Made by a program: the position numbers and the translations under genes
Source of the DNA: Blautia massiliensis (ex Durand et al. 2017)
Lineage (GTDB): Bacteria > Bacillota > Clostridia > Lachnospirales > Lachnospiraceae
DNA length: 64,000 nt
Assembly: GCF_001487165.1 (NCBI RefSeq)
Contig: NZ_LN913006.1
Location: forward strand, 1,177,293-1,241,292
Direction: 5' to 3'
The notes under the pieces: model-generated
What the model was told of the DNA's origin: nothing
Databases searched by the model: none
Seen by the model: the letters and a program-made list of their open reading frames with translations, nothing else
In this document: piece after piece, positions 1 to 64,000 of the stretch
Numbering within the stretch: the stretch's first letter is position 1
Layout of the letters: each line of letters starts with the position of its first letter

Positions 1-1
1 G

Positions 2-1603
2 TTTGAAAGATCCGGATACATATCCTATGCAAATTGTGGACTTCCATATTATATTGGAGACGTGATCACAGACCCGGAAGAACTTACACTACAGACACCA
101 GAGAGTTTTTTTAAACGCTTCCGTATTAACATGAAAATTCATCATGAAGTTATCTCCATACATCCGGAACGTAAAACGGTTTCAGTGAAAAATTTAGAGA
201 ATGGTGAGATATTTGAAGAAAAATATGATAAGCTGATCCTCTCTCCAGGTGCAAAGCCAACACAGCCGAGACTTCCCGGAGTAGGTATTGATAAACTTTT
301 TACACTTCGTACTGTAGAAGACACTTTTCGGATAAAGGAATATATAAATAAGAATCATCCAAAATCGGCTGTATTGGCAGGTGGTGGTTTTATTGGTCTG
401 GAACTGGCAGAAAATTTGAGGGAGCTTGGCATGGATGTTACGATTGTCCAGCGGCCTAAGCAGCTGATGAACCCTTTTGACCCGGATATGGCATCCATGA
501 TCCATAATGAAATGAGAAAACATGGGATAAAACTGGTACTGGGCTATACAGTAGAAGGATTTAAAGAAAAAGACACCGGAGTGGAGGTCCTGTTGAAAGA
601 TAATCCATCCCTTCAGGCTGATATGGTAGTTCTGGCAATCGGAGTCACACCAGACACAGTATTAGCAAAAGAAGCCGGTCTGGAACTTGGCATCAAGGAA
701 AGTATTGTAGTGAATGACAGAATGGAAACCTCTGTACCGGATATTTATGCTGCAGGTGATGCAGTTCAGGTAAAACATTATGTTACGGGTAATGATGCGC
801 TGATTTCTTTGGCAGGACCAGCCAATAAACAGGGCAGAATCATCGCTGATAATATTTGTGGCGGTGATAGTCGTTACCTGGGCAGTCAGGGAAGCTCCGT
901 TATAAAAGTGTTTGATATGACAGCAGCCACTACAGGTATCAATGAAACCAATGCCAAAAAGTCAGGATTAGAGGTAGATACAGTAATTCTTTCTCCTATG
1001 AGTCATGCCGGTTACTATCCTGGTGGAAAAGTGATGACCATGAAGGTGGTTTTTGAAAAAGAGACCTATCGTTTGCTTGGTGCTCAGATTATTGGATATG
1101 AAGGAGTTGATAAACGTATTGATGTGCTGGCAACAGCAATTCATGCAGGGCTGAAGGCAACCCAGCTGAAGGATTTGGATCTCGCATATGCACCGCCTTA
1201 TTCCTCTGCCAAGGATCCTGTAAATATGGCAGGATTCATGATAGACAATATAGCAAAAGGTACCTTAAAACAATGGCATCTGGAAGATATGGATAAGATT
1301 TCTAGAGATAAAAGTGTTGTGTTGCTGGATGTGAGAACTGTAGGTGAATTTAACAGGGGGCATATGGATGGATTCAAAAACATTCCTGTAGATGAACTGA
1401 GGGAACGTATCAATGAAGTTGAGAAGGGAAAGCCTGTTTACCTGATATGCCAGAGTGGGCTACGCAGTTATATTGCAAGCCGTATTTTGGAAGGAAATGG
1501 ATATGAAACATACAACTTTTCAGGTGGATTCCGCTTTTATGATGCAGTGGCTAATGACCATGCACTGATTGAAAGATCATATGCATGTGGTATGGATTAT
1601 TAG
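2..1603 (+). CDS. CoA-disulfide reductase-like FAD/NAD(P)H oxidoreductase with C-terminal rhodanese domain (5' partial)
   Basis: The frame is open to the left edge, so the true start lies outside the window; the first visible residues include ANCGLPYYIG, the active-site cysteine segment of CoA-disulfide reductases (Cys codon at 35-37). Next come a GGGFIGLE NAD-binding motif, an IYAAGDA FAD motif and the dimerisation domain. The last ~100 residues form a rhodanese domain with CQSGLRS as the cysteine loop. Members of this family reduce CoA disulfide, polysulfide or related thiols with NAD(P)H in the cytoplasm. Fusion to rhodanese suggests handling of sulfane sulfur. It converges on the Crp-type gene and sits by trxA/trxB, pointing to thiol redox control. 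The exact substrate is inferred. Confidence 0.88.
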   Translation, partial: FERSGYISYANCGLPYYIGDVITDPEELTLQTPESFFKRFRINMKIHHEVISIHPERKTVSVKNLENGEIFEEKYDKLILSPGAKPTQPRLPGVGIDKLFTLRTVEDTFRIKEYINKNHPKSAVLAGGGFIGLELAENLRELGMDVTIVQRPKQLMNPFDPDMASMIHNEMRKHGIKLVLGYTVEGFKEKDTGVEVLLKDNPSLQADMVVLAIGVTPDTVLAKEAGLELGIKESIVVNDRMETSVPDIYAAGDAVQVKHYVTGNDALISLAGPANKQGRIIADNICGGDSRYLGSQGSSVIKVFDMTAATTGINETNAKKSGLEVDTVILSPMSHAGYYPGGKVMTMKVVFEKETYRLLGAQIIGYEGVDKRIDVLATAIHAGLKATQLKDLDLAYAPPYSSAKDPVNMAGFMIDNIAKGTLKQWHLEDMDKISRDKSVVLLDVRTVGEFNRGHMDGFKNIPVDELRERINEVEKGKPVYLICQSGLRSYIASRILEGNGYETYNFSGGFRFYDAVANDHALIERSYACGMDY

Positions 1604-1642
1604 AAATAAATAAAATATTTTTATAGTTTGATTGTAATATAA

Positions 1643-1702
1643 AAAGATCCCCCATTTATTAGAATGACTTCCATAATTCTGATAAATGGAGGATTCTTCT
1701 TT
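1643..1702. terminator. Bidirectional terminator between convergent genes
   Basis: An inverted repeat pairs ATCCCCCATTTATTAGAAT with ATTCTGATAAATGGAGGAT, with two mismatches, across a short loop. An A-rich stretch lies on the left and a T-rich stretch on the right, so it can end transcription of both the reductase gene and the minus-strand regulator. Confidence 0.8.
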
Positions 1703-1723
1703 ATATGTTACAGAAAAACAATT

Positions 1724-2383
1724 TTATGACCTTTGGAGTGTTTCCAGTCTTTTTGGATCAAGGATTGTGATTTTGCCGCGGGAGAGTTTGACGAGACCCT
1801 CGCCTTGAAAGTATCGAAGCATTCGAGTGATAACTTCCCTGTGGGAACCAAGATGATTAGCAATCGTCTCATGAGTGATTTTCAGCTCGTTTGTTCCTTC
1901 GATAGAGGTCTCTTCTAAAAGAAATGAAGCAACACGCTTATCCAAACTCTTCCACATGATTTGTTCAATCAGCCACATGACATCAGAAAAACGGGTGGCC
2001 ATTAACTCATTGGTATAGTTTGCGACGGGAGCAGATTCCTTCATAATGTCCTTATAGATTTCAGCAGGGATGATCCAAAGATCAGTATCTTTTTCTGCTT
2101 CAATGGTTACTTCAAATTGAATGGAGCGTATGATACATGAGGCGGATAAAAGACACATATCCATATCGAACAGACGGTAAAGTGTAATCTCCCGTCCTTC
2201 ATCTGAAAGTATGTAAGTTCGAAGCTGCCCGGATTTAACCAGTAATAATCCAGTACAGTCCAGGTTTCCATTGTGAATGATTGTCCCTTTTTTTACATAC
2301 TGTGTGATTAAATTGTCTGAAATTATTTTTTTCTGTGTTGTATTTAAGTCATTCCATAGTGGAAAACAATTTTCGAAGTTCAT
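1724..2383 (-). CDS. Crp/Fnr family transcriptional regulator
   Basis: The protein (219 aa) has an N-terminal cyclic-nucleotide-binding-like beta-barrel and a C-terminal winged helix with the segment ETIANHLGSHREVITRML, typical of the Crp/Fnr recognition helix region. The start is set at the third in-frame ATG because AAGGAGAT lies 7-8 nt upstream of it; a longer reading frame to 2458 lacks such a site. It is transcribed away from trxA-trxB, and a palindrome in the shared intergenic region is the likely binding site. No Fnr-type N-terminal four-cysteine set is evident, so an iron-sulfur oxygen sensor is not supported. The signal is unknown. Confidence 0.88.
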   Translation of the reverse strand: MNFENCFPLWNDLNTTQKKIISDNLITQYVKKGTIIHNGNLDCTGLLLVKSGQLRTYILSDEGREITLYRLFDMDMCLLSASCIIRSIQFEVTIEAEKDTDLWIIPAEIYKDIMKESAPVANYTNELMATRFSDVMWLIEQIMWKSLDKRVASFLLEETSIEGTNELKITHETIANHLGSHREVITRMLRYFQGEGLVKLSRGKITILDPKRLETLQRS

Positions 2384-2499
2384 AACCGTTATCTCCTTTA
2401 CGAACATAGTATACTTGCTTTTTTTAGATGCGTCAATTATGTAACTGGCATATGCCATAAATAGAAATAAAAAGAAGTGTAATAAAGTAAATTATCTTT

Positions 2500-2518
2500 T
2501 CTGTGATATCATCACAGA
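2500..2518. promoter_or_regulatory. Crp/Fnr-type operator palindrome
   Basis: TCTGTGAT-ATC-ATCACAGA has perfect 8-bp arms around 3 nt and contains TGTGA and TCACA half sites, spaced one base closer than the classical E. coli CRP box. It lies between the divergent regulator and trxA. If TATATT at 2538-2543 is the trxA -10 box, the palindrome centre falls about 41 nt before the start of transcription, the usual place for a class II activator. The promoter assignment is inference. Confidence 0.7.
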
Positions 2519-2573
2519 AGCAAGATCTTTTATGCGATATATTAAGTTCAAATAGGAGAAGGAGTTGAAAAAT

Positions 2574-2897
2574 ATGACATCTATAAATATAAATAAAGAA
2601 AAGTTTGGACAATTAATTCATAAGGAAAAACCGGTTTTGGTTGATTTCTGGGCACCGTGGTGTGGTTATTGCCGTAGAATTGGAGCGGCTTATGAAAAAA
2701 TAAGTGAAGAATACAGCGATATTCTTATTGCTGGAAAAGTAAATATTGATGAAGAACCACAGATTGCAGAAGCTGAAAAGATTGAGATAATTCCTACGCT
2801 GGTTTTATATCGGGATGGAAAGGCAATAGATTCTATTGTTGCACCTGAATCAAAAATAATGATAGAGAATTTTATTAATGAAGCATTGGAAAAATAA
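2574..2897 (+). CDS. trxA: Thioredoxin
   Basis: This 107-residue protein has the thioredoxin fold with the active site WAPWCGYC (Cys30 and Cys33, CGYC instead of the common CGPC) and a conserved cis-proline region IIPTLVLY. It reduces protein disulfides in the cytoplasm and is recharged by thioredoxin reductase, whose gene starts 15 nt downstream. ATG at 2574 is preferred over TTG at 2565 because AGGAGAAGGAG ends 9 nt before the ATG. The Gly-Tyr dipeptide in the active site will change the redox potential relative to standard TrxA. Confidence 0.93.
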   Translation: MTSININKEKFGQLIHKEKPVLVDFWAPWCGYCRRIGAAYEKISEEYSDILIAGKVNIDEEPQIAEAEKIEIIPTLVLYRDGKAIDSIVAPESKIMIENFINEALEK

Positions 2898-2912
2898 AAG
2901 GAGGACTGCTGT

Positions 2913-3836
2913 ATGAATGAAAATCATGTTTACGATATGATTATCGTGGGTGGAGGACCTGGAGGGTATACTTCAGCATTATACGCAGCCAGAGCAGGAC
3001 TTGATACAATTGTTATAGAAAAATTATCTGCAGGTGGTCAGATGTCATTGACCTGGCAGATTGATAACTATCCTGGTTTTGAAAATGGAATTGACGGATT
3101 TTCATTGGCAGAGAAAATGCAAAAACAGGCGGAAAAATTTGGCGCTAAAAGTGAATATGCTGAAGTTTATAATATGGATTTAACAGGAAAGCTTAAGAGA
3201 GTAGAAACTAGTTCGGGAATTTATATTGGGAAAACAGTAGTGATTGCTACTGGAGCAAATCCAAGAGAACTTGGTCTTGCTAAAGAAAAAGAATTGATAG
3301 GTCATGGGGTTGCTTATTGTGCCTCCTGTGATGGTATGTTTTATAAAGATAAGATCGTGGTGGTTGTTGGTGGTGGAAATTCTGCTGTATCAGATGCTGT
3401 TCTTTTAAGTCGAATTGCTAAGAAAGTCATCATTGTTCATCGAAGAGATACATTACGTGCAACGAAAATCTACCATGACCAGCTGATGAAAACTGAAAAT
3501 ATAGAGTTTCGATGGAACAATACAGTAAATGAACTGATTTATGGAGAACGATTGACTGGTGTGCGGTTGAAAGATACAGTTACAGGAGAAGAAAACATTA
3601 TAGAATGTGACGGCCTGTTTGTGAGTATAGGAAGAAAACCGACAACAGATTTTTTAGATAATCAGATAGAACTGGATAATAAAGGATATATTGTGGCAGG
3701 TGAAAACACTGAAACGAGTATTCCGGGTGTTTATGCTGTAGGAGATGTCAGAACAAAGTTACTTCGTCAGATAGTAACAGCAGTGGCAGATGGTGCTATG
3801 GCAGTACATATGGCAGAAGAGTATGTGGAGAAATAA
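2913..3836 (+). CDS. trxB: Thioredoxin-disulfide reductase
   Basis: The protein (307 aa, family-typical length) carries an N-terminal FAD motif GGGPGG, the redox-active pair CASC (Cys136 and Cys139, followed by DG), a second dinucleotide motif VVGGGNSAV and a C-terminal GVYAVGD FAD motif. It transfers electrons from NADPH through FAD to thioredoxin. AGGAGG lies just before the ATG, and it is almost certainly co-transcribed with trxA. No obvious terminator follows. Confidence 0.95.
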   Translation: MNENHVYDMIIVGGGPGGYTSALYAARAGLDTIVIEKLSAGGQMSLTWQIDNYPGFENGIDGFSLAEKMQKQAEKFGAKSEYAEVYNMDLTGKLKRVETSSGIYIGKTVVIATGANPRELGLAKEKELIGHGVAYCASCDGMFYKDKIVVVVGGGNSAVSDAVLLSRIAKKVIIVHRRDTLRATKIYHDQLMKTENIEFRWNNTVNELIYGERLTGVRLKDTVTGEENIIECDGLFVSIGRKPTTDFLDNQIELDNKGYIVAGENTETSIPGVYAVGDVRTKLLRQIVTAVADGAMAVHMAEEYVEK

Positions 3837-4217
3837 CAATCAGAATTTAATTGTTTAAGAAATTGTTCTTTGGTTAATGGCATTTTTATGTATCCTCTAG
3901 TTTTACTAAAATTCAATATGTATTATGTATATAAATAACAGATAATCAGGTATTATCCTTCAGCTATTTGAAAAAATATATATCTACTGCAACTGTTCCG
4001 TAATATCTATAGTTTAAAAATGTACAAGAAGCTCGGTTGTCTTATTTGGGACGATTAAGAGGAAGAAATAAACACTATATAATAAAACAATTACATATGA
4101 GATGGAATTTTCTATAAGGACACAGGAATCTGGCAGTTCTTAGTGTTACCAAATCCTTCTGTCGTACAGGCTTCATAAAAGGAACTAATATGCGACACTA
4201 TTGCAATCGAGGTAATA
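3837..4217. other. Gene-free interval left of the mobile-like block
   Basis: About 380 AT-rich bases carry no frame with a convincing start and ribosome site. Short open stretches near 4100-4175 look like decayed coding sequence but are too short to name. If the block to the right is an inserted element, its left end should lie in this interval; no terminal repeat could be recognised by eye. Confidence 0.4.
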
Positions 4218-4246
4218 TTGACATAGAATTCCATGTATTATAGAAT
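4218..4246 (+). promoter_or_regulatory. Strong sigma-A promoter of the element-like operon
   Basis: TTGACA (4218-4223) and TAGAAT (4241-4246) are separated by exactly 17 nt. Transcription should begin near 4253, only about 20 nt before the leader terminator. Confidence 0.8.
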
Positions 4247-4272
4247 GGTATCTGTAAAAAGAAGGCATGAAG

Positions 4273-4302
4273 AAAGCAGCTTTAAACGGGCTGCTTTTTT
4301 TG
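4273..4302 (+). terminator. Leader terminator / attenuator
   Basis: AAAGCAGC and GCTGCTTT form a perfect 8-bp stem with a 9-nt loop, followed at once by a T run. It sits directly downstream of the strong promoter and upstream of the first gene, so much of the transcription would stop here unless it is overcome. The hairpin lies inside an open frame that starts at ATG 4267 and continues in frame into the next gene. Confidence 0.72.
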
Positions 4303-4389
4303 TGTCTTCTTTTGTCTTTCCTGAGTACCGGAGGAGTTTTCTGGATGGAGCAGAGAAGACAAAAAATAAATAAGAACAGGAGGAAATAT

Positions 4390-5352
4390 ATGGAGGATAC
4401 CAAAAAAACAGTTTTGGCGGGAAACGGGGAAAAAGATGTTCCGCGTGCAGTCTACGATGGTGTTTTGACAATCGATGTAGACGCGCAGGTTGAAAGCATG
4501 GAGGAACAGGAAGAAGCCAGATGGCATCAGCTTTTGAATGCACATCGTACCAGAAAGATTCTGACGGGCCAGCTCGGGGGCATTGAAAAACTGGAGAGTG
4601 GATGGATGGTTGCTGTTACATACTTTAATGGCTTCCGGATTATTATCCCAATGAATGAAATGATGATCAACCTTCAGGGAGACGGGCGTGAAAACGCGGA
4701 TACCTTAAACCGTCAGGTCCGTATTGCTAACAACATGCTCGGCTGTGATATTGATTTCATCATCAAAGATCTGGATAACAAGAGCCGGAGCGTTGTAGCA
4801 TCCAGAAAAGATGCAATGCTTAAAAAGAGACAGACTTTTTACCTTGGGGAAGATACAGAAAAACCAATGCTCTATGAAGGCAGGATCGTAGAAGCAAGGG
4901 TGATCGCGGTAGCTCCCAAAGCAGTCCGCCTGGAAGTCTTTGGTGTAGAAGTATCTGTCCGGGCCAGAGACATGGCCTGGGAGTGGATGGTAGATGCCGG
5001 AGAAAAATTCCAGGTAGGTGATCTGGTGCTGGTCATGGTCAATAAGGTGGAAGCAAGCTCTGTTGACCAGATCATTATAGAAGTGGATGCAAAGAGTCCG
5101 ACAGCCAATATCAATAAAGATAACCTCCGGAAATGCCATAAACAGGGAAAATATACAGGGATCATTACGGAAGTCTATAAGGGAACCTATTTTATCCGCC
5201 TTGATATCGGAGTCAATGCCGTGGCACATTCCTGCAATATGTCCGCACTTCCGGGAAAGAAAGATAAGATCGGATTTGTGGTGACCCGCATCAACGACAA
5301 CTATGAAGTGGCAGAAGGCATTATCACAAGGCTTATCAAAAGAGCTTCCTGA
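4390..5352 (+). CDS. S1 RNA-binding domain protein of mobile-element type
   Basis: The C-terminal half (320 aa in total) holds two S1-like OB folds: one around residues 160-225 (GRIVEARVIAVAPKAVRLEV) and one at the C-terminus (GIITEVYKGTYFIRLDIGVN). The N-terminal part has no recognised domain. S1 domains bind single-stranded RNA or DNA. ATG 4390 is chosen because AGGAGGAAA lies 4-6 nt before it. An in-frame upstream ATG at 4267 would add 41 residues with a hydrophobic stretch, but that frame crosses the leader terminator and has a poor ribosome site. It is the first gene of the element-like operon. Its role there is unknown. Confidence 0.72.
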   Translation: MEDTKKTVLAGNGEKDVPRAVYDGVLTIDVDAQVESMEEQEEARWHQLLNAHRTRKILTGQLGGIEKLESGWMVAVTYFNGFRIIIPMNEMMINLQGDGRENADTLNRQVRIANNMLGCDIDFIIKDLDNKSRSVVASRKDAMLKKRQTFYLGEDTEKPMLYEGRIVEARVIAVAPKAVRLEVFGVEVSVRARDMAWEWMVDAGEKFQVGDLVLVMVNKVEASSVDQIIIEVDAKSPTANINKDNLRKCHKQGKYTGIITEVYKGTYFIRLDIGVNAVAHSCNMSALPGKKDKIGFVVTRINDNYEVAEGIITRLIKRAS

Positions 5353-5382
5353 AAATGTTTTTATGATTTTCAAAGAATTCTG

Positions 5383-5412
5383 TTGACACAGAAAAAGGGA
5401 TTTCTTTAACAT
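5383..5412 (+). promoter_or_regulatory. Possible promoter
   Basis: TTGACA (5383-5388) is followed after 17-18 nt by the weak -10-like TTAACA/TAACAT. It would serve the DUF3268 gene. The -10 match is poor. Confidence 0.4.
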
Positions 5413-5443
5413 CGGAGATAAAGATGGAAAGGAGTGACGTCAG

Positions 5444-5896
5444 ATGGCAAAAAAGAAGAGAAAACAGATGCGGGAAACCTTGTACTGTCCATATTGCAAA
5501 AGACCCGGGGTACTTAGGCCTGCAGCCTATGTCTATGGGGATAACAACCTGGATCCGGAGAAATACCTGTATGTATGCAGCGGCTATCCTTCCTGTGATT
5601 CATACATTGGGGCACACAAAAAAAGTATGCGTCCCATGGGAACCATGGCTGACAGCAATCTGCGTAATAAGCGGATCGAAGCACACAGAGCTTTGGATGC
5701 AATCTGGAAAAATGGTTATATGACCAAACATAGCACGTATATCTGGCTTCAGAACCGTTTGAATCTCCGGGAAAAGGACACACATATCGGGAAATTTTCT
5801 TATTACCTGTGTGAACAGACCATCCGGGAATGTACAGACTATATAAAAAGCCGAGAGGAAAAAAAGAAATCCCCGGATAAAATAAGCGTGGCATGA
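5444..5896 (+). CDS. Zinc-finger-containing protein (DUF3268-like)
   Basis: The protein (150 aa) has a CPYC pair near residue 17 and a second cysteine set around YVCSGYPSCDSYIG, followed by GTMAD and a basic C-terminal half. This pattern fits the DUF3268 zinc-finger family found on phages and integrative elements; the function is not known, and nucleic-acid binding is likely from the zinc ribbon and the lysine-rich ends. A GGAG site precedes the ATG. It is cytoplasmic by sequence. Confidence 0.7.
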   Translation: MAKKKRKQMRETLYCPYCKRPGVLRPAAYVYGDNNLDPEKYLYVCSGYPSCDSYIGAHKKSMRPMGTMADSNLRNKRIEAHRALDAIWKNGYMTKHSTYIWLQNRLNLREKDTHIGKFSYYLCEQTIRECTDYIKSREEKKKSPDKISVA

Positions 5897-5908
5897 CGGA
5901 AAGGATGG

Positions 5909-6568
5909 ATGCCCTTGAGACTACAGGCGACAGAAGATGATGTATATCATCTGATGGACCTTAAAGAACAGTATTTTATTATGACAGCAATATGCAGTGT
6001 GGCAGAGGGAATCAGCGCATACTTTTTCATATACCAGAAAAGATGCTGGGATCTTGCATATTTGTGTACTGCACTGGCGCTTGCGATAATCCTGCTTCTT
6101 CGTCAGGCCATAAAAATCAGCCGGAGGATCATGGAGGCAGAAAACTGTTATATGGCACTTGAAGAGGACAGCCTGGCAGTCTGCCAGCCGGAAAGAAACG
6201 GAAAATATGAGTCCTGCAGGATCTTTTACGATGAGATGGATAAGATCGTAGAAGGAACCAGACGGGGAATTCCGGAATTTTATATCGTGATCCGAAAAGA
6301 AGGGAAAGAACAGAAAAGCTTTTTCCTTTTGGATGAGGAAGAACAGGAACGGGATGTTTTCTGTGTACGATCCTTTGGCTTTGACAATCAGGGATTCATG
6401 GAGTTTTATCGGAAACTCAGATGGATTGTACCGGGAAGAACAAGGATTATCGGGACCAAAACACAGGAAGTATGGAAACTGCGGCGGCCGAATATCGGAA
6501 TCTGTACGGCAGCAGGCATACTTTTGGGGTATGTACTTCCAAAACTCCTGGAAATGATGTATGGGTAA
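5909..6568 (+). CDS. Hypothetical membrane protein
   Basis: This 219-residue protein shows two hydrophobic segments near residues 25-67 (IMTAICSVAEGISAYFFIY and YLCTALALAIILLL), a charged cytoplasmic-type middle, and a short hydrophobic segment near the C-terminus (GICTAAGILLGYVLP). No known family is recognised. It starts 12 nt after the DUF3268 gene with GGAAAGG close by, so the two are probably co-translated. Confidence 0.6.
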   Translation: MPLRLQATEDDVYHLMDLKEQYFIMTAICSVAEGISAYFFIYQKRCWDLAYLCTALALAIILLLRQAIKISRRIMEAENCYMALEEDSLAVCQPERNGKYESCRIFYDEMDKIVEGTRRGIPEFYIVIRKEGKEQKSFFLLDEEEQERDVFCVRSFGFDNQGFMEFYRKLRWIVPGRTRIIGTKTQEVWKLRRPNIGICTAAGILLGYVLPKLLEMMYG

Positions 6569-6640
6569 CAAGTTATATGAAAGAAAACAGATCAGAAGCA
6601 GAGATTAGAAAGAGCTTAAATGGCTAGGAGGAAAAATGTC

Positions 6641-7330
6641 ATGAGATGGTATACAGCAATCGGAATGAAAAAAGATGATGCAGATGGAATGTTTTGTGTC
6701 TGGGTAGATGGGGAAGAAAAAGTACTTACAGAAATGGAAACTATTTTGTGGGCTGCGCTCACCTGGTCTTTCTGTGAAGAGGATAAGGTCCATTCCCAGA
6801 TGCATCGTCTTCTTGTATTTAGCCTTGGAGAAAAACAGGCACAGGAATGGGCGGACAAAGAGGATTTTCAGTTTTGCCTGAACCGTCTGGTAAAGCGGGG
6901 CCTGGTTGTTCTGACAGAAGGATGTACCAGAGAGGAAGCTGTATACAGTATTATCAGCCGGTCAGTCATGGCTCCCATGGCCTTTTCATGGACAGAACGC
7001 ATGAAGCATTTTATGGAAGCCCTTTCCATGGGAAAAGGACTGAAGTTTTCACTGAGAGCTTTTAAAAAGCCGCTGCTTACAGAAGAGGAATACCAGCTAC
7101 TTTCCTATCTTCAAAGAGAAGGGGATGTTTCCTGCCACCTGAAATGTTTAAAAGAAGAGGCAAAAAGCAGGGAACCCAATTTAGCAGATTCCCTCCAGGA
7201 ACAGATACAACGGGAATTTATAAGCCGCGTAGCGCAGCTTTACTATAAGAAACAGCTTGTGATCGACAACATAAGAAGGGAGGACTGTCTTGAAGCAAAC
7301 GGAACATTCGTATTGGCACAGGCTGTATAG
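6641..7330 (+). CDS. Hypothetical element-encoded protein
   Basis: The protein (229 aa) is soluble, rich in Trp, Glu and Lys, and has no recognised domain. ATG 6641 is preferred to ATG 6620 because AGGAGG (6626-6631) sits 9 nt before it and lies inside the longer frame. Its 3' end overlaps the next gene by 41 nt, which indicates translational coupling. The helical C-terminal part around residues 150-215 could be a winged-helix-like domain, but this is only an impression. Confidence 0.6.
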   Translation: MRWYTAIGMKKDDADGMFCVWVDGEEKVLTEMETILWAALTWSFCEEDKVHSQMHRLLVFSLGEKQAQEWADKEDFQFCLNRLVKRGLVVLTEGCTREEAVYSIISRSVMAPMAFSWTERMKHFMEALSMGKGLKFSLRAFKKPLLTEEEYQLLSYLQREGDVSCHLKCLKEEAKSREPNLADSLQEQIQREFISRVAQLYYKKQLVIDNIRREDCLEANGTFVLAQAV

Positions 7331-7793
7331 ATGCTTGGAAGATTTTGGCATACGTTATCAGAATATACCGGATTTTTTTAAGGACAGGATCCAGCGATAT
7401 GGTATCTTGTCTCTTTTTATCCTGCTTTTCGGATCATTTATGGGAACATGGATGAAAGATAAAACTTTTATTTTCTGGTCTTTCCTGCTTGGGATTATCG
7501 GGTTTATAAGAACATATCTTATTTTCCGCACCGCGGATAAAAAGACCTATGAAATCATGGAAGGGCTGGTAACCGGGATAGACGGGAAAAATCCCTTTGC
7601 AAGATTACGGAAGATCCGGGTAAGTGATCCGGCCGGACGGCAGAGTGAACTTTTGCTGGATAAAAACGTAAAAGTTTTGGAGGGAAAACGTTACCGGTTT
7701 TATTTTGGCATAAATGAAAAGAAGCTGGTAGGAATCCGCCGGGTGGATGCAGCACTCAATAACGGGACTTTTTTAGGAAACGAAGAAATATAA
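7290..7793 (+). CDS. Hypothetical membrane protein with TTG start
   Basis: The protein (167 aa) has two close transmembrane segments near residues 38-75 ([17 protein letters not shown] and [14 protein letters not shown]) and a C-terminal soluble domain rich in beta strands. TTG at 7290 is chosen because GGGAGG lies 8 nt upstream inside the preceding gene. No family is recognised. The overlap suggests it is made together with its upstream neighbour. Confidence 0.58.
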
Positions 7794-7815
7794 GAGGAAG
7801 AGATTTCTTTTATAG

Positions 7816-7859
7816 CAGGGAGGGGAGCACCAGGCATGGTTCGATTCCATGCTGCCCTG
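7816..7859 (+). other. Structured leader hairpin resembling a tRNA T-arm
   Basis: CAGGG and CCCTG can pair around an inner stem GCATGG/CCATGC that encloses the seven-base loop TTCGATT, which matches a tRNA T-loop. No other tRNA arms are found around it. It lies about 50 nt before the cold-shock gene, so it may be a 5' leader structure. Confidence 0.45.
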
Positions 7860-7906
7860 TTTCCGCAAAAGATTATTGCGGGAAATACAGCAAAGGAGAG
7901 AAGGAT

Positions 7907-8134
7907 ATGTCAGAAACACTACAGGGAACCGTGAAATGGTTCAGCGCACAGAAAGGATACGGCTTTATCACCGGTGAAGACGGGATTGATTATTTCGCCC
8001 ACTTTTCGGAGATCCAGATGGATGGATACCGGAAATTAAGCGGTGGCCAGCCGGTCCTTTTTGAAGCAGGGACGGATGCCAATGGGCGAAGCCTTGCCAA
8101 AAATATTTCCCCGGCGGATCCAAACGCTGAGTAA
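7907..8134 (+). CDS. Cold-shock domain protein
   Basis: The protein (75 aa) has the single OB fold of CspA-type proteins with both RNA-binding motifs: KGYGFIT (RNP1) and YFAHFSEI (RNP2-like; the usual VFVHFSAI is changed). It would bind single-stranded RNA or DNA. AAGGAGAGAAGG precedes the ATG. Its place among replication and recombination genes suggests a mobile-element copy rather than the housekeeping Csp. Confidence 0.88.
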
Positions 8135-8145
8135 GACGTTTTCAT

Positions 8146-8231
8146 AGTGCATGTACAGATTACCTATTCCCCTCAGATACATGCACTTATGCAGACGGAT
8201 GAAACAGACAGGCGGTATCATGCCGCCTGTC
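8146..8231. repeat. Two hairpins downstream of the cold-shock gene
   Basis: AGTGCATGTA (8146-8155) pairs perfectly with TACATGCACT (8178-8187), and GACAGGCGG (8207-8215) pairs with CCGCCTGTC (8223-8231) across 7 nt. No T run follows either, so they are weak candidates for intrinsic terminators. They may be RNA processing or stabilising structures. Confidence 0.5.
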
Positions 8232-8293
8232 ACAACATGTAGCAGAATAATAAAGATAACTCACACAATAACACAATATATAGTTAAAATTAA

Positions 8294-8322
8294 TTGACAA
8301 CCGCAAAATGTTGTGGTAGTCT
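8294..8322 (+). promoter_or_regulatory. Candidate promoter with ~200-nt leader
   Basis: TTGACA (8294-8299) is followed after 17 nt by TAGTCT (8317-8322). About 200 nt separate it from the first small frame. The leader contains direct TTCCGGA repeats near 8375-8390 and a long purine/pyrimidine inverted repeat (8453-8500, ATGCAA...TTGCAT arms) that could act as an attenuator. Confidence 0.5.
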
Positions 8323-8522
8323 TTAAATGAAAAATAATTTAACAGTCTATAAAAGACTGTGGTTATTCTTTAGTTCCGGACATTCCGGAAGAAACACTTT
8401 GGGGCGGTCTTGCCCTTAATGAGAAAAAATGGATATGCAAAATATAAGGAAGATGCAAGAAGGAAAGAAGATTCTTTTTGTGTCTTTTTTTATTGCATAA
8501 AAAGCAGAAAGGAGGAGCACGA

Positions 8523-8594
8523 ATGAAACTGGCAGTTAAGGAAACTGCAAAAAGAAATACCTTAAGAACATCAAAAAAAGAAAACACATTGTAA
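8523..8594 (+). CDS. Small basic ORF (23 aa)
   Basis: A 23-codon frame, rich in Lys and Thr, begins with ATG 6 nt after AAAGGAGGAGC. It could be a leader peptide or a small protein. Support rests on the ribosome site and the tight spacing to the next small frame; no homologue is recognised. Confidence 0.4.
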   Translation: MKLAVKETAKRNTLRTSKKENTL

Positions 8595-8611
8595 AATCAG
8601 GAGGGTCGATT

Positions 8612-8743
8612 ATGGAGACAATTAAATGGGAAAACGCAAATGCACTGGAAATTGGAATGCTTATGGAGATGGCAGAAGACGGCTATGTATTTTGCATCGA
8701 AGATGGAAAGATACAGGCTGTTGAAGTCCGGATTTTCAGCTAG
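8612..8743 (+). CDS. Small conserved-looking ORF (43 aa)
   Basis: A 43-codon frame starts 8 nt after GGAGGG and encodes an acidic peptide with METIKWENANALEIGM at the N-terminus. It lies 18 nt before the DUF932-like gene and would be co-transcribed with it. It is too short for a function to be assigned. Confidence 0.5.
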   Translation: METIKWENANALEIGMLMEMAEDGYVFCIEDGKIQAVEVRIFS

Positions 8744-8761
8744 CGTGGAAAGGCGGACATT

Positions 8762-9874
8762 ATGTATTATAAAGATGACTTTTATAAGGAGTTCCGGACA
8801 GAAAAGGAACTGTGCGAGTATCTGGAAGAGATAGACAGCCGGGCAGAATGGATCCGGATCACCAGTAAGAAATTAAAGGTAGCAGCTGCAGGAGAGGAAA
8901 CCTGTACAGAGGTTCCGGGCATTTCCCTGGAAGCACTGGAAAAAGATACCTTATCTCATTCCAGGCTGGTTCTTATCCTGCCCGATAGGATCTGTTATAT
9001 AGGAAATTCAGCAATCAAATCGTTGAAAGGACGGGCCAGGATTGATGGAAAAGCCCTGGCAGATGTCGATAAGAAAACACTGGCAGAGATCTTGAATAAA
9101 TGCCTGAAGGTTGCAAGAGGAAGAGCACTGATCCGTTTCTGTGAAGGAAAAATAAGGGCAGTCCTGTCTGGTGATGAAAAAGATTATGCCATCATATCCA
9201 TGCCGGATATGTACATGGTTACCTCGGCATATATCCATGGGGACTATGAGAAGGCAACGTTTTTAAACGGCTATGCAGATCATTATTCTGTTACGGCGTC
9301 CTGGCAGCTGGAAGATACGAAACTTACAGATGTTTATAAGAAACTGATGCAGAATTATGGAAGAAAGACCGATAAGGACATAAAAGCAGTTGTACGGATC
9401 ACTACGTCAGACGTTGGTGTGTCCGGAGCGAATGTTTTTTACTCCCTGCAGGAGCCGACAAGAAATGTGATCCTTGGCAATGCCCTGAAGGTTACGCACA
9501 AAAACTGTAAAGGAATGGAAGATTTCACGGAAAACATAGAGTCGATCTTTGATTACTACCGGGAAGTCTTAAAAGGGGTCATGCGGCTGTGTGATATCTG
9601 GATCGAGCATCCGGCAAATGCCATGGCAGGGATCATGAAGCAGGCGGGATTTGGAAAAAAACTGCTTGCAGAAACCGTGGAGCAGTTTAAGGCTACTACC
9701 GGGGATGAGCCATGCAGCGCATACGAGATCTACTGCGGGATCTGTGAATCCATTACCATTGCAAGGCAGGAAAAGACGAATGAGAGAGGACTTTTAGCTC
9801 TGGAAGAAAAAATTGCCGGCTGTGTGTCAAAACGCTGGCATGAATATGATATTCCTGGCACTGTAAAATACTAA
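8762..9874 (+). CDS. DUF932-like phage/plasmid protein
   Basis: The protein (370 aa) is soluble and matches in layout the DUF932-type proteins found beside ERF/Rad52-like genes on integrative elements: an N-terminal region of about 90 residues, a central domain with VVRITTSDVGVSGANVFYSL, and a helical C-terminus. DUF932 members are thought to take part in element replication or recombination, but no activity is established. It starts near GGAAAGG 10 nt after a small ORF. The family assignment is by general resemblance and should be treated as tentative. Confidence 0.5.
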   Translation: MYYKDDFYKEFRTEKELCEYLEEIDSRAEWIRITSKKLKVAAAGEETCTEVPGISLEALEKDTLSHSRLVLILPDRICYIGNSAIKSLKGRARIDGKALADVDKKTLAEILNKCLKVARGRALIRFCEGKIRAVLSGDEKDYAIISMPDMYMVTSAYIHGDYEKATFLNGYADHYSVTASWQLEDTKLTDVYKKLMQNYGRKTDKDIKAVVRITTSDVGVSGANVFYSLQEPTRNVILGNALKVTHKNCKGMEDFTENIESIFDYYREVLKGVMRLCDIWIEHPANAMAGIMKQAGFGKKLLAETVEQFKATTGDEPCSAYEIYCGICESITIARQEKTNERGLLALEEKIAGCVSKRWHEYDIPGTVKY

Positions 9875-9930
9875 CAGGATTTAAAAGAATGGAGACAGTA
9901 TGGACTGTCTTTTTTTGATGGGAGGAAAAC

Positions 9931-10449
9931 ATGAAGGTTACGAATGGAAAAGATGTGGCAAGGCTGCTGGTAGATGAATACTTGAACTGCCATCCCACCG
10001 GACACAAAAAATTTATGGAGTCCATGGCAAAAGAGCAGCAGGAAATAAAAGACAATTACACTTATCTTGGGTTTGCCTGGCTAAAAGGTCTTTCAGAGGT
10101 CAGATATTACGACCTTCGAAACGAAGCATCGAAACTGATGGCCGATGATCTGTGTCTGCATGTAAAGGAACAGCCAGAAAGGGTGCGCCTGGTGTATGAA
10201 GGTGCAGAGGAAATGGAGATCAATCCTTCAGATGAAGAGCAGATGGCAAAAATGTTTACCTGCTACCTGCTTGCAGGAAGTATGGACGGATATGGGGAAT
10301 TTGTGGATTATGCCCTTGATACCCACCGGACATTGCAGCAGAACCTGACACGGTTTTTTGTGGAATGGTTTGCAAAAGCAGAAAAAGGCTCTGCATTTTT
10401 AAAACGGGCAAAGATGGTGTATTCCAGGTATTCCCTGCCATATATCTAA
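9931..10449 (+). CDS. Hypothetical element-encoded protein
   Basis: The protein (172 aa) is soluble, helical and acidic. No domain is recognised. GGGAGGAAA lies just before the ATG and the next gene follows after 16 nt, so it belongs to the same operon as the DUF932-like and ERF genes. Confidence 0.6.
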   Translation: MKVTNGKDVARLLVDEYLNCHPTGHKKFMESMAKEQQEIKDNYTYLGFAWLKGLSEVRYYDLRNEASKLMADDLCLHVKEQPERVRLVYEGAEEMEINPSDEEQMAKMFTCYLLAGSMDGYGEFVDYALDTHRTLQQNLTRFFVEWFAKAEKGSAFLKRAKMVYSRYSLPYI

Positions 10450-10465
10450 ATTACGGAGGTATGTG

Positions 10466-11179
10466 ATGGATAGAAAACTTCCGGACTGGTTAAAAGAGAG
10501 CAGGGAGGCAGAAAAACTGATCGCATGGCTGAAATCGCCGGATTGTGAAGTAAAAGAATTTTCCGGACAGCTGTTTATAAAGGCAAGATATGGAAACTGT
10601 TTCTTTTTCTTTGACTGTTTAAAGGAAAACAGAAAAACAGACCGGAACTGGTGTGCCGTGATCCACATGCCGGAGTATTCCCTTTATGAAGCAGAAGATC
10701 TTTTTCTGAAGCCGATCGGGATACCGGATGATTTTGGTTTTCCTGTGCGTGAGGATCTGATCCCGAAACTGGAAACACAGATAAGCCGCATTGGAAAGAA
10801 ACTTATCCGGGAACAATGGGATGAACTTTTGTTAAAAGGCGGGTATGCAGCTTCACAGATGATCCCGGAGATCAGCAGGGTTTATATCCAGCTAAATGCA
10901 GACCGTTTTATTAAAAAAGGAAAGCGGCCGGAGGATCTGATCTATCAGCCGCAGTTTCATTTTGCGGATATGAAGTGGGAATTTTCTGACTGGATGTTTC
11001 TGGAATATTTAAGCAACCCACAGCGGGCAGCAGAGCTTTTCGCCCAGAAGTGGCTGCTTGAAAAACTTCCGGAGATCTCAAAAAAGAAGATCTGTATCGG
11101 ATGTATCCGGGAGGAAATGGAAGAAATGTTAAAAAAGACTGGGACAGGGCCGGAGGTAAGCCTTCCGCGTTCTGCTTAG
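10466..11179 (+). CDS. Hypothetical element-encoded protein
   Basis: The protein (237 aa) is soluble with many aromatic residues (a run of Phe near residue 50) and a CIGC cysteine pair near the C-terminus. ATG 10466 is chosen from three overlapping candidates (10461, 10463, 10466) because it is in frame and 6 nt after GGAGG. No family is recognised. It lies directly upstream of the ERF-type gene. Confidence 0.6.
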   Translation: MDRKLPDWLKESREAEKLIAWLKSPDCEVKEFSGQLFIKARYGNCFFFFDCLKENRKTDRNWCAVIHMPEYSLYEAEDLFLKPIGIPDDFGFPVREDLIPKLETQISRIGKKLIREQWDELLLKGGYAASQMIPEISRVYIQLNADRFIKKGKRPEDLIYQPQFHFADMKWEFSDWMFLEYLSNPQRAAELFAQKWLLEKLPEISKKKICIGCIREEMEEMLKKTGTGPEVSLPRSA

Positions 11180-11215
11180 TATAAAAAATGAAAAAATCAG
11201 GAGGAAACGAATAAT

Positions 11216-12376
11216 ATGGGTAAATACAATTACATGAATCTGAACCAGAAGATGATCAAGATCAGAAGAAAGGTGCCGAAGCTGATCCGCAAACGGTACA
11301 GTGAGGACGTTACTTATGATTTTGTAAAACTGGATGATATTTATGAATGCCTGACACCGGCCCTTAATAAATACGGGGTCGATTTTGACATCTTAAGTGA
11401 AAGGCCGACTCAGATGGACGAACAGGGCAATTCCGTGTTTTTAAAGGAAATGGGAGCACTCTGGAGATATGAGGCTGATCTGGAACTGTGCTGGACCAAT
11501 GCAGACCGTCCGGGAGACAAGGTACGGAGCTTTTTGCATGTCATTGGAACCAATGAAGCACCGGATAAAGCAAAAGGTGCGGCATGGACGTATGGCCTGA
11601 AATATTATTTCTTGAATAAATTCAATATCATGCAGGCATCTGGAATGGACGATCCGGACATGCGTGGGACGGAAAAAGAAGAAATGCCGAAGCAGGAAGC
11701 TTCCGTAAAACCGGAAAAGCCGAAAAAGAAACAGGAAAAGACAGAAAGAAAAGAAACCGCAGCAAAGCAGGAGCAAACGGAACCGGTCAGGGAAAAGAAA
11801 ACGGACCGTAAAAAACTGCGTGATGGAAATGCCATATCCGAAGATCCTGTAAAAGTGGAATATGCAGTAACGGATACAGAAGAAAACCTGCCTGGACAGA
11901 TGACTTTTGGAATGGAAGAAAGTGAAAGCGGACTGGAAGAATTTTCCGATGAAGAAACCAAAGCGGAAGATCCGGTTCAGACCGAGGAAATCTCCGTAGA
12001 TGAGGAAATTACTGCCGAGACGGATGCAGACGGTTTCCGTGCAGTAGAAGAAACGGATGAAGTTCCATTTGATGAGGATGATGAGATTTCTTTTGATGCA
12101 GAAGAAGAGGAAGAAACACCAGAAGAGACGGCAGAGGAAACGGTAGAGGATATAGATAACGTAGAGGATGCAGAAGACGAAGTGAAATGGGCAGAAAAGG
12201 TTATCTGCAATTTTGGTGTCTATGCCGGAACCCCTCTTGGGGAAATGATGCAGGATGCCAGAGGTTACCAGACGATCAAATGGCTGGTACAGCGTTACAA
12301 AGGCCAGAATCAGGAAATACAGAAAGCTGCGAAGATTCTTTTGGATCATGAAAAGGAAATGCAAAAAGCAGCCTGA
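11216..12376 (+). CDS. ERF-type single-strand annealing protein with acidic tail
   Basis: Residues 1-150 (of 386) resemble the ERF/Rad52-like family: a helical start, YDFVKLDDIYECLTPALNKY and the conserved GAAWTYGLKYYFLNKFNI segment. Such proteins anneal complementary single strands during phage or element recombination. Residues 155-310 are a charged, mostly acidic low-complexity linker (Lys/Glu then Glu/Asp/Thr), and a conserved C-terminal segment follows (VICNFGVYAGTPLGEMM). AGGAGG precedes the ATG. It acts with the downstream primase-like gene in element maintenance, by inference. Confidence 0.75.
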   Translation: MGKYNYMNLNQKMIKIRRKVPKLIRKRYSEDVTYDFVKLDDIYECLTPALNKYGVDFDILSERPTQMDEQGNSVFLKEMGALWRYEADLELCWTNADRPGDKVRSFLHVIGTNEAPDKAKGAAWTYGLKYYFLNKFNIMQASGMDDPDMRGTEKEEMPKQEASVKPEKPKKKQEKTERKETAAKQEQTEPVREKKTDRKKLRDGNAISEDPVKVEYAVTDTEENLPGQMTFGMEESESGLEEFSDEETKAEDPVQTEEISVDEEITAETDADGFRAVEETDEVPFDEDDEISFDAEEEEETPEETAEETVEDIDNVEDAEDEVKWAEKVICNFGVYAGTPLGEMMQDARGYQTIKWLVQRYKGQNQEIQKAAKILLDHEKEMQKAA

Positions 12377-12440
12377 AAACAGAGAAACAGTTCGAGGTGG
12401 CTCCGGGAACGGGGCCATCTTTTATGAAAAGGAGGAAGGC

Positions 12441-13706
12441 ATGTATGCCAGAGAATCGTTTACGATCGCAGAAGTAGCAGATCTTTTGTCAATCCGAAGA
12501 CTGAGTGATTCTTACCAGGACGAATTTCCGGTGGAATGTCCTTTTTGCGGGGATTTAAGAGGAAAATGCAGTTTTTGCATCTGCAAAAATGGAGAACTGA
12601 AAAATGTTTACCATTGCTATCATTGCGGAGCATCCGGAAACATGCTGACACTGTATGCGGAACTATCCGGCATTTATGGAAGGAACCGGTATAAAGAAGC
12701 CTACCGTGAGATAAGGCAGGCACTTTCTTTTTCTGGAACGGATGAAAGGCAGCAGGCCACGACACGAAATGGGTTCGCTTCTATCGTTCCTAAAAAGAAA
12801 CGCATTTCCCTTACGGAAGAGGAATGGGATTACCGGGACCAGGTATATAAGGAGATGCTCACTTTTCTTAAGCTTAAGGAAACACACCGGAGGAACCTCC
12901 TCCTACGTGGGCTGACGTTAAATGAGGTCAGACAGATGGAAGAACGAGGTTTTTTAAGTACGGATGAGGAGAATTCCGTGGCCATTGCCAGAAAGCTCTT
13001 AAAAAAGGGATTTCGCCTGGATGGGGTTCCTGGATTTTTCATCAACCGGGATGGTGACTGGGAAGCTGCTTTTTATAGGAAGAATAACGGGTATCTTTGC
13101 CCGGTCCGGGATGGGAAGGAACGGATCATAGGATTCCAGATCCGGCTGGATGTTCCTTTAAAAGAACGGAAGTACCTCTGGTTTACCAGCAGCGGCTTAG
13201 AAAAAGGCACATCAAGCGGCAGCCCGGCAGGAATGTTTGGGAAAATAAAGGATGGCACGGTTTACGTAACAGAAGGGATCTTAAAGGCAGAGATCGCATG
13301 GATGTGTACAGGAAATCCTTATATCGGAGTCCCTGGAGTTTCCAATCATAAAGGACTGGAAACTGTCTTGCGAAAACTGAAAGAGCAGGGGTTAAAAAGA
13401 GTTTACGAATGTTACGACATGGATAAAATGATGGAATTGTCCTGTAAGCACGATGAAAAAAGTGCGTGCCGGCAATGTGAACATGGAATTCATCTGTATC
13501 ATGGAGAATGCCCCAGAAAGCGCAGAAAGAGGGACATGATCCGAAAAGGCTGTATAAAACTATATGAGATCTGTGAGGAACTGAATGTGTCCTGCAAAAG
13601 AGTTACCTGGGATACCGATGCATCCGGTACCTGGATGGAACACTACAAAGGCGTGGATGACTGGATCCTTCAAAAAGAGGAAAAAGAACACAGGAAGACG
13701 GCATAA
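12441..13706 (+). CDS. CHC2 zinc-finger / Toprim (DUF3854-like) primase-type protein
   Basis: An N-terminal zinc ribbon (CPFCGDL ... YHCYHCGASGNM, residues ~34-70 of 421) is of the DnaG/CHC2 kind. The C-terminal half holds a Toprim-like fold with YVTEGILKAEIAW (conserved Glu) and YECYDMDK (DxD). Together these indicate a primase-like protein, probably for element replication. The frame is open from 12255, but ATG 12441 is chosen because GGAGG lies 5 nt before it and the upstream frame overlaps the ERF gene. A late cysteine cluster (CKHDEKSACRQCEHG) may bind a second zinc. Confidence 0.8.
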   Translation: MYARESFTIAEVADLLSIRRLSDSYQDEFPVECPFCGDLRGKCSFCICKNGELKNVYHCYHCGASGNMLTLYAELSGIYGRNRYKEAYREIRQALSFSGTDERQQATTRNGFASIVPKKKRISLTEEEWDYRDQVYKEMLTFLKLKETHRRNLLLRGLTLNEVRQMEERGFLSTDEENSVAIARKLLKKGFRLDGVPGFFINRDGDWEAAFYRKNNGYLCPVRDGKERIIGFQIRLDVPLKERKYLWFTSSGLEKGTSSGSPAGMFGKIKDGTVYVTEGILKAEIAWMCTGNPYIGVPGVSNHKGLETVLRKLKEQGLKRVYECYDMDKMMELSCKHDEKSACRQCEHGIHLYHGECPRKRRKRDMIRKGCIKLYEICEELNVSCKRVTWDTDASGTWMEHYKGVDDWILQKEEKEHRKTA

Positions 13707-13716
13707 AATGTTTGGT

Positions 13717-13762
13717 CAGATAAAAGGGAAACTGGAATTTTTTTCAGTTTCCTTTTTATCTG
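13717..13762. repeat. Inverted repeat between primase-like gene and adhesin
   Basis: CAGATAAAAGGGAAACTG (13717-13734) pairs almost fully with CAGTTTCCTTTTTATCTG (13745-13762). The loop contains a T run but no long T run follows the 3' arm. It may act as a partial terminator that lowers adhesin expression relative to the upstream genes. Confidence 0.6.
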
Positions 13763-13860
13763 GCTGAAAAAGCCGGAAGAAAGGAGAAAGCGATGCAGAT
13801 AAGAGACGGACCAAAAGAAAACTGCAGGGAAAAAAGCGATCATGAAAGGAGAACGTGCAC

Positions 13861-16800
13861 TTGGAAAAAAACTGGAAGAAAAGATGGATGGCGGGTGCGA
13901 TGGCTTTTGCTCTGTGCTGCACTACGCTCTTGCAGACGGGAGCTTCTGCAGTATCCGCCGCTGAGGTGGGAGGCGTTTCCGCACAGAGCGAGACGCAGAT
14001 CGAGGTACAGACAGAAACACAGACAGAAACGCAGACGGAGAAAAGCGAGGAAGAACTGATCGAGGAAACCGTTGCTGATCCGGAACTTGCGCTTATGGTT
14101 ACCGAAGGGGAAGCCTTTGATATCCAGAATGATTTTACAGGACTGAAACTCTCTGAAGGAGACCATGTGGAACTGAAAAAAGCAGCAATGGAAGACGGGA
14201 CTGTATTTGATTATAACCATGCGGGAACCTATAAATGCGTATATCTTGTTACACCCGCATCCGGGGAAGCCTATCTGGTTGCCAGAAACATTACGGTGAC
14301 ACCAAGGGAAGCAGAAACAGACGGATCCAATGGCGGTCAGGAACAGGAAAGCGGCGATGACGAACCGGAGGCAGACCCCGTCCTCCCGACCATAAGCCCG
14401 GAAGATGCCCCGGAAACCCTGGAAGAGCCGGAAGAAACGGAGGAGCCAGAAGAAGAGGAAGCAGAAGAATTTTCCGATGAGGAACCAGAGGATGGAAGCC
14501 ATCAGGTTGACATCGTACAGGGAAATGAATTCAATATTGAACTGGACCACGAGGACGGACGTTACCAGACGGGGGAGACGGTCAACTTTTCCGGTGATAT
14601 CCCGCAGGGAAGCCTGATCGCAGTGGGAACAAGTCTTGTCGAAGCAAACCAGACAGAGAATACCGAAGATCTTCTGTATGCAGAAGTAAGCTACGATGAG
14701 GGAACAAATTCCTTCAGCTTTGAGATGCCGGAAGATGATGTTGCATTAAGTGTGGTATATGACCAGGCTGAGGGCGGTATTAGTACCATGGCAGCTTCCG
14801 ATGGAGACTTGTGGGATGATTCAACAGACATTGAAGCTAATACCTATTACTATTATTCAGATGGAAAACTGCATCCTTTTGATTCTGTTATGGGACAGGG
14901 CGGAAATGATTCCTATAAGTATATCCGTTACAAAGCAGGCGGAAAGACTTATACCGTCTATGCATACTGCATGCAGCACAGTAAACAGTCCCCGCCAAGT
15001 GGAACGACTTATAAAAATATGGTCGAACTGGATGAGGGCGGCGATGACCGTTATTTAAGGAAGGCCATGTTTTACGGATATGGCGGTCCCGGATGGGGCG
15101 GCACATTCAACGGCTATAATATCAAATCCATCATGGAAAAATACGGCTGTTCCTCCGAGACCCGTGCAATGCAGCATTATCTGGTCGATTATTTATATGA
15201 CGGGGAATCCGGATTTGGAGGATCCCTTTCGACAACTGCCAAAAACATGTTAAAAGAGATCAAGGCAGCCCTTGCAAAGATGCCGGATCCAACGACCATG
15301 GAGCTGACACCTGGGCTCAGTGCTTCTGCAAATGAAAACCAGAGCCCGACCTTCACATGGAAGGCAAACGCAGCTTTTGTGATCACGATCCATCTGGAAA
15401 ACGGGGTCTCCCTTGTAAATGAGACGACAGGAAAAACCGGGACCGGAAATGTGAGCGTAAAGGGCGGTGAAAAATTCCATCTGGAAGCAACCACCCAGAA
15501 TATTGGAAGCCTGAAAGGAAAATATGCGATCACATCCAACTATCCGCTTAATTTCCATGCCATGCTCTTAAAGCTGGCGAACAGCCAGGATATCGGCTTT
15601 GGATATTATACCGATACACTGGAGCTGAATCTGGAGGTAGACTGGCCGGATGAAGCAACGGTCAAGATCATCAAAAAAGATAAGGGAAGCAACGCGCTCC
15701 TTGCAGGTGCCGTTTACGGCATCTATGCAGATGAAGCCTGCACGAAACTTATCAAAAAAATGCCGGCAACAAATGCAAAAGGGGAATCCGAAGTAAAGAT
15801 CACCAAAACACAGGATACCGTTTACCTTCGTGAAATCTCAGGCCCATCCGGATATGTGCTGGATACGAAAGCCTATGGGGTAAAACTGGTCGTGGGGCAG
15901 ACCGCTTCCAAGAACTTAACGGATAAAGAGCAAAAAGGTGCACTCACCATTTATAAAGAAGGAGAAGTGCTTACTGGAGCGACCGTCACGGAAGATGGTG
16001 TGACCTTTGCCTACGAAAAACGGAAATTGAAAGGAGCCGTTTACAGTGTTTATGCAGGTGCAGATATCAAGGCGGCAGATGGCACCCTCATCTATAAAAA
16101 AGGTGCACTTGTCAAGGATAATCTGGTTACCGGAGATGACGGAAGCGTTACGTTAAAGGATCTCTATCTTGGCACCTACACAGTAACCGAGACGAAAGCT
16201 CCGGATAATTATGTATGCAAAGGAGAGTCTAAGACTGTTGAGCTTGTGTATGCAGGCCAGACCGTAGAAGTGCAGACTGTCAGTGCAACATTTTTAAATG
16301 AACGCCAGAAGGCTGCAGTCCGTGTGGAAAAGCAGGACGAAGAGACAAAAAATCCGCTCTCCGGAGGCATCTACGGGCTGTATGCAGCAGAAGATATCAA
16401 AGTTGATGGTAAGACCGTTGTTCCCAAAGGAACCCTGATCGAAAAAGCAACGACCGGAGCCGATGGAAAAGCTTCTTATAAAGCGGAACTTCCGATTAAT
16501 TACAGCTACAGCATCCGGGAGATCCAGGCACCGGAACTTTACCTTAGAAACAGTGAGGATACTTACACCTTCACTTTTAAGTTCACCAATGATAAGGAAG
16601 AAAAGGTAAACTTTAGCCATACCTTTACAAATAAGCGTGTAAATGCAACAATCGACCTGGTAAAAGAAGACAGCGAGACAGGAAACAGCGCACAGGGAGA
16701 TGCCGTATTTGAAGGAGCCATTTACGGGCTCTATGCAAGGGAAGACATTAACCATCCGGATGGCAGGAGCGGAGTCCTTTATAAAAAGGACGAACAGGTA

Positions 16801-19800
16801 GCTACCCTGACGACCGATAAAGAGGGAAAAGCAAGCGTAAGCAACCTGTATCTTGGAAAGTATTATTTGAAGGAGATCACGCCTCCAGTAGGTTATCTTC
16901 TGGACGAAGAGGAGCATGATGTAAACTGTAACTACGAAGGAGACCAGGTAGAGACGGTAAAACGAAATACCGTTTCCAAAGAAGACGTGATCAAACAGCC
17001 ATTCCAGTTGATTAAAGCAGCGGATAATGATAAGACCGATGCGGACCTTTTAAAAGGTGCCGGATTCTCTGCTTATCTGATCAGCAGCCTGACTGTAAAG
17101 GACGATGGAAGCTATGACTTTACAAATGCGACCCCGATCGTTCTTACGGAAGATGGAAAAACAGAAATGTTTACCGATGAACGCGGCTATGCGTGCAGCA
17201 TCCCGATTCCTTATGGACGCTACATTGTCCGTGAGACCACAACACCGCATAATTTCATGCCGGTAGATGATTTTATCGTAACCGTAACCGAGAACAGCAG
17301 CACACCGCAGGTATGGAGAGTCCTTTTGGACGATGAGTTCAAAGCAAAGCTTAAGATCGTGAAACAGGATGATGAGACCAAACAGCCGGTCCTCCTTGCC
17401 AATACAGAATTCAAAGTGTACGACCTGGATGCGAAAAAGTACGTGGAACAGGTAACGACCTATCCAAATACGGTTGTCCATAAATCCTATTTTACGGACG
17501 AAAATGGTTACCTGATTCTTCCGGAATCCTTAAAATGCGGAAATTACAGGATTGAGGAAGTGAGAGCGCCTGATGGCTACACCCAGAATACCCAGTATGT
17601 GGAGATCAAAGTTGATAAGAATACAGCTTATCAGATGGATTCCGTCAGCGGGGATGCCATCATTACCGTGACCTATGAAAACCATCCGGTCAAGGGCAAA
17701 CTGGTGATCCATAAATCCGGTGAAACCTTAAAATCCTTTAAAAAGGATTTTGTATACGAAGAAGCTTCCCTGGAAGGGGCAGAATTTGAAATCTACGCAG
17801 CAGAAGATATTTTCACACCGGATCATCAGGTGGACGAGCAGGGAAACCGTCACGTGATCTATGCAAAGGATACCCTGGTAAAAACAGTGACCACTAATAA
17901 AAATGGGGAAGCTGTTATCAAAGACCTTCCGCTTGGAAAATACCGTGTGAAAGAAACAAAAGCACCGGCCGGATTTGTCTTAAATCCAGACAGTCAGGAA
18001 GTAGCCTTTATCTATAAGGATCAGAACACACCGGAGATCGAAGAAAAACTGGAATTTTCCAATGAACGCCAGAAAGTAGAGCTGAGTGTGGAAAAACGGG
18101 ATGCTGAGACCGGAAAGGCTTTAAAAGGTGCAACCTTTGGATTATACAATAAAGAAGCAATTTCTTCCGGCGACAAGGTGATTGTAAAAGCAGATACACT
18201 GCTTCAGGAGATCACAAGCAACGAAAAAGGTAAGGCAGCGTTTACGCTGGATCTTCCGCTTGGCAGATACTATGTGAAAGAGCTGCAGGCACCGGCGGGT
18301 TATGTATCTTCTGATGAGATCCTGGAATTTGATGCCACATACCAGGGCCAGGACGTAAAAACGATCAAATTAAAATCCGTGAAGAAAAACCAGCCGACAA
18401 CGGTAGAAGTAACAAAAGCAGATATCACGACCGGAACAGAACTTGACGGGGCTTCCATGAGTGTACTGGATAAGGATGGCAACGTGATCGATTCCTGGAC
18501 ATCCGTAAAGGATTCCCCACATGTGATCAAGCGACTTCAGGTTGGAAAAACTTACATTCTGCGTGAAGAGCTTGCACCATATGGCTACTTACGTGCAACA
18601 GACGTAGAGTTTACGATCTCTGATACTGCAGAAGTACAGAAAGTCAAAATGGAAGATGAAGTCCCGGTAGCAAGACTTCTGGTAAACAAGAAAGGGGAAT
18701 TCTTAGACAGCGTATCCCTTCTTGACAATGCAAAAGGCATGATCGAGCACCTGTTCAACTATGTGACCGGAAACCTGACTGATGTAACCTTCAATGTTTA
18801 CGCGGCAGAAGCCATCCGTGCAGCAGACGGGGTAAGTGCAGATTATTATGCGGCAGATGAACTGGTCGGCTCCATTACAACAGATGGAAATGGTATCGCC
18901 CAGATGGATAACCTCCCGCTTGGACGTTATTACATCGTGGAAAAAGAGACCGCACATGGCTACGTTCTGGATAATGAACCAAGATATGTGGATCTTACAT
19001 ACCGTGACCAGGATACACCTCTGGTTACTTATAGTGCCGACTGGCAGAATGCGCGCCAGAGGGTACAGGTGGAAGTCCTGAAAAAAGAAAAGGACAGTGA
19101 CAAAGTACTTTCCGGGGCAATCTTTGGCCTCTATGCAGCAGACGACATCGTATCTTCAAAAGGAAAAGTACTCCTTGCGAAAGACACTCTGATCGAACTG
19201 AAGACCACAGATGAGGATGGAAAGATCCAGTTTGTTGCAGATCTCCCGATTGACAGCAGGTACTACATTAAGGAACTTGCCGCCCCGGATGGCTATGTGA
19301 CAGACCAGGAACCGCAGGAATTCACTTTTGAGTACCAGGGCAGTGGAACCAGTGTTGCAGAGTATGCGTTCACCTTTGAAGATGAACAGACTACGGTAGA
19401 ACTTTCCAAAGCAGACCTGACGGACAAAAAAGAACTTCCGGGAGCATCCTTAAAGGTAACAGATGAGGGTGGAAATACGGTGGATGAATGGGTATCCAAA
19501 GAGGAAGCACATATCATCAAGGGCCTTATCGTAGGAAAGAAATACAAGATGACAGAAACAAAGCCGGCAGATGGTTATGTGACTGCGGAAAGTATTGAAT
19601 TTACCGTCGAAAACACAAAAGAAGTACAGAAACACCAGATGCTTGATGATGTGACCAAAGTGGAAATCAGCAAGAAAGACATTACGGATTCCAGTGAGGT
19701 ACCGGGAGCAAAACTGATCATCCTGGATAAAGATGGAAAGAAAGTTGAAAGCTGGACGTCCACGGATAAACCGCATATGGTCGAAAAACTTCCGGTAGGC

Positions 19801-20379
19801 GAATATACCCTTCGTGAAGAGCAGGCTCCGGATGGATACCTCATTGCGGAAGATGTGAAATTTACGGTAAAAGATACCGGAAAAGTCCAGAAAGTCAAAA
19901 TGAAGGACGCACATCCATATGGAAAACTGGTCATCAAAAAGACCGATTCCACCAGTAAGGCAGCCCTTTCAGGAGCAGAATTTGAACTGCGTGAAAAGGA
20001 AAGCGGAAAAGTCGTAGAAAAACTGGTAACGGATAAGACCGGAACAGCGACAAGCGGCAAGCTTCCGATTGCTACTTATAAAAATGGAAAAGTAGAGAAA
20101 ACCGTGGAATATATCCTGGTAGAGACCAAAGCACCAAATGGTTATGAATTAAGCAGCAAAAAAGAAGAGATCCGCTTTGAATACAAAGACGGAAAAACCA
20201 AGGTGATCGAGATCGTAAAAGAGATCAAAAACACCAAATCCCCTTCCGGTAGCACACCGACAGGAAACAGCCCGAAAACAGGGGACAGCACCAACATCTG
20301 GCTTCCGATCCTTCTGGCAGTCCTTTCTGCCTGCGGCATTGGCGGCGTGATCTGGTATAAGAAGAAAAAAGGAAATTAA
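13861..20379 (+). CDS. Giant thioester/SpaA-repeat cell-wall adhesin (VaFE-type), NSPKTG-anchored
   Basis: The protein has about 2172 residues. A signal peptide of ~35 residues (basic start, FALCCTTLL core, AXA site) is followed by an acidic stalk (to ~220) and a thioester-like domain with AYCMQHS (Cys ~370) and RAMQHYLVDY (Gln ~438). I count 14 SpaA/Cna-B-like repeats from ~600 onward, each starting with a V-x-K-x-D-type strand and closing with E-x-AP-x-GY; three of them (9th, 12th, 13th) are a shorter ~66-residue type. The C-terminus has NSPKTGD, a hydrophobic span and KKKK. TTG 13861 gives 9-nt spacing to AAAGGAG; GTG 13855 is the alternative. The adjacent sortase B gene probably anchors it. 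Such proteins mediate covalent attachment to host or cell surfaces. Confidence 0.9.
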   Translation: MEKNWKKRWMAGAMAFALCCTTLLQTGASAVSAAEVGGVSAQSETQIEVQTETQTETQTEKSEEELIEETVADPELALMVTEGEAFDIQNDFTGLKLSEGDHVELKKAAMEDGTVFDYNHAGTYKCVYLVTPASGEAYLVARNITVTPREAETDGSNGGQEQESGDDEPEADPVLPTISPEDAPETLEEPEETEEPEEEEAEEFSDEEPEDGSHQVDIVQGNEFNIELDHEDGRYQTGETVNFSGDIPQGSLIAVGTSLVEANQTENTEDLLYAEVSYDEGTNSFSFEMPEDDVALSVVYDQAEGGISTMAASDGDLWDDSTDIEANTYYYYSDGKLHPFDSVMGQGGNDSYKYIRYKAGGKTYTVYAYCMQHSKQSPPSGTTYKNMVELDEGGDDRYLRKAMFYGYGGPGWGGTFNGYNIKSIMEKYGCSSETRAMQHYLVDYLYDGESGFGGSLSTTAKNMLKEIKAALAKMPDPTTMELTPGLSASANENQSPTFTWKANAAFVITIHLENGVSLVNETTGKTGTGNVSVKGGEKFHLEATTQNIGSLKGKYAITSNYPLNFHAMLLKLANSQDIGFGYYTDTLELNLEVDWPDEATVKIIKKDKGSNALLAGAVYGIYADEACTKLIKKMPATNAKGESEVKITKTQDTVYLREISGPSGYVLDTKAYGVKLVVGQTASKNLTDKEQKGALTIYKEGEVLTGATVTEDGVTFAYEKRKLKGAVYSVYAGADIKAADGTLIYKKGALVKDNLVTGDDGSVTLKDLYLGTYTVTETKAPDNYVCKGESKTVELVYAGQTVEVQTVSATFLNERQKAAVRVEKQDEETKNPLSGGIYGLYAAEDIKVDGKTVVPKGTLIEKATTGADGKASYKAELPINYSYSIREIQAPELYLRNSEDTYTFTFKFTNDKEEKVNFSHTFTNKRVNATIDLVKEDSETGNSAQGDAVFEGAIYGLYAREDINHPDGRSGVLYKKDEQVATLTTDKEGKASVSNLYLGKYYLKEITPPVGYLLDEEEHDVNCNYEGDQVETVKRNTVSKEDVIKQPFQLIKAADNDKTDADLLKGAGFSAYLISSLTVKDDGSYDFTNATPIVLTEDGKTEMFTDERGYACSIPIPYGRYIVRETTTPHNFMPVDDFIVTVTENSSTPQVWRVLLDDEFKAKLKIVKQDDETKQPVLLANTEFKVYDLDAKKYVEQVTTYPNTVVHKSYFTDENGYLILPESLKCGNYRIEEVRAPDGYTQNTQYVEIKVDKNTAYQMDSVSGDAIITVTYENHPVKGKLVIHKSGETLKSFKKDFVYEEASLEGAEFEIYAAEDIFTPDHQVDEQGNRHVIYAKDTLVKTVTTNKNGEAVIKDLPLGKYRVKETKAPAGFVLNPDSQEVAFIYKDQNTPEIEEKLEFSNERQKVELSVEKRDAETGKALKGATFGLYNKEAISSGDKVIVKADTLLQEITSNEKGKAAFTLDLPLGRYYVKELQAPAGYVSSDEILEFDATYQGQDVKTIKLKSVKKNQPTTVEVTKADITTGTELDGASMSVLDKDGNVIDSWTSVKDSPHVIKRLQVGKTYILREELAPYGYLRATDVEFTISDTAEVQKVKMEDEVPVARLLVNKKGEFLDSVSLLDNAKGMIEHLFNYVTGNLTDVTFNVYAAEAIRAADGVSADYYAADELVGSITTDGNGIAQMDNLPLGRYYIVEKETAHGYVLDNEPRYVDLTYRDQDTPLVTYSADWQNARQRVQVEVLKKEKDSDKVLSGAIFGLYAADDIVSSKGKVLLAKDTLIELKTTDEDGKIQFVADLPIDSRYYIKELAAPDGYVTDQEPQEFTFEYQGSGTSVAEYAFTFEDEQTTVELSKADLTDKKELPGASLKVTDEGGNTVDEWVSKEEAHIIKGLIVGKKYKMTETKPADGYVTAESIEFTVENTKEVQKHQMLDDVTKVEISKKDITDSSEVPGAKLIILDKDGKKVESWTSTDKPHMVEKLPVGEYTLREEQAPDGYLIAEDVKFTVKDTGKVQKVKMKDAHPYGKLVIKKTDSTSKAALSGAEFELREKESGKVVEKLVTDKTGTATSGKLPIATYKNGKVEKTVEYILVETKAPNGYELSSKKEEIRFEYKDGKTKVIEIVKEIKNTKSPSGSTPTGNSPKTGDSTNIWLPILLAVLSACGIGGVIWYKKKKGN

Positions 20380-20447
20380 GGAATACGGTTCAGGGCTGCT
20401 CGATTTACCGGCAGCCCTTTTTCCAGGAAGAATAATCGGAGGTTTGT

Positions 20448-21233
20448 ATGAGATACATAAAAGAAATCATGATCGTGGCAGTCTGCCTGATGGTACTCAG
20501 TTTTTGCGTATGTACCGGTTTTGGCATTTACTTTATGTACCGGGAAGGTGTGCAGGAATATGAAGACCTGCGTACATACGTCAAGGAAACAGATGAGGAT
20601 GACCACACAGAAGGAACAGACGGAAGCGATGGGAAACAGACCGTGGTTGATTTTAAGGCATTAAAAAAGATCAATCCGGATATCGTTGCATGGATCCGGA
20701 TCCCAGATACCAGCATTGATTACCCGGTAGTTCAGGGAAACGATGACTCCTATTACCTGACACATACTTTTAAGAAGACAGAACATGTGGCAGGGGCCAT
20801 TTTCCTGGATTCCGATAACAATGCCGATTTTTCTGATGACAAGAACATCATTTATGGTCACAATATGAAAGATGGCAGCATGTTCCGCGGACTTCGAAAT
20901 TTCCTTGGCGATAAATTTTTAAAAGAACACCATATCCTCTATCTGTATCTTCCGGATGAAGGGGTATGGATCTTTGTGATCGTAAAATGCGAGTATACAC
21001 CGGCAGATGGAGATGCTTTTTTACTTGGAACGCAGGAAGAAGTCCCGACGCTTCTGCTTTCCACCTGTGGAACAGATGCCTCCAAACGTCTGGTCATATG
21101 GTGTGAAAGGCAGGAAGAGAAAGGTGGGCAGATAGAATATTCTGACGAGGAAGCAGAAGTACAGGAAGCTACGGATGATCTTGCTTTCTTAGATGGGGAG
21201 TTTGTAGAAAACGAAACCCATGATTTTATTTAA
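20448..21233 (+). CDS. Class B sortase
   Basis: The protein (261 aa) has an N-terminal membrane anchor (residues 5-30), then a sortase fold with IDYPVVQG, YGHNM (His138), LLLSTCG (Cys207) and KRLVIW (Arg214). This is the class B set of catalytic residues. The C-terminal 45 residues are acidic and may be a flexible tail. It lies 68 nt after the adhesin gene with GGAGG at a good distance and is most likely dedicated to the NSPKTG sorting signal. It acts on the outer face of the membrane. Confidence 0.92.
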   Translation: MRYIKEIMIVAVCLMVLSFCVCTGFGIYFMYREGVQEYEDLRTYVKETDEDDHTEGTDGSDGKQTVVDFKALKKINPDIVAWIRIPDTSIDYPVVQGNDDSYYLTHTFKKTEHVAGAIFLDSDNNADFSDDKNIIYGHNMKDGSMFRGLRNFLGDKFLKEHHILYLYLPDEGVWIFVIVKCEYTPADGDAFLLGTQEEVPTLLLSTCGTDASKRLVIWCERQEEKGGQIEYSDEEAEVQEATDDLAFLDGEFVENETHDFI

Positions 21234-21288
21234 ATGTTTGCAGAAATTTAATGGATAATTTCTAAAAAATATAACATTTTAATTTTCA

Positions 21289-21343
21289 GGTCTTTCTGGA
21301 TGGACAGGAACAATAATAGTCTATCCGGGAGGACCTTTTTTTT
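21289..21343 (+). terminator. Strong intrinsic terminator closing the element-like operon
   Basis: A ~17-bp stem with a few G-U pairs begins with GGTC at 21289 and ends with GACC at 21335, followed by eight T. It ends transcription after the sortase gene. Confidence 0.85.
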
Positions 21344-21451
21344 ATTGCAAGAATGGCGTAAAATGGCACTTTTGATGGAAATACGATTGCAGAAAAATGA
21401 AAAAAGAAATATTAGTTCTGACTATCATGTCCAGTATGCCGCAAATCATTT

Positions 21452-21550
21452 GGAGAAGGCGAAGGACGTGTTTATGAAAGCGATGAAGATCCTCTGGATT
21501 TATATAGCCCAGTGGAAGGAAAAATAGAAATTAAACTGAGATGATAAAAA
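21452..21550 (+). pseudogene. 3' fragment of a DUF4179-type anti-sigma gene
   Basis: Bases 21452-21535 match 60891-60974 with one difference in 84 positions, and similarity continues with a few differences to the stop codon. In the matching frame the fragment encodes the final ~30 residues of the anti-sigma-like protein encoded at 59904-60983 (ESDEDPLDLYSPVEGK). No 5' part of that gene is found here. It is a truncated duplicate next to the end of the element-like block. Confidence 0.85.
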
Positions 21551-21566
21551 AATATAGAAAAAAGAA

Positions 21567-21620
21567 TTGACAATTGTATTCTACAGTTGTAGAATACAAT
21601 TAACTTCTACAGATGTAGAA
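21567..21620 (+). promoter_or_regulatory. Promoter with two BlaI-type operators
   Basis: TTGACA (21567-21572) and TAGAAT (21590-21595) are 17 nt apart. A perfect 28-nt palindrome (21573-21600; 13-bp arms, core CTACAGTTGTAG) fills the spacer and covers the -10 box. A second palindrome TTCTACA-GA-TGTAGAA lies at 21605-21620. TACA/TGTA dyads are the known binding sites of BlaI/MecI repressors, and a BlaI-family gene lies 1 kb downstream. Binding would block RNA polymerase directly. Confidence 0.85.
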
Positions 21621-21644
21621 AATAAAATTCTAGGAGAATCCACG

Positions 21645-22547
21645 ATGAAGACAAAATTTATGACACTTATGACGGTAGCAACACTTGGGATTTTTTCAGC
21701 TGCAACGGTTATGGCAGCAGGAAATAACGATTTCTATACACAGCCGCCGGCTGGATCTGAATGGGAAAAAGCAGATACGGAAGGTACCTATGCAAGCTAT
21801 ACGAACGGAAATGATTATGTAAATATCTATAAATATTCACTGGAGGATGTCAAAACAGGGATTGCCAAATGCAATGACACATACGATGCCTGCTATCAGA
21901 CAATTTATTCAGAGGGAAACAGCCTGTATATGGCAGTGGGATATGCAAAAGATGCAGATGACATCAGTGACGTCAGAAAATTTGTAGAATATATTTCGTA
22001 TCCTGGAAATCCTTCACTTACCAGACAGGAGAATGAAAACCAGACCGATGATTCTTCTGATGATTCTGATAAGGCAACTACAGATACTGCCAGTCAGAAG
22101 TCAGGAGGAGATTCAGATTCCTCCGATACAGAAGAAAATGCTTCTGCAAAATCCTCGGACAGCAATGATGATTCCGATATCCTTTCTACCTCACCAATGA
22201 CATTAGTTGACAGTGATGGAAATACCATTGAGATTAATTACATTCTTCACAAAGATTATTCTTGTGAATATCGTGGAGATGATGGAATGAACTATACCGA
22301 TAATGGGGATGAGACTTATACCGACGAAAATGGAAATACCTACTCAGCTCTGAATGATGATACTCATCATCTGGGACATACGTTGGAACAGCATGACCTT
22401 CAGGATGCAAACGGTAATACTGTGACGGTTACGGAAACTACAAATGGTGATTATTATTTCCAGGACGAAAATGGTACAGGATTTACGGACAATGGAGACG
22501 GGACATGGAGTGATGAAAATGGCAGCAGTTATACAGAAATAGACTGA
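21645..22547 (+). CDS. Secreted protein sharing a C-terminal domain with the BlaR1-like sensor
   Basis: The protein (300 aa) starts with a signal peptide (MKTKFMTLMTVATLGIFSAA, cleavage after VMAA). A folded domain of ~100 residues follows, then a Ser/Asp-rich linker (residues ~125-185), then a ~95-residue domain with repeated T-D-N-G-D-x-T-W/Y-x-D-E-N-G units. The same domain ends the M56 sensor encoded at 23076-24824. ATG 21645 has TAGGAG upstream and follows two BlaI-type operators. No enzyme motif is seen. It is probably exported and induced through the BlaI/BlaR1-like pair. Confidence 0.78.
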   Translation: MKTKFMTLMTVATLGIFSAATVMAAGNNDFYTQPPAGSEWEKADTEGTYASYTNGNDYVNIYKYSLEDVKTGIAKCNDTYDACYQTIYSEGNSLYMAVGYAKDADDISDVRKFVEYISYPGNPSLTRQENENQTDDSSDDSDKATTDTASQKSGGDSDSSDTEENASAKSSDSNDDSDILSTSPMTLVDSDGNTIEINYILHKDYSCEYRGDDGMNYTDNGDETYTDENGNTYSALNDDTHHLGHTLEQHDLQDANGNTVTVTETTNGDYYFQDENGTGFTDNGDGTWSDENGSSYTEID

Positions 22548-22570
22548 TAGTGGTCAGTAGCTGCAGGAAT

Positions 22571-22607
22571 GGCAAGGGCATTTGCAAATTGTGCAAAAGC
22601 CCTTGCC
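22571..22607 (+). terminator. Terminator after the secreted-protein gene
   Basis: GGCAAGGGC and GCCCTTGCC form a perfect 9-bp stem, with a short T-rich tail. Its 3' arm overlaps the probable -35 box of the blaI-like gene. Confidence 0.6.
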
Positions 22608-22652
22608 ATTTCCGTGAACCGTGGTAAAATAGAGTTATTCCTACATTTGTAG
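22603..22652 (+). promoter_or_regulatory. Promoter and BlaI-type operator of the repressor/sensor operon
   Basis: TTGCCA (22603-22608) and TAAAAT (22625-22630) form a plausible promoter. CTACA-TT-TGTAG (22641-22652) is a third copy of the same dyad found upstream of the secreted-protein gene, placed at the transcription start, so the repressor should control its own operon. Confidence 0.75.
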
Positions 22653-22679
22653 AAAATATGTAACAGGAGGTATGAAAAA

Positions 22680-23069
22680 GTGAAAAAAACTTACCAGAGA
22701 CTTCCGGAATCAGAGCTGGATATTATGCTCGTTCTTTGGAATAATACTCCGCCGATGACCAGACCGGAGATTGAGAAAGTGATCACTATGAAGAAAAAAC
22801 TTGCATCAACAACAATTTTGTCATTGCTGACCAGATTGGAGAACAAAAATTTCGTGGAAGTGACGAAACAGGGAAAAATGAATCTGTATACACCCCTGGT
22901 TTCGCAGTCAGATTATCAGGCACATGAAAGCCAGAGTGTTCTTGAGAAACTTTATGGGAATTCACTAAAAAAGTTTGTAACTTCACTTTATCATGGAAAG
23001 AAGATCAGCTCGGAAGAAGTCCAGGATCTCAGTGAATTTCTTAAGAACCTGGAGGACAGGGAGGAATAG
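22680..23069 (+). CDS. BlaI/MecI/CopY family transcriptional repressor
   Basis: The protein (129 aa, family-typical) is a winged helix with LPESELDIMLVLWN at the N-terminus and recognition segment LASTTILSLLTRLENKNFV, then a helical dimerisation tail. GTG 22680 is used because CAGGAGGT lies 9 nt upstream; ATG 22672 runs into a stop after three codons. BlaI-type repressors are inactivated by cleavage triggered by the cognate BlaR1 sensor, which here follows 6 nt downstream. Targets inferred from operators: its own operon and the secreted protein at 21645. Confidence 0.92.
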   Translation: MKKTYQRLPESELDIMLVLWNNTPPMTRPEIEKVITMKKKLASTTILSLLTRLENKNFVEVTKQGKMNLYTPLVSQSDYQAHESQSVLEKLYGNSLKKFVTSLYHGKKISSEEVQDLSEFLKNLEDREE

Positions 23070-23075
23070 CGAATT

Positions 23076-24824
23076 ATGGAGGTTTTCATTCTACACATTC
23101 TGAAACTGAATGTTATTGCAGCAGTAGTAATTTTACTGGTAAAAGTGCTTGCGACTCTGTTTAAAGGACGTGTATCAGCGAGATGGAAGTACCTTATCTG
23201 GCTGTTGATTACGATAAGCCTTTGTGTTCCGGTGCGCCTTCCGGCGAATCTGGCACTGGTGGATTTCAAAGTACTTAGAAGCAGTCAACAGAATACGCAA
23301 AGCCCGAAGATAACGGATTACGCAGTCAGACCAGAGGAAAGTCAGAAGATAACAGAAAACGTATCATCTGCGAGCAAAGACATGAAAAATCTGACAGAAA
23401 TCCCGGAACAAAAGAGAACTGTCAGGTACGAATCAGATAAATGGCTGGGAATTGTGGCTTTGATTTTTGCTGCTGTCTGGCTGAGCGTAGCGGTACTTAA
23501 ACTGACGGGAGAATTGCTGGCATATTATTTTTCTATAAGGAATCTGGAACGGATGAGTCTGCAGGTAAGTGATACGGTGAGTATTCAGATGTACCGTGCA
23601 GCGTGTCAAAAGAAGCACGTACGCAGAATACCGGAACTCAGGCAAAACGCAGGTCTTACCACACCGCTTCTTGCAGGACTTTTACATACAAAATTGTATC
23701 TACCAGCAACCGGGTATTCAGCAGAAGAAAGAAAACTTATCTTTTACCATGAACTTACACATTATTGCCATCGGGATCTCTGGTATAAGATGCTCCTTCG
23801 AATCTGTGCATCGATATACTGGTTCAATCCCTTTCTTCTTATCATGCTGAAAGAAGCGGATAAGGATATTGAGAATCTGTGTGATACAGCAGTTGTTCGC
23901 AGAGTTAATAAAAAGGAACATAAATTATATCGACAGCTGCTTCTCAGGACAGTAGCCATGGAAAATCAGATTCCATATGTGACAGCAAGTCTTAATGACA
24001 GCGAAATGGTGTTTAAAGATCGGATTCTGTATATGGTGAACATTCGGAAACTCCGCAAAGGAATTCTTCCGGGAATTCTTGTGACGCTGCTGCTTGCAGG
24101 CGGTAATCTGGTATTTAATGTCTCTGCCGGGACAGATACAGTTTCAGTAGAGACGGAGAAGTCTGGTATTGAAAAAAATGCAGATCCAGAGAAAAATAAT
24201 GTACCGGATTATGCACCATTTTCTGAAATGGTAACTATGCAGAAAGCTGCTGAAACCCAGGACGAAGGAGGAGTGACAGAGAATACAGATACAGAGGATT
24301 CTGTAGACGAAGAGGAAAAAGCAGATGCGGAAACAAACGATGAACCTGCCATGGAAAACAGCGGACAGGTAAGTGAAACGACCGATGATGGAATTACCTC
24401 TGACAACAACGGGTCTGTTTCATCTTATGAAAATCTGCCAGCAGGCGTACCATATACCAGTGGATTCAGTACTACTTCCGGTGTAGCATCAATTGTAGCA
24501 CCGGGTGGAGGAGATGAAGAATCCAGAGTTCTTTACGATAACGGAGATGGGACCTATTCTGATTATTATGGGAGCCGATACAGTTATCAGGGAGATGGAA
24601 ACTGGGCAGATGCCAATGGAAATTCATATCGTACCTGGAATGACGAAGGTTATCATTTCGGAAACCAACTGGAACAGCATGAACTCCAGGGCAGTAACGG
24701 TACTGTTAATGTAATAGAAACAACAAACGGAGATTATTATTATTGTGACGCAGATGGGGTCGGATACACAGACAATGGTGACGGCACCTGGACGGATGAG
24801 AATGGGAACATCTATACAGAATAA
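23076..24824 (+). CDS. BlaR1-like M56 sensor metalloprotease with non-beta-lactam C-terminal domain
   Basis: The protein (582 aa) has three N-terminal membrane spans, a cytoplasmic M56 peptidase domain with the zinc motif HELTH (residues 225-229) and downstream Asp/Glu ligand region DKDIENLCD, a fourth span near residue 335 (ILVTLLLAGGNLVF), a Glu-rich linker and a C-terminal ~100-residue domain of NGDGTY/TDENG repeats. In true BlaR1 the outer domain is a penicillin-binding sensor; that is absent here. The outer domain instead matches the C-terminus of the secreted protein at 21645. Ligand unknown. Confidence 0.88.
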   Translation: MEVFILHILKLNVIAAVVILLVKVLATLFKGRVSARWKYLIWLLITISLCVPVRLPANLALVDFKVLRSSQQNTQSPKITDYAVRPEESQKITENVSSASKDMKNLTEIPEQKRTVRYESDKWLGIVALIFAAVWLSVAVLKLTGELLAYYFSIRNLERMSLQVSDTVSIQMYRAACQKKHVRRIPELRQNAGLTTPLLAGLLHTKLYLPATGYSAEERKLIFYHELTHYCHRDLWYKMLLRICASIYWFNPFLLIMLKEADKDIENLCDTAVVRRVNKKEHKLYRQLLLRTVAMENQIPYVTASLNDSEMVFKDRILYMVNIRKLRKGILPGILVTLLLAGGNLVFNVSAGTDTVSVETEKSGIEKNADPEKNNVPDYAPFSEMVTMQKAAETQDEGGVTENTDTEDSVDEEEKADAETNDEPAMENSGQVSETTDDGITSDNNGSVSSYENLPAGVPYTSGFSTTSGVASIVAPGGGDEESRVLYDNGDGTYSDYYGSRYSYQGDGNWADANGNSYRTWNDEGYHFGNQLEQHELQGSNGTVNVIETTNGDYYYCDADGVGYTDNGDGTWTDENGNIYTE

Positions 24825-24881
24825 AGGATTTGTCCGATCGATGCATATTCAAATGATATTATTTCAGAAGAGGTATTGTAT

Positions 24882-25748
24882 ATGACCTACAATTTAGTAG
24901 AAATTCAGAAAAGACAGGAATCTACTGACAAATTTGTTCAGAAAGTTGGTAAAACTTTATGGCATTACACTTCTTTTCCAGCCTTGGATGGAATTTTAAG
25001 GAAAAAAAAGATTTGGTTTGGCAGCGCAACGAATGTGAATGATGCAAAAGAAGTGATTGGGTTTATTGATAACCTGAAGCAGAACATTGAGAACGGTCTT
25101 ACCCAAAACAATATAAAACCCAAATGTGATGTTGATAAAATATTTAAAGAAATATATGACAGAACATCGCAAAAACACCTTTTTATGTTCTGTTTGTCAC
25201 AGGCATTAGACGATGCAGCTCAATGGGACCGCTATGCCGATCATGGACGTGGTGTTGCAATAGAATTCAATACCGAAGCATTGCACAACCTGTTATATTA
25301 TCATGGGATGATCATTGGCGAACAGTATTATACTCAGGAGACCAGGGATCATGAATTATACAAATTATTGTCTTCATATATTTCCACTGGAATTCTGGAA
25401 GGATTTTCCAACTTAGATGGATTCATTGATAATTTAGCATTATGTGCCCTTATTCACAAACATCCTACATTTACTGCTGAAAAGGAAATCCGAATCGCAC
25501 CATATTTTGTAACGGACAACGATCCTCATATCGAATACAAAACATTCAATATAATAAAAGAGTTCTACATTTTAGATTTACAAAAAGTCTTAGAAACAGA
25601 AAATATGCACAGGGAAGATATTATCAATTCAATTATTATCGGACCACGTTCATCCCAGAATCCAAAAGATTTGGAAAACTACTGCAGACATCTTGGGTTG
25701 CATAAACTGGCTCAAAATATAAAAGTATCTGATTGTCCATTGCGTTAA
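24882..25748 (+). CDS. DUF2971 domain protein
   Basis: The protein (288 aa) shows the DUF2971 pattern: LWHYTSFPALDGIL near the N-terminus, IWFGSATNVNDAKE, FCLSQALDDAAQWDRYAD and GVAIEFN. The family is widespread in bacteria and often near defence or mobile genes; its activity is not established. ATG 24882 follows AGAAGAGG. Codon use is more AT-rich than in the upstream sensor gene. It has its own terminator. Confidence 0.85.
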   Translation: MTYNLVEIQKRQESTDKFVQKVGKTLWHYTSFPALDGILRKKKIWFGSATNVNDAKEVIGFIDNLKQNIENGLTQNNIKPKCDVDKIFKEIYDRTSQKHLFMFCLSQALDDAAQWDRYADHGRGVAIEFNTEALHNLLYYHGMIIGEQYYTQETRDHELYKLLSSYISTGILEGFSNLDGFIDNLALCALIHKHPTFTAEKEIRIAPYFVTDNDPHIEYKTFNIIKEFYILDLQKVLETENMHREDIINSIIIGPRSSQNPKDLENYCRHLGLHKLAQNIKVSDCPLR

Positions 25749-25754
25749 TAGATA

Positions 25755-25790
25755 AGAGGTTCCACTTACAGTGTGGAATCTCTTTTTCTG
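25755..25790 (+). terminator. Terminator after the DUF2971 gene
   Basis: GAGGTTCCAC and GTGTGGAATCTC pair around a short loop, followed by TTTTT. Confidence 0.8.
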
Positions 25791-25937
25791 TCGAAACTCA
25801 TTTAATGATTTTTGTTGTTGTCGGTTGCTTCATATAGTACACTGTCGTTATAATTATTAACCGGCAATGGAAAGAATGAGGAAATCGTATTGGATACCAC
25901 AGATTACACTTCATGTGCAGAGATCGAAGAAGCAAAG

Positions 25938-25980
25938 AAAGCGTTTTTCGAAACCAAAAGGAATCGAAAAACGCTTTTTC
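25938..25980. terminator. Bidirectional terminator
   Basis: AAAGCGTTTTTCG and CGAAAAACGCTTT are perfect inverted arms around 14 nt. It lies just after the stop side of the minus-strand anti-sigma gene and can serve both strands. Confidence 0.75.
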
Positions 25981-26022
25981 ATATATGACATATAAAAAAA
26001 TGGGATCATAAACGATAGCATA

Positions 26023-27465
26023 TTATTTGCGAATATCTACTAGTCCCTTTTTCAGTATATATTCAGAGAACTCATATGAAGCTCCGTCTCCAGTCACATT
26101 CAGATACAGATTTTTGAGGTCGCTTTCATTTACGATCCAGGCCATGTTCAGCTGTACACTTTCGCCTGGTTTTATAGAGGAAATGTAGTTTCCACCATTG
26201 CCATAATTTTCAGAGACACTATAATATACCATTCCTCCAGTCTTTGCCACGCCGTCCCAGCTAATGTAGTCATAGCCATCGCCGGCCTGTTCTGTTGGAA
26301 TGTAAAGCTGTACTTTTCCATTTTCCTTAGTCAGGGTCAGTAAAGCACCAAGATAAAGCATATGGTCGATTTCCTCATTTGAATGATTGGTATAGGTAAC
26401 TGTAACATAGACCAGTTTCTGATTCACTTCCTCTGACTTCACAATTTCATCCAGGGAATCGATTCCGTCGCCAGATTTCACATAATTCAATGTGTTTGTA
26501 GATAGCTTTCCATCAGCATCAATGGCTTCCGCCCATTCTTGTGGTATTTTGTCCGGATCGAGAAGCTGAAGATCATCAGAAATTTGAACAGAATCTACCT
26601 TTGCAGAAATCGTTTTTTCCAGATATTCACCATTTGTGTTTTCACCAATCACATCCAGATCAAAGGTGTCACCAATTTGGTAAATGGGTAGTTTTTTCTC
26701 ATTTACAGAAGTACTTATTTCATCATTATCATCTTCTGTCTTTTCAGATATCATCTCTCCGCTCCATGTAGGCAATCCGGCGGTCTTTACCATAGTCGTG
26801 TTTCCCTCAATCACCAGATTTTCTGCAACTTTTATGGCTTCATCCTTTGACACATCATCTCCGATGTAGATCATAAGCACACGATATAAATCCGGGCAGA
26901 CAAGATAAATTCTCTGGTTAAGAGCCCCGTTTTCGGTAATGCTATTATATTTGAGATATATCCCCTGGTATTTTCCAAATGTACGCTCTTCACTATCAAT
27001 AACATTCTGATCCTGTACTACCTGTCCCAGATCATTTTTATCCAACAGGACAAATGAAAAACTGAACCCGCCAGTCATGCCATGCTCAGGATATTGGAGA
27101 TGGTACTCGTCAATCCAGCTCATGCCCTCCGGAACATATTTAGCAGACAGATCTACCTCTGGGACCTCATCTGGAAGCACGGTCTTCTTTGCTGCATCAC
27201 CAGCATCAATTTTGACTGAAACACCATAAGAACCCTGTTTTTCCAAAAACCAGTGATACAGATTTACTCCTGCATATACTGCCGTGGAAACTGCCAGTGC
27301 ACACGCAGCTGCCACTGCGGCAACTTTCGGAGCTGTCCATCGTTTTCTTCTTCGCAGATTCGCCACTTTATTATCCGCCAGCTGCTTTGCTACCTCATTT
27401 TGAATCATATTATGGATAAAATCCGGTGTTTCGGGAATATCGTTTTTCATATCTTCTAATCTCAT
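26023..27465 (-). CDS. Anti-sigma-factor-like membrane protein
   Basis: The protein (480 aa) has a short cytoplasmic N-terminus (~45 residues ending LRRRKRW), one membrane span near residues 47-66 (VAAVAAACALAVSTAVYAG) and a large outer domain. The outer part begins with a DUF4367-like segment (YVPEGMSWIDEY) and continues with an immunoglobulin-like domain. Its start overlaps the stop of the ECF sigma gene by 4 nt, the standard arrangement for a sigma factor and its membrane anti-sigma. It presumably holds the sigma factor until an envelope signal arrives. Confidence 0.78.
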   Translation of the reverse strand: MRLEDMKNDIPETPDFIHNMIQNEVAKQLADNKVANLRRRKRWTAPKVAAVAAACALAVSTAVYAGVNLYHWFLEKQGSYGVSVKIDAGDAAKKTVLPDEVPEVDLSAKYVPEGMSWIDEYHLQYPEHGMTGGFSFSFVLLDKNDLGQVVQDQNVIDSEERTFGKYQGIYLKYNSITENGALNQRIYLVCPDLYRVLMIYIGDDVSKDEAIKVAENLVIEGNTTMVKTAGLPTWSGEMISEKTEDDNDEISTSVNEKKLPIYQIGDTFDLDVIGENTNGEYLEKTISAKVDSVQISDDLQLLDPDKIPQEWAEAIDADGKLSTNTLNYVKSGDGIDSLDEIVKSEEVNQKLVYVTVTYTNHSNEEIDHMLYLGALLTLTKENGKVQLYIPTEQAGDGYDYISWDGVAKTGGMVYYSVSENYGNGGNYISSIKPGESVQLNMAWIVNESDLKNLYLNVTGDGASYEFSEYILKKGLVDIRK

Positions 27466-27941
27466 ATTGACACCTCCTGTAATTCCTGCCTTAATTTTCC
27501 TCTTGCCCTTGCAAGTCTCTTTTGAACGGCACCTTCCGATATTTCAAGGATCTGGGCGATTTCTTTTACACTGAAATCTTCTATATAGTATAGAATAACG
27601 GGTAAACGCAGTTCCTCTTTTAAGGAATTTACGGCTGTATACAATTCACTGTAATTCTTTGTTTTTTCTGATTCCGGTTCCTGTCTGTCAGCCAGATTTT
27701 CCAATGGGATAAATTTACTGGATTTACGCACAAGGCTGTAACATTCGTTGATTAAGATACGGATTAACCAGGTCCGGGCATAGTTATCGTTTTTTAATGT
27801 GCCGACGTTGGAAAAAGCCTTCACAATTGTTTCTTGAATAGCATCTGCACAGTCATAGTCACTAAATAAAATTGTTTTTGCAGTTGAGTATAATTGTCTT
27901 TCTGAATCTAGGATCAGAGATCCAAGTTGTTCCTTTGTCAT
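27462..27941 (-). CDS. ECF-type RNA polymerase sigma factor
   Basis: The protein (159 aa) shows region 2 (YDCADAIQETIVKAF, then YARTWLIRILINECYSL) and region 4 (LRLPVILYYIEDFSVKEIAQIL, GAVQKRLARARGKL), separated by a short linker. This is the SigV/SigW-like short form. It is translationally coupled to the downstream anti-sigma gene. Regulated targets cannot be told from this window beyond probable autoregulation. Confidence 0.92.
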   Translation of the reverse strand: MTKEQLGSLILDSERQLYSTAKTILFSDYDCADAIQETIVKAFSNVGTLKNDNYARTWLIRILINECYSLVRKSSKFIPLENLADRQEPESEKTKNYSELYTAVNSLKEELRLPVILYYIEDFSVKEIAQILEISEGAVQKRLARARGKLRQELQEVSI

Positions 27942-28173
27942 TTAAACACCACCTTTTTTTTGCCAGCCAGCATTTTCTTTACATCTATTAGACGTGCAGA
28001 AATCAAAAATATCCCTAATAATTTATTCTTTTTCTTATAAATGGACAAGTTCGTGGTTTTGCACAAAAAAATGTCTACTTTCGATAGTATTCCATAATAA
28101 AAGCAATAAAACAAGCATTTGCAAAGGGACATTGTTATAATTAAATTTGTTCATGGGTGTTATTTGTGATTAC

Positions 28174-28217
28174 TTTCATGCTAATATGCTAATGTGCATT
28201 ATCATATTAGCATGAAA
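28174..28217. repeat. Perfect 15-bp inverted repeat between divergent regulators
   Basis: TTTCATGCTAATATG (28174-28188) and CATATTAGCATGAAA (28203-28217) are exact reverse complements, 14 nt apart. An A run rather than a T run follows on the plus strand, and no T run follows on the minus strand, so a terminator is not favoured. It is about 40-70 nt upstream of the probable vanR-like promoter and could be an operator. Confidence 0.65.
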
Positions 28218-28321
28218 AAAAATTAGGAAAATCTTAATAATTTCTCATGTAATCCATTGTGAATTTAGATGCTGTATTTGTTATACTTAATCGAGTACAA
28301 GCAAAAAGGAGAGTTGAAAAT

Positions 28322-29017
28322 ATGTCTGAAAAGATATTGATTATAGATGACGAGCAAGATATAGCGGATCTGTTGGAGGTCTACTTGAAAAACGAAAATT
28401 ACATCGTTTATAAATTTTATTGCGCAACGGATGCCATGTCGTGTATTGAAAGCGGCGACATTGATCTTGCCATTCTGGATATTATGCTCCCGGATATGAA
28501 CGGTTTTTCACTTTGCCAGCTTATCCGAAAGAAATACACTTATCCAATCATCATGCTAACGGCTAAAATTGAGGAAACGGATAAAATAACGGGGCTGACA
28601 TTGGGAGCGGACGATTATGTGACAAAACCTTTTCGCCCACTTGAAGTAATTGCCAGAGTGAAAGCGCAGTTAAGACGTTACAAGAAATATTCGCCCAGTA
28701 TCATCACAGAGAAAGTTCCATCGGAACTTTCCTATAACAAATTGTGCCTGAATGTGCAGACCCATGAATGTCTGTTAGACGGTGAGCCGGTTTCTCTGAC
28801 ACCGACAGAATTTTCTATCCTCCAGGTTCTTTTGGAAAGTGCCGGGAATGTTGTAAGCATTGAGGAACTGTTTCATGCAGTTTGGAAAGATGAATACTAC
28901 TCTAAAAACAGCAGCACAATTACTGTGCATATCCGGCATCTGCGTGAGAAACTGAAAGATACTTCCGATACTCCGCAGTATATTAAAACGATTTGGGGTG
29001 TTGGTTACAAAATTTAA
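28322..29017 (+). CDS. OmpR/VanR-type response regulator
   Basis: The protein (231 aa) has a receiver domain with IIDDEQD (acidic pocket), phosphate acceptor Asp53 in LAILDIMLP, conserved Lys in YVTKPF, and a C-terminal winged helix (SLTPTEFSILQVLL, STITVHIRHLREKL). ATG 28322 follows AAAGGAGAG; a longer frame from GTG 28259 would overlap the promoter. It is followed by a VanZ-family gene and a VanS-like kinase. Confidence 0.93.
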   Translation: MSEKILIIDDEQDIADLLEVYLKNENYIVYKFYCATDAMSCIESGDIDLAILDIMLPDMNGFSLCQLIRKKYTYPIIMLTAKIEETDKITGLTLGADDYVTKPFRPLEVIARVKAQLRRYKKYSPSIITEKVPSELSYNKLCLNVQTHECLLDGEPVSLTPTEFSILQVLLESAGNVVSIEELFHAVWKDEYYSKNSSTITVHIRHLREKLKDTSDTPQYIKTIWGVGYKI

Positions 29018-29033
29018 GCGAAAGGAGTACGCT

Positions 29034-29543
29034 ATGAAAAGAAAATCAAATTGCTTTGTAACCATTTTATTCTTAATTTATCTGGCACTTTTGGTTTGGA
29101 TCATACTTTTTAAACTACAATTTTCAATCAGTGATCTGGATAAGATAAGAAGTATAAACTTTATTCCTTTTCACTATGACAAGGAAATCGGAGCAGCATT
29201 TCACTTAACAGAGGGGCTCGATAATTTCTTGATTTTTGTGCCTATGGGTATTTATCTTCAAATGCTTCTGCCAGGAACAAAATTATATGTGAAATTCATG
29301 CTGATTGCTGGAACAAGTTTTTTATTGGAAACTATGCAGTATATCTTAGCAGTCGGACGTTCTGATATTACTGATGTACTCACAAATACGGCAGGTGGTC
29401 TTTTGGGGCTTGCTGTATATTCGATGACGGCTCGGTTAATCGGAAATAGAATAAAAGCAAACAGACTGTTTTCCATTCTGGCAAGCATAGTAAGTGTTGT
29501 CGTGATTGGACTGCTTGGCTTAATTCTGTTTGCTAATCGGTAG
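29034..29543 (+). CDS. VanZ family membrane protein
   Basis: The protein (169 aa) has four to five membrane spans and the VanZ signature: INFIPF after the first span, LDNFLIFVPMGIYL, FLLETMQYI, GRSDITDVLTNTAGGLLG. VanZ proteins give low-level glycopeptide (teicoplanin) or lipoglycopeptide tolerance in some hosts. It sits between the response regulator and kinase genes with AAGGAG upstream; ATG 29034 is taken over the upstream frame that overlaps the regulator. Confidence 0.92.
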   Translation: MKRKSNCFVTILFLIYLALLVWIILFKLQFSISDLDKIRSINFIPFHYDKEIGAAFHLTEGLDNFLIFVPMGIYLQMLLPGTKLYVKFMLIAGTSFLLETMQYILAVGRSDITDVLTNTAGGLLGLAVYSMTARLIGNRIKANRLFSILASIVSVVVIGLLGLILFANR

Positions 29544-29556
29544 GAGGTGTATTCTC

Positions 29557-30621
29557 ATGTCGAAGAAAGAAATGACAACAGAAAAGCGCCTTAAAGTGCG
29601 CTTATATCTATCATTGCTGATTTATACCGTTGTTGGATATGGTTTGACCCTTCTCTTGGACTACATCTTTTCAAAATTTGACAACGATATTTTTGCATGG
29701 ATCTACTGGAGGCTTGGTCCGCTGTTTATTCTGTATCTGGTGATAGGCTTTGTATGTATCTTCAATTACTATTGGAAAAAGCCGTGGGACTATCTGGATG
29801 AAGTAATTGACGCAACCCAAACGGTCTATGAGCAGAACAGTCATACAGTATCGTTGTCTGATCCTCTGAAAGAACTGGAGGAACAGCTCAATCAGATCAA
29901 AATGTCTGTTCTGTTAAGCAAGCAGGCTGCAAAGCAGGCTGAAGAAAAGAAAAATGAAATTGTCATGTATCTGGCACATGATATACGCACACCTTTAACA
30001 ACAGTGATCGGTTATTTGAGCCTACTCCATGAAGCCTCTGATATGCCTGAGCAGCAAAAGGAAAAGTATGTCAAGATCGCGTTAGACAAAGCAGAGCGCC
30101 TTGAAAGACTTATCAATGAGCTTTTTGAAATTACCAAGTACAATGCACATACGGTCATTATCAAAAAAGAAAATGTAGATTTGCATTGTCTGATTGCGCA
30201 GGTAATAGATGAAATATACCCGACACTCTCTGCAAATGGCAACACGGCGGTATTTACTGCGGAGGACAACTTATCTGTGAACGCTGATCCCGAAAAGCTG
30301 GCGAGAGTTTTCAGTAACCTTTTACGAAATGCCGCGTCATATAGTTACCCGCAGACAGAAATCACTATATCCGCCAAACGGTTAGAGCATGATATTCAGA
30401 TTACTTTTGAAAATCGTGGGGAAACAATCCCGGAGGAACAGCTTAACAGTATATTTGAGAAATTCAATCGCTTGGATGATGCCCGGCTTTCTAATACAGG
30501 TGGTGCGGGACTTGGTCTTTCTATTGCGGAAGAAATTATACATTTACATGGTGGAAAGATTACTGCATCCAGTCAAAACGAAACTATAGACTTTGTGATT
30601 ACATTACCCCTTTCCGCTTAG
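29557..30621 (+). CDS. VanS-like sensor histidine kinase
   Basis: The protein (354 aa) has two membrane spans in the first ~75 residues with a short outer loop, a HisKA domain with YLAHDIRTPLTTVIGYL, and a HATPase domain (LARVFSNLLRNAASYS, GGAGLGLSIAEEII). TAGGAGGTG precedes ATG 29557. The short outer loop fits intramembrane-type sensing as in VanS and BceS-like kinases. The probable partner is the response regulator at 28322. Confidence 0.92.
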   Translation: MSKKEMTTEKRLKVRLYLSLLIYTVVGYGLTLLLDYIFSKFDNDIFAWIYWRLGPLFILYLVIGFVCIFNYYWKKPWDYLDEVIDATQTVYEQNSHTVSLSDPLKELEEQLNQIKMSVLLSKQAAKQAEEKKNEIVMYLAHDIRTPLTTVIGYLSLLHEASDMPEQQKEKYVKIALDKAERLERLINELFEITKYNAHTVIIKKENVDLHCLIAQVIDEIYPTLSANGNTAVFTAEDNLSVNADPEKLARVFSNLLRNAASYSYPQTEITISAKRLEHDIQITFENRGETIPEEQLNSIFEKFNRLDDARLSNTGGAGLGLSIAEEIIHLHGGKITASSQNETIDFVITLPLSA

Positions 30622-30682
30622 GAAAATAAGACTGTGATCTTAGGAATTACTTAGGAATTTAAGCGTGTGATTTTTGAGATTG

Positions 30683-30726
30683 AAAAGCCTTTGTTCGGTA
30701 CAATGATTATCGAACAAAGGCTTTTT
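30683..30726 (+). terminator. Terminator between kinase and ABC genes
   Basis: AAAAGCCTTTGTTCG and CGAACAAAGGCTTTT are perfect 15-bp arms with T residues after the stem. The ABC genes downstream therefore need read-through or their own promoter. Confidence 0.85.
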
Positions 30727-30761
30727 ATTGTTCAGCCGAAGCAAAAGAAAGGAGTGTAAGC

Positions 30762-31649
30762 ATGGAACTGAAAATAGAGCATTTAAGCAAGCAGTTCAAA
30801 GACAAAACAGCAGTAAATGATGTCAATCTGACATTGACTCCCGGCGTTTGGGGACTTTTGGGGGCGAATGGTGCAGGGAAAACCACGCTCATGCGCATGA
30901 TTGCTGATATTATGACACCAACCAGCGGAGCAGTTTACTATGACGGAAAAAACATTCGAGAGTTAGGTGAAGTCTACCGAAGCAAGTTTGGCTTTCTGCC
31001 GCAGGATTTTGGGTATCACCGGGATTTTACGGTCAAAGATTATTTGGAGTATATAGCTGCGCTGAAAGATATTCCCACAAGGGCAACTACCAAAAAGATC
31101 AATCATTTGTTGGACATTCTTTCGCTCTCCGATGTGAAAAAGAAAAAAATCTCCAATCTGTCAGGTGGCATGAAGCGTCGTGTTGGTATTGCGCAGGCTA
31201 TGTTGAACGACCCGGAGATACTTGTCATGGACGAACCGACAGCAGGACTCGATCCCGGAGAGCGCGTGCGTCTGCGGAATTTCATTTCCGAGTTTTCGCA
31301 TGATCGAATCGTGTTGATTTCCACCCATATCGTATCTGACATAGAATATATTTCTACGCGCAACGCAATTATGAAAGCCGGAGAAATTGTTGATGTCGGA
31401 ACTACCGCAGAACTTGTCAAGCAGATTGAGGGCAAGGTTTGGAATTGCACAATTCCGGCCTCAAAGCTGCCGGAATGTGAAATGCGGCTGCACATTATCA
31501 ATCAGCGAGGCGAAGATCACAATCAGGTTTCTATTCGTTATCTGTCCGAACACTCGGAAATTGATGGATCTGTTACAACGGAGCCACGATTGGAAGATCT
31601 GTATCTGTGGTTGTTTCCGCAGACAGACTTGGAAAAGGAGGAGAGATAA
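30762..31649 (+). CDS. ABC transporter ATP-binding protein (lantibiotic/bacitracin type)
   Basis: The protein (295 aa) has Walker A GANGAGKTT, Q-loop LPQDFG, signature LSGGMKRR, Walker B ILVMDEP and H-loop STHIVSD, then a ~70-residue C-terminal extension. It would drive the membrane protein that follows directly. Linked to a VanRS-like system, it may export or protect against a peptide antibiotic; this link is inference. Confidence 0.92.
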   Translation: MELKIEHLSKQFKDKTAVNDVNLTLTPGVWGLLGANGAGKTTLMRMIADIMTPTSGAVYYDGKNIRELGEVYRSKFGFLPQDFGYHRDFTVKDYLEYIAALKDIPTRATTKKINHLLDILSLSDVKKKKISNLSGGMKRRVGIAQAMLNDPEILVMDEPTAGLDPGERVRLRNFISEFSHDRIVLISTHIVSDIEYISTRNAIMKAGEIVDVGTTAELVKQIEGKVWNCTIPASKLPECEMRLHIINQRGEDHNQVSIRYLSEHSEIDGSVTTEPRLEDLYLWLFPQTDLEKEER

Positions 31650-31650
31650 T

Positions 31651-32892
31651 ATGCGACTCTTTAGACTTGAAATAAAACGTATTTTGAAGTCACGGCGCAC
31701 CCTGATTATACTTGCAATCGCACTTTTGCTTTCCGTAGCCATGGCATACCTGCCTATTTCATTTGAGGGTATTAACCGTCCAAACGAAGATGGCACGGTT
31801 ACAGAATTAGACGGCTTGGCAGCGATCAAGTACAAACAAGATTTATATAAAACATCCGCTGGTGAAGTGACCCCGGATAGGATCAAATCGGCTTTGGAAA
31901 CTTATCAAAGCTGCGTTCGAGAATATGGGCCAGTCGAGGAAGAGGGCTTTCCTCTGGCTGTATTTATTGAAAAAATCGTCCCGTTCCGTCACTTGCTGAT
32001 GGGTCTGCCCGAAGCGTTTGCTGATCCATTAACAGGCATTGGTGCTGATTTAATGGATATTGACCCGAATGACATTGACGGAGCCTATTATGAAAAGTGC
32101 GCAGAACATTTACAGGATGTCATGCGGAATGAGCAAAGAGAAAACGAAACCGCACAACAGAAAGCTCTTGAAAAATATTCAGAACTTGATACGCCATTTT
32201 ATCTTCATTCTGGAATTTCTAAAGATGCATTTGATTATATTGAGTTTTATATTTTGTTCCTTGCTATTTTGTGTGTGGCAATCGCAGCTCCTACTTTTGC
32301 CGGAGAATATCAAACGGGCGGTGACTGCATCCTGCGAACCACCAAATACGGGCGTAAACAATTAGCAATTACCAAAATTCTGGCAGCATTTACACTTTTC
32401 GTTGTTACTTTCCTTGTCGGGATCACGGTACACATTCTGATTTTAGATGCAGCGTTCGGGACGGATTGCTTAAAAACATCGTTTCAGATGCGATACTCTA
32501 TCATTAACCTGCCAAACATCAATCTGGGGCAGTTGCAGATCATTCTCGCAGCAGCGGGCTTACTTTCTGTATTAGCAACGGTTAGCTGTACGTTGTTCCT
32601 GTCTGCAAAATGTAAAGACACATTGACAGTTTTGCTGATCTCTATTGTAGTTCTTCTCATGCCGTTTTTTGCTTATGTGGCGATGGGAGCAACATGGCTC
32701 TCTACCATACTTCCATCTGCCGGAATTGGTATGCAGAACAATTTCCTTTGTCAGCTTGCAAATTTCAATTATCTGAATATCGGTGGGATGAGTTTCTGGA
32801 CACCGCATATTATTTTGCTTTCGGCAGGAATTGAATTATTTGTGTTTACATTCTTGGCGATTCATTCCTATTGCAGACATCAGGTAGCATAA
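31651..32892 (+). CDS. ABC transporter permease
   Basis: The protein (413 aa) has an N-terminal span (LIILAIALLLSVAMAY), a large outer region of ~140 residues, and five further spans in the C-terminal half. It resembles ABC-2-type permeases of two-gene exporters. ATG 31651 is taken one nucleotide after the stop of the ATPase gene, with AAGGAGGAG upstream; an overlapping longer frame starting inside the ATPase gene is disfavoured. Confidence 0.85.
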   Translation: MRLFRLEIKRILKSRRTLIILAIALLLSVAMAYLPISFEGINRPNEDGTVTELDGLAAIKYKQDLYKTSAGEVTPDRIKSALETYQSCVREYGPVEEEGFPLAVFIEKIVPFRHLLMGLPEAFADPLTGIGADLMDIDPNDIDGAYYEKCAEHLQDVMRNEQRENETAQQKALEKYSELDTPFYLHSGISKDAFDYIEFYILFLAILCVAIAAPTFAGEYQTGGDCILRTTKYGRKQLAITKILAAFTLFVVTFLVGITVHILILDAAFGTDCLKTSFQMRYSIINLPNINLGQLQIILAAAGLLSVLATVSCTLFLSAKCKDTLTVLLISIVVLLMPFFAYVAMGATWLSTILPSAGIGMQNNFLCQLANFNYLNIGGMSFWTPHIILLSAGIELFVFTFLAIHSYCRHQVA

Positions 32893-33195
32893 AAGAAGTT
32901 CAAAATAGAACGAATTGATTATCTGCCGCACGACGGCAAAAGAAAAAGCAGACAATTTGGAACGACGGCTTTGATTTTCAGAGCCAGCGTTTCTTTGTGG
33001 CAACACAAACCTATGATGAATTTTCTGGAAATATTGTAGTTAATAGCATTGTTTATGCGTTGAAAATATCTGAAAAATTGATGATAGTAGAAATATAATA
33101 TTAAAATAAAAAATAATATAAAAAATTGTTTTACTATAGAAAAATATATAGTATAATACAACCATAAGAAGTGATAAAAAATAACAAGTTGACCT

Positions 33196-33237
33196 AGCCA
33201 AACATAATAAGTTTTACTGTTGTGTTTGGCTTTTTTT
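33196..33237 (+). terminator. Leader terminator upstream of the DUF3784 gene
   Basis: AGCCAAACA (33196-33204) pairs with TGTTTGGCT (33223-33231) and a T run follows. A promoter-like TATAAT lies just upstream (near 33153). The hairpin stands ~35 nt before the next start codon and may attenuate it or end a short RNA. Confidence 0.65.
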
Positions 33238-33272
33238 ATTTGATAGCCAGAGTGGGAAGTGAGGTGTCTACA

Positions 33273-33605
33273 ATGATAATCTGTGTTATCTTTGATTTGG
33301 GAATGGCAGTGATTATGTTTTTATTTGGAATCAGTTTTGTAAAATCAAATGGAAAGGCCGCTGCATTTTTGTCTGGCTATAATATGAAATCTACGGAAGA
33401 ACGAAAACAGTATGATGAAAAAGAAATGTGCAGAGTATATGGAAATCGGATGATGTGGATGGCACTGCCATTTGTAGCCGGTGCAGCCATAGATTTATTA
33501 TACAGTGGAATCGGATGTTTTGCAGCGTGTGTAATATGGACCGTTCAATTTGTTTTATTGATGAAAGAACGTATGAAACGAGAAAAAATAGAAAAGAACA
33601 TTTAG
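33273..33605 (+). CDS. DUF3784 family membrane protein
   Basis: The protein (110 aa) has an N-terminal span, the DUF3784 signature FLSGYNMKSTEERKQYDEKE with MCRVYG, and two more spans. Function is unknown. A second family member occurs at 51491. ATG 33273 is favoured; a longer frame from 33222 would start within the leader hairpin. Confidence 0.85.
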   Translation: MIICVIFDLGMAVIMFLFGISFVKSNGKAAAFLSGYNMKSTEERKQYDEKEMCRVYGNRMMWMALPFVAGAAIDLLYSGIGCFAACVIWTVQFVLLMKERMKREKIEKNI

Positions 33606-33705
33606 GCAAAAATTATATTCGAAAGAAGATATACAAGCTATCCAGGAACAGGATAATTCTCGGGAACAAGAGGAACTTTAATTACTTAAAGGAGATGACG
33701 TGAAT

Positions 33706-33909
33706 ATGAGATGTCCATATTGTGAAGGAAAAATGCGAAAGGGTCAGTTGCATGCGGTTGGCGCAGGGGCAGGACTGGAGTGGAAAGAAGGCTCTGAGAG
33801 TTTGCGGTTAAATACGGATCCAGAGTTGGCAGCAAGGATATCTGGAGACCGCATAGCTGCCTATAATTGTGATTTTTGCAGAAAGATTATTGTCTCTTAC
33901 GAATATTGA
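33706..33909 (+). CDS. Small zinc-ribbon protein (DUF6487-like)
   Basis: The protein (67 aa) begins MRCPYCEGKM and ends with a second pair CDFC, with a beta-rich middle, matching the small PF20097/DUF6487 type. AAAGGAG lies 11 nt before ATG 33706; GTG 33700 at a shorter distance is an equally possible start. Function is unknown. Confidence 0.72.
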   Translation: MRCPYCEGKMRKGQLHAVGAGAGLEWKEGSESLRLNTDPELAARISGDRIAAYNCDFCRKIIVSYEY

Positions 33910-33955
33910 GATTTTCAATTCTTTGAATTGTAATGACCGTAACGGGAAAGGATAA

Positions 33956-34189
33956 AAAGAGATAATAGAAAAATATCCAGAGGGCGAGGAAGGCCGGACA
34001 TTTGGCTCTCTCGTATATGAGGAAGAAATGTATTCTATTGGAATTCCTACGGTTTTGTATAAGGAACTTCTGCTAATAGCAGAAGGTAAGGAAGAAAATT
34101 TACTGGAAAAACTTCTTGAAAAAATTTCTTCTAAGGAAACATATTTACTAGATATCGTTCCAGATGAGGCACTGTTATGGATGGTATAA
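33956..34189 (+). pseudogene. Open remnant without start codon
   Basis: A frame of 77 codons runs from a stop at 33953-33955 to TAA 34187-34189 and encodes EGRTFGSLVYEEEMYSIG and a helical tail ending DEALLWMV. No convincing start or ribosome site precedes it; an internal ATG would give 53 residues. Its end overlaps the next gene start by 13 nt. It is most likely a truncated gene of unknown family. Confidence 0.45.
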
Positions 34190-34509
34190 GCAGCAGGAAA
34201 TTAACATGGGGAATTTGCATCGTTGGAATTGCGATTGCGATAATAAGCTTCTTTTTCTTACCGGAGATTATTCCCGTTCACTTTGCTGGGAATGGAGTCG
34301 CAGATGACTTTGGCAATAAGATAGAAATTTTTTTAATGCCGATACTCCTTCTGGCTGTTACAATCTTGAGTGGTATAAAAAGTATAAAGTATGTTCTGAT
34401 GCATTCGAAGACTTGGCTAACAGTTGGTCAATATAACCTGATGATTGATTGTGTTTTAGGAATTATATTGATCGCAGAAATTTTTATGATTTATGCTTCG
34501 TTTGTTTAA
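34177..34509 (+). CDS. DUF1648-type small membrane protein
   Basis: The protein (110 aa) has three hydrophobic spans and the DUF1648 motif FFLPEIIPVHFAGNGVADDFG after the first span. The family includes short SdpI-like proteins. Initiation would depend on translation of the overlapping upstream remnant, because no clear ribosome site is seen. Confidence 0.7.
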   Translation: MDGISSRKLTWGICIVGIAIAIISFFFLPEIIPVHFAGNGVADDFGNKIEIFLMPILLLAVTILSGIKSIKYVLMHSKTWLTVGQYNLMIDCVLGIILIAEIFMIYASFV

Positions 34510-34601
34510 AGGCTGATCTATAAATAAAGAAGCAGATATATGGCAGTTTCTGGTTCATTGGGCAGGCTGTTTTATATCAAAGTGTGAAGAGGAGCTGGTT
34601 C

Positions 34602-34982
34602 ATGATGAAAAAAGTAATTCCAATTATTTTATTTACGGTATCAGCAATATTGCTTTCTGCATGTGGCAGAAAAGAAGAACTGTACGAGATTCCTGACCTG
34701 TCACAGTACAAGACAGATTATGTAGGAGATTCTTCGAATGTTATAAATATTGTAAGTGGGCAAGAGTATCCGGAAGGATATTCTTATGATAGCATACAGA
34801 TACAGTCTGAAACGAAGCCTTATGGATTAACAGTATTTCTAAAAGTTGAGCCGTCTGCAGTTAAGATTGAAGATGAATTGCAAGTTAATGCGGATATGAC
34901 ATTTGATTTGATTGGTAATTTGGAAACACTTGATTATAAAATAGCGGATAGCAAGGAAATCATTGCATCGTATGAACGGTAG
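34602..34982 (+). CDS. DUF4825-like lipoprotein
   Basis: The protein (126 aa) has a lipoprotein signal peptide with lipobox LLSAC (Cys ~20), then IPDLSQYKTDYVGDSSNV typical of DUF4825 domains often fused to BlaR1-type or anti-sigma proteins. ATG 34602 lies 7 nt after GAGGAG. It would be membrane-anchored on the outer face. Function is unknown. Confidence 0.78.
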   Translation: MMKKVIPIILFTVSAILLSACGRKEELYEIPDLSQYKTDYVGDSSNVINIVSGQEYPEGYSYDSIQIQSETKPYGLTVFLKVEPSAVKIEDELQVNADMTFDLIGNLETLDYKIADSKEIIASYER

Positions 34983-35062
34983 ATCATTCAGTGGTTAATA
35001 TTTTGTCTGCTATTATGTAGTAAGAAAAATAGGAAAGCGAAATATATATTTGGAGGACAGCA

Positions 35063-35257
35063 ATGAGAAAATGCGAAAAGTGTGGAACAGTCATGAGAGC
35101 GGATTTAAGACTTAAAGTTAATGGCGGTGGCTATGGGATCGTTGTAGATGTAGATGAAAAACAAAAAACGACAACTATAGATGATGTTAAAGTTGCAGTC
35201 TGTCCAGAGTGTGGACATACAGAAATGTATTTAGAGGATTTAACTAAATTGAAGTAA
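35063..35257 (+). CDS. Small double-CxxC zinc-ribbon protein
   Basis: The protein (64 aa) has CEKCG at the start and CPECGH near the end, with a basic middle. TTGGAGGA precedes the ATG. It is probably a small metal-binding protein; the family could not be named. Confidence 0.7.
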   Translation: MRKCEKCGTVMRADLRLKVNGGGYGIVVDVDEKQKTTTIDDVKVAVCPECGHTEMYLEDLTKLK

Positions 35258-35318
35258 AATTAGATATGATTGAAACAGGATAAAAAATTTTGATGGAATG
35301 CTTGTGGAGAAAATAAAT

Positions 35319-35798
35319 ATGAAAAAACTTAATTATACAGAAGATTTATTGAGAGTTATCTTCTTTTGGATAGGAACATTCTTTCTTGTTTCCGGTATCT
35401 TAAGTTTTCTTGGGATATTAAAACCAGCAGTAAACTCAGGTATTCAGAATCCAGATATGTTGGGAACTGTGTTTTCTATAACGGGGGTGCTTTTGTGTAT
35501 AATAAGTGCTGCTCTTGGAATTTATACTGCAAAGCTTGATAAATTACATTTACAATTAATCGAAAATGGTACAAAAGTGAAGGGCTTGGTAGAAAAAGTA
35601 TATTTGCAAAAATACACAAGATATAGAAGACAGATTCCATACAGGATTCTATATAGTTTTACATATCATGATAAAGTGTATTATCATAAAAGCCGTTTGG
35701 TATGGGAAAAGCCGGATCTTAAGAAAGGCGACTTGATTACCGTATATGTAAATAATCTTGGTAAATCAACAGTTTATAATTGCAATGAAGCGGTCTGA
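35319..35798 (+). CDS. DUF3592-like membrane protein
   Basis: The protein (159 aa) has two N-terminal membrane spans (residues 10-35 and 50-75) and a C-terminal beta domain with KVKGLVEKV, RILYSFTYHDKVYYH, and KKGDLITVYVNNLGKS, resembling DUF3592. ATG 35319 follows TGGAGAAA. Function is unknown. Confidence 0.68.
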   Translation: MKKLNYTEDLLRVIFFWIGTFFLVSGILSFLGILKPAVNSGIQNPDMLGTVFSITGVLLCIISAALGIYTAKLDKLHLQLIENGTKVKGLVEKVYLQKYTRYRRQIPYRILYSFTYHDKVYYHKSRLVWEKPDLKKGDLITVYVNNLGKSTVYNCNEAV

Positions 35799-36108
35799 TA
35801 TCTAGCCTCTATATTTCGGAAAAATACTGCACGATTTGTGGTTTACAGAAGAGCAGCTTCAAAGAATGCTGAGGATGAAAAATGCAAATCCATCAGATGT
35901 ATGGAAATTCAGAGATTATTAATTGGACAAATTGAAAGCTGAAAGGAAAACTGCCTATCCGTTTTCAGCATTGGCGGATCCGTCTGCTAATAAGTGGTTT
36001 AAAAATCAAAAAACGTGGTAAGAGTATTTTCATAATTCTGTTCAATTTTGTCTATGTTTTCGAGAATCCTGTTCATGTACAAATGCAACTAAATTAGAGT
36101 ATAATAAG
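35799..36108. other. Gene-poor interval with decayed coding fragments
   Basis: Short open stretches (for example LWFTEEQLQRMLRMKN near 35830-35910) look like the ends of lost genes, but none has a start or a family I can name. Confidence 0.4.
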
Positions 36109-36170
36109 GGAAACCATTGAAACTGGGTTTCCGTAAAGGACATTCCTGTGATGGCAGGAATGTCCTTTAC
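36109..36170 (-). terminator. Double hairpin ending the minus-strand small gene
   Basis: GTAAAGGACATTCCTG (36133-36148) and CAGGAATGTCCTTTAC (36155-36170) are perfect 16-bp arms around 6 nt. A second stem, GGAAACC/GGGTTTCC, lies next to it (36109-36132). On the minus strand both follow the stop codon of the small gene, and a T-rich stretch follows. Confidence 0.65.
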
Positions 36171-36244
36171 ATATAGCGGTAAATTCTGAAGTAGTTGGCA
36201 TAGAAGTTCATGAGGTAGTTGACGTATGCTTTAAATCTTTTCAT
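36167..36244 (-). CDS. Small aromatic, basic protein (25 aa)
   Basis: A 25-codon frame MKRFKAYVNYLMNFYANY... ends RIYRYM and is followed immediately by a strong hairpin. AGGAGG (plus strand 36253-36258) lies 8 nt before the ATG, and TATAAT on the minus strand (36278-36283) gives a possible -10 box about 35 nt before the start codon. The peptide has six Tyr and several Arg/Lys residues and could be an amphipathic membrane-active helix. It is a complete expression unit by signals, but no homologue is recognised. Confidence 0.6.
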   Translation of the reverse strand: MKRFKAYVNYLMNFYANYFRIYRYM

Positions 36245-36349
36245 TTCGTTTTCCTCCTTTCTTTATCTTACAAGCACATTATAATATCAGAAGACGTCTA
36301 TTACTTGCCAAATGGGAAGAAAAAGTAGACAAAACTTGCAGGAGATTAA

Positions 36350-36529
36350 TTGGAATGTACTGGTAAGAGCATCACAGACATTTGCCTGGATGCAGGAGTT
36401 GAGAGCCAAAGGACATTTAACCGGGTATCTCGTGAAAGATATAAAGTAACGTCAAGGGAATACCGGAATTTTTATCGTGAACAACATATAAGTCAGACCC
36501 AGGATGAAATATCTGGAATGGAGAAATAG
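36350..36529 (+). pseudogene. C-terminal fragment of an AraC-family regulator
   Basis: The frame encodes SITDICLDAGVESQRTFNR and YKVTSREYRNFYREQ, the second helix-turn-helix of AraC-type DNA-binding domains. No start codon or N-terminal part is present, and a stop lies just upstream. It ends 1 nt before the favoured start of the next gene. Confidence 0.75.
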
Positions 36530-36530
36530 G

Positions 36531-36881
36531 ATGGCATTTATAATCTGTGTAGCAGCACTCATAATCATGATGTTTGTATTTACCCAAATGTTGTTAAGTT
36601 TCAGCAATAATAGTAGTGCGGCAGTTGAATCTGTTGATGCGACTGTAGTTGAAAAGAAGCAAGGAATCTATACCCATATGCAGTCTGAAGCACATGTACC
36701 TTGGTTTCGCGTTGTATTTGAGATGACAGATGGAAGTTTGATGGAATTTCAAATGCAACAGGGAGATTTTCGTGAATTGGAAAAAGGCGATCGAGGTATG
36801 CTGACTTATCAGGGAAATCGGTATATATGTTACCAAAAATATAAATTTAAAAGTGAAGCACAGGAGGAAGAAAAATGTTAA
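36531..36881 (+). CDS. DUF2500-like membrane protein
   Basis: The protein (116 aa) has one N-terminal membrane span (IICVAALIIMMFVFTQMLL) and an extracytoplasmic beta domain with VDATVVEKKQ, WFRVVFEMTDGS, KGDRGMLTYQG, matching DUF2500. ATG 36531 is preferred because GGAG lies 8 nt before it; ATG 36504 would add nine residues but overlaps the AraC remnant. Its 3' end overlaps galT by 7 nt. Confidence 0.7.
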   Translation: MAFIICVAALIIMMFVFTQMLLSFSNNSSAAVESVDATVVEKKQGIYTHMQSEAHVPWFRVVFEMTDGSLMEFQMQQGDFRELEKGDRGMLTYQGNRYICYQKYKFKSEAQEEEKC

Positions 36882-38365
36882 GTGAAAGCATTGCAAAACT
36901 GGTACAGTATGGGATTACAACAGGTCTGACACCGGAATGTGAAAGAAACTACACAACAAATCTTCTGCTGGATGTTTTTCATGAAGATGATTATGAAAAA
37001 CCGGACAACATTGAGGAACCTGTTAATCTTGAAGAAACATTGGACGAATTGCTGGATGAAGCCGTAAAAAGAGGTCTGATTGAGGACAGTATTGTATACC
37101 GGGATTTATTTGATACCAGATTGATGAACTGTCTGATGCCACGTCCGGGTCAGGTACAAAAAGAATTCTGGGACAAATATGCAGAAAGCCCGAAGAAAGC
37201 TACTGATTATTTTTATAAGCTGAGTCAGGACAGCAATTATATCCGCAGGTATCGTGTAGAGAAGGATCAAAAGTGGAAGGTAGACAGTCCATACGGTGAG
37301 ATTGATATTACCATCAATTTGTCCAAACCGGAAAAAGATCCAAAAGCAATTGCCGCGGCAAGGAATGTAAAATCCGGAAGTTATCCGAAATGTCTTCTTT
37401 GCCCGGAAAATGAAGGATATGCGGGACGTGTTAATCATCCGGCAAGGCAGAACCACAGAATTATTCCGATCACAATCAATGATACTCCTTGGGGATTCCA
37501 GTATTCTCCGTATGTGTATTACAATGAGCATTGCATTGTGTTTAACTGCCAGCATACTCCAATGAAAATCGAGAGAAATGCATTCATTAAACTGTTTGAT
37601 TTTGTAAAACTGTTTCCGCATTATTTCCTTGGATCTAATGCAGACCTGCCGATCGTAGGTGGTTCGATCCTAAGCCATGATCATTTCCAGGGTGGACATT
37701 ATACATTTGCAATGGCAAAAGCACCAATTGAGCAGCACGTGGTACTTCCGGGATTTGAAGATGTAGAGGCTGGAATTGTAAAATGGCCATTATCTGTGCT
37801 TCGTATTCGACATAAAGATTTCAACCGTTTGGTAGATCTGGCAACACATGTGCTGGAAGTATGGAGAGGCTATACCGATGAAAAAGCATTTATTTATGCT
37901 GAGACCAATGGAGAACCACATAATACAATTACACCAATTGCACGTAAAGTAGGTGATACCTACGAACTGGATCTGACATTAAGGAACAACATCACAACAG
38001 AAGAACATCCGCTGGGAGTGTACCATCCGCATGCAGAATATCATCATATTAAGAAAGAAAATATCGGTCTGATCGAAGTTATGGGACTTGCAGTTCTTCC
38101 GGCCAGATTAAAAGGTGAGATGGAACTTTTGGAAGAGTATATTCTCGAAGGCAAAGATATTTCTTCAAATGAACAGATTGAGAAACATGCAGAGTGGGTT
38201 AAGAAGTTTCTTCCGAAATATCCGGAAATCACAAAAGAAAACATCCATGGCATTCTTCAGAAAGAGATTGGAATCGTATTTACCCATGTTCTGGAAGATG
38301 CAGGAGTATACAAATGTACGACCGAGGGAAGAGAAGCATTCATGCGTTTTCTTGAAACATTATAA
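36875..38365 (+). CDS. galT: UDP-glucose--hexose-1-phosphate uridylyltransferase (class II GalT)
   Basis: The protein (496 aa) is the long Gram-positive type of GalT. Visible motifs include CLLCPENEGYAGRVNHPARQ, ILSHDHFQGGHYTFA (active-site region) and GVYHPHAEYHHIKKENIG. It exchanges UMP between UDP-glucose and galactose-1-phosphate in the Leloir pathway. AGGAGGAAG precedes the ATG. No galK or galE lies beside it in this window, which is unusual. A good terminator follows. Confidence 0.95.
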   Translation: MLSESIAKLVQYGITTGLTPECERNYTTNLLLDVFHEDDYEKPDNIEEPVNLEETLDELLDEAVKRGLIEDSIVYRDLFDTRLMNCLMPRPGQVQKEFWDKYAESPKKATDYFYKLSQDSNYIRRYRVEKDQKWKVDSPYGEIDITINLSKPEKDPKAIAAARNVKSGSYPKCLLCPENEGYAGRVNHPARQNHRIIPITINDTPWGFQYSPYVYYNEHCIVFNCQHTPMKIERNAFIKLFDFVKLFPHYFLGSNADLPIVGGSILSHDHFQGGHYTFAMAKAPIEQHVVLPGFEDVEAGIVKWPLSVLRIRHKDFNRLVDLATHVLEVWRGYTDEKAFIYAETNGEPHNTITPIARKVGDTYELDLTLRNNITTEEHPLGVYHPHAEYHHIKKENIGLIEVMGLAVLPARLKGEMELLEEYILEGKDISSNEQIEKHAEWVKKFLPKYPEITKENIHGILQKEIGIVFTHVLEDAGVYKCTTEGREAFMRFLETL

Positions 38366-38390
38366 AAACTGAAATAAAAGGATTCTTTGG

Positions 38391-38424
38391 GAAATGGGAG
38401 GTAAGTGAAACCTCCCATTTTTTT
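38391..38424 (+). terminator. Terminator after galT
   Basis: AAATGGGAGGT and ACCTCCCATTT pair around a short loop and are followed by a T run. Confidence 0.88.
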
Positions 38425-38629
38425 AGGGCAGCTACTCTTAAGAAGCATGGATCGGGCAGTTGCATTATACGAAAGTATGGAATTGCGGGGATTCCATGGG
38501 GAATTTTATTATGCAGAGAAAGCATATAACAAACTTGCATCCTGGGGATATGTGATTTTCTGGGTATCAGTATTTATTTTGATGAGAACATGCTCAGTCA
38601 CAGTGCTGCTGGGAAGAATGTTTGTATAG
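38423..38629 (+). pseudogene. CbiQ-type ECF transmembrane component, C-terminal fragment
   Basis: The frame begins abruptly inside the galT terminator and encodes GQLLLRSMDRAVALYESM and ELRGFHG, the conserved coupling motif of the energy-coupling T component of cobalt-type ECF transporters, followed by one membrane span. The N-terminal ~170 residues are missing. The adjacent ATPase remnant is the natural partner. Confidence 0.75.
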
Positions 38630-38638
38630 AAAGTGTAG

Positions 38639-39283
38639 ACGAAAATAATAAAATTTGAAAATGTAGTATTTGGATATGGAGAAGAGAAAAATGCCTTGAA
38701 TTATGTGTCTTTCCATATCAGTAAAGGAGAACAGGTGGGGCTGATCGGAGCCAATGGTGCAGGGAAGTCTACGCTAATGAAGGCAATGCTGGGACTGATC
38801 CCTGCAAAGGGAAAGATCACTGTTGATGAAACAGAAGTAAATCAGGAAAATTCAAGTAGAATCCGGCAATGCCTGAGGTATGTGTTTCAGGATTCTGATA
38901 ATCAGATGTTTATGCCGACGGTTTATGAAGATATGATATTTGGACCATTAAATTATGGTAAGAGCAGAAAAGAAGCAGATCAGCTTGCCAGGGAGGCCTT
39001 GGAAGAACTGGACCTTATACATTTGAAAGACCGCCAGAATTATAAGATGTCAGGTGGCGAAAAGAGAATAGCTGCCATAGCCACCATCCTTGCAATGAAC
39101 CCAAAGGTAATGCTGATGGACGAACCATCAACAGCATTAGACCCAAAGAACCGGAGACGGCTGATACGGATCCTCGCAGAAAAGAGCAGCGTAAAATGTT
39201 TTGTAGAAATCAGCTTACTGTTTGTAAAAGAAAATGTTTTTTCCAGCAGCCCTGGTTATTTTTTATTAAATCGGAGATATTAA
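38639..39283 (+). pseudogene. CbiO-type ABC ATPase, truncated
   Basis: The frame encodes KFENVVFGYGEEKNAL, Walker A GANGAGKST, Q-loop YVFQDSDNQM, signature MSGGEKR and Walker B VMLMDEPS, typical of cobalt/ECF ATPases. No start codon is found at the N-terminus (an ATA lies where ATG is expected), and after LIRILAEK the sequence diverges and lacks the H-loop. It ends after 214 residues, about 25-60 short. It is probably inactive. Confidence 0.72.
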
Positions 39284-39343
39284 AATCAGACGATTTAAAA
39301 AATATGTCTGAATGCTGTTTATCGTTAAAAACAGGGGGCATGG

Positions 39344-40792
39344 ATGGGAAAAAGAAAAGAGATAACCGGTAAGGATAATGGAAAGCAAAAAATGTGGACA
39401 ATAATCACTGTCATCATAGTGTTCTTTGCTATGGCTGGCTATGCAGGAATGTCTTATTACTATTCAGACAGATTTTTTCGGGGAACAACGATCAATGGAA
39501 TTAACTGTTCTGGAAAAACATCGGAAGAGGCAGAACAGGCGGTTGCTAAAAAAGCAGAGGATTATCTGCTGGAAGTAAAGGCAAGAAATCTGAAATCACA
39601 GAGTATCAATGGAAAATTGATCGGATATCGTTATGTTTCGGATGGCAGTATTTCCCAATATCTGGATGAACAAAAACTATATAAATGGGTTCGGGGATTT
39701 TGGAAAAAACAAAATTATACAGCCAAGGAAAACATGACCTATGATAAAGTGAAGTTAAAAGAACAGCTGGAAAAACTGGAATGTGTAAAAAAAGAGAATC
39801 AGACAGCACCAGAAGATGCATATGTAGCTTATAAAGATTCGAAGTTTGAAATCGTACCGGAAACAGAAGGGAATACCCTGGATTTCAATGGAGCTTATCA
39901 GGCACTGTCAGAAGCGGTTGCTAGCAAAAAAAGAACGATTGACCTGAATAGCTGTCCGGCTGTTTATGTAAAAGCGGCAGTACTGAAAGATGATCCAGAT
40001 CTTAAAAATTCATTGGAAGAATGCCAAAATCTGATTCGGACCAAAATCGTATATATATTTGGAGAAGAAACGGTAACATTGGAGGGAGACGAGATCAGAA
40101 AATGGCTTATTTTTGATGAGAGAGGACGGCTGCAAAAAAATGAGGATGAACTGAGACAGTGTGTAGCAGAATATGTGGCACAGCTGGCTGCCACACATGA
40201 TACCGTAAATACAGAGAGGGAATTTTGTACAACAAGCGGACGTACTGTTCAGATGTATAGTTCCGTTTATGGATGGAAGATCGATCAGGAAAAAGAAATA
40301 GAAACCATTATGCAGGAAATGATTGCAGGAGTACAGATAAGCCGGGAACCGGTATACGCTATGCGGGCAAATGCACGGGGAATGAATGATATAGGCAGCA
40401 CGTATATTGAAGTGGACCTGTCTGCACAGCATTTATATTACTATCAGGATGGTTCTATCATTTTGGAATCGGATATTGTGTCAGGAGATATGCAGTATGC
40501 AAAACGGCAGACACCACCGGGAATTTTTCAACTGTATTACAAGAAAAGTCCATCTGTGCTGAAAGGAAAGATGCTGGAAAATGGGAAATATGAATATGAA
40601 AGACCAGTAACTTACTGGATGCCTTTTAATGGGGGGATTGGATTTCATGATGCTTCATGGCAGCCATACTTTGGAGGAAATCGTTTCCGAGAAGGTGGTG
40701 GATCCCATGGATGCATTAATCTTCCGGCGGACAAAGCGGCAGAACTTTATAATAGGATAGACGAAAGTGTGCCGATTGTCTGTTTTTATTAA
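39344..40792 (+). CDS. L,D-transpeptidase (YkuD) with peptidoglycan-binding domain
   Basis: The protein (482 aa) has one N-terminal membrane anchor (residues 17-42), a long outer region of the PG_binding_4 type (residues ~45-330), and a C-terminal YkuD domain with YIEVDLSAQHLYYY, the conserved His in GGIGFHDASW, and the active-site motif GGSHGCINLP (Cys457). It would form 3-3 cross-links in peptidoglycan or attach proteins to it. AGGGGG precedes the ATG. Confidence 0.92.
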   Translation: MGKRKEITGKDNGKQKMWTIITVIIVFFAMAGYAGMSYYYSDRFFRGTTINGINCSGKTSEEAEQAVAKKAEDYLLEVKARNLKSQSINGKLIGYRYVSDGSISQYLDEQKLYKWVRGFWKKQNYTAKENMTYDKVKLKEQLEKLECVKKENQTAPEDAYVAYKDSKFEIVPETEGNTLDFNGAYQALSEAVASKKRTIDLNSCPAVYVKAAVLKDDPDLKNSLEECQNLIRTKIVYIFGEETVTLEGDEIRKWLIFDERGRLQKNEDELRQCVAEYVAQLAATHDTVNTEREFCTTSGRTVQMYSSVYGWKIDQEKEIETIMQEMIAGVQISREPVYAMRANARGMNDIGSTYIEVDLSAQHLYYYQDGSIILESDIVSGDMQYAKRQTPPGIFQLYYKKSPSVLKGKMLENGKYEYERPVTYWMPFNGGIGFHDASWQPYFGGNRFREGGGSHGCINLPADKAAELYNRIDESVPIVCFY

Positions 40793-40836
40793 AAATGGGC
40801 AGGATATATAGTTTTATATAGAGGTTTGTTTATAAA

Positions 40837-41088
40837 ATGGAAGATCTTAAATGGTCTTCTGTTTTTTTTATAATTATCAGCAATAATTTCATGGAAGAAA
40901 AGTGTGTATGTTCCGTCCAGATATGGAAAGAAGTCTTTGACCATTTTGACCGGGAACCGAAAAAAATCGAGATAAATGAGATTTATTCGATTGATGAAGA
41001 TGCAAAGGAAACCTTGCAGGAGAAGATCAAGAGGATGCTGGTTACAGAAGCAAAACGAATGGTAGTGTATAAAATTAGGTGGATGTAA
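40837..41088 (+). CDS. Short hypothetical protein, possibly a remnant
   Basis: The frame (83 aa) contains SVQIWKEVFDHFDREPKKIE and INEIYSIDED, which faintly recalls the C-terminal segment of VapE/primase-type phage proteins. There is no strong ribosome site. It may be a decayed piece of such a gene; the resemblance is weak. Confidence 0.35.
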   Translation: MEDLKWSSVFFIIISNNFMEEKCVCSVQIWKEVFDHFDREPKKIEINEIYSIDEDAKETLQEKIKRMLVTEAKRMVVYKIRWM

Positions 41089-41147
41089 TTGAGAAAAAAA
41101 TATGATATCATGTTAGTAACAAAACGGAAATTATGGAGGAATAGAGT

Positions 41148-41498
41148 GTGAAAAAATGCAAATATTGTGGCAAAAAACTCAATGATAATTTTGAATTTTG
41201 TAACAGTAAATGTGAAAATTATTATGAAAAGATGATGGATAAAGACAGCCATAAAATCAAGTATTTTACATTAGGCATTATTTTGGGATTCTTAGTTATG
41301 TTTTATGGCATTATTTCTAACAATAATGTCTTTATAATAGGAATTGGGATTGTAGTAATGGGTATAGATGTTGTTTTATTGCCATTTACAACTCCTGAAA
41401 CAATTAATTTTCTAGGATATCAAAAGTCAAAATTCGCAGGAAGAATATCAGGCATATTGATTATAGCAGTTGGAGTATGGATGTGTTTTATTCAATGA
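41148..41498 (+). CDS. Zinc-ribbon membrane protein
   Basis: The protein (116 aa) starts with a two-pair zinc ribbon (CKYCGKKL ... CNSKCENYY, DUF2116-like) and has three membrane spans. GGAGGAATAG precedes GTG 41148. Function is unknown; such proteins usually have the ribbon on the cytoplasmic side. Confidence 0.7.
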   Translation: MKKCKYCGKKLNDNFEFCNSKCENYYEKMMDKDSHKIKYFTLGIILGFLVMFYGIISNNNVFIIGIGIVVMGIDVVLLPFTTPETINFLGYQKSKFAGRISGILIIAVGVWMCFIQ

Positions 41499-41555
41499 TA
41501 AATCCCAGCCTGCAAAATTGAAAATAAATTGAAAGTTACGAAATCGGAGGAGTTA

Positions 41556-41753
41556 ATGATTATGTGGAATGAATTAGGTTTAAGCGGGGGAACCGCAATT
41601 ATTATTTTGATTGCGCTGTATTTCGTCATCAAATGGGCAGTGAAAAATGGAATCAAAGAAGCCTACAGTGCCATTACTGGAAAGAAAACGGAAGAAGATG
41701 TCAGAAACGAAAAAGAATTGAAAGAACTCGGATTTGAGTTAGAAGATAAATAA
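41556..41753 (+). CDS. Small single-span membrane protein (DUF6019-like)
   Basis: The protein (65 aa) has one span (GTAIIILIALYFVIKWAV) and a charged C-terminus with KEAYSAITGKK. CGGAGG lies 5 nt before ATG 41556; ATG 41562 is a possible alternative. It matches small DUF6019-type proteins of Lachnospiraceae by memory of the pattern. Confidence 0.65.
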   Translation: MIMWNELGLSGGTAIIILIALYFVIKWAVKNGIKEAYSAITGKKTEEDVRNEKELKELGFELEDK

Positions 41754-41870
41754 AAGTTTATAGAGATGATGAAAGCATAATAGAATTAGCTGGCATGTGG
41801 GAGTGATCGAATGAGTTGGTTAAATATATAGTACGAAAGTAATTTGAGAAAAAATGATAAAAGGGATGGG

Positions 41871-42164
41871 ATGAAAGCTCTTGCAGTTTACTGCTTAATC
41901 ATGTGCAGTGCTTTCTGTCAGGGCTGGCTTTATACAACAAATATAAATGTTATTGTGCTGAATTTATCACAGATATGGATCCCTTTGATTTTGACTGCTG
42001 GCTTCTTTTTATTTTTTTACTGTAGCAAAGAGAACATTAGAAGTATTATTCAGAGGGTACATACAAACAAGATTATTTGGACTCATAAACAGTCAGTGGA
42101 TAGTTGGAATAATCAATTCTGTTCTTTTTGCTTCTTGTCCAAAGAGAAAGAAAAGGTAGATTAG
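41871..42164 (+). CDS. Hypothetical small membrane protein
   Basis: The frame (97 aa from ATG 41871) has two hydrophobic segments (ALAVYCLIMCSAFCQGWLY and IWIPLILTAGFFLFFY) and a basic tail. The ribosome site is weak, and it could be a decayed gene. The frame is open upstream to 41844. Confidence 0.35.
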   Translation: MKALAVYCLIMCSAFCQGWLYTTNINVIVLNLSQIWIPLILTAGFFLFFYCSKENIRSIIQRVHTNKIIWTHKQSVDSWNNQFCSFCFLSKEKEKVD

Positions 42165-42192
42165 AAAGTGTTTTTTACAGGCAGGTGATTAG

Positions 42193-42303
42193 ATGAATGA
42201 TCAATTCTTACAAGGAGTATTATTCGATTGGAATAGAATTGATAACGATAGTTATTTAACAAAATATAACAAGAATTCTCCTTCCTCTATAGGTGGGAGA
42301 TGA
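42193..42303 (+). pseudogene. N-terminal gene fragment cut by the TnpB element
   Basis: The frame begins MNDQFLQGVLFDWNRIDNDS, resembling the start of AAA-family ATPases of the SbcC-like predicted kind, with AGGTGATT upstream. After YLTKY it runs into the left end of the insertion element and stops. The rest of the gene is not found on the other side. The family guess is weak; the truncation is clear. Confidence 0.5.
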
Positions 42304-42451
42304 ATTGTAGATCTGAGCATAAATGCTCAAAAGAATTTTATAAACAAAAAAAGAAAACACTTGTTCGCGTGTTGGAATTGTATTATAATAATAAAAAGAG
42401 AACATATTGTTCAAAAAACGATGATTGAAATCATTCATATGCAGGAATAAG

Positions 42452-43558
42452 GTGAGAAAAATAAATCGGGCAGTAAAAATAAGAATCTATCCAAATGCAG
42501 AACAACGTGTGCAAATAGATAAAACAATCGGTTGCAGTCGCTTCATCTATAATTGTATGCTTGCTGACAAAATGGAACATTATAAAAAAGAAAAAAAGAT
42601 GTTAAGGAACACACCAGCCAGTTACAAGAAAGAATATCCCTGGCTGAAAGAGGTGGATTCATTGGCGTTAGCAAATGTACAGATGCATCTGGAAAGTGCA
42701 TTCCATAAGTTTTTTCGTGAACCATCTGCAGGATTTCCGCGTTTCAAATCAAAGAAGTCATCAAGGAAATCCTATACAACAAACGTGGTGAATGGAAATA
42801 TCTTTCTGGAAGGGAAATATCTGAAACTGCCTAAGATGACGGCTGTCAGAATAAAGCTTCACCGTCCGGTATCAGAAAAATGGAAACTGAAATCTGTGAC
42901 AGTCAGCAGGGAGCCATCCGGAAAATATTTTGCCAGTCTTTTGTTTTGCTGTGAAAACCAAACAGCAGAAAAAAGACCGGCAGAAAAATTTATTGGGATC
43001 GATTTTGCGATGCAGGGAATGTGTGTGTTTTCTACCGGTAAAAGAGCTGAATATCCGATGTTCTATCGAAATACAGAGAAAAAGCTTGCGCGGGAACAGA
43101 GAAAGCTGTCCAGATGTCAGAAAGGCAGTCAGAATTATAAGAAACAGAAGAAAAGAGTTGCACTGTGCCATGAAAAGATCCGAAATCAGAGAAAAGACTT
43201 TCAACATAAACTCAGTGCCAGTCTTGCCGAGAGCTACGATGCAGTATGCGTGGAAGATCTGAATCTGAAAGGGATGGCAGGAGGACTTCATCTTGGAAAA
43301 GGCGTACATGATAATGGATATGGCCTGTTTCTGTCTATGCTGGAATATAAACTGGAGGAACGCGGGAAGTATCTGATAAAAGTAGATCGTTATTTTGCAT
43401 CAAGTAGGATTTGCAGTGCATGTGGAAAGAAAAAAGAAAAATTGTCTTTATCTGAAAGGATCTATTACTGTGAATGCGGACACAGAATGGACCGTGATGT
43501 AAATGCAGCAGTTAACATCATGAATGAGGGAAAAAGAATCTTTGCAGAATGTGCATGA
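42452..43558 (+). CDS. tnpB: TnpB RNA-guided nuclease
   Basis: The protein (368 aa) has the N-terminal helix-turn-helix/REC-like part (INRAVKIRIYPNAEQ) and a RuvC domain with Asp184 in GIDFAM, Glu268 in VCVEDLNL and Asp349 in RDVNAAVNI, plus a zinc finger CSACG ... CECGH. All three catalytic residues are intact. GTG 42452 is chosen since GGAATAAG lies just upstream; the frame extends to TTG 42425. TnpB nucleases use a right-end omega RNA and cut at the element's donor site. Confidence 0.9.
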   Translation: MRKINRAVKIRIYPNAEQRVQIDKTIGCSRFIYNCMLADKMEHYKKEKKMLRNTPASYKKEYPWLKEVDSLALANVQMHLESAFHKFFREPSAGFPRFKSKKSSRKSYTTNVVNGNIFLEGKYLKLPKMTAVRIKLHRPVSEKWKLKSVTVSREPSGKYFASLLFCCENQTAEKRPAEKFIGIDFAMQGMCVFSTGKRAEYPMFYRNTEKKLAREQRKLSRCQKGSQNYKKQKKRVALCHEKIRNQRKDFQHKLSASLAESYDAVCVEDLNLKGMAGGLHLGKGVHDNGYGLFLSMLEYKLEERGKYLIKVDRYFASSRICSACGKKKEKLSLSERIYYCECGHRMDRDVNAAVNIMNEGKRIFAECA

Positions 43559-43700
43559 CAGCACAATAAAAAGTCCGTAACCGGACTAATAAAAATCGCG
43601 GGGCACGCGAGGATAGCTTGTAGATACTTGGCTCAGTAGAGCCATTGAGCAAGAAGCCCCCACTTCAAAATCAGAGATTTAAGTGGTGGGAGCATGTCAC
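43559..43700 (+). ncRNA. Probable omega RNA (right end of the IS)
   Basis: Downstream of tnpB the sequence holds several stems: AGTCCG/CGGACT (43572-43587), GGCTC/GAGCC (43630-43643) and the right-end hairpin (43657-43690). In known IS605 elements the omega RNA spans the 3' end of tnpB and this region, and its guide is the ~16-20 nt just past the element end, here beginning near 43701. Boundaries are inferred. Confidence 0.65.
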
Positions 43701-43771
43701 TGTTTGGATTCGTAATGGCAAAAAAGATAAGAGACAAAAATCTATAATTTCAGTTTTATTGTACTTTTCTA

Positions 43772-43864
43772 ATTCGAGACACACTGTGCCCTGAATTGAG
43801 CTGGTCACATTATCGTGCCCTGATGCGTATAAATGATGAGAAAGCAAGATCAAATGCAATGTAG
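43772..43864 (+). pseudogene. DUF1016 (YhcG-type) N-terminal domain fragment
   Basis: The frame encodes PELSWSHYRALMRINDEKAR, the signature of the DUF1016 N-terminal winged-helix domain of YhcG-like nucleases, then stops. Both ends are missing. It adjoins the right end of the TnpB element. Confidence 0.75.
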
Positions 43865-43917
43865 ACTTGGGATATAAAAAACTATACTATAGAAAAACGT
43901 TAGAGGTGGCAGCGGGA

Positions 43918-44577
43918 ATGAAAAATAAAATTTTGGTGATAGAAGATGACCGTGCAATTTCAGAATTGCTGTGCATGAACCTGGAGGCAGCAGGGTATGA
44001 GACTGTGGCAGCGTATGATGGGGAAGAAGCCCAGAGGCTGCTCTTATGGCAGGAGGACGCGGACCTGGCAGTGGTGGATATCATGCTGCCGGGAAAAGAC
44101 GGATTTGCACTGATGGAGGATTTCAAAAAGAAGGAGCTTCCGGTGCTCTACCTGACTGCAAAGGATGATGTGGCTTCCAAGGTAAAGGGGCTGAAACTGG
44201 GTGCAGAAGATTATATGGTAAAACCTTTTGAGATGCTGGAACTTCTGGTACGCATTGAGAAGGTGCTGGAGAGGACGGGACGGGCCAAGAAAGTCTTAAC
44301 GGTCCGGAACATCCTGGTGGACATGCAAAGCCATCAGGTCTACAAAGACGGGCTTCCGGTAAGCCTAAAGCCAATGGAATATGACCTCTTTGTGCTGCTC
44401 CTGCAAAATAAGAACATTGCGCTTGGAAGGGAAGAACTGTTAAAACGGGTCTGGGGAGAAAACTACCTGGGAGAAAGCAGGACGGTGGATGTCCATATCG
44501 GACAGCTCAGAAAAAAGCTGGAACTTTATGATGAGATCAGGACGATCCCGAAACTTGGATACCGTCTGGAGGAATAA
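43918..44577 (+). CDS. OmpR-family response regulator
   Basis: The protein (219 aa) has a receiver domain (VIEDDRAI, phosphate acceptor Asp in LAVVDIMLPG, Lys in YMVKPFEM) and a winged-helix output domain (SLKPMEYDLFVLLL, RTVDVHIGQLRKKL). ATG 43918 has a weak upstream AGGTGG. It overlaps in spacing (2 nt) with the kinase gene that follows. Codon use is more GC-rich than in the fragments to its left. Confidence 0.93.
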   Translation: MKNKILVIEDDRAISELLCMNLEAAGYETVAAYDGEEAQRLLLWQEDADLAVVDIMLPGKDGFALMEDFKKKELPVLYLTAKDDVASKVKGLKLGAEDYMVKPFEMLELLVRIEKVLERTGRAKKVLTVRNILVDMQSHQVYKDGLPVSLKPMEYDLFVLLLQNKNIALGREELLKRVWGENYLGESRTVDVHIGQLRKKLELYDEIRTIPKLGYRLEE

Positions 44578-44579
44578 GG

Positions 44580-45839
44580 ATGAAGCTGTGGAAACGAACG
44601 GTACTTCTTATGCTGGTAACGCTATTATGTGCCCTGATTCCAGTGGGAACGCTAAGTCTTTATATCACAGGAAAACGAAGCCTCAATAATGCTGCAGAGA
44701 CCTACGGAAGACAGCTGGAAAATGGTAAGATACTCCTGGAACAATTTTGGGATAACAGCAAATATGAGCAGATGTCCGAGACTGGAAAGCAGGCTTATAT
44801 GGGCTTTCAGTTCCAGCGATGCTGTGGGGAAGGCATGGCCCTGATCGACCGAAAAAGCAATGCCGTCATTGAAAACCTGACAGATTATAAAGTGGTGGGG
44901 CTCGAAAACTTAGGCTTAAAGGATGAAGGAGATCCGTATGCCTACAAGATACAGAAACTGGGACAGAAATACCTCCTTCTCCAGCTGGAACCATTATCCA
45001 GACCGGAAGGATACGAAGTCCTCTCTGTCCGGGAAGTCACAGGGCTTTTTGCAGAGCTGAGACAGACCGCTGTCTGGTTTTTTGGAATTTATCTGGCTGT
45101 GTTCCTGATCGCCGGCCTTTTTATTTATATGATGATGCGAAGAACTGTGGAACAGATGGAGAAGCTACAGGAAGTGGCAGAGAAACAGGAGCTGCTCATG
45201 GGGGCACTTTCCCATGAAATGCGTACCCCGTTAACGTCCATTATCGGGTATTCGGATACCCTGCGCCATGTAAAGCTGAAAGACGAACAGAAAGACCGGG
45301 CACTGGAACATATCAACCGGGAGGGAAAACGCCTGGAGGCTCTTTCTGGGAAGATGCTGCAGATGCTGGGGCTTTATCAGAACCATGCCATACAGATGGA
45401 AATGACCATGGCAGGTGACCTTTTAAACCATGTCATAGACATGGAAAAAGAACAGGCAGAAAAGAAAGCGGTACACCTCAAGATGGAATGTGAAGCCTTT
45501 TCCATGAAAATGGATCCGGCCTTGATGGAAAGCCTTCTGATAAACCTGATCGACAATGCCCTAAAGGCTACGGATGCCGGTGGAAGCATTTGGGTAAAGG
45601 CTTATGAGAAAGCTGGAAAAAAGATCTTTGAGGTGTCGGATACCGGAATGGGGATCCCGGAGGAAGAACTGGGAAAGATCACAGATGCATTCTATATGGT
45701 GGACAAATCACGAAGTCGAAAAGAAGGCGGATCCGGACTTGGGCTGGCACTCTGTGTGAAGGTGGCTGAAATCCATGGCGGATGCTTGAAAATCGAAAGC
45801 AGACAGAGAGAGGGGACCACGGTAAGAGCCATCTTCTGA
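44580..45839 (+). CDS. Sensor histidine kinase
   Basis: The protein (419 aa) has an N-terminal span, an outer sensor domain of ~140 residues, a second span near residues 165-185 (FFGIYLAVFLIAGLFIYM), HisKA with GALSHEMRTPLTSIIGY, and a HATPase domain (LLINLIDNALKAT, GGSGLGLALCVKVAEI). It pairs with the response regulator upstream. The downstream lipoprotein gene may be its target or input. Confidence 0.93.
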   Translation: MKLWKRTVLLMLVTLLCALIPVGTLSLYITGKRSLNNAAETYGRQLENGKILLEQFWDNSKYEQMSETGKQAYMGFQFQRCCGEGMALIDRKSNAVIENLTDYKVVGLENLGLKDEGDPYAYKIQKLGQKYLLLQLEPLSRPEGYEVLSVREVTGLFAELRQTAVWFFGIYLAVFLIAGLFIYMMMRRTVEQMEKLQEVAEKQELLMGALSHEMRTPLTSIIGYSDTLRHVKLKDEQKDRALEHINREGKRLEALSGKMLQMLGLYQNHAIQMEMTMAGDLLNHVIDMEKEQAEKKAVHLKMECEAFSMKMDPALMESLLINLIDNALKATDAGGSIWVKAYEKAGKKIFEVSDTGMGIPEEELGKITDAFYMVDKSRSRKEGGSGLGLALCVKVAEIHGGCLKIESRQREGTTVRAIF

Positions 45840-45885
45840 TTTACAATTTGTTTACATCTTAATGAATACATCGGCAAAGCAATAT

Positions 45886-45921
45886 GGTACTCTTTTCTCA
45901 TAAGAAAAGGGTACCTTTTTT
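45886..45921 (+). terminator. Terminator after the kinase gene
   Basis: GGTACTCTTTTCT and AGAAAAGGGTACC pair around CATA and are followed by a T run. Confidence 0.88.
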
Positions 45922-45949
45922 AATACCGAAAGGAAAGGATGGAAAAAGG

Positions 45950-47332
45950 ATGAAGAAAATAAAAATGTTTATGGGAGCCGTTCTGTGTATGAATCTTTTG
46001 ACATTATCCGGATGTGACCGTATTGTCCAGTCTGCTGTTGTGGAAGAAAAGGATCAGACAGAACAGAAAAAAGAAGAGAAAAAGGAGACAGTTCAGAAAA
46101 CCGTTGCCGAACAGGTACAGGCACCGGAAATATACCAGACAACGATCCAGGCAGATCTAAGATCAGCGGACCGGGAGGATAAAGAAACCCCAATGAATTT
46201 TACCCTGACAGCGGATGCACCGGTAAAAGTGCCGGATGTAGATGCAATCTGTTTAAAAAAAGTAAAAAGATTGGCGATTCCTGAAGAAGAACAGAATAAA
46301 ATAAAAGACACATTCGGAAAAGGACAGCCCATGCAGGAAGAGAAGAATGAGAACGAACAGGCGGGGACATATACAGTAGATGGACTGACCTATCGGTATT
46401 CTTATACACAGAGTGAACAGGTATCGGATGTGGAGGAACTCGGATGTGGGATAGCGAAGTTTATCTTTGACGATTGTGTAGACATGACCCTGGAATCGAG
46501 CGAGAAAAAAGAAAGGGAAGAACGCTTTCAAAATTATATAAAGGCAGGAAGCGGGAAAGTGTCTGAAAAGGAAGCAAAGGAGAAGGTTTCAGGTCTTGTG
46601 TCCGGAGACTGGGAGATATTTGAAAGTTCCTCAAAAGCACTTACTGAAGGAAGCACTACCCTGGAAAAAGATGATTTCATTTTTGAACGGATGATAGACG
46701 GGGTTCCGGTTAATTATGTGAGGGAAACCTCTCTGCCTGTTAATGAACAGGCTCTTGAATGGGAAAACGAAGATGGAACCCTTCATGAAGGACAGTCTGA
46801 AGGATGGGAAAATGAAGTACTGACGATGGACTTTTGCAGTGGGACACTTCAGAGTTTTCTGCACCGAAATCCCATAGAAGCATCGAATGCTTCCGATGAG
46901 AGGCTGTTCTTACTTCCTTTTGATGAGGTCAAGGATATCTTTGAAAAAACGATCACTTTGCAGGTCATGACAGAAGACAAGAATCGGCTGATCTCTGTCG
47001 ATGGAGGAAGCCACTACCGTTATCCGTCCATTGATGCACAGAGTGCGGAGATAGCCATAACAAAGGTACAGCTGGGTTATATGTGCATGCCAGACAGTGA
47101 AGGCAGCGATACCGAAGCAGTCCTGATCCCGGTGTGGGATTTTTATGGAACCTGGACATCCAAAGAGCCAGAGTATGAGTACGGAAATGGGGAGGATGGA
47201 CCGGTCATGGGAGACGTGACGATGGATGATGCAGGTGTTCCACTCCTTACGATTGATGCACGGGATGGAAGCGTAATACAAAGGATTCAGGCTGGATGGG
47301 CGGCTTCTATGGGTTCCAAGGATATAAAATAG
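45950..47332 (+). CDS. DUF6034-like lipoprotein
   Basis: The protein (460 aa) has a lipoprotein signal peptide with lipobox LTLSGC (Cys ~22), a Lys/Glu-rich stretch, and a long beta-rich outer domain ending with IPVWDFYGTW and LLTIDARDGSVIQRIQ, similar in layout to DUF6034 and YycH/PepSY-like proteins. The start is ATG 45950. It lies downstream of a two-component pair, beyond a terminator, and may be under its control. No enzymatic motif is seen. Confidence 0.7.
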   Translation: MKKIKMFMGAVLCMNLLTLSGCDRIVQSAVVEEKDQTEQKKEEKKETVQKTVAEQVQAPEIYQTTIQADLRSADREDKETPMNFTLTADAPVKVPDVDAICLKKVKRLAIPEEEQNKIKDTFGKGQPMQEEKNENEQAGTYTVDGLTYRYSYTQSEQVSDVEELGCGIAKFIFDDCVDMTLESSEKKEREERFQNYIKAGSGKVSEKEAKEKVSGLVSGDWEIFESSSKALTEGSTTLEKDDFIFERMIDGVPVNYVRETSLPVNEQALEWENEDGTLHEGQSEGWENEVLTMDFCSGTLQSFLHRNPIEASNASDERLFLLPFDEVKDIFEKTITLQVMTEDKNRLISVDGGSHYRYPSIDAQSAEIAITKVQLGYMCMPDSEGSDTEAVLIPVWDFYGTWTSKEPEYEYGNGEDGPVMGDVTMDDAGVPLLTIDARDGSVIQRIQAGWAASMGSKDIK

Positions 47333-47363
47333 AGTGTCAATTTCAATTTCTAATCAATGATGA

Positions 47364-47393
47364 CAGAAAGACCTGGAATTTCAGGTCTTTCTG
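47364..47393 (+). terminator. Terminator after the lipoprotein gene
   Basis: CAGAAAGACCTG and CAGGTCTTTCTG are perfect 12-bp arms around 6 nt. Few T residues follow. Confidence 0.75.
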
Positions 47394-47394
47394 C

Positions 47395-47424
47395 TTTACA
47401 GGAAAAAGAAAAATACGTTATACT
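47395..47424 (+). promoter_or_regulatory. Promoter of the DUF4209 gene
   Basis: TTTACA (47395-47400) and TATACT (47419-47424) are 18 nt apart, ~30 nt before the start codon. Confidence 0.65.
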
Positions 47425-47455
47425 TTTCCTATAGAAAAAGGTTGGAGGAATATGT

Positions 47456-49249
47456 ATGGCAGAAAAAATGGCAGAGCGGATCGCAGAGATTTTAAAAGGA
47501 CCTAATTTTCAAACGGCAGAGAAAGCACTGACAGATTTCTGCGGAACGATGGATGGGGAATTCAGGAATCTTCTGGTGGATATTATTGTGGAACGATGGA
47601 TTGATACGCCTAAAGACGTACCGTTTTCCTATGCCCGCAGCATTTGGAATCGGAAAGATATAAATAGAGAAGAGTATCAGGCATTGCTGGAGGAAATCCG
47701 AAGCTATCCCATCGCACCGATCAACAAGGCAAAGATATCGGATTTTTTATGGGTTGTGGAAAATGATTTTTCAAATGCTAAAATAGCAGAAACGGCTTAT
47801 TGCGAACACTTGAAGAACACCGGTGCATTTGCAGATCATATCATGGCTATAAACCGGATCTTGTTTATCTCTAAAAAAATCCGAAGCAAGGAAATCAATG
47901 AAGAGGTGCGAAAGAATCTGCTGATAAAAGTATTAGAAGAGTATGATAACAGCAGCCACGCAAAAATTGGATATTTGATAAAAACTGCCATGGAGGAAAA
48001 AGTGGATACAGGATATCTGATCCCTTATGTGGAAAATATCTTGAAAACTTACGATGATAATAGCTGCGATGCACTGCTCATTGGTAAGTTTTGTGATCTG
48101 TTGGAAGAACTCTATTGCAGAAAAAATAACTGGCTGAAGAAAAAGTGTATTACTGAACCTAAACTGATTGCGATACGAAGACGTAAGATTCAGGCTGTCC
48201 GGATGGAGGCTGAATATGCCGGGGCCTCTTCCAAAGGAAATTTAATGAGAAAGATTCACAATTTGAAAGAGGTTATTCAGTTGTTAAAGACCATACAAGG
48301 TACGGAAGAAGAAAGAAAGGCACTGTTGCAGGAAATAGCACAGATAGAAGAAGCTTCCCTTTCGGAGATGATGGTATGGAGTGATAAACAGGATGCCAGC
48401 GGCATTGTAAAAGAACTGTTCCGCCAACTGGAAGATCTTGATAAAGAAGAGGCATTATGTTATTTTGCTTCATTTATTCCGATTCCGGAAAGAGAAAGGG
48501 TAAAGAATCAGGTATTAAATAGGACTGGGATCCTGCACACGATATTTCCAGCGGCAATCCTTGGAAAAGGAGGAAAATTAATTGCTAAAAGCGGGCCTGT
48601 GAAAAAGCCCGATGGAACAATCGATGAAGGTGCGCTTAAGGATAATATGGAGCGGACAGCAACCATGGAGATGGATTATTTTGCACAGATCCTGGTGAGC
48701 AATACGTTTGAATATATTCGTTCCAAATTTTTGATCGAAGAGAGTGATATAAAAAAGATTGTAGATGTAAGTTGTGCGATTCCGGAGGGGAGAAAAGAAT
48801 CGTATACCAAGGGTCTCATGTTTGGCTTTTCTGGAGATTTCTTGACGGCGCTCAGTATCCTGATTCCACAGATAGAAAATGCAGTAAGATATCTGGCAGT
48901 GGAATGTGGAGAACCTGTTTATAACATGAATGAAGAAGGGATTGAAGAAATAAAATCAATGCACGCTGTCTTAGAATTGGAAGGAGTAAAAGAAAGTCTG
49001 GATGAAGACCTTATATTTGCTTTAAATACGATTTTTTGTTCAAAATTTGGATTTAACATGCGCAACAATGTGGCACATGGAATGCTGGATGATCAGGCAT
49101 TCCAGAGCTTTAAGGCTTTGTATATCTGGTGGTTTGCACTGAAATTTTGCTATCTATTCTGCGGAAAATTACAGGAAGAGAATAGAAGTAAAATAAATAA
49201 AAAGCTGAAACAGCTGATGGAGAAGAAAGATAATATGGATGAGAATTAA
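47456..49249 (+). CDS. DUF4209 domain protein with HEPN-like motif
   Basis: The protein (597 aa) is soluble and almost all helical. The C-terminal ~110 residues match DUF4209, with FNMRNNVAHGMLDD containing an R-x4-H motif of the kind that forms the RNase site in HEPN domains. The N-terminal ~400 residues have no named domain. GGAGGAATATGT precedes ATG 47456. It stands alone with its own promoter, between a signalling locus and small genes. DUF4209 proteins occur in defence-rich regions, but no activity is proven; toxin or abortive-infection function is inference. Confidence 0.75.
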   Translation: MAEKMAERIAEILKGPNFQTAEKALTDFCGTMDGEFRNLLVDIIVERWIDTPKDVPFSYARSIWNRKDINREEYQALLEEIRSYPIAPINKAKISDFLWVVENDFSNAKIAETAYCEHLKNTGAFADHIMAINRILFISKKIRSKEINEEVRKNLLIKVLEEYDNSSHAKIGYLIKTAMEEKVDTGYLIPYVENILKTYDDNSCDALLIGKFCDLLEELYCRKNNWLKKKCITEPKLIAIRRRKIQAVRMEAEYAGASSKGNLMRKIHNLKEVIQLLKTIQGTEEERKALLQEIAQIEEASLSEMMVWSDKQDASGIVKELFRQLEDLDKEEALCYFASFIPIPERERVKNQVLNRTGILHTIFPAAILGKGGKLIAKSGPVKKPDGTIDEGALKDNMERTATMEMDYFAQILVSNTFEYIRSKFLIEESDIKKIVDVSCAIPEGRKESYTKGLMFGFSGDFLTALSILIPQIENAVRYLAVECGEPVYNMNEEGIEEIKSMHAVLELEGVKESLDEDLIFALNTIFCSKFGFNMRNNVAHGMLDDQAFQSFKALYIWWFALKFCYLFCGKLQEENRSKINKKLKQLMEKKDNMDEN

Positions 49250-49561
49250 TATAAAATGGTTGGACGGATGGTATGGTTTCCTTAAAAAGTGTTCGGAAGT
49301 ACCTGGCAAACATAGCGTTTGGATATCAAAACGCACTTTGGGGACGGCCTCAACCCCCGGAATGTGTAGCACTGAGAGTAAATCTATAAATATAATATGA
49401 ATTATAAAAACACTCCAACTTATTAGTAGTCAGAGTGTTTTTCAGTTCAAATATCCTTGCAGATAACAATATCATCAGAAAAAGTGTATAATTACAAGGA
49501 AAGAATTGATGAAAAAATTTATCTATGCAGAAAAATGTTGATGGATTGAGAGGTGATAAGT
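49250..49561. other. Interval with terminator, no gene
   Basis: No supported gene is seen. AAAAACACTC and GAGTGTTTTT (49405-49443) form a bidirectional terminator. A 37-codon open stretch (49274-49390) lacks a ribosome site. Confidence 0.55.
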
Positions 49562-50701
49562 GTGAGAATTGATAAGATTTGTAAAACGTGTGGATTTGAC
49601 TCCAATGGTGTGTGTGGCATGTATACCACATGCAAGGAAGGCGAAGAGTGCGATGACTGGGAAGCTTCTTTGGAGTATTATACCGAGATTACGAAAAAAG
49701 CACCTTGGTATATTAAGAAACCTTATGATCAATGTAAAATAAGTTATGAAAAATTTCTGGATCTTTTACAACAGGATGAACAGGGAGTCGGTGTAGAAAT
49801 AAATATTTATGATGCGATTGAAAAAGTATATGAATTAAATTCGGTAGAACTAGCAGGGGTGTTAGATGTGTCTATGGGAGTGTTGGGATATGCCAGCACT
49901 CAAAGAACGATACCAAAGAGAAAAAGACAATTTTCAAGCAGGCTACATATTCCGGAAAGCTTCTTTGATGAGTTTTTATCTACACAGCTGGATGCATTAA
50001 AGAAATGTAGAGAAGAATTTCGTGATTGTTATGGGGACGAGCTGATAGAAAAATTTAAGCAAAATGGTTATGCTGCAATGGAAGCAAAGATAGAAAAACA
50101 AAATGCAGTCGATAAAATAAAAAATGAAAAGTATAGGGAAGAAAACCAGAACAGATATCAGTATAAGGAGAAGACAAAAATGTACCATGATCTATCTGAT
50201 GATTACAAATCCAGGGACTATGTGATTGCGATAACCTTAAAAGAAGGCGATTATTATGGAAATATATTCTATGAATACAGCTCTGGAGGATATGGCTTGT
50301 CTGTGGACATAATGGAAGATATTTTGCAATTTATTGAAAATCTGGATTGTGAAGAAATCAATGAGTTAAACGAGGAAGGTCTCTTAAATAATAATATAGC
50401 CTTGCAAGCAGACATAAATGGCAAGGATATTCATTTTGAACTGAGAAATGATGCAGGGGAAAAGCTCGAAAAGACAATCCCGGAAGATGAATTGCAAAAA
50501 TACATTGTTGGTTATGAAATGATCCGGTGCGATGGACGTGGAATGAAAAAGGAACGCAGAAAATGTGGTTCCTGCGAAAATTTTACACCGATAGAAGGCT
50601 GTGCAAAAGGAAACTGTTCTGTTAGAGGTGATATCATTCAGAGAAGCAGAATTATATGTTCCCATGATTATGTGTTGAAAGCAGATAAAGTATTATGTTA
50701 A
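49562..50701 (+). CDS. Hypothetical Cys-rich protein with HTH-like segment
   Basis: The protein (379 aa) begins with a cysteine cluster (ICKTCGF ... GVCGMYTTC), has a segment resembling a Cro/C1-type helix-turn-helix (VELAGVLDVSMGVLGYASTQ), a long charged coiled-coil (residues ~130-210), a beta-rich domain and a second cysteine cluster (CGSCENF ... CAKGNCS). GTG 49562 lies 6 nt after AGGTG; GTG 49553 is an alternative. The two cysteine sets could bind metal. No family is recognised as a whole. Confidence 0.6.
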   Translation: MRIDKICKTCGFDSNGVCGMYTTCKEGEECDDWEASLEYYTEITKKAPWYIKKPYDQCKISYEKFLDLLQQDEQGVGVEINIYDAIEKVYELNSVELAGVLDVSMGVLGYASTQRTIPKRKRQFSSRLHIPESFFDEFLSTQLDALKKCREEFRDCYGDELIEKFKQNGYAAMEAKIEKQNAVDKIKNEKYREENQNRYQYKEKTKMYHDLSDDYKSRDYVIAITLKEGDYYGNIFYEYSSGGYGLSVDIMEDILQFIENLDCEEINELNEEGLLNNNIALQADINGKDIHFELRNDAGEKLEKTIPEDELQKYIVGYEMIRCDGRGMKKERRKCGSCENFTPIEGCAKGNCSVRGDIIQRSRIICSHDYVLKADKVLC

Positions 50702-50837
50702 AATCGTCTCGTACTATCAATGGAAAAGATGATTGTATAGATTTACTATAGAAATTAGAATATATAAATTGTAAGGATATATTGTGTGATATTGCACTTT
50801 ATATGATAAAAACAAGATAAAAACGCAATGCATATTT

Positions 50838-50940
50838 TTAAGATATGCTAGAGCTGGTAGGTAGCCCAGCCGTCCTATGTAAATAGGGTAAGTAACCTGC
50901 CCCTCCGGGTTGTCCATTCTTTGTTCAATTCATTTTAGGA
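50838..50940 (+). ncRNA. Probable yjdF riboswitch
   Basis: The leader just upstream of the yjdF gene contains ordered stems: AGAGCTGG ... CCCAGC, CCTAT/ATAGGG, then AAGTAACCTGCCC and CCGGGTTG, and ends at the ribosome site AGGAGGGA. Position and structure fit the yjdF motif RNA, a riboswitch class that responds to azaaromatic compounds. The call is from context and pattern memory, not from a covariance search. Confidence 0.7.
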
Positions 50941-50949
50941 GGGATTTTT

Positions 50950-51366
50950 ATGGACAAAACAAATGGAAAACTGACGGTATATTTTGAAGAACCATTTTGG
51001 GTAGGCGTATTCGAGCGTATTGAGGATGGTAAATTATCTGTAGCGAAGGTAATATTTGGTGCAGAACCAAAAGATTACGAAGTGCAGGAATATATTCAAC
51101 AATACTATTTCAGTTTGAAATTCAGTCCGGCTGTTGAAACTGTTGTAAAGGATATAAAAAGAAATCCGAAACGGATGCATCGAGAAGTAAAAAAGCAGAC
51201 AATAGGGACAGGTATTGGCACAAAATCGCAGCAAGCATTGAAGTTACAGCAGGAACATAACAAACAGGAGCGTAAAGAGAGAAATCGCAAGAAAAAAGAG
51301 GCGAAAGAACAGCGAATGTTTGAATTGAAACAGCAAAAGAAAAGAGAAAAGCATAAGGGGCATTAA
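50950..51366 (+). CDS. yjdF: YjdF family protein
   Basis: The protein (138 aa) has the DUF2992/YjdF features: LTVYFEEPFWVGVFERIEDG at the start, VAKVIFGAEPKDYEVQEYI in the middle and a very basic C-terminal tail (KERNRKKKEAKEQRM). The basic tail suggests nucleic-acid or ribosome contact. AGGAGGGA precedes the ATG. It is the gene usually controlled by the yjdF riboswitch. Its biochemical role is unknown; detoxification of azaaromatics has been suggested for the riboswitch regulon. Confidence 0.92.
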   Translation: MDKTNGKLTVYFEEPFWVGVFERIEDGKLSVAKVIFGAEPKDYEVQEYIQQYYFSLKFSPAVETVVKDIKRNPKRMHREVKKQTIGTGIGTKSQQALKLQQEHNKQERKERNRKKKEAKEQRMFELKQQKKREKHKGH

Positions 51367-51397
51367 AAGCCTCTTGGGCTTTAACTCAAATCGGGAT

Positions 51398-51438
51398 TGA
51401 CCGAGCGCATTGGGCGAGAGATACTTCTTGTTTGAATG
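51398..51438. repeat. 41-nt direct repeat, copy 1
   Basis: Bases 51398-51438 (starting TGACCGAGCGCATTGG and ending TTCTTGTTTGAATG) are identical to 52313-52353. The two copies bracket the genes at 51491 and 51874. Confidence 0.92.
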
Positions 51439-51490
51439 GCAAGAAGATGGAATTGAGAGTTTAGAAAATTGGAATTCAAGGAGCATATAG

Positions 51491-51823
51491 ATGAAATTAG
51501 CAGATTTAGCAACAGGTTCTGATTGGATAGTGTGGATTGTCTTTGTAATATTTGCTGCACTTTCTATAACTTTACTTTCTGGACACGGAAGCTGGTTTAT
51601 TTCTGGATATAATACAGCTACAAAAGAAGAAAAGGAAAAATATGATGAAAAGAAGTTATGCAGAACAATGGGAATTGGAATGTCTATTATAGCAATTCTT
51701 GCATTAATTATGGGCGTGCTTGAAAATATTTTGCCTGCATTTTTTGTATATATTGCATTGGGAATTATTTTGATTGATGTCGCGGTAATTATCATTTTGG
51801 GAAACACGCTATGCAGAAAGTAA
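51491..51823 (+). CDS. DUF3784 family membrane protein
   Basis: The protein (110 aa) has an N-terminal span, the DUF3784 motif FISGYNTATKEEKEKYDEKK with LCRTMG, and two further spans. It is a paralogue of the protein at 33273. CAAGGAGC precedes the ATG. Function unknown. Confidence 0.88.
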   Translation: MKLADLATGSDWIVWIVFVIFAALSITLLSGHGSWFISGYNTATKEEKEKYDEKKLCRTMGIGMSIIAILALIMGVLENILPAFFVYIALGIILIDVAVIIILGNTLCRK

Positions 51824-51873
51824 TAACTTCCAGTTAGTTGAGATGTTGCAAAATTTGGAATCAGGAGAGAATA

Positions 51874-52257
51874 AGAATGATTAACAATTTGATGTATATT
51901 GAATTAAAAACGGGATATTCTGATGATGGTCCGGCATGGATTGGATATGTCAAAACTTCAAAAAGTAAGAAAACAATCTATTTTAATGACCATGCCTTTC
52001 AGAAAAATATCGGTAACTATGCAAATTATATAGATATTGAGAATGGTGATAAATATTGGATTTCCGGACTGAAAAAGGAAGAGAGCAATCGTCATTGGGC
52101 AGGACATGGAAAGATTATGGTTGATCGTAGAGCTGTTAATGAATACCTTTCCCTGATTGGTGAAAAGGAATTGCCATTAAATCTGTTTGAAGTAGTTGAT
52201 ATTGAAGATAGATTTCCGGTTAAAAGAGTAAAAGAATTATTGAATGAGAAGAAATAA
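51874..52257 (+). CDS. Conserved hypothetical protein
   Basis: The protein (127 aa) is soluble with the conserved-looking segments IELKTGYSDDGPAWIGYV, IYFNDHAFQK and WISGLKKEESNRHWAG, then a helical end. I recall similar short proteins in Clostridia without a known function. ATG 51874 follows CAGGAGAG; the frame is open to 51838. Confidence 0.72.
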   Translation, partial: RMINNLMYIELKTGYSDDGPAWIGYVKTSKSKKTIYFNDHAFQKNIGNYANYIDIENGDKYWISGLKKEESNRHWAGHGKIMVDRRAVNEYLSLIGEKELPLNLFEVVDIEDRFPVKRVKELLNEKK

Positions 52258-52312
52258 CAATGCCAGCAGTCTTGCAATATTGAGTTTAAAAAAATTGTGA
52301 CATTCTCACATA

Positions 52313-52353
52313 TGACCGAGCGCATTGGGCGAGAGATACTTCTTGTTTGAATG
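52313..52353. repeat. 41-nt direct repeat, copy 2
   Basis: This is an exact copy of 51398-51438. It follows the gene at 51874 and precedes a small terminator. Confidence 0.92.
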
Positions 52354-52379
52354 TTGGAATGATTATAGGTATTTGTTTT

Positions 52380-52404
52380 CGGTATGAAAATACCGTTTAT
52401 TTAT
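52380..52404 (+). terminator. Short terminator
   Basis: CGGTAT-GAAA-ATACCG is a perfect stem with a GAAA loop, followed by a T-rich stretch. Confidence 0.65.
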
Positions 52405-52506
52405 TCCAGACATAAGATGTCCGGTTGAAAATTAACGGATTCTCGTTTTATGTCGTGGTAATTTTGGTGCATATTGGTAAGCTGTAAGTGGAAGAGAGGT
52501 AGAGAT

Positions 52507-53463
52507 ATGGATACAAAAAAGATTGGAGCTTTTTTAAAGCAATGTCGTAAAGAAAAGAATCTTACGCAAGAACAGCTTGCCGAGAAGTTTGGGGTATCTG
52601 CAAGAACAGTTTCCAGATGGGAAACAGGAATAAATATGCCAGATCTCAGTGTACTTGTTCAACTTGCTGAATATTACGATGTTGAGATGAGAGAGCTCCT
52701 GGATGGAGAAAGGAGCCAGACTATGAATAAAGATATGAAAGAAACACTGGACAAAGTTGCGGTGTATGAAGAATGGGTGAAACAAAAAGCATTAAAGGCT
52801 GGAAATCTTGCATTTGCATCAATGTTTGTGATTGGTGTGTTAGCGATTATTATTCAGATGCTATTAATGGTGGATACTCGTTTGGTTTTGGGAGAGATAG
52901 TAACTGTCTTAGTAGGAGGAATCCTATATGTAGCTATTATGGTGTATAATGGAATATGGGATAAATGCCTGCCAAAAAGTGCTGCTATATGGCGAAATTT
53001 TCTCACCAGTGTAATATGTGCAGGAATTTTTACAGTCATCTATGGTATATGTTTATTTAGAATGGGAGCTACAGAAACACAGATAACACGATTGGCATTG
53101 GGATTTCTGATAGGTATTACTATTGTGTCATTTATTATTCTTAGGACCTTAGCATTTATTAATCGAAAAAGAAATCAGAATTCACCAAATGTTCAGGAGA
53201 GAAAAGAAACTTCCCAATCTAAGACAGAATGGACAAAGATTTATAATGCACAGAATATAGTAGAGACAGAACAGCTCGTAGAAATGTTAAAGCAAAGTGA
53301 AATAGAAGCTTTTTCCCAGGAAGCAGGTGCGAATGTTGCAATGCATGGAGCACCTGGATTTGGAATATATGGTGTGGATATATTCGTGAAAACCGATGAT
53401 GCAAAGAAGGCAGTACAGCTGATCAAGGAGATTAATAACCAAGAGAATGAAGAAATTTTTTGA
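52507..53463 (+). CDS. XRE-family regulator with membrane spans and DUF2007 domain
   Basis: Residues 1-65 (of 318) form a Cro/C1 helix-turn-helix (KNLTQEQLAEKFGVSARTVS, RWETG). Four membrane spans follow (residues ~100-225). The C-terminal ~70 residues are a DUF2007-type signalling domain (YNAQNIVETEQLVEMLKQSE, GVDIFVKTDDAKKAV). ATG 52507 follows GAGAGG. The build suggests a membrane-tethered transcription factor that reads a membrane or ligand state. Its promoterless 3' end overlaps the promoter of the next operon. Confidence 0.85.
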   Translation: MDTKKIGAFLKQCRKEKNLTQEQLAEKFGVSARTVSRWETGINMPDLSVLVQLAEYYDVEMRELLDGERSQTMNKDMKETLDKVAVYEEWVKQKALKAGNLAFASMFVIGVLAIIIQMLLMVDTRLVLGEIVTVLVGGILYVAIMVYNGIWDKCLPKSAAIWRNFLTSVICAGIFTVIYGICLFRMGATETQITRLALGFLIGITIVSFIILRTLAFINRKRNQNSPNVQERKETSQSKTEWTKIYNAQNIVETEQLVEMLKQSEIEAFSQEAGANVAMHGAPGFGIYGVDIFVKTDDAKKAVQLIKEINNQENEEIF

Positions 53464-53488
53464 CATTGTCACATATGCGTGCTAATAT
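53460..53488 (+). promoter_or_regulatory. Promoter of the BceRS-like operon
   Basis: TTGACA (53460-53465) and TAATAT (53483-53488) are 17 nt apart. The -35 box overlaps the stop codon of the preceding gene. Confidence 0.65.
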
Positions 53489-53516
53489 GATTATAGAAAA
53501 AGTGTGCTGCCGATAG

Positions 53517-53589
53517 ACGGTTAGTCCACATACTTAATTGATTGAAAATAACCGTTCACTTCATTTGCGAGGCTGAAGCGGTTATTTTT
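53517..53589 (+). promoter_or_regulatory. Leader attenuator with two exclusive hairpins
   Basis: Three segments can pair alternatively: ACGGTTA (53517-53523), AAAATAACCG (53545-53554, extended to TAACCGT) and CGGTTATTTT (53579-53588). Pairing of segments 2 and 3 gives a 10-bp terminator stem with a T run; pairing of 1 and 2 removes it. It lies between the promoter and the response-regulator gene. Confidence 0.65.
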
Positions 53590-53643
53590 GTGTCTTGTTA
53601 TTAACTTTGCCGAATACCTTTGAGTAACGAGGGAGTGAGATAT

Positions 53644-54321
53644 ATGGAGCAATTATTGATTGTTGAAGATGATATTGGTTTGAATCAAGGTTTATGCAAA
53701 GCACTGAAAGTAGATGATCGGAAGATCATTTCCTGCCAAGACCTGAAAACGGCGAAGGAGCAGCTGCTTTGCGGCGGTGTATCCCTGATCCTGTTGGATA
53801 TCAATCTGCCGGATGGCAGTGGGCTTGAATTGCTACGGGAGGTCAAGGAAAACACACCCGGGATTCCTGTTATTCTGCTGACTGCCAATGATACCGATCT
53901 GGACATCGTGGACGGACTGGAGATGGGCGCTGATGATTACATTACCAAGCCCTTTTCTCTTTCGGTTTTGCGGGCAAGAGTGAATACCCAACTGCGAAAG
54001 CAAGCGTCAAACCATAAAAATGCGCTGATCCATATTGATCTATTTCACTTTGACTTTGAAGCAATGACCTTTTATGTGGGAGATTCAAAAGTAGAATTAA
54101 GTAAAACAGAGCAAAAATTACTGCGTCTTCTTGTTGAAAACCGCGGTCAGACCATGACGCGTGGAAACCTTATAGACAGGATCTGGACAGATGGCGCAGA
54201 ATATGTGGATGAAAATGCTTTGTCTGTTACGATCAAGCGTCTGAGGGATAAGCTTGGGGCACAGAAATACATTAAAACCGTCTATGGAATCGGTTATAGC
54301 TGGGTGACAAAAGATGAATAA
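53644..54321 (+). CDS. BceR-like response regulator
   Basis: The protein (225 aa) has a receiver domain (IVEDDIGLN, acceptor Asp in LILLDINLPDGSG, Lys in YITKPFSL) and a winged-helix output domain (LSKTEQKLLRLLV, ALSVTIKRLRDKL). GGGAGTGAG precedes ATG 53644. Its gene overlaps the kinase gene by 8 nt and is followed by a two-gene ABC transporter, the layout of antimicrobial-peptide sensing modules. Confidence 0.93.
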   Translation: MEQLLIVEDDIGLNQGLCKALKVDDRKIISCQDLKTAKEQLLCGGVSLILLDINLPDGSGLELLREVKENTPGIPVILLTANDTDLDIVDGLEMGADDYITKPFSLSVLRARVNTQLRKQASNHKNALIHIDLFHFDFEAMTFYVGDSKVELSKTEQKLLRLLVENRGQTMTRGNLIDRIWTDGAEYVDENALSVTIKRLRDKLGAQKYIKTVYGIGYSWVTKDE

Positions 54322-55213
54322 AACCGGCATTGTGATCATACTGCTGTGTTCTCTGGCGGCGGCAGCTGTTGTATTATGGGAGCGGAGAAAGGTCAGAAAA
54401 ACGATGGAAGAAATCGAAAGGATGCTGGACGCTGCCATGACCGGTTCTTTTTCTGAAATCACTTTTGATGAAAGCCAGCTGTCTGCTTTGGAAACAAAGT
54501 TTGCACACTATCTTTCTGCCGCAGAAGCATCTTCTCGAAATATGGCACAGGAAAAAGACAAAATCAAATCCTTGATTGCGGACATTTCCCACCAGACGAA
54601 AACGCCGATTGCAAACCTGCTATTATACAGCGAGCTTTTGATGGAGGAAACTCTGCCTGCATCGGCAAAGGAAAACGTGGAGGCACTGTACAAACAATCG
54701 GAAAAGCTACGATTTCTGATTGATTCTCTCGTAAAACTTTCCAGACTGGAAAATGGGATCATTTCACTTTCCCCTCAGCAAGCATCACTTCAGCCGCTGC
54801 TTGAAAGCGTAGTAGAACAATATGCCTCCAAGGCTTCTGGAAAAGGATTATCCATATATCTGTACGATACAGATATTTCCGCTACATTTGACTTCAAATG
54901 GACAGCGGAAGCACTGGCTAATATTGTAGACAATGCCATCAAATATACGGAGCATGGAACAATCACGATTTCTACCGTAAGTTACGAAATGTTTACAAGG
55001 ATCGATATATCGGATACCGGTTCAGGTATCCCGGAAAACGAGCAGACAAAGATATTTTCCCGTTTTTATCGTTCAAATGCTGTTCAGGAACAAGAAGGGG
55101 TTGGCATCGGCTTATACCTTGCCCGACAGATCATATCCGGCGAGGGCGGCTATATCAAAGTCGCCTCTGTCCCCGGCAAAGGAAGCACTTTTTCCGTGTT
55201 TCTGCCGAAATAA
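54314..55213 (+). CDS. BceS-like sensor histidine kinase
   Basis: The protein (299 aa) is short, with a single N-terminal span (GIVIILLCSLAAAAVVLW), HisKA with ADISHQTKTPIANLLLYSE, and a HATPase domain (LANIVDNAIKYTE, GVGIGLYLARQII). It has no real outer sensor domain, so it probably senses through the downstream ABC transporter. Usual Bce-type kinases have two spans; only one is evident here. Confidence 0.9.
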   Translation: MNKTGIVIILLCSLAAAAVVLWERRKVRKTMEEIERMLDAAMTGSFSEITFDESQLSALETKFAHYLSAAEASSRNMAQEKDKIKSLIADISHQTKTPIANLLLYSELLMEETLPASAKENVEALYKQSEKLRFLIDSLVKLSRLENGIISLSPQQASLQPLLESVVEQYASKASGKGLSIYLYDTDISATFDFKWTAEALANIVDNAIKYTEHGTITISTVSYEMFTRIDISDTGSGIPENEQTKIFSRFYRSNAVQEQEGVGIGLYLARQIISGEGGYIKVASVPGKGSTFSVFLPK

Positions 55214-55280
55214 CAACAATTCTATCAAAATTGTTAGATTTCATTTTCCGCCGGAAAGAATGTGGAAAGAATCTTATGCG

Positions 55281-55330
55281 ATAATCTGTATGTATCAAAG
55301 GAGCATTTCCTTTCATACATACAGATTTTT
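55281..55330 (+). terminator. Long hairpin terminator between kinase and ABC genes
   Basis: AATCTGTATGTAT and ATACATACAGATT are perfect 13-bp arms, an inner AAAGGA/TTCCTTT stem extends the pairing, and a T run follows. It separates the two-component and transporter genes. An upstream palindrome TTTCCG-C-CGGAAA (55245-55257) and GATAAT near 55279 may form a regulated promoter for the ABC genes. Confidence 0.8.
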
Positions 55331-55348
55331 TCATGGAGGTACTCATTT

Positions 55349-56020
55349 ATGGAGGTTTTACAGGCAAAAGACCTGAAAAAGATTTATGGCTCCGGCAATA
55401 ACGCAGTTCATGCGTTGGATGGAGTTGATTTAAGTGTGAAGAAGGGCGAATTTGTTGCAATTGTCGGCACGTCCGGCTCCGGAAAATCCACGCTGTTGCA
55501 TATGCTGGGCGGGCTGGATCGCCCTACAAGCGGCACGGTCATGGTGGACGGACAGGATATTTTCTCCCTGAAGGAGGAAGCTCTGACTATTTTCCGCCGC
55601 AGAAAAATCGGTTTTGTATTTCAGAGCTACAATCTTGTTCCGGTGCTGAATGTATATGAAAACATCATTCTACCCACTGAACTGGATGGCGGAAAGGTAA
55701 ACAAGGCTTTTGTGCAGCAGATCGTGCAGACGCTTGGACTGAGCGACCGTCTGGATGCCCTGCCCAATCAGCTCTCAGGCGGTCAACAGCAGCGAGTAGC
55801 CATTGCCCGTGCGCTGGCGGCAGCACCCGCTATCATTCTGGCAGATGAACCGACAGGTAATCTGGACAGCAAGACCAGTCAGGATGTTTTGAGTCTGCTG
55901 AAGGTGAGCAGTCAAAAATTTGCCCAGACCATCGTGATGATCACCCACAACGAAGAAATTGCGCAGATGGCAGACCGCATTATCCGTATCGAAGATGGTC
56001 GGATCGTCTCCCAGAACTAA
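55349..56020 (+). CDS. ABC transporter ATPase (BceA/MacB type)
   Basis: The protein (223 aa) shows Walker A GTSGSGKST, Q-loop FVFQSYNL, signature LSGGQQQR, Walker B IILADEP and H-loop ITHNEE. It is of the MacB/LolD/BceA class that serves FtsX-fold permeases. ATG 55349 has GGAGG 9 nt upstream. It partners the permease that starts 15 nt downstream. Confidence 0.94.
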   Translation: MEVLQAKDLKKIYGSGNNAVHALDGVDLSVKKGEFVAIVGTSGSGKSTLLHMLGGLDRPTSGTVMVDGQDIFSLKEEALTIFRRRKIGFVFQSYNLVPVLNVYENIILPTELDGGKVNKAFVQQIVQTLGLSDRLDALPNQLSGGQQQRVAIARALAAAPAIILADEPTGNLDSKTSQDVLSLLKVSSQKFAQTIVMITHNEEIAQMADRIIRIEDGRIVSQN

Positions 56021-56035
56021 CGGGAGGTGGCTACG

Positions 56036-58681
56036 ATGAATGTCAAAAACAGAAAATGTATTCAAAAGCTCAGCTTAAAATCCCTTTATGCGAACCGTCG
56101 CCGCAATCTGATCGCCATTTTTGCCATTGCGCTGACAACGCTGCTATTTACTTCCATGTTCACCATTGTCTTGTCGTTGAACGCCAGTTATGAAACCTAC
56201 CAGTTTCGGCAGGTAGGCGGCTATGCACACGGCACCTTTAAAGATGTTTCCCCCGAGCAGGCGGAACGTATCGCTGCTCATCCAAAGGTGAAGGCTGCGG
56301 GGGCACGGAAGGTGATCGGCATCACTGTGGATGGTGTCTTTTCCAAAACGCCTGCAGAGATCAGCTACATGGATGCCAACTGCACCAAATGGAGCTATGC
56401 CACCCCTACTACCGGGCGGATGCCCGAAAGCGGCAAAGAAGTAGCCATGGATACGGCAGCGTTGCAGCTGCTTGGCGTAACGCCGGAGCTGGGCGCCGAG
56501 GTCACGGTTTCCTATTCCATCACGGACAAGGATCAAACCGCCTTTACTGTAACAGATACCTTTACGCTGGTGGGCTATTGGGACTATGATGAACTAATGC
56601 CTGTTCACTACATCAACATCAGCCGTGATTACGCAGATGACATCGAAGCGCAGGCAGTGAAAACAGGGTTACAGCCTTTCCGCACCGATTTGAATGTCAT
56701 GCTGGCTTCCGGCACAAACATTCAAGGGCAGATGGAGCAGGTGGATACCGATCTTGGTTACACATGGGACAGCTATACTGATCCCAACAGCGTCCGAATC
56801 GGTGTTAACTGGGGATATACCTCATCCCAGCTGGAGTCGCAGCTCGATCCAGAGCTGATGGTCGCCATAGCAGCTTTTCTGCTGCTGGTGATTTTCACCG
56901 GGTATCTTATCATCTATAATATTTTCCAGATCTCTGTTGCGGGGGATATCCGGTTTTACGGACTTTTGAAAACCATTGGCACAACGCCCCGGCAGCTCAA
57001 ACGTATCATTCGCCAGCAGGCACTTCTATTTTGTCTGATCGGCATTCCGGCAGGACTGTTGCTGGGCTACGGCATCGGCGCTGTTCTGGTGCCTGTTGTC
57101 TTGCGCTCCACCCAGTTGGATGCAGGCATCACCACCATCAGCACATCACCTGTGATCTTCCTTGGTTCCATGCTGTTTGCCTTGTTGACGGTGCTCTTGT
57201 CCTGCTCCAAGCCCGGAAAAATGGCAGCCAAGGTCTCTCCAGTGGAGGCTATCAAATATACGGATGTGATGCAGACTAAGAAAAAACAGCGCAGCACCCG
57301 GGGAGCCAAGCTCCATCAGATGGCCTTTGCCAATCTGGGACGAAACAAGAAAAAGACGGTGCTGGTGGTGGTGTCTCTGGCACTGTCGGTGACACTGTTC
57401 AATGCGCTGTGTGCCTTTGTGGGAGGCTTCAGCATGGAGAAGTATGTATCCTCCATGACCTGCGCCGATTTTATCGTCAGCACTCCCGACTATTTCCGTT
57501 TCAACCCGGCAGATGAATTCATCACGCCAGAACAGATCGAGGAGATCGCAGCAAACACAAAGGCCAGTCTTTCCGGCACGGGATATGCTGTGCTAAAAAC
57601 CGCATACCTGTGGATGACGGAGGATGCTCTGCGGCAAGACTATGCAAGGTACGAAAGTGCCGAGCAGTTGGACAGCCATATGAGCCGCATGGAGCACCGG
57701 GGCAATATGGTGCTGGGAGATACCAGAATCGAGGCTCTGGATAACAGTCTGTTTGACAAGCTGCAAGTGTTCGACGGAGATATTTCTCCTATGCTGGAGC
57801 CGGACAATAACGCCATTGCCATTGCGGTTTCTTTGGATGATTACGGCAATCTGCCCAATCCTGAATACTACCCCAAGGTGGGAGACACGATCACGGCTAC
57901 CTATGCGGATGATGTGAAATATATCGACAGCCGCACCGGGGAACTGTGCAACGAAGACACACCGGAGGAGTACCTTCAGGCAAAATTGTATGGGGCCAGA
58001 GATGTAGAGTACACGGTCTGCGCCTTGGTAGAACTTCCGAACTCCATGGGTTATCGTTATGGTGGTATTGGATATAACGCAGTTTTGCCTGTGACCACCG
58101 CACAGAGGGACAGCGGTGGTGCAGTCGTTCCGATGCTCTACCTGTTCGACACAGCGGACGAAGCTGACGAGGCCGAAGCAGAGCAATATCTGTCAAAGCT
58201 CACGGCCGGTGAGTTTTCGCCCTTGATGTATGAAAGCAAAGCCACGGTTCGCTCTGAGTTTGCTCAGTTCCGGCAGATGTTCCTTCTGATCGGTGGTATC
58301 CTCTGTGCTATCATTGGGCTGGTGGGACTCTTAAATTTCTTCAACGCCATGATGACCGGTATTCTTTCCCGCCGCCGGGAATTTGCGGTGCTTCAGGCTG
58401 TAGGAATGACGCCCCGACAGCTCAAAACCATGCTGATCTACGAGGGGTTGTTTTACGCAATGTCTTCCGTATCGGTGGCCTTTGTGCTTTCACTGGCGGT
58501 GGGACCTCTTGCGGGGAAAATGCTGGGCAGTATGTTCTGGTTCTTTGAGTATCGGTTCACCGTTCTGCCTGTCCTGCTGACAATTCCGGTATTTCTTCTG
58601 CTTGGGTGGCTGATTCCCTGCATGATGTATGATAACGCAGCGAAATGCAGCATTGTAGATCAGTTAAGGGATGCTCAATAA
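56036..58681 (+). CDS. FtsX-like ABC permease
   Basis: The protein (881 aa) has the ten-span build of large FtsX/MacB-type permeases: an N-terminal span followed by a ~220-residue outer domain, three central spans, a further span starting the second half, a ~270-residue outer domain and three C-terminal spans. Each half holds an FtsX core (TIGTTPRQLKRIIRQQA; AVGMTPRQLKTMLIYE). GGGAGG precedes ATG 56036. With the adjacent ATPase and two-component pair it likely senses and resists a cell-wall-active peptide, though the substrate is unknown. GC content is higher than in the surrounding genes. Confidence 0.92.
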   Translation: MNVKNRKCIQKLSLKSLYANRRRNLIAIFAIALTTLLFTSMFTIVLSLNASYETYQFRQVGGYAHGTFKDVSPEQAERIAAHPKVKAAGARKVIGITVDGVFSKTPAEISYMDANCTKWSYATPTTGRMPESGKEVAMDTAALQLLGVTPELGAEVTVSYSITDKDQTAFTVTDTFTLVGYWDYDELMPVHYINISRDYADDIEAQAVKTGLQPFRTDLNVMLASGTNIQGQMEQVDTDLGYTWDSYTDPNSVRIGVNWGYTSSQLESQLDPELMVAIAAFLLLVIFTGYLIIYNIFQISVAGDIRFYGLLKTIGTTPRQLKRIIRQQALLFCLIGIPAGLLLGYGIGAVLVPVVLRSTQLDAGITTISTSPVIFLGSMLFALLTVLLSCSKPGKMAAKVSPVEAIKYTDVMQTKKKQRSTRGAKLHQMAFANLGRNKKKTVLVVVSLALSVTLFNALCAFVGGFSMEKYVSSMTCADFIVSTPDYFRFNPADEFITPEQIEEIAANTKASLSGTGYAVLKTAYLWMTEDALRQDYARYESAEQLDSHMSRMEHRGNMVLGDTRIEALDNSLFDKLQVFDGDISPMLEPDNNAIAIAVSLDDYGNLPNPEYYPKVGDTITATYADDVKYIDSRTGELCNEDTPEEYLQAKLYGARDVEYTVCALVELPNSMGYRYGGIGYNAVLPVTTAQRDSGGAVVPMLYLFDTADEADEAEAEQYLSKLTAGEFSPLMYESKATVRSEFAQFRQMFLLIGGILCAIIGLVGLLNFFNAMMTGILSRRREFAVLQAVGMTPRQLKTMLIYEGLFYAMSSVSVAFVLSLAVGPLAGKMLGSMFWFFEYRFTVLPVLLTIPVFLLLGWLIPCMMYDNAAKCSIVDQLRDAQ

Positions 58682-58705
58682 TTGTTAAGCCAAAATTAGC
58701 CCTCT

Positions 58706-59054
58706 GTCAATGAAAAGGCTGAGGGCTGGAATTCAAATAATAATCAAAGTGACCATTACACTGGCCAGCGGCAAGAAACAGGTCATTTCCGTTACTGTGC
58801 AGAAAACAACGGTAAGAACAACAAAGATCACCGGACTGAAATCAAGCGTGACTGTTGCAAGGAATAAAAAAACTTACGCTGAAACCAGTCATCAGCCAGA
58901 TTACTTCCCAGGAGAAGGTTACCTACAGTTCTTCAAATAAGAAGATCGCAACGGTAAATTCCAAGGGTGTGATCACCGGAAAGAAAAAGGAACAGCCTAT
59001 ATCACAGTGAAATCTGGAAAGATCCGCAAAAAAGTAAAAGTAGTAGTTAAATGA
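58706..59054 (+). pseudogene. C-terminal remnant of a BIG2 (Ig-like) surface protein
   Basis: The sequence encodes Ig-like repeat pieces in three frames: KKQVISVTVQKTTVRTTKIT, then TYSSSNKKIATVNSKGVIT, then GTAYITVKSGKIRKKVKVVV. Two one-base changes in A-rich runs (near 58870 and near 58990) break the frame. No start or signal peptide is present. A strong terminator follows, consistent with the true 3' end of a lost surface-protein gene. Confidence 0.82.
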
Positions 59055-59067
59055 AAATGATTTAAGC

Positions 59068-59113
59068 AGGAGCTGCCATTCATGAATACACATGGAATGG
59101 CAGCTCCTTTTTT
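59068..59113 (+). terminator. Terminator after the BIG2 remnant
   Basis: GGAGCTGCCATTC and GAATGGCAGCTCC are perfect 13-bp arms, followed by a T run. Confidence 0.9.
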
Positions 59114-59244
59114 CATTTTTTGCATGTAGTTTTATTTGCAGAAGTAGATTACGATATTAATAGTTGACCAGGGAGAGAAGAATGATTAGATAATATGTTA
59201 TAGTGATAATGGAATTATGGTAACAAAAAAATTTATAAAAAAGT

Positions 59245-59269
59245 GCAACCAAACAGAAAAAAATACGTT
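59245..59269 (+). promoter_or_regulatory. Possible ECF-type promoter
   Basis: GCAACC (59245-59250) and CGTT (59266-59269) are 15 nt apart, like the AAC/CGT elements of ECF sigma promoters, ~85 nt before an ECF sigma gene. A standard TATAAT (~59273) nearby is an alternative. Confidence 0.4.
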
Positions 59270-59352
59270 ATATATAATAGACAACATTAATATGGCACAC
59301 TGCAAATAACCTATCTGCATAAAAACACTAATATACAGGGGAGAAATGTGAT

Positions 59353-59907
59353 ATGGAAGATACACATATTATAAATTTATTTTTAGAAAGATCAGAAGAT
59401 GCAATTCGCCAGGTAGAAGTAAAGTATGAAAAATTTTGCTTTAAGATTGCATGGAATATTTTATATAACACAGAAGACTCAGAAGAATGCGTAAATGATA
59501 CATGGCTGATAACGTGGAATAAGATTCCGCCCAAAACGCCAACAAAATTATCTGCATTTCTTGGAAAAATAACCAGAAATTTGGCATTGGACAATTTCAG
59601 AAAGAAAAATGCTTCAAAAAGAGCAGATACACATATGATGGATATTTGTGGTGAAGTGGAAAAACTGGAAAATACAATAAAGGATTATGTGGAAGAGGAT
59701 ATAAAGAAAAAGGAAATTTTGAATATTTTAAAAAAATTTTTAAGTGATTTAAAAGCAGGGGACAGGGATATTTTTGTCAGGCGATATTGGTATATGGATA
59801 ATATTAAAGACATTGCAAAAAGACATGGATGCTCTGAGACTAAAATTAAATCCAGTCTTTTTCGAAGCAGAAACAAATTATGGGAAGAGGTGAAAGAAAT
59901 CATATGA
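59353..59907 (+). CDS. ECF-type RNA polymerase sigma factor
   Basis: The protein (184 aa) has region 2 (NTEDSEECVNDTWLITWN, LGKITRNLALDNFRKKN) and region 4 (DIFVRRYWYMDNIKDIAKRH, CSETKIKSSLFRSRNKLWE). GGGGAGAAATG lies before the ATG. Its stop overlaps the start of the anti-sigma-like gene (ATGA). It is AT-rich compared with the first sigma gene at 27462. Confidence 0.92.
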   Translation: MEDTHIINLFLERSEDAIRQVEVKYEKFCFKIAWNILYNTEDSEECVNDTWLITWNKIPPKTPTKLSAFLGKITRNLALDNFRKKNASKRADTHMMDICGEVEKLENTIKDYVEEDIKKKEILNILKKFLSDLKAGDRDIFVRRYWYMDNIKDIAKRHGCSETKIKSSLFRSRNKLWEEVKEII

Positions 59908-60983
59908 AAAAAGAAAACAATTTTTTGGATTTGATGGGAGAAATAGATGAAAAATTTGTTTATGAAGCTTCCTTGCCATGGGAAAAGCGAAATGTTAATT
60001 TGAAATTAAAATTAGCAAAGATTGCAGCAGCAGGAGTTGTAATAGCATTATTGATAGGAGGCTTGGGACATCCGCATGAGATAAAGGCGGCCTGGGAACA
60101 GATTACTTCGTGGATTCAAACTGCATTGGGGATTAATGAAAATGTAGAATCATATATAGATAGTGTTGGAAAAACGATTACTAAAAATGGAATTTCTATT
60201 ACATTAGATGAAATTGCTGCTGATAAGGAGAATTTATGGGTGGCAATATCTGATAATATAAATGATTCAAAAGAAAAAGAGACTATTCTACTAACAGAAG
60301 TGGAGATAAATGGAAAAGCGGCACAGTTAGATGGAACATATGCTCTGGAGAAAAAGGAGAACGGAACAGATGGTCAGGTTTGTCATTATAGGTTGGAAGA
60401 TACAACTATTAAAGATAATACAGCAGATATAAAAATGAAAGTATGGTTATTTGATCCAACAGAAATGGATACTGCAGATACAGAAGATACGGATGACTAT
60501 ATTTTTGAATTTTCATCAAATTGGGAAGAACTGGAGAAGAATACCATAAATGTAAATGTGAATAAAAAAATAAAGATATCTCCAAATCAAAATCTGACGA
60601 TTTCAAAAATGAGCTTAAACGATTTGGCAAGTACAATTTATGGAAATTTGGATAATAAAGAATATGAAGATTATTATTTAATAGGAACCGACGATAAAGG
60701 AAATCAGGGGCTTTATAGAATGACAAATTATGGAGGCACAGAGACTGTGTTTGAAGAAAGCAGAAATAATACAAAATATAAAGGAATTTCTCCAGATGCT
60801 AAAACGGTGACATTAGAATTATATGTAAATAAAGAAGAAAAAAACAAAACAACATATAAAAAATATGAAACTGGAATAGAAGATACTTACGGAGAAGGCG
60901 AAGGACGTGTTTATGAAAGTGATGAAGATCCTCTGGATTTATATAGCCCAGTGGAAGGAAAAATAGAAATTAAAATCAGATGA
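59904..60983 (+). CDS. DUF4179-like anti-sigma protein
   Basis: The protein (359 aa) has a ~40-residue cytoplasmic start, one membrane span (residues ~45-60, AAAGVVIALLIGGLG), and an outer domain with the DUF4179-type segment TITKNGISITLDEIAADKEN. The overlap with the sigma gene and the topology fit a membrane anti-sigma factor. Its last ~30 codons are duplicated at 21452. AGAGGTGAA within the sigma gene serves as ribosome site. Confidence 0.85.
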   Translation: MKKENNFLDLMGEIDEKFVYEASLPWEKRNVNLKLKLAKIAAAGVVIALLIGGLGHPHEIKAAWEQITSWIQTALGINENVESYIDSVGKTITKNGISITLDEIAADKENLWVAISDNINDSKEKETILLTEVEINGKAAQLDGTYALEKKENGTDGQVCHYRLEDTTIKDNTADIKMKVWLFDPTEMDTADTEDTDDYIFEFSSNWEELEKNTINVNVNKKIKISPNQNLTISKMSLNDLASTIYGNLDNKEYEDYYLIGTDDKGNQGLYRMTNYGGTETVFEESRNNTKYKGISPDAKTVTLELYVNKEEKNKTTYKKYETGIEDTYGEGEGRVYESDEDPLDLYSPVEGKIEIKIR

Positions 60984-61021
60984 CAAAAGAATAGTTTGAT
61001 CGAAGAGAGGAGGAGAAATAG

Positions 61022-61150
61022 ATCGATTCTTTTACTAGGAAGATCAAAGTTGATAAAACAGTATACATTTTAGAAAAACTGGGTTTTAAATGGGCACCTG
61101 TTGGAAAAAAAGAATTTATGTCAGCCTATAAAAAAATTAAGAAACTTTGA
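61022..61150 (+). pseudogene. Small ORF with ATC in the start position
   Basis: A strong AGGAGG lies 8 nt before an in-frame ATC, followed by an open frame of 42 codons (DSFTRKIKVDKTVYILEKLG ...) to TGA 61148-61150. A stop directly precedes the ATC. It looks like a short gene whose ATG has mutated, or a remnant of a larger gene; no family is recognised. Confidence 0.35.
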
Positions 61151-61232
61151 CATTGTGCAATGACAAATATAGGTACGCAAATGATAATAAACTTTTAGAG
61201 GGATAATTTTGTATAAAGAATGTGAAATGAGT

Positions 61233-61263
61233 AAAGCCGAGAGTATTAATCTATCTCGGCTTT
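61233..61263. terminator. Terminator at the 3' end of the AraC gene
   Basis: AAAGCCGAGA and TCTCGGCTTT are perfect 10-bp arms around 11 nt. The stem touches the stop codon of the minus-strand regulator. Confidence 0.7.
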
Positions 61264-62254
61264 AGTATTTTTCCAAATTTTTGAATCGTCGATATTCTAA
61301 GGGTGATAATCCAAGCTGTTTTTTAAATACAGCTGCAAATTTTCCTTGATTAGAATAGCCAACCTGTCCTGATATTTCGGCAATCGGACGCTTTGTGTTC
61401 GAAAGAAGCCTTGCGGCTTCGTTCATACGGATTTCCCGTAGCCAGGTGGATATATTCTGTCCATATACGCCTCGAAAATAATTCTTAAGGCTGGTTTCAC
61501 TGACCGAAAATCGTTCTGCAATCTGCCTTATAGGGATGTGCTGGCGAAGATCATTAGAAAGGATTTGTGCTGCCCTTTTTGCAATTTCAACCTGCGTTTC
61601 CGTGTAGAATCCGCAGGTTTTCGGAGGCCGGATTTCCATGTTGAGAAGCCGGTGGAGAAGTTCAAGCGTATAGATTTGCAAATGGAAGGCAGAGGGCTTT
61701 TCAGATAGCCGCCAGAGTTTTTGAAATATATTTTCCAGCTCACTGTCCGCTCCGTTGATATATGTCTTATGGTTGCCACAATAATTTCCTTCCAGCGTAG
61801 GGAGGTCAAGTGAAAAAGATTTCAAAAGTTCACCGCAGGACTGTAAAAGAAGTGGCAGGTCAAAGTATATTTTTATGCCCTGATATTGCCGTGTGGGAAA
61901 GATATATTCTTTCTGTGCGGTCTGTTCACTGACACAAAAATCATTTTCCTTCAGGTAAATGTAGGAGCCGTCATCCAGAAGCAATTCACTTCTGCCCGAA
62001 ACGCAATAGTTAATCAGCAAAGGCTTTAGATTTGAATTTTCATCCGACTCCGGCCATACGGGAGCGTTTACAAAAATAAAAGCCAAAGTCAGCCCCGGAA
62101 AGAGCGTATGGAATGTCATGCGTCCCTTGCCATCTGCCCGATCCAAAAGCAATGTGCTGCTATTTGGACTGTTTTTCAAGGTCACACCAGAAACGGCATC
62201 GCTGTTTTCTAAAATGTTGTATATCATGTTACGCAACTGCTTCGCCCCTTTCAT
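61262..62254 (-). CDS. AraC family transcriptional regulator
   Basis: The protein (330 aa) has an N-terminal cupin-like ligand domain (LLINYCVSGRSELLLDDGSY, LKENDFCVSEQ) and a C-terminal AraC domain with two helix-turn-helices (IRQIAERFSVSETSLKNYFR; ISGQVGYSNQGKFAAVFKKQ, then LGLSPLEYRR). It is divergent from the ECF transporter operon, a common layout for AraC activators of uptake genes. ATG 62254 is used; no strong ribosome site is visible and an overlapping GTG lies at 62257. Confidence 0.92.
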   Translation of the reverse strand: MKGAKQLRNMIYNILENSDAVSGVTLKNSPNSSTLLLDRADGKGRMTFHTLFPGLTLAFIFVNAPVWPESDENSNLKPLLINYCVSGRSELLLDDGSYIYLKENDFCVSEQTAQKEYIFPTRQYQGIKIYFDLPLLLQSCGELLKSFSLDLPTLEGNYCGNHKTYINGADSELENIFQKLWRLSEKPSAFHLQIYTLELLHRLLNMEIRPPKTCGFYTETQVEIAKRAAQILSNDLRQHIPIRQIAERFSVSETSLKNYFRGVYGQNISTWLREIRMNEAARLLSNTKRPIAEISGQVGYSNQGKFAAVFKKQLGLSPLEYRRFKNLEKY

Positions 62255-62402
62255 CACGCAAAATCGCTGATATTATTATACCTGCGAGAAAACTCCCGGT
62301 CAATGGATATTCTGGCAGAGCGAAAAAACTCCTTGCTATACGGGCTTAAAATACCTATATGTGCATAGAAGCACAGCTGAATTTATGCTATCATTAGGGC
62401 TA

Positions 62403-62418
62403 GTTAGTAAGAACTAAC
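62403..62418. promoter_or_regulatory. Palindrome upstream of the ECF transporter operon
   Basis: GTTAGT-AAGA-ACTAAC lies 35 nt before the start codon of the S-component gene, in the region shared with the divergent AraC gene. It may be a regulator site or a short leader hairpin. Confidence 0.45.
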
Positions 62419-62452
62419 AAAGACAAAAGTAATCATGTTAGGAGGTTTCGCA

Positions 62453-63034
62453 ATGAACAACAAATTGCAAGGAAAGGACTTAATCAACATCGGTATTTTT
62501 ACGGCGATTTACTTTATCGTCATTTTCGCAGCGGCGTCTATCGGTTTTATCCCGATCTTTATTCCACTTATCAGCGTGATCGTGCCGCTTGTGGGCGGTA
62601 TTCCGATGATGTTGTTCTTCTCCAAAATTAAGAAATTCGGTATGCTTACTATCTGCGGAGTGCTGCTGGGTATCATTATGCTGCTGACCGGCATGGGCTG
62701 GTGGTGCATCCCTACCGGGCTGATCTTCGGGCTGATTTCCGATTTTATGATGAAAGCCTGTGACTACAAAAATGCCAAGCGCGAAGTGTTGATTCACGGC
62801 GTTTTTTCCATGTGGGTAATCGGCGCCTTTATTCCCATCGTTGTGACGCGTGACGCTTACTACCAGAACCTGCTCCCCGGCTACGGTCAGGAATATGCCG
62901 ACACGCTCATGGCTTATATGCCCGACTGGATTTTGCCGATACTGCTTATTGCTGCTTTCGTCAGCGGTCTTGTCGGCGGCCTGATCGGACGGAAGATTTT
63001 CAAAAAGCACTTTGAGCGGGCGGGAATTGTGTAA
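62453..63034 (+). CDS. MptD-type ECF transporter substrate-binding (S) component
   Basis: The protein (193 aa) has five to six membrane spans. It begins KLQGKDLINIGIFTAIYFIV and contains FIPLISVIVPLVGGIPMML and MGWWCIPTGLIFGLI, matching the MptD/Trep_Strep family of putative ECF S components. AGGAGG lies 9 nt before ATG 62453. Its stop overlaps the next start (TAATG). The substrate is not known. Confidence 0.85.
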   Translation: MNNKLQGKDLINIGIFTAIYFIVIFAAASIGFIPIFIPLISVIVPLVGGIPMMLFFSKIKKFGMLTICGVLLGIIMLLTGMGWWCIPTGLIFGLISDFMMKACDYKNAKREVLIHGVFSMWVIGAFIPIVVTRDAYYQNLLPGYGQEYADTLMAYMPDWILPILLIAAFVSGLVGGLIGRKIFKKHFERAGIV

Positions 63035-63771
63035 TGAGCCGCGAACTTCTTGCAAGTCAAAAAAACAATAGCGGAATTTTATTAGACCCCCGGACAAAAC
63101 TGGCGGTACTGATTACCATAGCTGTCTTTATTTTAGGCGGTTCGTATGAAGGTATCATGCAGTATTACATCATCGTGTTGGCGGCGATCCCGCTGTTACT
63201 TTTGTCAGCGGCCAGAAAAGGGAAAGGCGCTGTTCTCTATATCCTTATTTTTGGAGGCAGTCTGTGCCTGGAAATGTTCGGTCTGTCACGACTGGCTGGC
63301 GTAGCAAACTACATTGCAGTAGCCATTGTTGGCATTCTGCTGAGGTTCACCCCCAGCGTGGTCATGGGATATTTTGTGGTAACGACAACCACGGTCAGCG
63401 AATTTGTTGCGGCGATGGAACGGCTCCACCTGCCGCAGCAGATCACCATTCCTATGTCTGTGATGTTTCGCTTCTTTCCCACGGTTGTGGAAGAATGGAG
63501 CGCTATTGGGGACGCCATGCGGATGCGTGGCGTCCGCTTTGGTGGTGGAAAAGTCGGTGCGATTTTAGAGTATCGGATTGTCCCCATGATGATCTGCTCC
63601 GTCAAAATCGGAGAGGAACTGTCCCAGGCAGCCCTTACGCGGGGATTGGGAGGCCCGGTAAAACGGACGAATATCTGTAAGCTGGGTTTTCATGTGCAGG
63701 ATGTTATTTTCCTGCTGATCTGTCTGGGAGCATTTGCAGCGCAAATCTATGTGCTTGCCGCAAGGGGGTGA
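63034..63771 (+). CDS. ECF transporter transmembrane (T) component
   Basis: The protein (245 aa) has five spans and the CbiQ-family layout: LLDPRTKLAVL at the N-terminus, RFFPTVVEEWSAIGDAMRMR with the coupling motif, and a second Ala-Arg-Gly coupling motif in LTRGLGGP. It connects the S component to the ATPase pair. It starts within the stop codon of the S gene. Confidence 0.9.
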   Translation: MSRELLASQKNNSGILLDPRTKLAVLITIAVFILGGSYEGIMQYYIIVLAAIPLLLLSAARKGKGAVLYILIFGGSLCLEMFGLSRLAGVANYIAVAIVGILLRFTPSVVMGYFVVTTTTVSEFVAAMERLHLPQQITIPMSVMFRFFPTVVEEWSAIGDAMRMRGVRFGGGKVGAILEYRIVPMMICSVKIGEELSQAALTRGLGGPVKRTNICKLGFHVQDVIFLLICLGAFAAQIYVLAARG

Positions 63772-63776
63772 AGGAA

Positions 63777-64000
63777 ATGATTGAATGTCAAGATGTGTCC
63801 TTTTCTTATCCTGCCAGTACCCTTCCCGACAGTGAGAGGCAGGCCGGTGGCGCTTTGAAACATATTTCCTGCACTATTGAGGACGGTTCTTTTGTCCTGC
63901 TCTGCGGGACTTCCGGCTGTGGGAAAACAACCATGACCCGGTTGTTTAACGGCTTGATCCCCCATTATCATGAGGGAACTTATACCGGCTCCGTCTATCT
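63777..64000 (+). CDS. ECF transporter ATPase (3' partial)
   Basis: The first 74 codons are visible: IECQDVSFSYPA, then Walker A GTSGCGKTT. The gene runs off the right edge. GGGTGAAGGA lies before ATG 63777. In related operons this gene encodes an ATPase or a fusion of two ATPases. Confidence 0.9.
   Translation, partial: MIECQDVSFSYPASTLPDSERQAGGALKHISCTIEDGSFVLLCGTSGCGKTTMTRLFNGLIPHYHEGTYTGSVY

Follow-up and report, generated by a model that had tools for sequence, protein, structure and literature searches.

In Blautia, a BlaI-family repressor and an M56 sensor-protease are encoded next to a secreted protein (SEC) whose C-terminal tail matches that of the sensor. Judging from the sequences, we put at about 0.5 the probability that in this BlaI/M56 circuit one and the same type of domain recognizes the ligand in the sensor and in the protein under its control.

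All three genes lie on the forward strand of the window (the whole 64-kb stretch of DNA that was analyzed), and the initial annotation described their adjacency correctly. The SEC open reading frame (positions 21645 to 22547, 300 aa) was confirmed, with a signal-peptide-like N-terminus judged by eye. It is followed by the genes for the BlaI-family repressor (22680 to 23069, 129 aa, GTG start; PF03965, E = 2e-26), whose reading frame stops 6 nt upstream of the sensor gene, and for the M56 sensor-protease (23076 to 24824, 582 aa, with HELTH at residues 225 to 229; PF05569, E = 2.1e-45). The stem-loop AATGGCAAGGGC...GCCCTTGCCATT after SEC (22568 to 22610), read from the sequence, is a possible terminator that lacks a T run, and a terminator scan raised no flag there.

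BlaI-type operators have the consensus TACA-NN-TGTA, and such sites are found at both the target promoter and the repressor's own. The predicted SEC promoter (TTGACA at 21567 to 21572 and TAGAAT at 21590 to 21595, spaced by 17 nt), recognized by consensus only, matches in 11 of 12 positions. Exact CTACANNTGTAG boxes occur at three places: the core CTACAGTTGTAG (21581 to 21592) of predicted operator O1 (21573 to 21600), which lies between the -35 and -10 elements; predicted operator O2, CTACAGATGTAG (21607 to 21618); and predicted operator O3, CTACATTTGTAG (22641 to 22652), upstream of blaI. The 28-nt palindrome of O1 overlaps the promoter and has 13-bp arms, but its central 2 nt are non-palindromic, so that it is imperfect and not, as first described, perfect. 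These boxes are the sole matches with up to one mismatch in the whole window, for which at least three matches were seen in 7 of 100 shuffles. Three of the five exact sites in the 3.7-Mb genome belong to this locus; a reversed control pattern gave four exact sites genome-wide, so the box motif itself is not over-represented. Among relatives, the position equivalent to O1 is kept, and all 14 Blautia SEC promoters checked carry at least two TACANNTGTA boxes with up to one mismatch.

An array of three boxes is also found at asnB in five genomes (G000, G001, G004, G015 and G051), each of them with the triplet; of 17 further asnB-like loci fetched, none has such an array. These five are near-identical relatives, worth little more than one observation; asnB is likely to be a second target of the circuit. 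Its product (TIGR01536, E = 3.5e-156) fits asparagine synthase or amidation and may amidate peptidoglycan.

The M56 domain of the sensor (PF05569, residues 8 to 319) has invariant catalytic-motif residues H225, E226 and H229, and its model superimposes on Staphylococcus aureus BlaR1 (8exs; Z = 21.2, rmsd 4.0, 251 aligned) over residues 4 to 314. The penicillin-binding domain is missing, as had been noted: PF05569 is the sole Pfam family at E ≤ 1, with no transpeptidase domain (PF00905), and the match to blaR1_generic is confined to positions 6 to 304 of 585. Another M56 protein of the same genome has a penicillin-binding look by eye. In the predicted model, a disordered linker of about 125 residues (342 to 468) leads to the tail (about residues 470 to 582; 24483 to 24821), whereas the BlaR1 sensor domain comprises residues 330 to 585 (PMC5957439), which makes direct BlaR1-style coupling doubtful.

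SEC consists of a PsbP/RseB-like domain (about residues 31 to 121), a disordered linker (125 to 175) and an all-beta tail, tail A (179 to 300; 22179 to 22544), with two repeats of about 50 aa seen by eye and block pLDDT values of 77 to 96 from residue 181 on in the predicted model. Neither Pfam nor NCBIfam gives a match for SEC at E ≤ 1, and the best Foldseek E value for the whole model is 0.2. PF20316 (DUF6612) weakly matched two of 10 SEC proteins (best E = 0.0095). The only PDB sequence matches to the tail A profile, 9loc_A (E = 0.001) and 4ijy_A (E = 0.042), were taken as chance.

The C-termini of SEC and the sensor do align, as the initial annotation had claimed (107 bits, E = 2e-30, 41% identity over 178 aa, starting in the Ser/Asp-rich linker); the tail proper (SEC residues 214 to 298) is 50.6% identical to the sensor over 85 aa, a value for the group of near-identical relatives. 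The triplet is likewise present in relatives: SEC adjoins the sensor at 13 of 16 Blautia sensor loci. Two of the others (G058:C41 and G037) lack SEC, and both are rearranged with BlaI altered or gone; in G053, SEC and the sensor are on separate contigs. Matching tails are found at 12 of the 13 loci with an adjacent SEC, counting G051, which was judged by its near-identity to the window. These include G027, where SEC and sensor both end in a different tail, tail B; the two copies are 46.6% identical over 133 aa (E = 2e-31), or 75% over 63 aa after low-complexity masking. The N-domain of this SEC is still related, with 37% identity over 82 aa. The exception that breaks the rule is G020, a sister of G027, where SEC has tail B and the sensor tail A.

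One way to read the resemblance is that the tails hold both proteins in one place as a wall- or surface-binding module that senses nothing. In each of the two proteins the tail forms the very C-terminal end and follows a long disordered linker, as would suit such an anchor, and tail B also ends small proteins (with a lipobox, by eye, in those inspected) in stretches where BLAST finds no M56 match. Tail A argues otherwise: all 27 matches below E = 1e-30 in 145 genomes, obtained with a profile built from 15 SEC and sensor tails, are SEC or sensor proteins. The sharing of enzyme-family domains at other loci (see below) would also be odd for a mere anchor, and we consider this explanation improbable. 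BLAST found no M56 match in the stretches of the weak tail A matches (G111, G002, G024 and G038). A BceAB-type transporter guessed by size beside tail B (L096) was rejected, as Pfam shows formate transporter, topoisomerase, hexapeptide and GGGtGRT families.

Two loci, G058:C54 and G022, bear on the origin of the match. Their sensor tails are 78 to 81% identical to the tail of their own SEC (81 to 85% in DNA) versus 51 to 55% in comparisons with nine other sensor tails. In the tree they fall among SEC tails generally, not next to the SEC of the same locus; constraining the tree to pair them with that SEC gave a borderline AU p of 0.0645, and grouping them with the other sensor tails an equally borderline 0.067. 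Since neighboring copies recombine easily, the high DNA identity, the tail fragments in L251 and L184 and the unmatched tails of G020 could all be by-products of local duplication or recombination with no functional link. Such an origin for the match as a whole appears very improbable to us: at the other tail A loci under comparison, SEC and sensor tails are kept at 44 to 52% identity, G027 carries tail B in both genes, a box-bearing Paenibacillus locus is laid out alike although its shared domain is unrelated, and tail sharing elsewhere exceeds permutation.

That last result comes from a survey in which a tail-sharing neighbor was found at 11 of 120 other M56 loci (permuted mean 0.92, maximum 5 in 5,000), BLAST revealing none at the remaining 109. 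The survey took the strongest PF05569 matches in frames of at least about 480 aa, which favors long tails without selecting their content. Its order-level part comprised 80 stretches in listed order among the matches listed (G000 and G004 left out, two neighboring pairs joined) and its phylum-level part 40 of 50 qualifying rows, with the 10 lower ones left out; the named loci L070 to L089, of which L073 and L075 are near-copies, stand outside the 120. One of the 11, L184, whose M56 tail fragments were seen by eye, is probably decay, leaving 10. Among the domains common to sensor and neighbor are those of the transpeptidase/class D, PepSY and NAGPA types, as well as an amidase-linked domain. 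The classical kind is represented by L112, L165 and L178 (BlaR1-type tails against PBPs, E about 1e-4) and by L108 and L129, whose transpeptidase/class D-type sensor domains are 36 to 48% identical to those of the adjacent proteins. L147, L174, L239, L244 and L251 are not of this kind and count as four independent non-beta-lactam cases, because L239 and L244 are from one genus group. Boxes were checked at 11 partner loci beyond Blautia: with up to one mismatch, there was none within 200 nt of blaI, partner or M56 at L084, L174 and L251, and none before blaI or partner at L076. A rough four-sequence profile assigned a transpeptidase/class D-like tail to only 12 of the 120 sensors, so most of them probably sense non-beta-lactam signals.

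Alternatively, SEC could regulate the sensor directly, through tail-tail pairing or docking of its RseB/PsbP-like N-domain, and report its own level or bound ligand. MucB and RseB restrain regulated proteolysis, and the best VIA rows for the N-domain include MucB (6in8; Z = 6.2, rmsd 3.3, 82 aligned), MTC28 (5.9), PsbP (5.8) and RseB (5.1), although values of Z < 8 may mean a common arrangement only. Like tails could pair, and they match at nearly all loci with an adjacent SEC (12 of 13, as above). The enzyme-family domains (NAGPA, transpeptidase) shared by several partner pairs elsewhere make ligand sharing the simpler reason, and direct regulation is in our view fairly unlikely.

Under shared ligand recognition, the preferred reading, BlaI would occupy O1 and O2 over the SEC promoter and O3 before blaI-M56. 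Binding of an extracellular ligand to the sensor's tail A would activate the M56 domain and lead to BlaI cleavage, as in other members of the family; SEC would then be produced and secreted, and the closest relatives would also produce AsnB, which may amidate peptidoglycan. By sequestering or acting on the ligand via the same tail, SEC would lower the signal, reset the switch and close the feedback. Since a sensor and its effector have to recognize one ligand, we propose that the tail is exchanged when the target changes, either in both genes or by the sensor taking up an effector-type tail. Of the earlier suggestion that both proteins bind the same wall component, binding of one common component is the best-supported reading; the likeliest ligand class would be a wall component or a wall-attacking agent.

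Lysozyme was considered as the ligand and set aside. The first half of the SEC tail weakly resembles MliC/PliC (3f6z; Z = 4.9, rmsd 3.1, 63 aligned), followed by 3oe3 (4.6), 4mis (4.5), 6gq4 (4.4; of lysozyme-related role) and 4mir (4.3), and MliC/PliC make up five of the six rows at Z ≥ 4.3 with a model range inside the tail. The sensor tail instead matches an assortment of small beta folds (gp54, tudor, spindlin), with PliC at only 3.1 and 6gq4 at 2.9, and at E ≤ 1 Pfam assigns MliC to none of 10 SEC proteins. The presence of asnB had also pointed to lysozyme: its loss renders Listeria lysozyme sensitive but has no effect on lysozyme resistance in Clostridioides difficile (PMC8554201).

The same pairing recurs in other bacteria, where the outer parts are unrelated, and this suggests a broader principle of sensor design. 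We tentatively hold, at slightly less than even odds, that M56 sensors are often made by copying, from the exported protein under their control, the domain that handles the ligand, with BlaR1 and class D beta-lactamase as one case and, in Blautia, matched swapping of tail A for tail B, in the product first and the sensor second. If so, BlaR1 would be one example of a broader design, target and ligand class of an uncharacterized M56 sensor could be guessed from its outer domain, orphan sensors would become testable from sequence, and modular parts for new extracellular biosensors would be at hand.

In the open-access literature we found no report of an M56 sensor that has its tail in common with its target. 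PetP/PetR, which controls the copper-dependent switch between plastocyanin and cytochrome c6 in cyanobacteria, likewise pairs a BlaR1-family protease, of copper-dependent activity, with a BlaI-family regulator in a non-beta-lactam role; unlike for the Blautia pair, the accessible portion of the commentary describing it mentions no domain shared with a target (PMC7896320). With BlaR1/BlaI and MecR1/MecI, the Blautia system has in common the M56 fold, the adjoining BlaI-family repressor, TACANNTGTA-type boxes and, on the preferred reading, a sensor domain homologous to a ligand-handling protein. It differs in that its sensor carries, in place of a transpeptidase-like domain, a beta tail on the long disordered linker, and in that its predicted target is the secreted SEC plus, probably, asnB. 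The claim that no BlaR1 system of this design had been described was too strong, given the L129 and L108 pairs and the BlaR1 sensor domain itself, a structural homologue of the class D beta-lactamases and hence of a ligand-handling protein (PMC5957439). The circuit logic is BlaR1's own, generalized; what is new is that the domains have no relation to beta-lactams, that they are swapped in matching fashion and that the arrangement recurs more widely.

The secreted protein SEC (21645-22547), the BlaI repressor (22680-23069), and the M56 sensor-protease (23076-24824) were confirmed as ORFs of the 3.7-Mb Blautia massiliensis genome, as proposed in the initial annotation, and the Pfam scores of BlaI and of the M56 domain are far above the family cut-offs. 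For SEC, neither Pfam nor NCBIfam gives a match at E ≤ 1. The predicted similarity between the C-terminal ends of SEC and the sensor proved significant (107 bits); this common domain is referred to here as tail A. Two further M56 loci, L001 and L002, are found in the same genome, and the L001 sensor tail has a penicillin-binding appearance by eye. Neighboring genes encode a repetitive surface protein of 2174 aa (13855-21233) with a C-terminal end that resembles a PKTGD...membrane anchor by eye and an adjoining class B sortase (TIGR03064, E 2.7e-46), as well as a DUF2971 protein with a TTG start (24876-25748; PF11185, E 9e-9) immediately 3' of the sensor. Downstream of the circuit, on the minus strand (26023-27941), a sigma-factor-like gene overlaps that of a 480-aa membrane protein, which is anti-sigma-like by eye.

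The locus carries three exact CTACANNTGTAG boxes, two at the SEC promoter (O1 and O2) and one before blaI (O3), with O1 located between -35 and -10 elements that are both near consensus. In relatives, all 14 SEC promoters contain at least two TACANNTGTA boxes with no more than 1 mismatch, one or more of them exact, within 160 nt; upstream of blaI, an exact box is found in 10 of the 14 and a near box in one, while three (L042, L044, and L052) have none. Genome-wide, TTCTACANNTGTAGAA occurs at ≤1 mismatch at 8 sites: 3 at the locus, 3 before asnB, and 2 that each lie within an ORF. The motif itself is not enriched genome-wide (31 sites at ≤2 mismatches versus 28 for the reversed control), so the case for operators rests on the box arrays.

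The three-box array about 80 kb from the SEC locus makes asnB, whose product matches glutamine-hydrolysing asparagine synthase (E 3.5e-156), a second candidate target. Among 22 asnB-like places from 21 of the 64 genus genomes, this array is present in five (G000, G001, G004, G015, and G051), all in near-identical genomes that also have the triplet; for the other 17, the stretches retrieved, several of them short or truncated, contain no box even at ≤2 mismatches. The close asnB of G045 (82%) lacks a box, as expected in a genome without the triplet. In G041, asnB lies about 180 nt downstream of the sensor on the same strand and might be co-regulated with it, though a terminator-like hairpin (by eye) separates the two genes and asnB has no box. 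According to PMC8554201, the peptidoglycan of Listeria and others is amidated by enzymes of the AsnB type, and by inference the asnB product of this genome may act in the same way.

A sensor profile search of the 64 genus genomes (E ≤ 1e-60) identified 16 loci in 15 genomes, with SEC adjacent in 13; the tails match in 12 of these 13 (G051 being judged by its near-identity to the window) and also in G053, where SEC and the sensor lie at the ends of two contigs. SEC is absent from the G058:C41 and G037 loci, where BlaI is altered or missing. A distant relative (L070) has blaI, the sensor, and two boxes, but no SEC or tail A was seen. In G027, SEC has a related N-domain followed by a different C-terminal domain, tail B, and the sensor likewise ends in tail B. 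The one mismatch is G020, with tail B on SEC and tail A on the sensor. G020 and G027 have sister sensor cores (support 100/100), which fits a change of tail in the product first and in the sensor second; a reversal of the tail change is a possible alternative for G020. The G058:C54/G022 sensor tail clusters with SEC tails, sharing 78-81% identity with that of its own SEC versus 51-55% with nine other sensor tails, and was likely replaced by an SEC-type tail; in the tree, it has no special placement beside its own SEC, and AU tests give borderline values (p 0.0645 and 0.067). The G027 sensor (L053:2121-3962) has a bacterial SH3 domain (PF08239, E 2.5e-11) between the membrane part and the tail, a rearranged SEC-less copy in G058 has a BlaI frame (L042:4430-4996) with a response-regulator-like N-terminus (by eye), and G037 has two copies (L103 and L104) of a mini-ORF that fuses two separate short sensor pieces, with transposase-like genes nearby (by eye) and, for L104, an interrupted asnB.

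A 15-row tail A profile matched 19 of 145 genomes at E ≤ 0.001. All 27 matches below E 1e-30 are in SEC or the sensor; some of the weaker ones hit the second SEC repeat, and the rest are in other proteins or fragments. Tail B is present in 13 of the 145 genomes, mostly at the ends of proteins of about 200-300 aa, including those of eight Blautia genomes (L094-L101). The five such proteins inspected away from triplet loci (L094, L095, L096, L098, and L106) all have a lipobox by eye, and their stretches have no M56 match. The L096 gene has topoisomerase and GGGtGRT genes (Pfam) beside it, and L094 resembles L095 by eye.

The SEC model (mean pLDDT 69.5, pTM 0.40) has a disordered linker (residues 125-175) and tail blocks with pLDDT 77-96 from residue 181 on. 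Foldseek found nothing below E 0.2 for this model; structural matches of its N-domain include MucB, MTC28, PsbP, and RseB (Z 5-6), and those of the first half of the tail include phage gp54 (Z 5.0) and lysozyme-inhibitor-like entries (Z 4.3-4.9). In the sensor model (mean pLDDT 60.5), residues 4-314 match BlaR1 (Z 21.2), residues 342-468 are disordered, and the tail again matches gp54 (Z 4.6). The gp54 matches in two separate predictions would fit one fold for both tails, all tail Z scores being low.

Tail sharing recurs in other M56 loci. In 120 stretches drawn from PF05569 searches of the order and phylum, BLAST of each sensor tail against the remaining ORFs of its own stretch revealed a partner in 11 loci at E < 1e-3 and in 8 at 1e-10, compared to a mean of 0.92 (0.48 at 1e-10) and a maximum of 5 (4) when tails were dealt to other loci 5000 times. 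The partners are class D/transpeptidase proteins in L108 and L129, weakly matching PBPs of the same type in L112, L165, and L178, a PepSY-domain protein in L174 (80% over 84 aa), a protein with an unnamed domain in L147 (43% over 169 aa), NAGPA phosphodiester glycosidases in L239 and L244 (59-62%), a protein whose shared domain is joined to Amidase_6 in L251 (53% over 150 aa), and only fragments in L184. Transpeptidase/class D-like tails (4-sequence profile) are found in 12 of the 120 loci. Among 20 separately fetched loci (L070-L089), six have partners: L073 and L075 (87% over 190 aa) and L083 (81% over 318 aa) in Paenibacillus, L076 in Hominifimenecus, and L084 and L085 in Eubacterium MAGs (27-32%); a Pfam scan of these six partners gave no family at E ≤ 0.01. 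Layout and boxes were checked in L073, L075, and nine other loci outside Blautia, leaving out L108, L129, and the PBP loci. L073 and L075 reproduce the layout of the Blautia locus (partner-blaI-M56), including paired boxes upstream of the partner, but their tail is unrelated. For each of the remaining nine loci, the partner adjoins M56 on the same strand; a BlaI-type box precedes blaI in L083, L147, L239, and L244, a near box is found in L085, and there is none before blaI or the partner in L076, L084, L174, and L251. The NAGPA proteins of L239 and L244 have a membrane-anchor-like N-terminus by eye and are encoded beside NAGPA-tailed sensors (the L244 tail is putative), a possible case of an enzyme domain serving as a receptor.

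The proposed mechanism would comprise repression of the locus by BlaI, a cleavage step, one ligand common to the sensor and its product, feedback, and a contribution of AsnB. PMC5957439 provides a BlaR1 precedent for ligand sharing, and PMC7593790 describes the BlaR1-type proteolysis scheme; because of this precedent, ligand sharing between the sensor and SEC is the leading model. The analysis established that the tails are homologous, that the locus has sites resembling operators and is conserved, that tails of two kinds occur in matched form, and that the pattern recurs. The Blautia circuit is a variant of BlaR1/BlaI with a wider pattern behind it. Compared with BlaR1, the long linker of the Blautia sensor argues for a different coupling of the signal.
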